A stretch of DNA of 29,214 bases from a virus. The notes under the pieces were generated by a model that saw only the letters and a program-made list of their open reading frames with translations, was not told where the DNA came from and did not search any database. Where the stretch lies: IMG/VR virus record IMGVR_UViG_3300021964_000355, positions 1-29,214 of that record. One strand, given 5' to 3'. The position numbers and the translations under genes were made by a program. Below, piece after piece: positions 1 to 29,214 of the stretch. Each line of letters begins with the position of its first letter. Within the stretch, counting starts at the first letter, position 1.

Positions 1-672
1 GCTTATAGAAACACCCTACCATCAAGTTCTTATGCGGTTCTTGATAGTGGTTGGAAATATCAATACGACAAATATAACGATACATACCGCTATGTTCCAT
101 TAAATGGCGATACAGCAGGTCTCATGGTTCAAACCGATCTTACTCGTGATCCATGGTACTCACCAGCTGGATTTAATCGTGGTAACGTAAAAAATGTTAT
201 CAAACTAGCGTATAATCCAAACAAAGCAGAACGTGACTTGCTTTATAAGAATGGCGTCAACCCAGTTGTCACATTCCCTGGTCAAGGAACGGTTCTATTT
301 GGCGACAAAACATTACTTGCTCAGCCAAGTGCGTTTGACCGCATCAATGTTCGCCGCTTGTTCATCGTGCTTGAAAAAGCCATTAGCACTGCTGCTAAGT
401 TTACTCTTTTCGAGTTTAACGATGACTTTACTCGCTCGCAATTTAAAAATCTAGTGGAACCATTCCTTCGTGACGTACAAGGTCGTAGAGGTATCACAGA
501 CTTCCAAGTTGTTTGCGACGGAACAAATAACACTGGCGAAGTAATCGACCGTAACGAGTTCATCGGTGACATCTATATCAAACCAGCCAGAAGCATCAAC
601 TTTATTCAGTTGAACTTCGTAGCTGTGAGAACTGGTGTTGACTTTAATGAAGTCGTAGGGCAATTCGGCTAA
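1..672 (+). CDS. 18: Tail sheath protein gp18, C-terminal part (5' end outside window)
   Basis: Contractile tail sheath subunit; many copies wrap the tail tube and contract during infection. The frame is open from base 1 and gives the last 223 residues. An internal Met at 124 is not a start, because the coding frame continues upstream of it. The protein ends in the conserved C-terminal region of phage sheath proteins: a segment ending in RDPWYSPAGFNRG, a stretch on incorporation into the polymer (FGDKTL, INVRRLF) and a final beta-rich part. The gene is followed by tail tube gp19 and portal gp20, the standard T4 order 18-19-20. Family assignment is secure; the N-terminal two thirds are not visible. 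Confidence 0.93.
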   Translation, partial: AYRNTLPSSSYAVLDSGWKYQYDKYNDTYRYVPLNGDTAGLMVQTDLTRDPWYSPAGFNRGNVKNVIKLAYNPNKAERDLLYKNGVNPVVTFPGQGTVLFGDKTLLAQPSAFDRINVRRLFIVLEKAISTAAKFTLFEFNDDFTRSQFKNLVEPFLRDVQGRRGITDFQVVCDGTNNTGEVIDRNEFIGDIYIKPARSINFIQLNFVAVRTGVDFNEVVGQFG

Positions 673-678
673 TAAATA
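671..678 (+). promoter_or_regulatory. Probable late promoter box for gene 19
   Basis: AATAAATA matches the T4 late promoter consensus TATAAATA at seven of eight positions. It overlaps the gp18 stop codon and lies 22 bases before the gp19 start. In T4 such boxes are read by RNA polymerase with gp55, which this phage encodes at 9894. An initiation point near 684 would leave a leader just long enough for the AGGAG-type ribosome site. Confidence 0.5.
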
Positions 679-699
679 AGAGAGACAGGAGAAAACAAA

Positions 700-1251
700 A
701 TGGCTTTCAATATTAACGAGTTTGCTGGTGCCCTAAGTCAAGGTGGTGCAAGACCGTCACTTTTCCAAGTTAGTATCACTAACCCAATCAATGGAGTTGC
801 TGACGTTCAAGTACCTTTCCTCTGCAAAGCTGCTCAGATTCCTGCTTCAACTGTATCAGCGATCGATGTACCATACTTCGGTCGTCAGTTGAAGGTTGCT
901 GGAACTAGAACGTTTGCTGAATGGTCGCCAACAATTATCAACGATGAAAACTTTGCGATTCGTAACGCAATGGAACAGTGGTCAAATGCGATCAACTCTT
1001 TCCAAGGAAACATCAACACAGCTGGTGGCTCGAGCCCAAGTTTGTATAAAGCAAACGCTCAAGTTACTCAGTATGGCAAGTCGGGCGAAATTCTTCGTGT
1101 ATATGACTTCGTTGGTTTATTTCCTACGGAAGTTGGTACGATTGATCTTGGCTGGGAAAACGGCGATGCAATCGAAGAGTACACAGTAACGTTCGTTTAT
1201 GATTACTGGCAAGTTGTTGGTGGAAACACTGGCAATGCTGGCGGTATCTAA
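700..1251 (+). CDS. 19: Tail tube protein gp19
   Basis: Structural subunit of the inner tail tube through which DNA passes. The 183-residue length is close to the T4 protein. The sequence has the tube-family pattern of a Lys-Ala-x-x-Ile-Pro motif near residue 50 (FLCKAAQIPAS), a central region with paired aromatics around an alternating beta/alpha segment (EWSPTIINDENFAIRNAMEQW), and a C-terminal strand ending in FVYDYWQVV. The start follows a clear ACAGGAG ribosome site. It lies between sheath gp18 and portal gp20. A second, diverged protein of similar fold occurs at 6890. Confidence 0.93.
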   Translation: MAFNINEFAGALSQGGARPSLFQVSITNPINGVADVQVPFLCKAAQIPASTVSAIDVPYFGRQLKVAGTRTFAEWSPTIINDENFAIRNAMEQWSNAINSFQGNINTAGGSSPSLYKANAQVTQYGKSGEILRVYDFVGLFPTEVGTIDLGWENGDAIEEYTVTFVYDYWQVVGGNTGNAGGI

Positions 1252-1273
1252 TACAAATACATTATTTTAAGGG

Positions 1274-1318
1274 TAATAGGGGGCGCATAAATAGTTATGC
1301 GATGCCCCCTATTATTTT
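1274..1318 (+). terminator. Terminator hairpin between gp19 and gp20
   Basis: An 11-bp outer stem (1274-1284 with 1304-1314, containing GGGGGC/GCCCCC) continues through a 3-base bulge (1301-1303) into a 6-bp inner stem (1285-1290 with 1295-1300) closed by a 4-base loop. TTTT follows directly. This is a good rho-independent terminator for the highly expressed tube gene. A late promoter box sits inside the hairpin. Confidence 0.8.
1286..1293 (+). promoter_or_regulatory. Probable late promoter box for gene 20, inside a terminator hairpin
   Basis: CATAAATA matches the late consensus at seven of eight positions and occupies the inner stem and loop of the preceding terminator. Initiation at the usual distance would fall near 1299. 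Transcripts started here would carry only the 3' half of the hairpin and could not form the terminator. Confidence 0.55.
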
Positions 1319-1332
1319 ATTGAGGAAACGAA

Positions 1333-2844
1333 ATGGCAGTAGAACTATTTGGCTTTAAAATCGGCAGAGCCGATGAAGAAGAAAAGAAATTAGAAAATGT
1401 AAAATCATTTGCGCCACCGTCAAATGATGATGGTTCAGTTGTAGTAAGTGAAGGTGGTGTATTCGGGACAACAGTAGATCTTGAAAATACCGTAAAGAAT
1501 GAATCTGCTCTTATTTCCAAATATCGTGATATGTCTCAACAGCCTGAAGCTGAAAGAGCAATTGACGATATCGTAAACGAAGCTATTGTTGTTGATGAAA
1601 GTCAAGCATCAGTAGAGCTAAATCTCGACAATGCCGAGCTATCAGAAAACATCAAACAAACAATTCGTGACGAATTTTACGAAATTTTATCGCTTATGAA
1701 ATTCAATTACAAAGGTTATGACATTTTTCGTAATTGGTATATTGATGGTCGTATGTATTATCACATTATGATTGATGAAAAAAATCCAAGAGCAGGTATT
1801 CAAGAGCTTCGTTACATTGATCCAAGAAAAATTAAAAAGGTTCGTGAACCTAAAAAAAGAGATGCTGCCACAGCGCAACAACAAGCTGGTATCAAGGCAT
1901 CAGAAGTTTTCAATAAAAAATATAATGAATATTATCTCTATCATCCAAAAGGCGTTGGTAGACAAAATCAAGGCATTAAGATTGCTCCAGATTCTATAGC
2001 ATATATTCATTCAGGTCTAATGGACGTTGGTAATGCAACGGTTTTAAGCCATCTTCATAAAGCATTAAAGCCACTTAATCAGCTTCGTATGCTTGAAGAC
2101 GCAACAGTAATTTATCGCCTCGCACGTGCACCCGAGCGTCGTATTTTCTATATCGACGTTGGTAACTTGCCGAAAGCAAAAGCTGAACAGTATCTTCGTG
2201 ATATGATGATCAAACATAAGAACAAACTTGTGTATGATGCTAACACTGGCGAAGTAAGAGACGATCGCAAATTCCTTACAATGCTTGAAGACTATTGGCT
2301 TCCAAGACGTGAAGGCGGAAAAAGCACAGAGATCACCACGCTTCCAGGGGGACAAAACCTTGGAGAGTTAGATGACGTTATGTATTTCCGCAGAAAACTT
2401 TACGAAGCATTGAATGTTCCTGTCACAAGAATGGAATCAGAAGGGCAGTTTAATCTTGGTCGTGCTTCTGAAATTACTCGTGACGAATTAAAATTCTCAA
2501 GATTTATCAGCAGACTTAGAAGAAAATTCTCTGACCTTTTCTTTATTTGCTTAGAAAAACAAATTTTGCTAAAGGGTGTAATGACTCGTGCAGAATGGAA
2601 CGAAATAAAAGATGACATCTATTTCGACTTCCTTGAAGACAATCACTTCTCAGAATTAAAAGAAGGTGAAATCTTAAGAGAAAGACTTGGTATATTACAA
2701 GACATTGATCAATATACTGGTAAATATTTCTCTCAAAAATGGATTCGTAAGAATGTATTGCGTATGACTGATGAGGATATTAAGGAAATCGAAGACGAAA
2801 TCGCCGACGAAGGTGAAAACGAAGATGATGACATTGAAATTTAA
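1333..2844 (+). CDS. 20: Portal vertex protein gp20
   Basis: Portal protein at the unique capsid vertex; it nucleates head assembly and is the DNA channel used by the packaging motor. The 503 residues are slightly fewer than in T4. Recognisable features are an N-terminal segment with SALISKYRDMSQQPE, a central region with YRLARAPERRIFYIDVG, and LPGGQNLGELDDVMYFRRKL followed by LNVPVTRMESEGQFNLGR, which are strongly conserved in T4-type portals. The C-terminus is very acidic. The start follows TGAGGAAACGAA. It precedes the prohead core genes, as in T4. Confidence 0.96.
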   Translation: MAVELFGFKIGRADEEEKKLENVKSFAPPSNDDGSVVVSEGGVFGTTVDLENTVKNESALISKYRDMSQQPEAERAIDDIVNEAIVVDESQASVELNLDNAELSENIKQTIRDEFYEILSLMKFNYKGYDIFRNWYIDGRMYYHIMIDEKNPRAGIQELRYIDPRKIKKVREPKKRDAATAQQQAGIKASEVFNKKYNEYYLYHPKGVGRQNQGIKIAPDSIAYIHSGLMDVGNATVLSHLHKALKPLNQLRMLEDATVIYRLARAPERRIFYIDVGNLPKAKAEQYLRDMMIKHKNKLVYDANTGEVRDDRKFLTMLEDYWLPRREGGKSTEITTLPGGQNLGELDDVMYFRRKLYEALNVPVTRMESEGQFNLGRASEITRDELKFSRFISRLRRKFSDLFFICLEKQILLKGVMTRAEWNEIKDDIYFDFLEDNHFSELKEGEILRERLGILQDIDQYTGKYFSQKWIRKNVLRMTDEDIKEIEDEIADEGENEDDDIEI

Positions 2845-2850
2845 TTTTTT

Positions 2851-2858
2851 TATAAATA
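2851..2858 (+). promoter_or_regulatory. T4-type late promoter upstream of the prohead core genes
   Basis: Exact TATAAATA preceded by a T-rich stretch, 26 bases before the gp67-like start and 7 bases after the gp20 stop codon. It would drive 67, the two small genes and 21 as one late unit. Confidence 0.75.
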
Positions 2859-2876
2859 GGTGAAGGAGTAATTAAT

Positions 2877-3116
2877 ATGTCCGACTATACAACAAGAGAT
2901 GCGGTTCAATTCGCTTTAAATAATAAAAACGCCGACTTCAAAGCTGCTATCAGCGATCTGTTAATGAATAAAGTACAAGACGCTGTTAACGTAAAAAGAA
3001 TCGAAGTAGCAACGAACTTTATGGCAACGAAAGATGAAGTAGAAGTTGAACCAGAAGTCGAAGTCGAGCCAGAACAAACCCAAGGGGAAGAAGATGAGCA
3101 AGATTCAGAAGTTTAA
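2877..3116 (+). CDS. 67: Prohead core protein gp67-like
   Basis: Small internal scaffold component of the prohead. The 79 residues have the two-part structure of T4 gp67: a helical N-terminal half ending in KRIEVATNFM, comparable to the KIAIARNFL segment of T4 gp67, then a highly acidic Glu-rich tail with repeated Val-Glu steps. Position directly after gp20 matches T4. In T4 this class of protein is degraded by the gp21 protease during maturation. The start has a GAAGGAG ribosome site. The 3' end overlaps the next gene by 23 bases. Confidence 0.8.
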   Translation: MSDYTTRDAVQFALNNKNADFKAAISDLLMNKVQDAVNVKRIEVATNFMATKDEVEVEPEVEVEPEQTQGEEDEQDSEV

Positions 3117-3330
3117 GTCTTTTATCGCTGAAGCGCCTGCGCAAGATTATGTTGCGCCAAAGGATGACGACGAAGAAGTAAAAGATTATAAGCCACGCTC
3201 TAAAGGCGAAAAAGATTTTAAAGACGATCATGGTGCCGCCAAAGTTACGGAATATCCAGGAAAAGATCGTCAAGATGGTGCTGAAAAAGTAAAATCTGCT
3301 CCACAACCAAAAGGTAATGGAGGCAAGTAA
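3094..3330 (+). CDS. Small prohead-associated protein, possible gp68 counterpart
   Basis: A 78-residue, very hydrophilic, Lys/Asp-rich protein. An upstream in-frame Met at 3046 exists, but I chose 3094 because AGGGGAAG lies just before it and the product then begins MSKIQKFKSFIAEA, typical of internal head proteins. Residues 11-13 (Ile-Ala-Glu, then Ala) fit the T4 prohead protease rule of cleavage after (Leu/Ile)-X-Glu. The remainder looks disordered. It occupies the T4 gene 68 position between 67 and 21 but is much shorter than T4 gp68, so homology is not shown. Confidence 0.65.
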   Translation: MSKIQKFKSFIAEAPAQDYVAPKDDDEEVKDYKPRSKGEKDFKDDHGAAKVTEYPGKDRQDGAEKVKSAPQPKGNGGK

Positions 3331-3581
3331 TGAAAGTATTAGGAACGGCAACACAATTATCTACGAGTACAACTAAATTTACTGAAGCATCTGCCGTATA
3401 TGTTTTTAACACCGACACAGCAGCAGCTGTTCTTACTGTTCGTAATGCTGCAGATAGCGGCGACGTTGGAACGATTTATATTCCAGCTAGTAGCGGAACT
3501 GTAATTCATTTAACGCTTGGCACTGGTTTAAGAGGGGCAACAACTCTCTATGGCACACAAGTGGCTGCATCGGGGTACTAA
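3330..3581 (+). CDS. Small beta-rich protein of unknown function in the head operon
   Basis: An 83-residue protein whose ATG overlaps the stop codon of the previous gene (TAATG), so translation is probably coupled. The sequence is rich in Thr, Ser, Ala, Gly and Val, with alternating hydrophobic residues (AVYVFNTD, AVLTVRNA, GTIYIPAS, TVIHLTLGTG), suggesting a compact all-beta fold. It has no Cys, signal peptide or membrane segment. Lying between prohead core genes and the gp21 protease it is likely a virion or assembly protein, for example a decoration or tail component, but I do not recognise a named family. Confidence 0.7.
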   Translation: MKVLGTATQLSTSTTKFTEASAVYVFNTDTAAAVLTVRNAADSGDVGTIYIPASSGTVIHLTLGTGLRGATTLYGTQVAASGY

Positions 3582-3582
3582 G

Positions 3583-4239
3583 ATGAAACTGATCTGCGAA
3601 GTAAACGAAGAAATTCATTACGTCACCGAAACGCTCGACGAAGCGACTGGTAAAAAAGGTCTCTTCATTGAAGGCGTGTTTATGCAAGGTGACATTAAAA
3701 ATCGTAACGGTCGTGTTTACCCGAAAGAAGTTTTGGAAAAAGAAGTTGCTCGTTACACTAAAGAATACGTCGAAAAGAAAAGAGCCTATGGAGAGTTAGG
3801 TCATCCATCTGGTCCAACAATTAATCTTGACCGTGTATCACATATGATTACGAGTCTCAAACAAGATGGCTCAAACTTTATCGGTAAAGCCAAAATCATG
3901 ACAGAAACCCCTATGGGCGCAATCGTTAAGAATCTTATGGACGAAGGTGCGCAACTCGGTGTTTCAAGTCGTGGTATGGGTTCAATCAAACAACGTGGTG
4001 GAGCCGCTGAAGTCCAACGTGACTTTTATTTGGCAACCGCTGCAGATATCGTTGCTGATCCTTCTGCACCTGATGCTTTTGTTAATGGCATTATGGAGAG
4101 CAAAGAGTGGGTATGGGACAACGGAATTATCCGTGAAGCAACCATTGCAGATTATGAAACAGACGTTAAAAAAGCGTCGAAAGCTGAACTAGAGGAAACA
4201 AAACTTCGTGTTTTCCAAGATTTTCTCTCAAAACTCTAA
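3583..4239 (+). CDS. 21: Prohead core scaffold protease gp21
   Basis: Serine protease that matures the prohead by cleaving scaffold and capsid proteins after (Leu/Ile)-X-Glu. I start it at 3583, two bases after the previous stop codon, giving 218 residues beginning MKLICEVNEE, close to the T4 length. An in-frame Met at 3550 would overlap the previous gene and add a non-family extension. The herpesvirus-assemblin-like catalytic signatures are visible: GELGHP around His74 and LGVSSRGMG around Ser128/Ser129. The sequence KNRNGRVYP near residue 40 is also conserved. Its likely substrates are its neighbours gp67, the 78-residue protein, gp22 and gp23. Confidence 0.95.
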   Translation: MKLICEVNEEIHYVTETLDEATGKKGLFIEGVFMQGDIKNRNGRVYPKEVLEKEVARYTKEYVEKKRAYGELGHPSGPTINLDRVSHMITSLKQDGSNFIGKAKIMTETPMGAIVKNLMDEGAQLGVSSRGMGSIKQRGGAAEVQRDFYLATAADIVADPSAPDAFVNGIMESKEWVWDNGIIREATIADYETDVKKASKAELEETKLRVFQDFLSKL

Positions 4240-4243
4240 CTTT

Positions 4244-4251
4244 TATAAATA
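4244..4251 (+). promoter_or_regulatory. T4-type late promoter for gene 22
   Basis: Exact TATAAATA starting 5 bases after the gp21 stop codon and 49 bases before the gp22 start, which has its own AAAGGAG site. Confidence 0.75.
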
Positions 4252-4292
4252 TAATGTAACGATTTAAGTAACTCGTTTAAAGGAGTAGATAA

Positions 4293-5366
4293 ATGACCGA
4301 CCTAAACCAAATGCAAGATGAGGAACTCGAAACAGTCCTCGACGCAGAAGAAGTTGTGGTTGATGGGTTTGAGACTGACGAAACTATCGATGAAGCAAAG
4401 TCTTCATTCGGTGATCCTTCCGAAGTTCCAGAGCCATCTACTAAACAAACTTCTCTTCCTAAAACTAAAGCTGGTATGATTGCTGCTATGGCTGATGCGA
4501 TGAAAGGCAAAAAGAAAGACGAACTTACTGCTGCCTATGAAAGAATGATGAAAGCTATGGACGGCGACGAAGAAGAAGTCAAAGAAGAAACAGCTGTATC
4601 CATCAAAGAAGTTAAAAAACTTTCTAGAGAAGACATCGACGTTTCTGAAGACGTTGCTGCTATCTTTGGTGAAGAAGAACTTTCAGAAGAATTTAAAGAA
4701 AATGCAACTACAATTTTTGAAGCTGCTGTTCTCTCTAAAGTCAATGAAATTCTTGAAACCGTTTCTGTAGATTTCGAGTCAGACCTCGAAGCTGAGAAAG
4801 AAAGCATCGTTGAAGATCTTACCACGAAACTTGACGATTACCTCGAGTATGTCGCTGAAGAGTGGATGAAAGACAACGAACTTGCTGTTGAGCAAGGCAT
4901 CCGTGCTGAAATCGTAGAAAACTTCATGACAGGTCTCCGTGATCTGTTCACGGAAAACTATATCGATATTCCAGAAGAAAAAGCTGACCTCGTTGACGAG
5001 ATGGCTGAAAAACTTTCTGAAGTCGAATCTTCACTTAGCGAAGAAATGGACCGTAATATCGCACTTAAAAAAGAAATCGTTGGTCTCAAAAGAGAAGGCG
5101 TTTTCGAAACTATTTCTGAAGGTTTAACGCAAACACAAGTTGAGAAGTTTTCTTCACTTGCCGAAGGCGTTGACTTTGAAGACGAAGAATCTTTCAAGAC
5201 TAAACTTGAAACGATTAAAGAGAACTACTTCCCAACGGAAGAAGTAATCGAATCTAATGATACTGATGAAGAGCCTCTTGATGAATCTGTCATCACAGAG
5301 GAAGCAACTACGAATGGCTCTATGGCAGGTTATATGAATGCCATTTCAAGAAGCATTAAAAAGTAA
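4293..5366 (+). CDS. 22: Prohead scaffold protein gp22
   Basis: Major internal scaffold around which the capsid assembles, removed by proteolysis. The 357 residues are extremely acidic, with long predicted helices and coiled coils. A basic, Met-rich patch (KAGMIAAMADAMKGKKK) lies near residue 60-75. Many (Leu/Ile)-X-Glu triplets, the cleavage rule of gp21, are scattered along the chain. The C-terminus NAISRSIKK is typical of T4-type scaffolds, where it contacts the capsid shell. It lies between gp21 and gp23. Because of the low-complexity acidic composition, several open frames on the other strand here are artefacts. Confidence 0.93.
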   Translation: MTDLNQMQDEELETVLDAEEVVVDGFETDETIDEAKSSFGDPSEVPEPSTKQTSLPKTKAGMIAAMADAMKGKKKDELTAAYERMMKAMDGDEEEVKEETAVSIKEVKKLSREDIDVSEDVAAIFGEEELSEEFKENATTIFEAAVLSKVNEILETVSVDFESDLEAEKESIVEDLTTKLDDYLEYVAEEWMKDNELAVEQGIRAEIVENFMTGLRDLFTENYIDIPEEKADLVDEMAEKLSEVESSLSEEMDRNIALKKEIVGLKREGVFETISEGLTQTQVEKFSSLAEGVDFEDEESFKTKLETIKENYFPTEEVIESNDTDEEPLDESVITEEATTNGSMAGYMNAISRSIKK

Positions 5367-5371
5367 CATTT

Positions 5372-5379
5372 TATAAATA
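5372..5379 (+). promoter_or_regulatory. T4-type late promoter for the major capsid gene
   Basis: Exact TATAAATA starting 6 bases after the gp22 stop codon and 45 bases before the gp23 start. This gives gp23 its own strong late transcript, which ends at the terminator at 6833. Confidence 0.8.
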
Positions 5380-5416
5380 ATATCATAGGCTGATAATAAT
5401 TCTAAAGGAGAACAAA

Positions 5417-6796
5417 ATGTATCAATCCGATGAACTTCAAAAGAAGTGGCAGCCAGTTCTTGAGCATCCTGAACTTCCAGAGATCAAAGATGCACATAAA
5501 AGAGCCACAGTTGCTACACTTCTAGAAAACCAAGAAAAAGCTGCTCGTGAGCAAGCTGGTCACCAAGCTGGATCGCATGGTGTATCGCTTCTCGGAGAAG
5601 CTGCTCCAACCAACGCAATGGGCGCATCTGGCTCAGTTGCCGCTTCTGGTTCTGTCGACACTTTCGACCCAGTGCTTATCTCACTGGTTCGCCGTTCGAT
5701 GCCAAACCTTATTGCTTATGACATTGCTGGCGTTCAGCCAATGTCAGGTCCAACAGGTTTGATCTTTGCTATGCGTTCACGCTATAGCAGCCAGACTGGC
5801 ACCGAAGCACTCTTCAACGAAGCTGACGGCTCGTTCTCAGCTTCTGCTGCAGGTAACACAGCTTCTATCCAAGCTGCTAACGCTGCTGCTGGTACAGGTC
5901 AAACAGGAACCGATCCTAACGATCGTGCTTCTGGTTCTGGCTATACCGTTGAAACTGGTATGTCCACTGCTGACGCTGAAAAACTCGGCGACGTAGCACA
6001 AAACTCATTCAACGAAATGGCATTCTCGATCGAGAAAGTTGCAGTAACTGCAGTTAGCCGTGCGTTGAAAGCAGAATACACCATGGAACTTGCTCAAGAT
6101 CTTAAAGCAATCCATGGCTTGGACGCTGAAACTGAACTTAGCAACATTCTTTCTTCGGAAATTCTTGCTGAGATCAACCGTGAAGTTGTTCGCACGATCA
6201 ACTACTCAGCTGTTGCTGGTGCTCAGAAAAACACTGCAACCGCTGGTACTTTCAACCTTGACACCGATTCAAACGGTCGTTGGGCAGTTGAAAAGTTCAA
6301 AGGTCTTATGTTCCAAATCGAGCGTGACGCCAACGAAATTGCGAAAGCAACACGTCGTGGTAAAGGTAACGTCATGATCACTTCATCTGATGTGGCTTCT
6401 GCCCTTCAAATGGCTGGTGTTCTTGATTACACCCCTGCTCTTACGAACAACCTTCAAGTAGATGACACAGGTAACACATTCGCTGGTGTACTTAACGGTC
6501 GTATTAAAGTTTACATCGACCCATACTTCAGCGACACTGTAAACCAATATTACACGATCGGTTACAAAGGCACGAATGCTTTTGACGCTGGCTTGTTCTA
6601 TTGCCCATACGTGCCACTACAAATGGTTCGTGCAGTTGGTGAAAACACCTTCCAGCCAAAAATCGGCTTCAAAACTCGTTACGGTATGGTTGCTAATCCT
6701 TTCGCAACTAACGATGGTAACGGTGTTGCTGCCCGTGTTGGTACTGGCGATGGTAACATCTACTACAGATTGGTTAAAGTTACCAACCTTATGTAA
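5417..6796 (+). CDS. 23: Major capsid protein gp23
   Basis: HK97-fold shell protein. The 459 residues are shorter than T4 gp23 and closer to the gp23 of distant T4 relatives. The N-terminal about 60 residues are a helical, charged scaffold-like propeptide. Residues 59-61 (Leu-Gly-Glu) followed by Ala-Ala-Pro fit cleavage by gp21 after Glu61. The mature part begins near ASGSVDTFDPVLISLVRRSMPNL and continues with DIAGVQPMSGPTGLIFAMRSRY, both highly characteristic of gp23. The start follows AAAGGAG. No gp24 vertex paralogue follows it. Confidence 0.97.
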   Translation: MYQSDELQKKWQPVLEHPELPEIKDAHKRATVATLLENQEKAAREQAGHQAGSHGVSLLGEAAPTNAMGASGSVAASGSVDTFDPVLISLVRRSMPNLIAYDIAGVQPMSGPTGLIFAMRSRYSSQTGTEALFNEADGSFSASAAGNTASIQAANAAAGTGQTGTDPNDRASGSGYTVETGMSTADAEKLGDVAQNSFNEMAFSIEKVAVTAVSRALKAEYTMELAQDLKAIHGLDAETELSNILSSEILAEINREVVRTINYSAVAGAQKNTATAGTFNLDTDSNGRWAVEKFKGLMFQIERDANEIAKATRRGKGNVMITSSDVASALQMAGVLDYTPALTNNLQVDDTGNTFAGVLNGRIKVYIDPYFSDTVNQYYTIGYKGTNAFDAGLFYCPYVPLQMVRAVGENTFQPKIGFKTRYGMVANPFATNDGNGVAARVGTGDGNIYYRLVKVTNLM

Positions 6797-6832
6797 GAAA
6801 AAGAGTTGGGCTAACCAACCTTCGAATTACAG

Positions 6833-6859
6833 GGGAGAGTCTTCGGACTCTCCCTTTTT
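6833..6859 (+). terminator. Strong rho-independent terminator after gene 23
   Basis: A perfect 9-bp stem, GGGAGAGTC (6833-6841) with GACTCTCCC (6846-6854), closes a TTCG loop. The C(UUCG)G arrangement is an exceptionally stable RNA tetraloop, and TTTTT follows directly. It insulates the most abundant late mRNA. Confidence 0.95.
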
Positions 6860-6864
6860 CGTTA

Positions 6865-6872
6865 TATAAATA
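6865..6872 (+). promoter_or_regulatory. T4-type late promoter after the gp23 terminator
   Basis: Exact TATAAATA beginning 6 bases after the T-run of the gp23 terminator and 25 bases before the next start codon. TAAGGAG serves as ribosome site. Confidence 0.78.
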
Positions 6873-6889
6873 GTCGTAAGGAGTTTAAT

Positions 6890-7417
6890 ATGGCACTTAA
6901 TAGTACACAACCAGATAGTCATAATTTTCTATCGCCTGTCGGCTTTCAGTTCGGTATTCAAAAGTTGCCGAATGTAAACTACTTTGTAACAAAAGCAAAC
7001 ATACCAGACATTACTCTTGGTCAGATCGACACAGTAGAAAACACGTTCATCAAAATTCCAGTTCCTGGAGATAAGTTATCGTTTGGATTGTTAAACGTTA
7101 CATTTAATGTTGATGAAGACTTGAATAACTACAAAGAAATTTACGACTGGATGATTGGCTTGGGATTCCCTGACAATTTCTCACAAAGAGGTGGATTAGC
7201 AGTAGGTCAAGGGATTCAACAAGACGGTGTATATTCTGATGCTACTCTTATCGTGACTACGGCACAGTATAGACCAAACATGAACGTTAGATTTATTGAC
7301 ACGTATCCAGTAAATCTTACAACTCTAGAGTTTGATGTTCAATCTACAGATATTGAATATCTAACCGCTTCAGCAACGTTTGCATATAGAAAATATGAAC
7401 TTGACGTTATTGTTTAA
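6890..7417 (+). CDS. Second tail-tube-like protein, probable tail completion protein (gp3-like)
   Basis: A 175-residue virion protein. NYFVTKANIPDITLGQID aligns in pattern with the tube gp19 segment FLCKAAQIPASTVSAID, followed by similar beta strands and an amphipathic helix (EIYDWMIGLGFP). This suggests the tail-tube fold shared by gp19, gp3 and gp54. Between gp23 and uvsY in T4 relatives a gene annotated as gp3, the tail completion and sheath-stabilising protein, is often found, which I consider the likeliest identity. A tube initiator role or a simple gp19 paralogue remains possible. It has its own late promoter, so it is made with the virion proteins. Confidence 0.7.
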   Translation: MALNSTQPDSHNFLSPVGFQFGIQKLPNVNYFVTKANIPDITLGQIDTVENTFIKIPVPGDKLSFGLLNVTFNVDEDLNNYKEIYDWMIGLGFPDNFSQRGGLAVGQGIQQDGVYSDATLIVTTAQYRPNMNVRFIDTYPVNLTTLEFDVQSTDIEYLTASATFAYRKYELDVIV

Positions 7418-7429
7418 TTAGTATATAAT
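7401..7429 (+). promoter_or_regulatory. Sigma70-type promoter for uvsY and the recombination module
   Basis: TTGACG (7401-7406) and TATAAT (7424-7429) are separated by 17 bases, an almost ideal vegetative promoter. It overlaps the end of the preceding virion gene. The -10 element ends 36 bases before the GTG start chosen for uvsY. It marks the switch from late virion genes to early or middle genes. Confidence 0.75.
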
Positions 7430-7464
7430 AGTATTATTTGCGTAATACAACTACAGGTGAGAAT

Positions 7465-7896
7465 GTGAAGATTGAAGAAATTATGACCGAATGGGACAAA
7501 GACTGTAAGATTGACGAAACAGAACTTGGCTCAGAGTCTACAAAAATCCCCCAACTACATAATAAATATTTAAAGATATTCATGACAGAACGTATGCGTC
7601 TGTTAAAGATAAAATCAGAGTTTAAGAAAACAAGAAGGTTGTTGCTTGAATACTATCTTGGTGAATTAGATCAAGACGAATTACAGCAAATTGGGCGTGA
7701 TCAGTTTTATAAAAAACTTTTAAAGAATGAAGTTGACGTTTATATTGATAGTGATGATATGATGACAGATATTACTATCCGTCAGGCAGCACAGCAAGAA
7801 AAGGTTGATTACATTGAAAGTATTATCAAAAGTATTAACACACGTGGGTTCCAAATTAAAAATGCTATCGAATGGAATCGTTTCATTACTGGTTAG
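7465..7896 (+). CDS. uvsY: Recombination mediator UvsY
   Basis: UvsY loads the UvsX recombinase onto single-stranded DNA covered by gp32. I start at GTG 7465, preceded by AGGTGAG; the product (143 residues) then begins with a segment aligning to T4 MRLEDLQEEL. A TTG at 7438 lies within the expected transcription start and has no ribosome site. The protein is helical and charged, and ends with KSINTRGFQIKNAIEWNRF, matching the T4 C-terminal region with KSRGFAIKHI. It is followed by uvsW as in many T4 relatives. Confidence 0.88.
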   Translation: MKIEEIMTEWDKDCKIDETELGSESTKIPQLHNKYLKIFMTERMRLLKIKSEFKKTRRLLLEYYLGELDQDELQQIGRDQFYKKLLKNEVDVYIDSDDMMTDITIRQAAQQEKVDYIESIIKSINTRGFQIKNAIEWNRFITG

Positions 7897-8128
7897 TTTC
7901 CGTAAAGATTTTACAGAACTCGATAGAATATGTGAAGAAAATGAAAAATCTATAAAAGCTAGTAATGAAAGAGTTGAGAAAATTAAAAATGAAATTCAGT
8001 ATTTGTTGGATAATGTAGAATGGTTGAGGATTCCCCTACCACCAATTTCGAAGAAAGAATCACCGCCTCCAGAAAAGACGAAGTCTACATCAGACTTGGA
8101 TGCGATAAGGGCATCGCTCAGGAAATAA
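7862..8128 (+). CDS. Possible small coiled-coil protein overlapping uvsY and uvsW
   Basis: An open frame of 88 codons from ATG 7862 overlaps the end of uvsY by 35 bases and the start of uvsW by 109 bases. The middle (ELDRICEENEKSIKASNERV) is a good predicted coiled coil and the end is Pro/Lys/Ser-rich. The stretch 7897-8019 would otherwise be non-coding, which is unusual in this compact genome. The start is uncertain because no clear ribosome site precedes it. T4 also has tiny genes beside uvsY and uvsW, but I see no sequence match. Confidence 0.45.
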   Translation: MLSNGIVSLLVSFRKDFTELDRICEENEKSIKASNERVEKIKNEIQYLLDNVEWLRIPLPPISKKESPPPEKTKSTSDLDAIRASLRK

Positions 8129-9504
8129 GTGATTACTTCACATTTGAAGTTCCAGGAGCAAAATTTATGCCTGCATATAAAAGCAGGTATTGGGACGGAA
8201 AGATCCGCCTGTTCAATAGACAGGCGATGACTCTATATTCAGGTCTACTAAAACATCTTCAAAAATTTTGTGATGAGCGCAATTACGAACTTGCGATAAA
8301 TGATGACCTAGAATGCGTCAACGATATATCTACAGAAGAAGCCAAAAAGATGTTCGAAGGAATGAAGTATGTTCCTCGTGAATATCAAATAGGTGCGTTC
8401 ACTCATGCAGTGCGCACAAATCGTGCTTTAATTCTCTCGCCTACGGCGAGTGGGAAATCACTTATAATTTATATGTTATGTCGCTATTACAGCGGCAGGA
8501 AACTAATCATCGTTCCGACAACCTCGTTGGTGCATCAGATGGCTAGTGACTTCGAAGATTATTCCGAAAATCAACAGATTTATTCTACTGCAAAAATACT
8601 ATCAGGTCAACAGAAAAATAACACTGAAGACATTATTTTTTCAACATGGCAGTCAATATACAAAATGCCGAAGAAATGGTTTGATGCTTTTGACGTAGTA
8701 ATAGGCGATGAGGCGCATTTATTTAAGGCGCAGTCGCTTACAAATATTATGACGAAACTTACTGATTGTAAATATCGCTTTGGCTTTACAGGGACTCTGG
8801 ACGGCACGCAGACGCATAAGTTAGTCCTTGAGGGATTGTTTGGTCCAGTTATGAGAGTCGTTCAAACCAAGCAATTGATTGAGGATAAAACACTTTCTGA
8901 CTTTAGAATCAAAGGGTTAGTGTTGAAGTATCCGCCTGAAGTATGCAAAGAGATGAAGCAGTCAACCTATCAGGATGAGATTAAGTTCTTGATATCAAAT
9001 GAAAAAAGAAATATTTTCATTAAGAACTTGACTTTATCTAGAAAAGGCAATACACTACTACTATATCAAATGGTTGAAAAGCATGGTGCAATTTTGTATG
9101 ACCTAATAAATAGTGAGGCAGCAGAAAACAGAAAAGTATTTTTCATACACGGAGGTGTTGACGCTGATGAGCGTGAGCAGGTCAGATCAATTACAGAGCA
9201 AGAAGATGATGCCATCATCGTTGCCTCTTATGGCACTTTTAGTACTGGCATTAATATTAAGCGCCTGCACAACGTCATCTTCGCCTCCCCCACCAAGTCC
9301 CGAGTCAGAACCCTCCAGTCAATCGGAAGAAGTCTCAGAAAAGGAGACGGGAAAAGCACAGCGACTCTTTATGACATTGCTGATAATCTTTCGTGGAAAT
9401 CATGGCACAACCACACGTTAAAGCATTTTGCTGTTCGTGTTAAGATGTATAACGAAGAAGAGTTTGAATACAAGATATATAATATAAGGATAAAAAATGA
9501 TTAA
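8020..9504 (+). CDS. uvsW: ATP-dependent helicase UvsW
   Basis: Superfamily 2 helicase that remodels branched DNA and R-loops and helps shift T4 replication from origins to recombination. The N-terminal domain carries FEVPGAKFMPAYKSRYWDGK, matching the T4 UvsW N-terminal pattern. Helicase motifs follow: SPTASGKS at 140-147 (Walker A), DEAH at 230-233, a GFTGTLDG motif III region, ASYGTFSTGINI (motif V) and QSIGRSLRKGDGK (motif VI). It has 494 residues, close to T4. ATG 8020 is the only reasonable start, although its ribosome site is weak. The end overlaps the next gene by 8 bases. Confidence 0.95.
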   Translation: MVEDSPTTNFEERITASRKDEVYIRLGCDKGIAQEISDYFTFEVPGAKFMPAYKSRYWDGKIRLFNRQAMTLYSGLLKHLQKFCDERNYELAINDDLECVNDISTEEAKKMFEGMKYVPREYQIGAFTHAVRTNRALILSPTASGKSLIIYMLCRYYSGRKLIIVPTTSLVHQMASDFEDYSENQQIYSTAKILSGQQKNNTEDIIFSTWQSIYKMPKKWFDAFDVVIGDEAHLFKAQSLTNIMTKLTDCKYRFGFTGTLDGTQTHKLVLEGLFGPVMRVVQTKQLIEDKTLSDFRIKGLVLKYPPEVCKEMKQSTYQDEIKFLISNEKRNIFIKNLTLSRKGNTLLLYQMVEKHGAILYDLINSEAAENRKVFFIHGGVDADEREQVRSITEQEDDAIIVASYGTFSTGINIKRLHNVIFASPTKSRVRTLQSIGRSLRKGDGKSTATLYDIADNLSWKSWHNHTLKHFAVRVKMYNEEEFEYKIYNIRIKND

Positions 9505-9892
9505 CTTAATCAAACTTACGAATGGCGAAATGATTGTTGGTGACGTGATAGACCAAACAGATTCTCACCTGTCAATCAAAGATCCTTTAGAGGTCAAGAT
9601 TACATACTTGACTGGTGCGCCCTCAATAATTGCAACTTTCTGGATCCCTATAAGCGATAAGGGAACCATTCAAGATATTCGTCAGCAACATATAATTGCG
9701 GTTGCTGAAGTAAATGAAGAGATTGAATCTTATTATATACGATCTCTTGAAAAAATTGTAAAACCATATAAAACTATGGAAGAAATAGAACTAGAAGAAA
9801 ATTATGATCCTGTGGAAGAAAATCTCAGGGAAGAATATATTGACTTTGTTAGACAACGAATAGCGAATACAAGTGGTGGGATGATACATTGA
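9497..9892 (+). CDS. LSm/Hfq-like small domain protein
   Basis: A 131-residue protein. Its first about 75 residues follow an Sm-fold layout: LTNGEMIVGDVIDQTDSHLS with a strand after the NG turn, then KDPLEV and a strand of FWIPI type. The C-terminal half is helical and acidic (EEIELEENYD). Proteins of this type, a short LSm-like domain plus an acidic tail, recur beside uvsW and gene 55 in distant T4 relatives without a demonstrated role. RNA binding is inferred from the fold pattern only. It overlaps uvsW and is followed by gp55, so it belongs to the same operon. Confidence 0.7.
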   Translation: MINLIKLTNGEMIVGDVIDQTDSHLSIKDPLEVKITYLTGAPSIIATFWIPISDKGTIQDIRQQHIIAVAEVNEEIESYYIRSLEKIVKPYKTMEEIELEENYDPVEENLREEYIDFVRQRIANTSGGMIH

Positions 9893-9893
9893 T

Positions 9894-10463
9894 ATGGAAA
9901 AGAAAAAAAGACAACGACAAAATTATGTAGATAATAAAAAATTCTTGGCAGCTATGATTGAGTTTCGTGATTCGGTTATAGAAGCGGAGGAAAAGGGAGA
10001 AAGGCGACCAATGGTTCCAAACTACGTCGCTGAATGTATTATGAAGATTGCTATACATTTATCATATAAACCAAACTTCTCGAACTATACCTTTAGAGAA
10101 GATATGATTAGCGATGGCGTTGAGAATTGTCTTCAATATATTGACAATTTTAATCCAGATAAATCCAATAATCCATTTGCCTATTTTACACAAATAATAT
10201 ATTATGCATTCTTGAGACGTATTCAAAAGGAAAAGAAACATCTCTATACGAAGTATAAAGTCTCTGAACACGTCAATGTATTTGACATGACGAGTGAGAA
10301 CCAAGAAGGCGATGATGGTAGCTATATCGAAAAGGGCAAGGCTAACGAATGGTCGCAAGAATATATGTCAGAGTTTATTGAGAACTTTGAAGAAACAAAA
10401 CGCAAAAAGAAAAAGAAAAAGACTAGCGTATCAACTTTGGACAAATTTATAGCGGATGAATAA
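9894..10463 (+). CDS. 55: Late transcription sigma factor gp55
   Basis: Divergent sigma factor that directs host RNA polymerase to TATAAATA late promoters. The 189 residues contain the conserved core FREDMISDGVENCLQYIDNF followed by NPFAYFTQIIYYAFLRRIQKEKK, equivalent to sigma region 2. The C-terminus has a basic Lys run and then STLDKFIADE. TLDKFI resembles the short hydrophobic tail with which T4 gp55 binds the gp45 clamp. The start is 2 bases after the preceding stop codon. Its target sites are visible in this window at 2851, 4244, 5372, 6865 and 28345. Confidence 0.94.
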   Translation: MEKKKRQRQNYVDNKKFLAAMIEFRDSVIEAEEKGERRPMVPNYVAECIMKIAIHLSYKPNFSNYTFREDMISDGVENCLQYIDNFNPDKSNNPFAYFTQIIYYAFLRRIQKEKKHLYTKYKVSEHVNVFDMTSENQEGDDGSYIEKGKANEWSQEYMSEFIENFEETKRKKKKKKTSVSTLDKFIADE

Positions 10464-11525
10464 ATGAAAATAGCATTGGTCACAGATACGCATTGGGGTA
10501 TTCGTAACGACAGTCAAATATTCCTTGACTACTTTGAAAAATTTTATGGAAACGTTTTCTTTCCTTATCTACAAGAAAACAATATCAAAACAATTTGTCA
10601 TCTTGGCGATATTGTTGATCGCCGTAAATACATCAACTATGTTACGCTTCGTCACCTCAAAAAACATTTCATCGATCGTTGTGTAAATGAGAATATTGAT
10701 TTACATGTCATCGTAGGTAATCATGATGTGCCATATAAAAACACCAATGAAGTAAATGCCATGGAAGAATTGTTTGATAAAGCCAATATCAAATATTATT
10801 CTGAGGCTGAGGATGTCATGTTTGATGACACTCTTATTACCATCATGCCATGGATTAATTCGGGCAATTATTTAAACGCAATCGATCATATGAAACAAAC
10901 TCCAGCGCAAGTGCTATTCGGTCACCTCGAAGTTGCTGGATGCTTGATGAATCGTGGTGTAGTAAATGACCATGGTATGGACGTTGCTGAGTTTAGTAAA
11001 TTTGATGTTGTATGCTCTGGACATTTTCACACCAAGTCGCAAAGAGACAACGTACACTATTTGGGTTGCCCTTATGAATTGACTTGGGCTGATTATCAAG
11101 ACCCTAAAGGATTTCACATCTTTGATACAGAGACTCGTGAGATTGAGTTTATTCGCAATCCTTATCGAATGTTTCATAAAGTTTTCTATGACGACTCTGA
11201 TAAGACCATGGAAGAAATTCTAGAAAAAGACTTCTCAGGATTTACAGGAACATTCGTAAAGGTGGTCACACAAAACAAAGAGAACCCATACTGGTTCGAT
11301 AAGTTTATGGATAAGATCTACCAATCAAATCCATACAACATTCAAGTTGTTGACGACCACCTCAATCTTAACCTTGAAGATGATGAAGACATTATCAACG
11401 AGGCAGAGGATACACTTACGATTCTCTCTAAATATATTGATGGCGTTGAAACAAAAGTTTCTAAAAAAAGACTTGACCTTTTAATGCGTTCATTATATAA
11501 TGAAGCATATAGTATGGAGATTTGA
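10464..11525 (+). CDS. 47: Recombination nuclease subunit gp47 (Mre11/SbcD-like)
   Basis: Metallophosphoesterase half of the gp46/gp47 complex, which resects DNA ends for recombination-dependent replication. The 353 residues carry the phosphoesterase motifs in order: DTHWG (Asp8, His10), GDIVDRR (Asp49), GNHD (Asn86, His87, Asp88), GHLE and GHFHTKS. The ATG follows the gp55 stop codon directly. The partner gp46 begins at 11691 after one tiny gene. Confidence 0.96.
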   Translation: MKIALVTDTHWGIRNDSQIFLDYFEKFYGNVFFPYLQENNIKTICHLGDIVDRRKYINYVTLRHLKKHFIDRCVNENIDLHVIVGNHDVPYKNTNEVNAMEELFDKANIKYYSEAEDVMFDDTLITIMPWINSGNYLNAIDHMKQTPAQVLFGHLEVAGCLMNRGVVNDHGMDVAEFSKFDVVCSGHFHTKSQRDNVHYLGCPYELTWADYQDPKGFHIFDTETREIEFIRNPYRMFHKVFYDDSDKTMEEILEKDFSGFTGTFVKVVTQNKENPYWFDKFMDKIYQSNPYNIQVVDDHLNLNLEDDEDIINEAEDTLTILSKYIDGVETKVSKKRLDLLMRSLYNEAYSMEI

Positions 11526-11529
11526 TTAG

Positions 11530-11694
11530 ATGGATGAGTTGACATTCCATGGTAGAACTATAGAAGCTGCTCGATATGTTATCGAAAATTTCGGCACACC
11601 TGAAATGCGAGAGTTCTATAAAGACAATATGAGTTTCAACATATGGTTGGAGCAATGTGAAACCATAATGGGCTTCGGGAGAGCGAACAATTGA
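11530..11694 (+). CDS. Tiny protein between gp47 and gp46
   Basis: A 54-residue frame (MDELTFHGRTIEAARYVIEN at the start) fills the gap between genes 47 and 46. It begins 4 bases after the gp47 stop codon, and its TGA overlaps the TTG start of gp46, the close packing seen for real genes here. GGAG lies 13-16 bases before the start. It has aromatic residues and a single Cys, with no membrane segment. T4 also carries very small genes between 47 and 46. I recognise no function. Confidence 0.7.
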   Translation: MDELTFHGRTIEAARYVIENFGTPEMREFYKDNMSFNIWLEQCETIMGFGRANN

Positions 11695-13406
11695 TTCTGT
11701 TTAAAACTATTCGTTGGAAGAATTTTCTTTCAACAGGGAACGTGTTTACTGAGGTTCAACTAACACGTTCGCCAAACACTATCATTGTTGGTGAGAACGG
11801 CGCAGGGAAGTCTACTATCCTTGACGCTCTTTGCTATGTTCTATTTAACAAACCCTTTCGTAAAATCAACAAGCCACAAATGATGAACACGATCAATCAA
11901 CGTGATATGATCGTTGAGATTGAGTTTTCTATTGGTAGAAGAAACTATAAAGTCGTTCGTGGTTATAAGCCGAATATATTTGAGATTTATCAGGATGATG
12001 TTTTATTAAACCAACCTGGAAGTAGTCGTGACTATCAAGCGCAACTTGAAGAAACTATCCTTAAATTAAACTATCGGTCGTTCACTCAAATTGTGGTGCT
12101 TGGCTCATCAACCTTTGTTCCCTTTATGCAATTGGCAGCGTCGCATCGCCGTGAGGTTATTGAAGATCTACTCGACATCGGCATCTTTACAAATATGGGT
12201 AAATTGTTGAAAGATCGAATTGCTGAGAACAAAGATAATATTAAAGAATCAGAATATCAATGCGAACTTATGTTGAGTAAAATTGAGACTCAAGAACAGT
12301 ATATTGAAAAGCTGAAAAAGCAAAGCGAAGAAACTGTTTCTAAGTTTATGAGTCTTATTGAAGAAGCATGGGCGGAAATTGACTCGCTGGAATCTGTAAA
12401 TGCTATCACTGGTGTTCAAGTAAGAGAAGCATTACAGGAAGTTGCTGAGGCTGAAAAACTTAACAAGAAGTCCACTAAGATTTTTGATCTAATCAATAAA
12501 CTTAAAGAGAAACACAACAAAGCGCATAAGCGTATTGATTTCTTTGAGAACCATGATAACTGCCCGACCTGCGAGCAGTTAATTGACGCTGAAATTAAAG
12601 CAACTAAAATTCAAGAAACCAATGACATAATTGATTCGGTTAAGGGTGGCGTTTCTGACCTTGAAAAAGAATACGAAGAACTTCAGAAGCAAATAGTTGA
12701 GATGCAAAAGAAGCAAGAAGAAATATCTCAACTACAGTCATCCATAAATAATAACAGCACAGAGATTGCGACTATTAAAAAGTCTATCGATAAGAATCAG
12801 GCTGAAATTGATAAGTTGCGCCAAGAAAGTGCTGATGATAAAGATGAACTTGATAAGTTGGAATTGATAAAACAAGAACTCTTTATTTTTGAAAAGCGTA
12901 GAGAAGAACTTGTTGAAGAGCGTGAAGTATATAAAGTTGCGGCGGATATGTTGAAGGATGGTGGCATCAAGACTAGAATCATTCGTCAGTATGTTCCTGT
13001 CATGAATAAACTAATCAACAAATATCTTGCGGCACTAGACTTCTTCGTTTCATTTGAACTGGATGAGGAATTTAATGAGGTTATTAAGAGTCGCCATCGT
13101 GACGTTTTCACTTATGCTTCGTTCTCCGAAGGAGAGAAAATGCGTATCGATCTTGCGTTATTGTTTACATGGAGAGCCATCGCCAAACTTAAAAATTCCA
13201 CTAATACAAATCTACTCATCCTCGACGAAGTCTTCGACGCCTCGCTCGATACGTCAGGTTGTGACGAGTTTCTTAAACTCTTGCAGGAACTTGGTGGAGA
13301 GACCAACGTCTTTGTTATCAGTCATAAAGGTGATATACTCCAAGATAAATTCAGAAGTCAAATTCGTTTTGAGAAAGTTAAAAATTTTAGTAGGATAGCG
13401 GCATGA
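11691..13406 (+). CDS. 46: Recombination nuclease subunit gp46 (Rad50/SbcC-like ATPase)
   Basis: ABC-type ATPase that regulates gp47. It starts at TTG 11691, preceded by GGGAGAG; no ATG exists before the Walker A region. Motifs are GENGAGKST at 34-42, a Q-loop region near QIVVLGSSTFVPFM, a zinc-hook CPTC at 291-294 between two coiled-coil arms, the ABC signature FSEGEKMRIDLALLF and Walker B LLILDEVFD. The 571 residues match T4 closely. It overlaps the next gene by ATGA. Confidence 0.96.
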   Translation: MILFKTIRWKNFLSTGNVFTEVQLTRSPNTIIVGENGAGKSTILDALCYVLFNKPFRKINKPQMMNTINQRDMIVEIEFSIGRRNYKVVRGYKPNIFEIYQDDVLLNQPGSSRDYQAQLEETILKLNYRSFTQIVVLGSSTFVPFMQLAASHRREVIEDLLDIGIFTNMGKLLKDRIAENKDNIKESEYQCELMLSKIETQEQYIEKLKKQSEETVSKFMSLIEEAWAEIDSLESVNAITGVQVREALQEVAEAEKLNKKSTKIFDLINKLKEKHNKAHKRIDFFENHDNCPTCEQLIDAEIKATKIQETNDIIDSVKGGVSDLEKEYEELQKQIVEMQKKQEEISQLQSSINNNSTEIATIKKSIDKNQAEIDKLRQESADDKDELDKLELIKQELFIFEKRREELVEEREVYKVAADMLKDGGIKTRIIRQYVPVMNKLINKYLAALDFFVSFELDEEFNEVIKSRHRDVFTYASFSEGEKMRIDLALLFTWRAIAKLKNSTNTNLLILDEVFDASLDTSGCDEFLKLLQELGGETNVFVISHKGDILQDKFRSQIRFEKVKNFSRIAA

Positions 13407-13636
13407 CAGATTTAATTTACAAAGTGGCAGAATCGCACGATCATAATCCAGAATTAAGAACGTGGTATTATGATGACTTCGGTAATCGTGTTGATAAGAA
13501 AACAGGTCAATTTTTGGTTCTTCTAAAAGACGAAGAAGAATTGGTAAAAGCAAAAGAAAAAAATGTAGTGTATCTACATGGATTAGAAACAGCGAGAAAG
13601 AAAGATTATGATACTAAACCTTGTGACACCGAATGA
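13403..13636 (+). CDS. Small protein of unknown function
   Basis: A 77-residue soluble protein whose ATG overlaps the gp46 stop codon (ATGA). It overlaps peptide deformylase by 29 bases. It is highly charged and aromatic in its first half (PELRTWYYDDFGNRVDKKTG), with a Lys/Glu-rich helix in the middle and two Cys-free thirds before a single Cys near the end. No membrane segment or known motif is visible. Its coupled position suggests co-expression with gp46 and the deformylase. Confidence 0.7.
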   Translation: MTDLIYKVAESHDHNPELRTWYYDDFGNRVDKKTGQFLVLLKDEEELVKAKEKNVVYLHGLETARKKDYDTKPCDTE

Positions 13637-14135
13637 TTCAGTTTTAAAGCAGGTTGCCGAGCCATTTAATTTTGACAATCCGCAAATGGATCCTACCGAG
13701 TTATTCCATAATCTTCGTGATACTATGTGTCAGAATAATGGAATCGGATTAGCTGCACCACAAGTGGGCATTCCACTTCGTGTATTCGTTATAGGAAATC
13801 CAGCAGATCCTGACAGTGCAATCCCTGTATTTAATCCTAAGATTGTTGACTTTTCGGAATTAACCGTTCCTGATGAAGAAGGGTGCTTGACTTTTCCAGG
13901 ACTTTATATTAGAATAAAAAGATCAAGAACGATTCGTGCAAGATACACGACTCATGAAAACGTCACTGACACCATCAAATTCGATGGGCTGACTGCTAGA
14001 GCGTTTCAACATGAGTATGACCATCTTGACGGTGTGCTTTACTTAAATAGAGCAAACAGGTATCATATTGATAGAGCCAAAAGGCAGAAATCTAAAATGG
14101 ACAAGTTAAGGGCAAAGAATGTTGGAAGATATTGA
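13608..14135 (+). CDS. def: Peptide deformylase
   Basis: Removes the formyl group from the N-terminal Met of new proteins. All three motifs are intact: GIGLAAPQVG at 45-54, EGCLTFP at 91-97 with metal-binding Cys93, and HEYDH at 135-139 with two His ligands and the catalytic Glu. Motif 2 has Thr where most bacterial enzymes have Ser. The 175 residues include a longer C-terminal helix than many phage forms, which are often truncated there. Phage deformylases are known from cyanophages, where they help D1 turnover; no photosynthesis gene is seen here. Two genes downstream is an enzyme that needs its Met removed to work. Confidence 0.95.
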   Translation: MILNLVTPNDSVLKQVAEPFNFDNPQMDPTELFHNLRDTMCQNNGIGLAAPQVGIPLRVFVIGNPADPDSAIPVFNPKIVDFSELTVPDEEGCLTFPGLYIRIKRSRTIRARYTTHENVTDTIKFDGLTARAFQHEYDHLDGVLYLNRANRYHIDRAKRQKSKMDKLRAKNVGRY

Positions 14136-15537
14136 AGTTATTGAAATCAACGGACGTAAGTGGAAAAAGTTCGTTGGCAATGAAGGGCAAGATGTTTATG
14201 TTGCTCAGTTTGTTATGAATGAAGAAGATGTCATTGGCAGATATGTTGATGAAGATTCTTATGATATTCTTATTGATAAAGATTCCGACTTTTATCTCCC
14301 AACATCTTTAAACGTTTCTGATGAAGATATTTTAGATGAAACACAAATAGCATTTAAGTTTCGTAAGAACGTCTTTACTCAAGAAGAACAGCTTGGAGCA
14401 TTTGAAGGTTTATTCGATGCCGCAGTTGAATCGAACAATCGTGGTATGGCGGCTGGTCCAAGAGAAGCAACGCAAAGCGGTCGTGAATGGGTGACGTCAT
14501 TTCAACAAGACATTTTAAAATATTATATTGATCGCCAACCAAAAGCGATTGATGGCTCAGATCAAATCGAAACTCTTCGCAAAAAACATGAAAAAGGAAA
14601 ATATGAAATTCGTGGCGGAGTTTGGTTAACGAGTAAGATTGAAGAAGAATACGACGACTATAAAAATTTCTTTCCCGAAGCAATGAAAAAAATGGCAAGT
14701 ATGTCGGTCGACGACGCTGCAGAATATGCAACCAAACTTAAAAAAGAATGGGTCAGCGACACTTCATACGCAACTGCCATCTGGTCTGGTATTGCTGGCT
14801 TCTATGGTCGCTATCCTAGAATTCCTTATGGTCGTGCGACTGCTTATGTAGATCATAATCGTGAGAAGTTTGAGAAATGTTATCCATTCGCTCGTAAACT
14901 CGATAAAGAAATGGCTCGCCTTTTACCGCAACGTTATGCGGCTCAGAAAGCATATGCTGATCGATTGGATAACAAATTTCTAATTGGTGAAGATACAACC
15001 TTCACAACCATTACTGTTAACACAACTAGCAAAGATCGCAATGCTCGTATGGCTTGTCATCGTGATGCTGGCTCGCTTAATGCTGGATATTCTAATCTTA
15101 CAGTTATCACCAAAGATGGTAAAGATTGGAAGGGTGGATATCTTGTAACTCCAGAAGTTCGTGCAGCGATTAATGTTCGTCCAGGAGACCTATTGCTTAT
15201 TGACAATATGCGTATCATTCACGGCAATACACCAATTGAAGCGCCAGAATCTGGAGAAGATAATATGTTGCGCATGTCATTGGTATTCTACTTCCGTGAG
15301 GACATGGATAAACTTGGTTCTTGGGATTATGAAATGACTCGCCGCAACTTCGTTGACGATCGCCGACTTAATAAAGAACATCCAATGTGGCGTGAATATT
15401 GGAACGGTGTATCTCCTGATATGTGGAGCAGTAAAGAATGGTATGACTACTTGACTTTAAAGATGGGTGAGGGTATACTAAAAGAATATCATCCAGAAGC
15501 ACTGGAACAAAAGGGATCGCTTGAAGGGTTTTTCTAA
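14119..15537 (+). CDS. TET/JBP-like 2-oxoglutarate/Fe(II) dioxygenase, predicted DNA base hydroxylase
   Basis: Predicted to oxidise the methyl group of thymine or 5-methylcytosine in DNA. Residues about 225-395 form a double-stranded beta-helix core with His314-x-Asp316 (ACHRDAGSLNAGYSNLTVI), GGYLVTPEVRAAINVRPGDLL, distal His368 in IIHGN and the 2-oxoglutarate Arg385 in LRMSLVF. The His-Arg-Asp-x-Gly-x-Leu segment and the RPGDLLL...HGN spacing resemble the TET/JBP family of phages and kinetoplastids. About 220 N-terminal residues (including GMAAGPRE near 109-116) and about 75 C-terminal residues are extra. The C-terminus GSLEGFF resembles a clamp-binding tail. No cytosine methyltransferase is in the window, so thymine is a plausible substrate. 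Other 2OG oxygenase activities cannot be excluded. Confidence 0.78.
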   Translation: MLEDIEVIEINGRKWKKFVGNEGQDVYVAQFVMNEEDVIGRYVDEDSYDILIDKDSDFYLPTSLNVSDEDILDETQIAFKFRKNVFTQEEQLGAFEGLFDAAVESNNRGMAAGPREATQSGREWVTSFQQDILKYYIDRQPKAIDGSDQIETLRKKHEKGKYEIRGGVWLTSKIEEEYDDYKNFFPEAMKKMASMSVDDAAEYATKLKKEWVSDTSYATAIWSGIAGFYGRYPRIPYGRATAYVDHNREKFEKCYPFARKLDKEMARLLPQRYAAQKAYADRLDNKFLIGEDTTFTTITVNTTSKDRNARMACHRDAGSLNAGYSNLTVITKDGKDWKGGYLVTPEVRAAINVRPGDLLLIDNMRIIHGNTPIEAPESGEDNMLRMSLVFYFREDMDKLGSWDYEMTRRNFVDDRRLNKEHPMWREYWNGVSPDMWSSKEWYDYLTLKMGEGILKEYHPEALEQKGSLEGFF

Positions 15538-16142
15538 TGTGTGCTGTGATTGGCATTAAACTTGATAACGTCGACGACCAAAGTCTGGCGTTGATTCGCC
15601 GCATTTTTATCGAGTCTCGTATTCGTGGTTTGCATGCCACAGGAGTCTCTTATCTCATGGGTGGTGAAGTTATCACTCATAAAGAGCCTATTTCAGCTGA
15701 AAAATTTATCGAAAAATATGATCCTTCCGAATGGGTCGAAGGAAACTCAATTACAGCCATAGGACACTGTCGATACAGTACCTCGAGCCTCGAGAGCAAT
15801 CAACCTATTGCAAACGATGTAATGTCTGTAGTTCACAATGGAGTCATCTCTCAGGAACTTCCAGCCTTCTGGGAGGGTTTATATGGCATAAAATGCGAAA
15901 CCGAGAACGACACCGAATTGCTATTTCATAGACCTGATTTAGATGAGTGGAAAGACGCTTCTATTTCGGCTATCTTTTTAACCAAAGATGGTTTAACATA
16001 TGATAGAAACGGTAAAAGACCACTGTGGGTCTCTTTTGTTGACAACGGAGTTATTGTTACTTCGACTGAAGATATTGCTATCAGAAGCGGAATAGACACC
16101 GCTAAAAGAGTAGAGTTTGAAGGTGAGGATTTACAACCATGA
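15537..16142 (+). CDS. Class II glutamine amidotransferase (Ntn hydrolase) domain protein
   Basis: Releases ammonia from glutamine using an N-terminal Cys. MCAVIGI places Cys2 ready for exposure after Met removal. Other GATase II signatures are present: RGLHATGV near 30-37, GHCRYST at 76-82, NQPI at 88-91, VHNGVI at 99-104 and ETENDTE at 121-127. The protein is 201 residues, only the amidotransferase domain; no synthase domain is fused, so the ammonia acceptor enzyme must be separate. The start overlaps the dioxygenase stop codon (TAATG) and its end overlaps the amidoligase (ATGA). The adjacent amidoligase is the obvious partner. Confidence 0.88.
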   Translation: MCAVIGIKLDNVDDQSLALIRRIFIESRIRGLHATGVSYLMGGEVITHKEPISAEKFIEKYDPSEWVEGNSITAIGHCRYSTSSLESNQPIANDVMSVVHNGVISQELPAFWEGLYGIKCETENDTELLFHRPDLDEWKDASISAIFLTKDGLTYDRNGKRPLWVSFVDNGVIVTSTEDIAIRSGIDTAKRVEFEGEDLQP

Positions 16143-17014
16143 ATTATGATAAGAACACTTTTACTTGGGGCTATGAGGTTGAGTGGGGCGATATCGATCG
16201 TCGCCTGCAGATCCCTCCTCATCTAGGAAAATGGGAATATGCTGAGACTGACATTGTAAACATACATGACCCAGTTAAATATGTTGCCTGCGATCCTCTT
16301 GGTGAAGAACCTCATTTTGGAGGCGAAGTGAATACGATGCCAACCAAAACATGGGAAGAGCAAGTCGATCGTATCATGGAACTAAAACAATTCTTTGAAG
16401 ACAATGGTAATCAACCATCAGCTTCATGTGTCAATCATGGGCATCTTCACGTTTACGTCCCTCAACTAAAAGAAGATCTCGATGGATTGAAACGACTCAT
16501 CAAATATATCAAGGCAAATCAAGACGACGTAATTGAAAACTGCTATCGTTACTATGATGACCCAATGATGAAGAAAGCAAAGGGTGCTACCATGTATTTG
16601 AAATATGATGGTGGTCGTGCCATGCCAGATTATATGTGCGACAATATTGTAAACCTAGCAGAAAACTTCGATCATTTTATTAGACTACATGCGGCTGGTA
16701 AAGACGGTGTATCAATGGGTCGTCCATTTCGTTATGCCATCAATACATATTGTATGAAGCATACAGGAACAATCGAGTTTCGTTGTTTTCGCTCCTCTGT
16801 CAATCGTCAGGAAATTGAAGATCAATTTATTTTCGCCGAAAGATTTATTGACGCTGCATTGAACGATGGTCCAAGCGTCAGAGAAATATTGGCTGAGAGG
16901 AAATATAACTTTCCACCATTCATTTGGAATCTTAGTGAATATCTTGGTTGGGTGAAAACGAAATATGACAAAAGTCGTGGCGAAAAGAAACGTGAATATC
17001 ATGATGTTGCGTAG
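16139..17014 (+). CDS. Amidoligase (glutamine-synthetase-like COOH-NH2 ligase)
   Basis: Predicted ATP-dependent ligase joining a carboxylate to an amine. The glutamine-synthetase-like metal and substrate residues of the phage amidoligase family are visible: GYEVEW with Glu13 and Glu15, GGEVNT with Glu63, the His cluster NHGHLHVYVP (His100, His102, His104) and TIEFRCFRSS with Glu213 and Arg215. It has 291 residues. ATGA coupling to the amidotransferase upstream and overlap with the GNAT downstream suggest one pathway. The substrate is unknown; candidates are a side chain on a modified base, a small metabolite or a protein. Confidence 0.8.
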   Translation: MNYDKNTFTWGYEVEWGDIDRRLQIPPHLGKWEYAETDIVNIHDPVKYVACDPLGEEPHFGGEVNTMPTKTWEEQVDRIMELKQFFEDNGNQPSASCVNHGHLHVYVPQLKEDLDGLKRLIKYIKANQDDVIENCYRYYDDPMMKKAKGATMYLKYDGGRAMPDYMCDNIVNLAENFDHFIRLHAAGKDGVSMGRPFRYAINTYCMKHTGTIEFRCFRSSVNRQEIEDQFIFAERFIDAALNDGPSVREILAERKYNFPPFIWNLSEYLGWVKTKYDKSRGEKKREYHDVA

Positions 17015-17540
17015 TGTAACAGCCGAACAATTTTCAAAAGCAATAACCGAAGATCCTGCCGACAAATTCGCCAAAACATTTGTTGCTAAAGCCAACATGC
17101 AAGAGCAATGGGGTTATTGTGTTGGTGCATGGGATGGCGATGAATTGATGGGTGCCATCATTACCACAGTATCAAAAAGAAAACCTCACGTGGCGAATCT
17201 TCAATTGTTGCATACATTCGCAAAACATCGCCGCAAAGGTGTTGCTGCAAAACTCTGTGAAGATTCTTTGAAATATGCAAAGCAATTTAATGCCGAATAC
17301 TTTCGTGTATCAGCTGAACCTGATGCGGTTGTATTTTATGAAAGAATAGGATTCAAATTCCTTGGAAGGCAAAAGAGCGGAGCACAGCTATCAATGTTTC
17401 GAATCGCTGGAGAAACATTCTTCGACGGAGAATATGATATAGAAGATCCAGTAATCTACAAGGCAGTCCACAAGAAGGGCAAGGGTGGATGTGTAGATTT
17501 TTTTGTTGAGAATCAAGGGCTTACAAGTTTTTTTAATTAG
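17001..17540 (+). CDS. GNAT-family acyltransferase
   Basis: Transfers an acyl group, usually acetyl from acetyl-CoA, to an amine. The CoA-binding motif A is LLHTFAKHRRKGVAAKL, with the Arg-Arg-Lys-Gly-Val-Ala loop, followed by a helix and the motif B-type segment AVVFYERIGFKFLGR. I start at ATG 17001 (179 residues; ATG 17004 is equally possible) rather than the in-frame ATG at 16965, which lies far inside the amidoligase gene. About 40 residues follow the fold and end in NQGLTSFFN, which resembles a clamp-binding peptide. It closes the dioxygenase-amidotransferase-amidoligase operon. A T-run lies at its end without a convincing hairpin. Confidence 0.85.
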   Translation: MMLRSVTAEQFSKAITEDPADKFAKTFVAKANMQEQWGYCVGAWDGDELMGAIITTVSKRKPHVANLQLLHTFAKHRRKGVAAKLCEDSLKYAKQFNAEYFRVSAEPDAVVFYERIGFKFLGRQKSGAQLSMFRIAGETFFDGEYDIEDPVIYKAVHKKGKGGCVDFFVENQGLTSFFN

Positions 17541-17543
17541 GTG

Positions 17544-17572
17544 TTTGCTTTATTGACTAATTGATGTATACT
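17544..17572 (+). promoter_or_regulatory. TTTRCT-class promoter for the ParB-like gene
   Basis: TTTGCT (17544-17549) and TATACT (17567-17572) separated by 17 bases. The longer string TTTGCTTTA resembles the T4 MotA box of middle promoters. The -10 element ends 34 bases before the start codon. Four further sites of the same type lie at 20475, 22660, 23908 and 28949. Confidence 0.62.
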
Positions 17573-17605
17573 TTAATTATTGTTAACCGAATAGAGGATA
17601 AAAAC

Positions 17606-18877
17606 ATGTTAAGTAATAGTGCAAAAGTTTATGCGTGGCGCAATCAAGAATCAGGTAGAATGTATGTGGGGTTAGAACCCCCAGGAAAATCGCATTATAT
17701 TTCATCATCTGGAAATGATGCTTTCTGGGAAGACTATGCGAAGGGAATTCTTAGAAGAAGCGTGCTATATGAGGGTGATCTAGATACAGCAAAAACACTA
17801 GAGTGGTTTGCCCTTCGTTATGGTACTAAGACTGCGGATATGTACAACTATAAGAACAATGCTCACTGCGTTGATGAAAGTTTACTGACTTCTGAAATGA
17901 AACAAATTGTAGTTGATTATCTTGAGGGTGGTGAGGCTCTTGCCCAAATCAATTCTTATGATAAAGAAAATCAGCGCATGTTAAAAATGCTTGACGATAT
18001 TAAGAATGACGTTTACGAGACTGTACATGTTTCAAAGAATGAAGTATCAAAATATAGTGCGAATCAAGTGAGAGTAGAAGCTATCAATCCGACTCACGTT
18101 AGGAATCTGGTGAATGCTATGGAAGAGAATCCAGAGAGGACTTCTGAGTTATTTGATCCGATCATCGTTATCGTACAACAATCTGGCGATCGTACTATTG
18201 GCGATGGCAATAGCCGCAGAGCAGCGGCAATGAAGGTGCGTGGTATGTCTACTGTACCAGTTAAGTTCATTAATGATTCAGATTTTGGCGAAGATGAAAA
18301 GACTCGTAAACAGAACTACAAAATCTTTGGATTGTTAATGAACAAACAAGATGAAAAGATTCGTTTGGTCAACAACGACGAGGATATCAAACGACAGATT
18401 CATAATTTCATATATGATGAGGGTCTTGATATTTCTAAACCGCTCCAAGAAGAACGTGCCCGAAAGCTGATTTATGATCGTTTTTCCATCGTCGTTCCTT
18501 CAAAGAAAAAACTGAGTGGTCTGATCAAGTCTGTTCAAACCCGAATTAAAAAAGATGAAGCGGCTCTAAAATATCAAACAAACCTCATTGCATATGATGA
18601 TGCATTTTTTGAACGTTATGAATGGGAAACCTACGAAAAAAACGATGTTGCGACTATTCATGCAACAATGTCGAAAGCGAAACACGGTCAAGCATTTGGT
18701 TATATCTGTCGTCGTATGAAAAACATTGGAGCGAATAAAGGTGCTATCATCCTACACTATACCTCTAAGCCAGAAATCGTTGAACACGAGGATGGCTTTT
18801 GGTTAAAGGATCTGAAAGATACTATAGAATTTCATAACCTAGATATTGTTATTGATGTTCTACCAGCCTTTGAGTGA
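17606..18877 (+). CDS. ParB-like nuclease-domain protein with possible GIY-YIG-like N-terminus
   Basis: A 423-residue protein starting at ATG 17606 after GAGGA; an in-frame TTG at 17561 lies inside the promoter. Residues about 150-225 form a ParB/sulfiredoxin-like domain: NQVRVEAINPTHVRNLVNAM, PIIVIVQQSGDRTIGDGNSR (GDGNSR at 199-204) and STVPVKFI. The first about 75 residues (KVYAWRNQESGRMYVGLE, later LEWFALRYG) have the spacing of a degenerate GIY-YIG domain; this is an inference. The rest is helical. ParB-like domains are reported in phage base-modification operons, where a nuclease or recognition role has been proposed. It leads an operon with the next two genes. Confidence 0.72.
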   Translation: MLSNSAKVYAWRNQESGRMYVGLEPPGKSHYISSSGNDAFWEDYAKGILRRSVLYEGDLDTAKTLEWFALRYGTKTADMYNYKNNAHCVDESLLTSEMKQIVVDYLEGGEALAQINSYDKENQRMLKMLDDIKNDVYETVHVSKNEVSKYSANQVRVEAINPTHVRNLVNAMEENPERTSELFDPIIVIVQQSGDRTIGDGNSRRAAAMKVRGMSTVPVKFINDSDFGEDEKTRKQNYKIFGLLMNKQDEKIRLVNNDEDIKRQIHNFIYDEGLDISKPLQEERARKLIYDRFSIVVPSKKKLSGLIKSVQTRIKKDEAALKYQTNLIAYDDAFFERYEWETYEKNDVATIHATMSKAKHGQAFGYICRRMKNIGANKGAIILHYTSKPEIVEHEDGFWLKDLKDTIEFHNLDIVIDVLPAFE

Positions 18878-18879
18878 TT

Positions 18880-19899
18880 ATGGATTATAGATTAAAGGAA
18901 AATCGCAGAGAAGCATTTGTAAAATGGTATGCTTGGTCTTTAGAATATAAAGACTGCGATCCAGCGGTATGGCTTACGAATTATCTCAATAAACGTTTTG
19001 AGCATAATTCCGAACAGAGAATTTGGTTCAGCTGGCTATATGGTAATACATATTATCTACCCACTGCATGGATTCTTATCAATGAATATCCAGACTTTGA
19101 ATTGGCAACATATGATAGGATGAATCTCTGGAATACCGAAAACTATAAACGTCTGCGTTATCAGACTGACACAAAATGGTCAAAGGGACATTTGCCTGAT
19201 ATGTTCAATTCATATCAGAAGTTTGTTGGCGAACATTCTCAGCGTTTCGCATTTGAAAGATATCTTGGAGACAACGAGCATCAAAACTTCAACAATCTAT
19301 ATCAGATCGTTAAAGAAGAATTTTATAAGTTCGGTCGTTACTCGACATGGTTCTTTCTTCAACATCTAAATCATACAGCTGATATACCAAATGTCCCTGA
19401 CACTTTGTTGCTCAATGATTATTCGGGCAGTCGTTCTCATCGTAATGGTTTGCTCTTTGCTCTTGGTATGGAAGACAAATATGATGAGAAGTTGACAGCC
19501 AAGGAATATGATCTTCTTGAAAGTCAAGCCAAAGAAATTATGATAGAGATAAAAAGTAGATTCCCCCACTTGACTTTTGAAGTAAATGCGTTTACAATGG
19601 AGACATGTTTATGTTCATTCAAGAAAATCTTTCGTGAGCATCATGGGAGATATCTTGGGTATTATAACGACCGTGTGGCTGAAGAAATAAAAAAGGTTGA
19701 GCAAGATAATTGGAATGGCATTGAATGGGAAGTTCTTTGGCAAGCACGTGAAGAAACTTTGGATAAAAAATTAAGTCGATCTAAGTCTATACAAAAGACC
19801 AAATTCTCAGAATTCTTAAATAGTGGTAACATTGATAGACTTGATTGGATGTTTGACGAAGATGAAAAAATGATGGTCGGTCTTGAAGCATTTATGTGA
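18880..19899 (+). CDS. Probable aGPT-PPlase-type amino acid/amine:DNA transferase
   Basis: A 339-residue protein that I assign, from remembered sequence pattern, to the alpha-glutamyl/putrescinyl-thymidine pyrophosphorylase group (clade 2). These enzymes displace the activated phosphate on 5-hydroxymethyl-uracil in DNA with an amine. Diagnostic segments are DPAVWLTNYLNKRFEHN at about 27-43, EQRIWFSWLYGNTYYLPTAW at 45-64, FGRYSTWFFLQHL at 151-163 and LLLNDYSGSRSHRNGLLFAL at about 176-195. It is followed by a P-loop kinase, the expected activating partner. The start could also be GTG 18874, overlapping the previous stop codon. The last six residues, GLEAFM, resemble a clamp-binding tail. If the family call is wrong it remains an unknown helical enzyme. 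Confidence 0.62.
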   Translation: MDYRLKENRREAFVKWYAWSLEYKDCDPAVWLTNYLNKRFEHNSEQRIWFSWLYGNTYYLPTAWILINEYPDFELATYDRMNLWNTENYKRLRYQTDTKWSKGHLPDMFNSYQKFVGEHSQRFAFERYLGDNEHQNFNNLYQIVKEEFYKFGRYSTWFFLQHLNHTADIPNVPDTLLLNDYSGSRSHRNGLLFALGMEDKYDEKLTAKEYDLLESQAKEIMIEIKSRFPHLTFEVNAFTMETCLCSFKKIFREHHGRYLGYYNDRVAEEIKKVEQDNWNGIEWEVLWQAREETLDKKLSRSKSIQKTKFSEFLNSGNIDRLDWMFDEDEKMMVGLEAFM

Positions 19900-19905
19900 G
19901 GAATT

Positions 19906-20454
19906 ATGAAACTAATTGGCATTATTGGTATTCCAGGAACTGGAAAAACGACACTGATGAAAGAATGGATGGCTTCTAAGGAATGGGTTACTGGCAGACC
20001 AGTCGAACTGCTTGACTCTCATTTAAGCGGAAACATTCGTGTTCTTGGTAAATATGAGGATGGCGAAACATTCGCTGGAACCGATCGTTTGAGCATGGCT
20101 GTTCAGCCAAAGGTTATTGAATATTTGAAAGACAACAAAACTGAAAACGTGATATTCGAGGGAGACCGATTGAGCAGTGTAAAACTATTTCAAGCGGCAC
20201 AAAGCGAAGGTTATGATGTTTCTATTATCTGCCTGTCAGCTTCAAAGGATGAGGTTCAGAGAAGATACGATGAGCGTGGCTCAGATCAATCTGAGAAGTT
20301 TATACAGGGAAGGCAAACAAAAGTAGACAATATCAGGTCGACTTTTGGTCCAACGATTTTGACAGGCGAAGAAGGATGCATCATTGAAGAAACGCATCAG
20401 ACACCTGAAGACACCAAAAGAATTTGTGAATTAATTGATAAGTTATTGATTTAG
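19906..20454 (+). CDS. P-loop kinase, predicted 5-hydroxymethylpyrimidine DNA kinase
   Basis: A 182-residue nucleoside-kinase-like P-loop protein. Walker A is GIPGTGKT at 8-15. FAGTDRLSM at about 56-64 and FEGDRL at 84-89 are probable substrate-binding and Walker B elements, and a lid-like basic stretch (QRRYDERGSDQSEKFIQGRQ) follows. In phages with hypermodified thymine a kinase of this fold phosphorylates 5-hydroxymethyl-uracil in DNA before amine transfer. Its placement directly after the aGPT-PPlase-like gene, with TGAGGAATT as ribosome site, supports that role. Without context it would be called only an AAA/nucleotide kinase. Confidence 0.72.
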   Translation: MKLIGIIGIPGTGKTTLMKEWMASKEWVTGRPVELLDSHLSGNIRVLGKYEDGETFAGTDRLSMAVQPKVIEYLKDNKTENVIFEGDRLSSVKLFQAAQSEGYDVSIICLSASKDEVQRRYDERGSDQSEKFIQGRQTKVDNIRSTFGPTILTGEEGCIIEETHQTPEDTKRICELIDKLLI

Positions 20455-20474
20455 AACAATTTTATTTTCATCTT

Positions 20475-20503
20475 TTTGCTTTACTTTTAATGCGTCTTAT
20501 ACA
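20475..20503 (+). promoter_or_regulatory. TTTRCT-class promoter for the VWA/zincin gene
   Basis: TTTGCT (20475-20480) and TATACA (20498-20503) are 17 bases apart, within the same TTTGCTTTA string as the site at 17544. The -10 element ends 35 bases before the start codon. TACAAT at 20500 is an overlapping alternative -10. The whole gap 20455-20537 holds only this promoter and the ribosome site. Confidence 0.58.
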
Positions 20504-20537
20504 ATAATAAGAATATAGAGAGACGTTAGGAGAAGAG

Positions 20538-22652
20538 ATGTCCTTAAATATTACCAGTAAAGAAGTCTTGGCGAGGTTGATGGCTAATGAGAACATCACC
20601 GTCGTTCACAAGAAAACCGAGACAGCTTCCTTTGATGTGAAGAATCGTGTTCTCACGCTTCCTCAGTGGAAAGACATGGGCAATGAGACTTATGACCATC
20701 TTGTTGGTCATGAAGTTGGGCACTCTTTATATACTCCAGCTGATGAATGGTTCGCTGCCTGTAAAGATAAAGACGAAGGGTATCGTAGTTTCGTCAACGT
20801 CATTGAAGATGCTCGTATCGAAAAATTAATTCAGCGTCGCTATCCTGGATTGCGTCGTTCATTCATCAAGTCATATCGTAAAATGTTGGCTGATGGTTTC
20901 TTCGGCAAAGACGAAGCTGAAATTAACAACTTCAAATTAATCGACCGCCTCAATGTTTTCTTCAAATGCGGTGCTTCGCTTGGTGTTGAATTTTCTTCCA
21001 ACGAACGTGATTGGGTTAAGAAAATTGAAAACGCTGAGACCTTCCAAGATGTTCTTAATATCGCCAACGGTTTATATGGCGATGCCTCTGAAGAGTATGA
21101 GAAAGAACAAGAAATCAAACGACTTGCCATGTTCGGTGAAGATGGTGAAGGCGAAGACGATGAAGAAGATGGTGATGAAGTTGAAATTCCATTCGGCGGT
21201 GGTAATGACGACGACTTCGAAGACGCTGAAGAAATTGAAACCGATGAAGAAAGCGATGACACTTTCGTTGGCCAAGGTGCTGGCGAACAAGAAGTTGATG
21301 GACCGCTCTCTGAAACCGATCGTGCTTTGCAGCAAAATATCTTTAACACTTTTGTTGATGGTAATATTGAAGTCAACAATTTCTTTTTGAATGATTGTAA
21401 AATTGATGGTCTTATTGAAGACTATAAACAAATTATTGAAAAACATTCTACAGAAGAATATGCCGATCTTCGTGAAGCTGGTGCAGAGATGTTTAAGAAT
21501 TTCAATCTTAACAGCAAAAACTCAATCAACTATATGGTAAAAGAATTTGAAATGCGCAAGTCTGCGGCAGCATACAGTCGTGCTAAGATTGCCAAAACTG
21601 GTGTGATTGATTCTGTGAAAATGAATAATTACAAATTCAGCGATGACATCTTTCGCAAAATGACAGTACTGCCTGAAGGTAAGAACCATGGAATGATTAT
21701 GTTTATTGACTGGTCTGGTTCAATGGCTGAGCACCTGAAAAACACATTTGATCAGCTTTTGAATATGGTTCTGTTTTGTAAGCAAGTGAATATCCCATTC
21801 GAAGTCTATGCGTTTACAGATCGCCGTTCAAATAATAATTCACAAAACTTTTCTCAAACTCAAGTCGATAATCAATTGATGTATAGTTCAGAATTTGGTT
21901 TAATGAAATTTTTTGATAATAAAATGAACCGCAAACAGTTGAGTGAAATGGCTGGGATTCTTTTGGCAACAGCCACTTATTTCAATTCCAGAAAACAATA
22001 TTCAATAAACTATGACTTGTGGTTGGGTGGAACACCACTTGCTGAAACGATTATGGCTGCATTTAAAGTTTATGAAAATTTCAAAAAGTCTAATCGTTGC
22101 GATATCGTCAATACAATCTTTTTGACTGATGGAGACGGGGACTATATTGATGTTGCTTTTCAAAATCAATATGGAGTTCTTAGAGAAGCAAGAGTTGGAT
22201 CGTTCTTTAGCACATGGAAAGATACAACAAAAATAGTTAATCTTGTAGATCCTGTTACAAAAAAATCATATCGTGCTAATCATTCGAATGACATTTCTGC
22301 AACGTTGTTGAAAATGTATCGTGACCGCACTGGTGAAACAGTAATTGGATATCGTTTGGTTCCTTCAACTAAAGGTCGTTTTATCAGTCAAATAGGTTGG
22401 GACTTGGGTTATAGTGAAAAGTATACTGCTTGGGAAGAACTTAAAAAGCATCGTTTCACTACCATTAAATCTAAAGCATATGATGAATATTTCCTTATCC
22501 TTGGTGGTAAAAATCTGGAAACCTCAAATGGTGAAATCGAGGTGGCCAGCGACGCTTCTAAAGCCAAGATTCGGTCTGCCTTCCGCAAAGCGAATACAGG
22601 AAAGCGTGAGAGCCGTGTATTATTATCAAAATTTATTGAAAAAATTGCATAA
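20538..22652 (+). CDS. CobT-like VWA-domain protein with N-terminal zincin motif
   Basis: A 704-residue protein with three parts. Residues about 50-100 hold GHEVGHSLYTPADEW, an HEXXH zinc-protease motif at 58-62, and a downstream VIEDARIE that could give the third metal ligand. Residues about 195-265 are a long Asp/Glu-rich linker. From about 385 comes a VWA domain with the complete MIDAS: DWSGS at 391-395, GGTPLAE and LTDGDGDY. Architecture and the AAA+ partner downstream resemble CobT/CobS and MoxR/VWA pairs. Cobalt chelation is doubtful: no CobN-type subunit is seen and the metallopeptidase motif suggests another client. It begins after TTAGGAG. Confidence 0.85.
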   Translation: MSLNITSKEVLARLMANENITVVHKKTETASFDVKNRVLTLPQWKDMGNETYDHLVGHEVGHSLYTPADEWFAACKDKDEGYRSFVNVIEDARIEKLIQRRYPGLRRSFIKSYRKMLADGFFGKDEAEINNFKLIDRLNVFFKCGASLGVEFSSNERDWVKKIENAETFQDVLNIANGLYGDASEEYEKEQEIKRLAMFGEDGEGEDDEEDGDEVEIPFGGGNDDDFEDAEEIETDEESDDTFVGQGAGEQEVDGPLSETDRALQQNIFNTFVDGNIEVNNFFLNDCKIDGLIEDYKQIIEKHSTEEYADLREAGAEMFKNFNLNSKNSINYMVKEFEMRKSAAAYSRAKIAKTGVIDSVKMNNYKFSDDIFRKMTVLPEGKNHGMIMFIDWSGSMAEHLKNTFDQLLNMVLFCKQVNIPFEVYAFTDRRSNNNSQNFSQTQVDNQLMYSSEFGLMKFFDNKMNRKQLSEMAGILLATATYFNSRKQYSINYDLWLGGTPLAETIMAAFKVYENFKKSNRCDIVNTIFLTDGDGDYIDVAFQNQYGVLREARVGSFFSTWKDTTKIVNLVDPVTKKSYRANHSNDISATLLKMYRDRTGETVIGYRLVPSTKGRFISQIGWDLGYSEKYTAWEELKKHRFTTIKSKAYDEYFLILGGKNLETSNGEIEVASDASKAKIRSAFRKANTGKRESRVLLSKFIEKIA

Positions 22653-22659
22653 TAGGTGT

Positions 22660-22688
22660 TTACTTTAATTGAGAATTGCGATAATATT
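22660..22688 (+). promoter_or_regulatory. TTTRCT-class promoter for the CobS-like gene
   Basis: TTTACT (22660-22665) and TAATAT (22683-22688) are 17 bases apart. The upstream AGGTG and TTTACTTTA resemble the site at 17544. The -10 element ends 33 bases before the start codon. Confidence 0.55.
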
Positions 22689-22720
22689 GTATTATAGGTT
22701 GAAAGAGAGGAATTTATATT

Positions 22721-23881
22721 ATGAAATTGAATGCTAAACAAATTGCTTTTGTGCAGCTTGCTATTGAAAATGTTGGTGGTAATGAGATCACCAATAAGCA
22801 AATCAATGAGATCGTGAAGAACGAAAATGTCTCATATCCAAGCTGGTTGGCCAGCGACGCTTATCGTATCGGTCGTGGTCTGTATCGACTCCCCAATATC
22901 ATGGGAGAAGCTGAGGTTGAAGAGACCGCCGAAGTTGCGCTTCAAACCAAACAGTTGGTTGGCGATCTGAACGTTGATACCAATGGCTTTACTGAAAACT
23001 TGGTTCCTGAAGTTGACGACCTCTTCGTTGCTTTCGGCGAGTTCAAATCAGTAAAGCAGATTCTGAAGTCAAAATTATTTTATCCGATTTACATTACTGG
23101 TCTTTCTGGTAATGGTAAGACATTTGGTGTTGAGCAAGCCTGTGCTCAGTTGAAACGTGAAGTCATCCGTGTCAACTTCACTGTTGAAACCGACGAGGAT
23201 GACCTGATTGGTGGCTTCCGTCTAGTAAATGGTGACACCAAATACTTCAAAGGTCCAGTGATCAATGCTATGGAAAAAGGTGCGGTCTTGCTCCTTGATG
23301 AGATCGATCTGGCTAATCCTGCGAAGGTCATGTGCCTTCAGTCTATTCTTGAGGGTAAAGGATACTTCATCAAAAAGACTGGCGAGTTTATCAAACCTGC
23401 TAAGGGATTCACAGTCGTTGCGACTGCAAACACGAAAGGCAAGGGTTCAGAGGATGGTCGTTTCATCGGCACTAACGTAATGAACGAAGCATTCCTTGAG
23501 CGTTTCCCAATCACCTTTGAACAGGAATATGCCCCTGTTGCTGTCGAGAAAAAGATCCTCAGCAAAGTCTTTGAGAGTCTTGAAGTTGATGATGTTGAGT
23601 TTGTTGAGAAACTTGTAGACTGGGCTGACATCATTCGTAAGACTTTCTATGATGGTGGTGTTGACGAAGTTATCTCTACTCGTCGTCTGGTACACATTGC
23701 GAAAGCATACTCTATCTTTGAAGATCGTATGCGTTCCATCGAAGTTTGTATCAATCGCTTTGATGAAGATACGAAACAGTCCTTCAAAGATCTCTATACC
23801 AAGATCGATGCGGATGTGATTCCAGAGCAAGAGCAAGAAGTCGAAAATAATTTAGAAACGACTGATGAAGTTCCTTTCTAA
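22721..23881 (+). CDS. MoxR/CobS-type AAA+ ATPase
   Basis: A 386-residue ATPase of the type usually annotated CobS in T4-like cyanophages. The N-terminal about 60 residues form a small helical domain (KLNAKQIAFVQLAIENVGG). The AAA+ module has Walker A GLSGNGKT at 127-134, the MoxR-type insert NFTVETDEDDLIGGFRL, Walker B LLLDEID at 190-196, sensor 1 ATANT and EAFLERF with the arginine finger. The C-terminus is acidic. It is adjacent to the VWA/zincin gene but has its own promoter. The pair is best viewed as an ATPase that remodels a target presented by the VWA protein. A vitamin B12 role is possible but not supported here. Confidence 0.88.
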   Translation: MKLNAKQIAFVQLAIENVGGNEITNKQINEIVKNENVSYPSWLASDAYRIGRGLYRLPNIMGEAEVEETAEVALQTKQLVGDLNVDTNGFTENLVPEVDDLFVAFGEFKSVKQILKSKLFYPIYITGLSGNGKTFGVEQACAQLKREVIRVNFTVETDEDDLIGGFRLVNGDTKYFKGPVINAMEKGAVLLLDEIDLANPAKVMCLQSILEGKGYFIKKTGEFIKPAKGFTVVATANTKGKGSEDGRFIGTNVMNEAFLERFPITFEQEYAPVAVEKKILSKVFESLEVDDVEFVEKLVDWADIIRKTFYDGGVDEVISTRRLVHIAKAYSIFEDRMRSIEVCINRFDEDTKQSFKDLYTKIDADVIPEQEQEVENNLETTDEVPF

Positions 23882-23901
23882 TCGACTATATAATATTGAC
23901 T

Positions 23902-23926
23902 GGGGGGTTTACTTAAATCCCCCTTT
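23902..23926 (+). terminator. Terminator hairpin after the CobS-like gene
   Basis: A 9-pair stem, 23902-23910 with 23915-23923 (five G-C pairs, one G-T and three T-A), around a 4-base loop, followed by TTT. The T-run is short, so termination may be partial. The -35 element of the next promoter spans the stem edge and loop. Confidence 0.68.
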
Positions 23927-23936
23927 CAGTTACAAT
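23908..23936 (+). promoter_or_regulatory. TTTRCT-class promoter for the glycosyltransferase and replisome genes
   Basis: TTTACT (23908-23913) and TACAAT (23931-23936), 17 bases apart, with the -10 element ending 35 bases before the start codon. It overlaps the preceding terminator and probably drives 23971 through the clamp genes and regA. Confidence 0.58.
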
Positions 23937-23970
23937 GAATTTATTATGATAATGACAGGAGTATATAATA

Positions 23971-24831
23971 ATGGAAATACAAATTGACTTGGAGCAGTTG
24001 CGTAAACGTAAACTGTTCGTCGCCACTCCAATGTATGGTGGGCAATGTCATGGTATGTACACTAAGTCTACAGCTGACCTTGCGAAACTCTGCCAAGCAT
24101 ATGGCATCGAATGTAAGTTCTTTTATCTCTTCAATGAATCACTGATCACTCGTGCACGCAACTATTGCGTTGACGAGTTTTTGCGCAGTGACTATACGCA
24201 TCTGATGTTCATTGATTCGGATATTGGCTTTGATCCCAATGACGTGTTGACGCTTATGGCTTTGGCTGATCCAGATATTCAGGGCGAAGATCGGAAAGAG
24301 ATTTTATGTGGACCATATCCTAAGAAAACGATTGCTTGGGAAAAAATCGTACAGGCAGTCAACAAAGGGTATGCTGACGACAATCCAGGAAACCTTGAGA
24401 AATATGTTGGTGATTATGTCTTTAATCCTAAAGGCGACCAACCATCGATTCGTATTGATGAGCCAGTGAAAGTTCTTGAGGGTGGTACAGGATTTATGAT
24501 GGTTCAGCGTAGTGCTTTCGAGAAGTTTGATGATGTATATCCTGATTACAAATACAAACCTGACCATGTGCGCACCAAGCACTTCGATGGTTCACGTTAT
24601 ATCATGATGTATTTCCAAGCACTCATCGATCCAGACTCAGAACGTTATTTGTCTGAAGACTATATGTTCTGTCAGTGGATGGATAAGATCGGCGTTCATA
24701 CTTGGATGTGTCCTTGGATGAAACTGCTTCATACAGGTTCTTATACTTTCGGTGGTAGTTTGGTTGACATTGCTCAACTTGGTGCTTCGGCAACAGCTGA
24801 CGTTGAGCAAATTAAGAATATGAAGAAGTGA
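23971..24831 (+). CDS. GT-A fold glycosyltransferase-like protein
   Basis: A 286-residue protein with a Rossmann-like start (KLFVATPMYGGQCHGMYTKS), the segment ESLITRARNYCVDEFL and a DXD motif in FIDSDIGF (Asp82, Asp84) that would bind metal and nucleotide sugar. GGTGFMMVQRSAFE at about 171-184 resembles the acceptor-side region of GT-A enzymes. Such proteins are common in T4-like phages of aquatic bacteria with unknown acceptors. Because this phage has a predicted base hydroxylase, hydroxymethylated DNA is a possible acceptor, but proteins or surface sugars are equally possible. It starts the operon containing the sliding clamp. Confidence 0.75.
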   Translation: MEIQIDLEQLRKRKLFVATPMYGGQCHGMYTKSTADLAKLCQAYGIECKFFYLFNESLITRARNYCVDEFLRSDYTHLMFIDSDIGFDPNDVLTLMALADPDIQGEDRKEILCGPYPKKTIAWEKIVQAVNKGYADDNPGNLEKYVGDYVFNPKGDQPSIRIDEPVKVLEGGTGFMMVQRSAFEKFDDVYPDYKYKPDHVRTKHFDGSRYIMMYFQALIDPDSERYLSEDYMFCQWMDKIGVHTWMCPWMKLLHTGSYTFGGSLVDIAQLGASATADVEQIKNMKK

Positions 24832-25124
24832 TGAGCAAATTTAAATTTAATGAGGATAAGATCCTCAAAGAACTTTATGATTATGTGGCTGCAACCTATG
24901 ATGGGCATTATGCTCTTAATAAGTTTCAGTCAACCGAGTTTATAATTGACAATGGACACGGTGAAGGATTCTGTCTTGGCAACATTATCAAATATGCGCA
25001 ACGCTATGGTAAAAAAGAAGGCAAGAACAGAAAAGACTTGCTAAAAGTCGCACATTATGCTATAATTGCATTGTATATTAACTCTCTTGAAAATAATGAG
25101 GTGAATGAAGATGAAGATCAGTGA
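24831..25124 (+). CDS. DUF3310-type small protein
   Basis: A 97-residue protein beginning at ATG 24831, overlapping the previous stop codon by one base (TGATG). GNIIKYAQRYGKKEGKNRKDLLKVAHYAIIAL matches in pattern the DUF3310 family of phage proteins, whose common signature is a Gly-Asn-x-x-x-Lys-Tyr-x-x-Arg segment followed by Asp-Leu and a helical Ala-x-x-Tyr region. The biochemical role is unknown. The C-terminus is acidic. It overlaps the start of gp45 by 14 bases. Confidence 0.8.
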   Translation: MSKFKFNEDKILKELYDYVAATYDGHYALNKFQSTEFIIDNGHGEGFCLGNIIKYAQRYGKKEGKNRKDLLKVAHYAIIALYINSLENNEVNEDEDQ

Positions 25125-25776
25125 AGAAACATTTGACGTATTGAAAAACTTTTCATCAATCAATCCGTCTATTGCCATCAAACAAGGTAATGTGATTCGT
25201 ACAATTTCTGAGCAGAAGAATATTTTGGCTCAAGCAGTTGTAAATGAATCCATGCCTGTAGACTATGCAATCTATGACTTGAATCAGTTTTTGGGTCTTT
25301 CGAGTTTATTCGAAGAACCAGACTTTGCTTTTGGCGAAATGGATGTGACCATTCGTGATAATAATACTCGTTCACGTTACACATTCACCGACCCAGCAAT
25401 GATCACTTCTCCTCCGGAGAAAAACATTCAGTTGGATTCCCCTGAGATCGATTTCCAAATGCCGTATGCTTCTCTGAAGCGTGTTATCAATGGCGCCAAT
25501 CAGCTTGGCTTGCCAGAGATCGCTGTGCGTGGTGGTGCTGGGATTATCTCTCTTGTTGCTACGAATACCAAAAACCCAACAACGAATGAGTTTAGTGTTG
25601 ACGTCGGTCAAACGAATGCGAACTTCCAGATGATTTTCAAAACTGAGAATCTCAAATTTATGGCTCTTGACTATTCTGTTAAGATTTCTTCAAAGGGCGT
25701 TTCTCAATTTACCAACGAATCAAAATCAATTGATTATTGGGTTGCCACAGAAGCAGGAAGCGAGTATAATGGCTAA
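25111..25776 (+). CDS. 45: Sliding clamp gp45
   Basis: Ring-shaped processivity factor for DNA polymerase and, in T4, the mobile activator of late transcription through gp55 and gp33. I start at ATG 25111, seven bases after AGGTGA; ATG 25105 is too close to it. The 221-residue product opens KISEETFDVLKNFSSINPS, which aligns with the T4 gp45 N-terminus, and contains VDYAIYDLNQFLGLSSLF, equivalent to T4 VAIYDLNGFLGILSL. Its clients in this window include gp43, gp55 and possibly the modification enzymes. Confidence 0.95.
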   Translation: MKISEETFDVLKNFSSINPSIAIKQGNVIRTISEQKNILAQAVVNESMPVDYAIYDLNQFLGLSSLFEEPDFAFGEMDVTIRDNNTRSRYTFTDPAMITSPPEKNIQLDSPEIDFQMPYASLKRVINGANQLGLPEIAVRGGAGIISLVATNTKNPTTNEFSVDVGQTNANFQMIFKTENLKFMALDYSVKISSKGVSQFTNESKSIDYWVATEAGSEYNG

Positions 25777-25951
25777 TGTTGTTTTGTCTGAACAAGACGC
25801 AAAGAATATTTTGATTATTATTGACACCTGCTCCAAGCGTGGAGCGTTTGAGGGTGCTGAACTTGCTGGCGTTGGTCAAACTCGAAACAATGTTGTAATC
25901 GCTCTTCAAGAGTTGAGCGAAATCGTTTCGAAGGGAGAAGATGCCCAATAA
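25769..25951 (+). CDS. Small conserved-looking protein between clamp and clamp loader
   Basis: A 60-residue protein starting at ATG 25769, overlapping the end of gp45 by 8 bases. A longer in-frame opening from 25667 runs inside gp45 and is not used. The sequence is mostly one or two helices (LSEQDAKNILIIIDTCSKRG, NNVVIALQELSEIV) with a Gly-rich turn between them. A protein of this size occupies this place in other distant T4 relatives. It may accompany the clamp or loader, but function is unknown. Confidence 0.75.
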   Translation: MANVVLSEQDAKNILIIIDTCSKRGAFEGAELAGVGQTRNNVVIALQELSEIVSKGEDAQ

Positions 25952-25968
25952 TTTGGAAGGACTATATT

Positions 25969-26910
25969 ATGAAAGAAGAATTTCTCTTTGTCGAGAAATA
26001 TCGACCGAAAACTGTGGAAGAAACTATTCTTCCTGATGACTTGAAAAACACCTTTCAAACTTTTGTTGACACTAAAAATATTCCAAACCTAATTCTCTCA
26101 GGCACTGCTGGTGTTGGTAAGACCACCATCGCTAAAGCAATGCTTGAGGAATTGGGCTGTGATTATATCGTCATCAATGGTTCCGATGAGGGACGATCTA
26201 TCGATGTGCTTCGTAATGAGATTAAGAACTTTGCTTCTTCAGTTTCATTTGCTGGCGGTCGTAAGTATGTGATTCTTGATGAGGCAGATTATCTAAATGC
26301 CAACTCAACACAACCTGCTCTTCGCAATTTCATGGAAGAGTATAGTAAGAACTGCGGTTTTATTCTCACCTGTAATTTTCTCAATCGTATCATTGAACCA
26401 TTACATTCACGTTGCTCAGTCATTCAGTTTAGATTGAGCAAAGAGGATAAGCCAAAGATGGCAGCGCAATTCTTCAAGCGTGTTCAAAATATTCTTAAAA
26501 CTGAGAATATCGAATATGATGACAAAGTGGTTGCCGAACTTATCAAAAAATATTTTCCTGACAATCGTCGTGTGCTGAATGAGATTCAACGTTATTCTGT
26601 AACTGGTAAGATTGATGCTGGCATTTTAAGCAAGATGTCTGATGTCAATATATCAGAACTAATGAATGCGTTGAGAGATAAAGAGTTTAGCACAGTTCGT
26701 AAGTGGGCTGCACTTAATGTTGATGGTGAGACTACACCTATCTTCCGTAAGATCTATGATAGCATGTATGATTATGTTAAGCCAGAAAGCATTCCGCAAG
26801 TCGTTGTGACGCTCGCCGACTATCAATACAAGTCTGCATTCGTTGCCGATTATGAGATCAATATGGTTGCTTGTCTTACTGAACTGATGGTAGATTGTGA
26901 GTGGAAATGA
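25969..26910 (+). CDS. 44: Clamp loader large subunit gp44
   Basis: AAA+ ATPase that, with gp62, opens gp45 and loads it on primed DNA. The N-terminus FVEKYRPKTVEETILP is the classic RFC box. Walker A is GTAGVGKT at 45-52, Walker B ILDEADYL at about 102-109, and the SRC arginine-finger motif is in PLHSRCSVIQF. It has 313 residues, close to T4. The gene's ATGA junction couples it to gp62. Confidence 0.97.
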   Translation: MKEEFLFVEKYRPKTVEETILPDDLKNTFQTFVDTKNIPNLILSGTAGVGKTTIAKAMLEELGCDYIVINGSDEGRSIDVLRNEIKNFASSVSFAGGRKYVILDEADYLNANSTQPALRNFMEEYSKNCGFILTCNFLNRIIEPLHSRCSVIQFRLSKEDKPKMAAQFFKRVQNILKTENIEYDDKVVAELIKKYFPDNRRVLNEIQRYSVTGKIDAGILSKMSDVNISELMNALRDKEFSTVRKWAALNVDGETTPIFRKIYDSMYDYVKPESIPQVVVTLADYQYKSAFVADYEINMVACLTELMVDCEWK

Positions 26911-27299
26911 GTAATCCGTTTGACTATGTAAATGCCATCTCTCAAACTAAAGAAAACATGGTGCGTAATACTGAAAACGACGAGTTGGCGATCAAAGGTT
27001 ACAATCCATTCTTGACTAACAAATCCTTATCTTATCACATTGACACTATTGGTGTTGCAAACGAGATGAACATGCGCCACGATGCGGATGCTCGAATGCA
27101 GTTTGAATATTTACTAAATAGTGTCAGACCCAAAAAAAGGTTTGCTAAGTGGGTGAAAAGAGTTGAGGACGAAGATATATCGTCCATAAAGGAGTATTAT
27201 GGATACAATGATGTTAAAGCAGAGCAAGCATTGTCTATCCTAACTCCCCAACAACTTGAACTTATTAAGCAGAAACTCTCAAAGGGTGGAAAGAATTAA
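26907..27299 (+). CDS. 62: Clamp loader small subunit gp62
   Basis: Non-ATPase subunit of the gp44/gp62 loader. It starts at ATG 26907, overlapping the gp44 stop codon (ATGA); GTG 26901 is an unneeded alternative. With 130 residues it is much shorter than T4 gp62, as in distant T4 relatives. RPKKRFAKWVKRVED corresponds to T4 PRGKRYGKWAKLVED. The N-terminal FDYVNAISQTKENM and LTNKSLSYHIDT are also typical of the short form. Position after gp44 is diagnostic. Confidence 0.9.
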   Translation: MSNPFDYVNAISQTKENMVRNTENDELAIKGYNPFLTNKSLSYHIDTIGVANEMNMRHDADARMQFEYLLNSVRPKKRFAKWVKRVEDEDISSIKEYYGYNDVKAEQALSILTPQQLELIKQKLSKGGKN

Positions 27300-27325
27300 C
27301 TGCGTGACTAAGAAGGATAAAAAAT

Positions 27326-27724
27326 ATGTCTATCAGTTTGGAAAACTTGATTGAAGTGAGGTTGAAAGAAGACGATGATTTTCTTAAAATCCGTGAAACG
27401 CTTACAAGAATTGGTGTGGCTTCTCGTAAAGACAAGACCATCTATCAATCTTGCCACATTTTACACAAGCAAGGCAAATACTACATTGTACACTTCAAGG
27501 AACTATTTGCTCTTGATGGCAAACCCAGCAATTTTGACGAAAGCGATATCGGTCGTAGGAACGCTATAACCAAGTTGCTTGCTGAGTGGGGATTAATTGA
27601 TATTGTAAGTGAGGATAAAGTAAACGATCCTGTCGCTCCAATGTCTCAGATTAAAATCCTACCATATCGTGAAAAGGATGAGTGGACGCTGACAGCAAAA
27701 TATAATATTGGCAAAAAAAGATAA
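27326..27724 (+). CDS. regA: Translational repressor RegA
   Basis: RNA-binding protein that represses translation of early phage mRNAs by binding near their start codons; in T4 these include genes 44 and 45. The 132 residues match T4 RegA well: DFLKIRETLTRIGVASRKDK, YQSCHILHKQGKYYIVHFKE, LLAEWGLIDIV and the end EWTLTAKYNIG. The start follows AAGGAT. The order 45-44-62-regA-43 is the T4 order, here with Hsp20 and lysozyme inserted before 43. Confidence 0.96.
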   Translation: MSISLENLIEVRLKEDDDFLKIRETLTRIGVASRKDKTIYQSCHILHKQGKYYIVHFKELFALDGKPSNFDESDIGRRNAITKLLAEWGLIDIVSEDKVNDPVAPMSQIKILPYREKDEWTLTAKYNIGKKR

Positions 27725-27732
27725 AATTGCCC

Positions 27733-27763
27733 TTGTATATGGTATTCAAAAATACTATATAAT
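27733..27763 (+). promoter_or_regulatory. Probable promoter for hsp20
   Basis: TATAAT at 27758-27763 with a weak TTGTAT (27733-27738) at a 19-base spacing. The -10 element is good and the -35 poor. It does not match the TTTRCT class. The -10 element ends 67 bases before the start codon, giving a longer leader than elsewhere. Confidence 0.5.
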
Positions 27764-27767
27764 AACG

Positions 27768-27790
27768 TGAACGCCGAACGGTCGGGTTCA
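27768..27790 (+). other. Hairpin at the predicted 5' end of the hsp20 mRNA
   Basis: TGAAC (27768-27772) pairs with GTTCA (27786-27790), then a bulged G, then CCGA (27774-27777) with TCGG (27782-27785) around loop ACGG. The predicted transcription start lies at about 27770. No T-run follows, so it is not a terminator. It may stabilise or regulate the leader. Confidence 0.5.
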
Positions 27791-27829
27791 TAATCAATCT
27801 TGCTTTAACAAAAAAGGAGATAACATAAC

Positions 27830-28237
27830 ATGACCAGAACACAATCTTTATTTCCGCAATCTGCGTTTATTGGTTTTGAACGTCTTTTGGATGATATGGA
27901 ATTTGCAACAAAACATGCTAATGACCATTATCCTCCACATAATATCATTAAAGAAAGCGATACAGAATACACCATTGAGGTGGCTGTTGCAGGCTTTTCG
28001 AAAGAAGACATCAAAGTCGAGCAGAAAGAAAGATCACTGAAGATCACTGGCGAATACAAGTCTAAAGGGCGTGATGTAATCCATCGTGGAATTTCAACAC
28101 GAAACTTCAAAAGACAATTTCGCCTTTCCGAGTATGTTCAAGTAACTGGAGCATCTTTTCGAGACGGTCTACTTGCAGTAACATTGAAGATAGAAATCCC
28201 AGAAGAGAAGCAGCCTCGTCAAATCACTATCGATTAA
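27830..28237 (+). CDS. Small heat shock protein Hsp20
   Basis: Holdase chaperone that keeps unfolding proteins soluble. The alpha-crystallin domain spans about residues 37-125: PPHNIIKESDTEYTIEVAVAGFSKEDIKV, SLKITGEYKSKG, HRGISTRNFKRQFRL and ASFRDGLLAVTLKIEIPE. The C-terminal PRQITID is a variant of the IbpA-type tail. It has 135 residues. Hsp20 genes are frequent in T4-like phages of aquatic bacteria, where they are thought to aid virion protein folding. The start follows AAAGGAGATAAC. Confidence 0.95.
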   Translation: MTRTQSLFPQSAFIGFERLLDDMEFATKHANDHYPPHNIIKESDTEYTIEVAVAGFSKEDIKVEQKERSLKITGEYKSKGRDVIHRGISTRNFKRQFRLSEYVQVTGASFRDGLLAVTLKIEIPEEKQPRQITID

Positions 28238-28251
28238 AACGAGGAAATACA

Positions 28252-28338
28252 ATGACTGATTTTACAACCAATGTAATCTTTGCAGTTATCACACTGTGCA
28301 TGATTACAGTAGTTTTACAACCATTAATCTTAATGTAA
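28252..28338 (+). CDS. 28-residue single-pass membrane peptide
   Basis: ATG 28252 to TAA 28338, 14 bases after hsp20, with GAGG as ribosome site at a good distance. After six polar residues nearly the whole peptide (NVIFAVITLCMITVVLQPL) is hydrophobic and long enough to cross a membrane. It is followed by a late promoter and lysozyme. It might be a small lysis or membrane-associated peptide, but is shorter than known holins. It is too small for composition to prove coding. Confidence 0.6.
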   Translation: MTDFTTNVIFAVITLCMITVVLQPLILM

Positions 28339-28344
28339 AACTTA

Positions 28345-28352
28345 TATAAATA
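28345..28352 (+). promoter_or_regulatory. T4-type late promoter for the lysozyme gene
   Basis: Exact TATAAATA starting 7 bases after the membrane peptide stop codon. Initiation at the normal distance would be at about 28358, within the hairpin that follows. It places lysozyme under gp55 control, in the middle of early-type genes. Confidence 0.75.
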
Positions 28353-28353
28353 A

Positions 28354-28373
28354 GGGGAGGCGAAAGTCTCCCC
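28354..28373 (+). terminator. Probable terminator hairpin before lysozyme
   Basis: An 8-pair stem, GGGGAGGC (28354-28361) with GTCTCCCC (28366-28373), including one G-T pair, closes a GAAA tetraloop, a stable GNRA type. The following bases are T-rich (ATTTATTTT) but not an immediate T-run. It would stop read-through from hsp20, while late transcripts starting at about 28358 lack its full 5' arm. Confidence 0.62.
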
Positions 28374-28402
28374 GATTTATTTTAAACTAAGGAGTTAGCA
28401 TA

Positions 28403-28849
28403 ATGAATAGAGAATCTGTATTCGAACAATTAAAAATCGACGAAGGCGTCGAGTATGAAGTTTACAAAGACCACCTTGGTTATCCAACATTCGGTGTAGG
28501 TCATCTTATCCTCGAATCAGATCCAGAGCATGGCGCAGAAGTCGGAACTCCTGTGAGCGAAGATCGTGTTAAAGAATGCTTTGAAAAAGATCTAGACATC
28601 GCAATTGATGAGTGTAAAGTATTGTATGAAAACTGGGATGATTTTCCAGGTGAAGTACAAGAAGTTCTCGTCAACATGATGTTCAATATGGGTCGTCCAC
28701 GTTTGAGTGGTTTTAAAAACTTTAAAGCGGCACTTGATGAAGGCGATTGGGCACGTGCTGGTGTTGAAGGTCGTGACTCCAGATGGTACAAACAAGTAGG
28801 CAATCGTGCTGAAAGACTTATGGCACGTCTTGAGGCTCTAGCAGACTAG
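28403..28849 (+). CDS. e: T4-type lysozyme (glycoside hydrolase 24 endolysin)
   Basis: Cuts peptidoglycan glycan strands. The catalytic triad of T4 lysozyme is conserved in order and spacing: Glu14 (KIDEG), Asp23 (YKDHLG) and Thr29 (YPTFGVGH). Further conserved segments are NMMFNMGRPRLSGFKNF and SRWYKQVGNRAERL, matching T4 FQMGETGVAGF and SRWYNQTPNRAKRV. It has 148 residues, 16 fewer than T4, and no signal peptide, so it would need a holin to reach the wall. The start follows AAGGAG. Confidence 0.95.
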   Translation: MNRESVFEQLKIDEGVEYEVYKDHLGYPTFGVGHLILESDPEHGAEVGTPVSEDRVKECFEKDLDIAIDECKVLYENWDDFPGEVQEVLVNMMFNMGRPRLSGFKNFKAALDEGDWARAGVEGRDSRWYKQVGNRAERLMARLEALAD

Positions 28850-28866
28850 GCAATAAAATGGTATAG

Positions 28867-28941
28867 CGTCTATCTTTCGTAGCAAATACTGTAACATATA
28901 GATGGAACGAAGAAACCCAAAACTGGGATGAAGTGACGTAA
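28867..28941 (+). pseudogene. Possible remnant of a small gene before gene 43
   Basis: In the 134-base gap after lysozyme, one frame reads TVTYRWNEETQNWDEVT and then stops. This Tyr-x-Trp-Asn-x-Glu-Thr-x-x-Trp pattern is like the C-terminal ends of small proteins I associate with T4-like phages. The frame is closed upstream by TAG at 28864 and has no start codon, so if meaningful it is a decayed gene tail. Chance coding is possible. Confidence 0.25.
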
Positions 28942-28948
28942 ATATCGC

Positions 28949-28977
28949 TTTACTTTTATTCTTGATTTTTATATAAT
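28949..28977 (+). promoter_or_regulatory. TTTRCT-class promoter for DNA polymerase
   Basis: TTTACT (28949-28954) and a perfect TATAAT (28972-28977) separated by 17 bases, the best member of the class. The -10 element ends only 7 bases before the gp43 ATG, so transcription should start at or next to the start codon. Confidence 0.72.
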
Positions 28978-28983
28978 GATATT

Positions 28984-29214
28984 ATGATCTTTTACACAAA
29001 CACCTATTCCAGAGGAAACTTCGTCTACATTCGTGGCTATCACGATGGCAAACGATTCATGGACAAGATTCCGTATAAGCCAACATTTTTTGTCCCAGCG
29101 AAACAACAAACTCAATACAAAACGATTCATGGACAGTATGTCGAGCCGATAGAGCAGGGTTCGATACGTGAGGCACGTGACTTTCTTACTAAGTATGAAG
29201 ACGTTGATGGATTC
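28984..29214 (+). CDS. 43: DNA polymerase gp43, N-terminal part (3' end outside window)
   Basis: Family B replicative polymerase. Only the first 77 residues are present, the start of the N-terminal domain. MIFYTNTYSRGNFVYIRGY followed by KIPYKPTFFVPAK, YKTIHGQYVEPI and EARDFLTKYEDVDGF aligns in order with T4 gp43 (EFYISIE, EYLPTMF, YKDIYGKNCAP, DARDWMKRMEDI). Location downstream of regA is as in T4. No ribosome site precedes the ATG, and the promoter -10 element is immediately upstream. Confidence 0.92.
   Translation, partial: MIFYTNTYSRGNFVYIRGYHDGKRFMDKIPYKPTFFVPAKQQTQYKTIHGQYVEPIEQGSIREARDFLTKYEDVDGF

Follow-up and report, generated by a model that had tools for sequence, protein, structure and literature searches.

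The tail tube–portal junction

The window, by which we mean the whole stretch of DNA analysed here, comprises 29,214 bases of virus record IMGVR_UViG_3300021964_000355 and carries T4-type structural genes. Profile matches identify the end of the tail sheath gene at 1–672, followed on the plus strand by a gp19-like tail tube gene at 700–1251 (Pfam PF06841, E 2.7e-7; phrog_45, tail tube) and a gp20-like portal gene at 1333–2844 (Pfam PF07230, E 1.8e-179); the protease, the scaffold and the major capsid protein gp23 are also encoded. The products of such structural genes are needed in very different amounts, with many copies of the tail tube protein and one portal ring. A near-identity search of the named phage collection returned nothing matching the window. 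Three auxiliary genes lie further downstream: the best PHROG match of 20538–22652 is a peptidase family, with an additional weak match to cobalamin biosynthesis; that of 22721–23881 is a porphyrin biosynthesis family, which we take to be CobS-like; and that of 27830–28237 is an Hsp20 protein.

An 81-base gap separates gp19 from gp20. RNAfold predicts a hairpin here in which 1270–1290 (the 5′ arm, plus strand) pairs with 1295–1318 (the 3′ arm, with a three-base bulge at 1301–1303) around a four-base loop at 1291–1294. With a free energy of −27.1 kcal/mol this is the lowest-energy 60-base fold across the whole window, and it has the G–C-rich stem-loop expected of an intrinsic terminator. A late-promoter-like box, CATAAATA, lies at 1286–1293 on the plus strand and occupies the inner stem together with three of the four loop bases. 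The original prediction had placed such a box within a hairpin behind gp19, in its inner stem and loop; sequence and fold bear this out, and the span that it gave, 1274–1318, is correct to within four bases. In T4 numbering the box begins at −13 (accessible sections of PMC2988020), which puts the predicted +1 of box-started transcripts at 1299 on the plus strand, in agreement with the start of about 1299 proposed originally. Past the G–C core of the stem lies a T-rich tail, TATTATTTTATT, at 1310–1321, and the Shine–Dalgarno-like GAGGA of gp20 (1322–1326) stands just outside the stem.

Identity of the box

T4-type late promoters have a TATAAATA-type box beginning at −13 and no −35 element, a pattern that CATAAATA follows with one departure, at −13. 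Changes at −13 also occur among T4 late sites, and Aeh1 late promoters take an a/gC form at −13/−12, as described in the accessible sections of PMC2988020. Promoters of this type are further characterized by a gp55 sigma factor and a gp45 clamp, and both are phage-encoded in the window: a gp55-like late sigma factor, the putative reader of the box, at 9894–10463 (plus strand; phrog_234, E 7.3e-62; 43% to DLP6 gp55 by tblastn), and a gp45-like sliding clamp, the activator of late transcription in T4, at 25105–25776 (plus strand; 46% to the DLP6 clamp by tblastn, E 1e-61). The boxes of relatives are found in T, C, A or AC- forms; over 32 gaps, TATAAATA occurs 15 times, CATAAATA and ACTAAATA eight times each and AATAAATA once. 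These 32 gaps were selected for the presence of a box, and the clade count (32/33) is therefore the conservation figure to use.

It is very improbable that CATAAATA is a chance match and that the gap contains a hairpin alone. Composition predicts 9.0 occurrences of ATAAATA on the plus strand of the window, where 10 are seen, the C at −13 differs from the letter commonest in T4, and one relative, L020, has the hairpin without a plus-strand box. Against chance, seven of the 10 ATAAATA sites lie 25–58 bases ahead of a start codon (binomial P 2.7e-7), and the box is present in 32/33 clade gaps although neighbouring columns vary (over the 32 box-selected rows). On the minus strand, ATAAATA is expected 5.6 times by composition and is not seen. 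All 10 of the NATAAATA sites in the window are on the plus strand and none on the minus strand, which fits a single direction of late genes.

A second late-promoter-like box, AATAAATA, is present upstream of gp19 at 671–678 on the plus strand, and a box no more than 80 nt upstream of gp19 is found in 28/33 members of the clade. As gp19 has a box of its own in these genomes, a stop behind it would create a separate unit.

Conservation of the nested arrangement

We took 80 gp19 relatives from IMG/VR, read their gp19–gp20 gaps and scored each for a G–C-rich hairpin enclosing the box; this score replaced a looser test that 32% of shuffles passed. Nested gaps score from 24 to 42.5. The same score, applied to 3000 mononucleotide shuffles into which a box was inserted, reaches 21.0 at the 99% point, 28.0 at the 99.9% point and a maximum of 32.5. 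The window itself scores 42.5 against that maximum, so the nesting is more than chance. Other box contexts in the loci of the relatives reach 21 in 8 of 160 distinct cases, all of them AT-rich with 0–2 G–C pairs.

A gp19 tree of 164 rows (a quick tree in which long branches were flagged, the unsure rows including OspM_OC and RHph_I1_18) places the window in a clade of 33 rows with SH-aLRT support of 99. Scoring of the gap in related phages, whose alignment had been proposed at the outset as a check, found stem and box kept nested in 32 of the 33 distinct clade gaps: 31 by an automatic rule, plus L035, which is nested by the enclosing-hairpin score and a partial overlap by the automatic rule. 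The sole exception is L020, which has the hairpin only. At 2619–2688 of that locus there is no plus-strand box, and the loop ATTTATT is a near-box on the opposite strand, as if the loop had been inverted. Relatives that keep the hairpin and lose the box had been held to count against the original prediction; such cases exist, in L020 and in several phages outside the clade, and they show the two parts to be separable without making the nesting itself unreal.

The arms of the hairpin vary widely and, as a rule, retain their pairing. In an alignment-free test, arms were swapped between relatives with less than 70% arm identity (28 distinct arms over the 32 gaps): pairing of a gap's own arms scores 26.0, compared with 15.7 (s.d. 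3.4) for swapped arms, and 29 of 926 swaps reach the own-arm value, 13 of them from L012 and eight from L034. RNAalifold found no common pairs on a MAFFT alignment, in which the stems are misaligned, and this accounts for the result. The alignment also contains AAGTGAT shortly upstream of the hairpin in many relatives whose stems differ.

Transcripts that start at the box

When transcripts are begun at the predicted position, six bases beyond the box, the hairpin is lost in each of the 32 gaps folded. Mean folding energies over these gaps are −22.7 kcal/mol for the upstream RNA and −1.5 kcal/mol for the late RNA, the late RNAs lying above −8 in 32/32. The proposal that RNA started at about 1299 contains one arm only thus holds for the predicted start, both in the window and throughout this set, and the late start is predicted to fall inside the hairpin, as it does in T4 gene e and I-TevI.

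Those T4 genes share a second feature, masking of the downstream ribosome site, and this one finds no support here. Were the junction a translational mask of the gene e kind, upstream RNA would hide the ribosome site of the portal gene and late RNA would free it. The start of the gap can indeed pair with the Shine–Dalgarno sequence in some relatives (in L044, 0 of 60 flank shuffles pair as highly). Across the 32 gaps, though, the portal ribosome site has much the same mean probability of being paired in upstream RNA (0.49), with a shuffled flank (0.50) and in late RNA (0.54), and in the window the site lies outside the stem. Masking as a general feature was rejected on these values, and we regard a translational role of this kind as highly implausible.

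Termination at the hairpin

Whether the hairpin also ends transcripts was judged by the T run that follows it. The tail in the window gives an nT of 3.82 and a d-score of +5.1. The d-score exceeds zero in 8 of 42 nested gaps, as against 8 of 9 gaps in which a hairpin and a separate box follow one another in series, and the nested hairpins of cyanophages fall to about −20 to −38. The first eight bases past the stem contain on average 4.40 T in nested gaps, compared with 2.67 on the opposite strand, 2.73 when the bases of the gap are shuffled and 6.11 in series gaps. A simple terminator scan did not list the hairpin at 1270–1318, and scans of this kind can overlook such elements. From these values, the hairpin in the window's clade is most likely a weak-to-moderate terminator, and it is put forward here as a candidate.

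The original prediction went further, in having one element end one unit and start the next. Its architectural part stands, in that hairpin and box are nested, are kept together in 32/33 clade gaps and have arms that co-vary. Its stop is the less secure part, given the weak T tail and a positive d-score in only 8/42.

The hairpin could instead serve mainly as a protector or processing site for the 3′ end of the gp19 message, with the box still starting portal transcripts that lack the hairpin. The weakness of the T tail in most nested gaps favours such a role, as does the occurrence at this junction in other phages of stable hairpins without T runs. The enrichment of T on the transcribed side only (4.40 versus 2.67 of eight) points the other way, and related phages have classic terminators at the same junction, so that we consider this reading rather unlikely.

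Distribution of the element

Nesting is confined to one place per genome. In a scan of the window and seven longer relatives, which covered 174 boxes on both strands, a G–C-rich hairpin enclosing a box is found once per record and always at the gp19/gp20 junction (8/8 records), with one weak extra case in G004. At the gp23 junction, a classic terminator with a T run is followed by a separate box in 6/6 genomes (the window plus five relatives, those in which this junction was located); in the window the terminator and the TATAAATA in series behind it are at 6831–6872. Nesting is thus not a general style of these genomes, and the strong terminators behind gp23 indicate that these phages are able to make a strong stop, yet do not do so between gp19 and gp20.

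Among other phages, the junction was surveyed in 270 loci representing 165 distinct gaps; eight loci were dropped because they had no next ORF within 300 bases, L009 (a copy of the window) was left out, and L104, L106 and L107 were read separately. The distinct gaps comprise 47 with a box only, 42 nested, 34 with neither part, 16 with a hairpin only, 10 with a box and then a hairpin, nine with a hairpin and then a box, and seven with a partial overlap. Hairpin and box are therefore separable parts that are variously combined at this junction. The hairpin threshold was strict: T4-type RB5, which has a short hairpin and then TATAAATA at the junction, thereby escapes the series class, near copies of it counting as box only and the RB5 row itself, via a false start codon, as neither.

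The nested label changes 10 times on the gp19 tree, at least five of these changes being forced by well-supported branches. Outside the window's clade, nesting is seen in the S-RIM4 cyanophage group (nine gaps), in Ochrobactrum phage vB_OspM_OC, for which a query found no relatives, and in L057. The nested box is GATAAATA in S-RIM4 and CATAAATA in vB_OspM_OC. Rhizobium phage RHph_I1_18 has TCTAAATA within the loop of a classic terminator bearing six T, which separates a homing endonuclease gene from the portal gene. In this region of the phage (L090, 3543–4395) the endonuclease gene stands between gp19 and gp20, and the gap ahead of it has a hairpin with GATAAATA in the outer part of its 5′ arm.

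Series gaps, with a hairpin and then a separate box, account for nine distinct gaps in other T4-like phages. The series phages (S-CRM01, S-CAM7, L058–L060, L071 and L079) resemble the window in the junction used, the two parts and the order of the genes, and differ from it in that the hairpin comes first, the box follows some bases later and the T run is long; the series-gap terminator of S-CRM01 is annotated as a terminator in its record. The reverse order, with a box ahead of a complete hairpin, occurs in 10 distinct gaps (23 loci). This suggests that a hairpin at the junction need not stop transcription, since, if the box drives the portal gene there, the hairpin that follows cannot be a strong terminator. 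In L242, L248, L254, L260, L269, L270 and L275, TATAAATA or CATAAATA directly follows the gp19 stop codon and precedes a complete, T-poor hairpin, which RNA started at the box would carry. In many cyanophage-like loci, among them L157, L160, L165, L176, L177 and L186, the box GATAAATA shares bases with the end of gp19's stop codon.

These arrangements bear on the view that the overlap merely saves space, promoter and hairpin working separately and overlapping, without regulatory effect, in a short gap. Nested gaps in the window's clade span 63–87 bases and IMG/VR series gaps 99–103, and the frequent overlap of GATAAATA with the gp19 stop codon in box-only gaps of cyanophage relatives indicates that boxes overlap whatever stands there. 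Space saving is nevertheless distinctly unlikely to be the whole account, as nesting is kept in 32/33 clade members and the same genomes use a series arrangement at the gp23 junction (6/6), nesting only once per genome.

A candidate stop-and-start element

From the observed sequence, geometry, co-variation, conservation and late sigma factor and clamp genes, we infer promoter use, termination and the strength of termination, and on balance we favour the reading that the gp19–gp20 gap is a fused stop-and-start element. In this group of T4-like phages, one short stretch of DNA would probably end one message and begin the next. As judged from sequence, a late promoter lying within a terminator of weak to moderate strength is the likeliest identity of the element, which would make it a variant of the T4 promoter-in-hairpin design.

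The layout is a box, gp19, a hairpin containing the next box, and gp20. Polymerase passing through gp19, mostly from the box at 671, would make RNA with both arms; the hairpin would fold behind the stop codon of gp19 and, together with the T-rich tail, might end part or most of the transcripts near 1312–1320. A gp55-type late polymerase would start at about 1299 from CATAAATA and continue into the portal gene, and because its RNA would have the 3′ arm only, the hairpin could not fold and passage into the portal gene would follow. With the stop point lying beyond the box, arriving polymerases would cross the promoter before stopping; gp20 would thereby be insulated from gp19 transcripts while its own promoter was left unshielded. 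In this respect the nested element is unlike a series arrangement, its promoter being exposed to through traffic, and some interference between through polymerase and promoter may be expected. It is possible, and we propose it tentatively, that the element is entry-dependent, a stop for polymerase arriving from gp19 and a start for the gp55 polymerase; as transcripts would stop only a little beyond the start site of the promoter, the two activities would interfere and set the ratio of tail tube to portal. Such an element would carry the T4 promoter-in-hairpin design over from the control of translation to the termination of transcription. If the fused reading is correct, it illustrates how compact phages insulate neighbouring structural genes whose products are needed in very different amounts.

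Relation to known systems

Late promoters concealed within RNA hairpins are best known from T4, the textbook example. The T4 genes e, I-TevI, I-TevII, I-TevIII and segB, and Aeh1 mobE, have late promoters inside hairpins that mask a ribosome site (accessible sections of PMC3014915 and PMC2988022). As described there, the hairpin folds in RNA begun upstream, while late RNA begins within the hairpin and lacks its 5′ part, as predicted for the window; the gene e-type hairpin covers the ribosome site of the gene that follows, whereas that of the window resembles a stop for the upstream gene. In Aeromonas phage 25, seg43(25) has a stable hairpin immediately ahead of a ribosome site that it leaves unmasked, the same relation as in the window, and differs in that the accessible sections of PMC2988022 report no late promoter nested in that hairpin.

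Promoter early stem-loops (PeSLs) of T4-type phages are composite promoter–terminator motifs that carry early promoters and mediate gene shuffling (accessible sections of PMC4503421). They share with the window element a promoter and a stem-loop within one short intergenic element; they carry early promoters, whereas the element here has a late box and is present once per genome, at one junction. Membership of this class was considered and rejected, as no sigma-70-type site was found on the plus strand in 1252–1332, leaving the stem-loop with no early promoter beside it, and the element is not a repeated or mobile cassette (nested once per record in 8/8, with the one weak extra in G004).

The geometry is thus known from T4. 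Its partnership with a stop-like hairpin and its conservation at one junction were not found in the literature searched, nor was any report of a terminator with a late promoter inside it; subscription papers lay mostly outside the scope of that search, which makes this weak evidence of absence. At the gp19/gp20 junction the T4 geometry accompanies a hairpin that resembles a stop; the arrangement persists over a large clade while the letters of the stem change, and it recurs elsewhere.

The window contains a second predicted overlap of promoter and hairpin, for which the seven longer relatives yielded no syntenic copy. It lies upstream of a phage lysozyme gene (28403–28849), lysozyme also being the product of T4 gene e. 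Here, at 28345–28376, TATAAATA stands directly ahead of a hairpin (GGGGAG...CTCCCC, then GATTTATTTT), and the predicted start would fall inside its 5′ arm.
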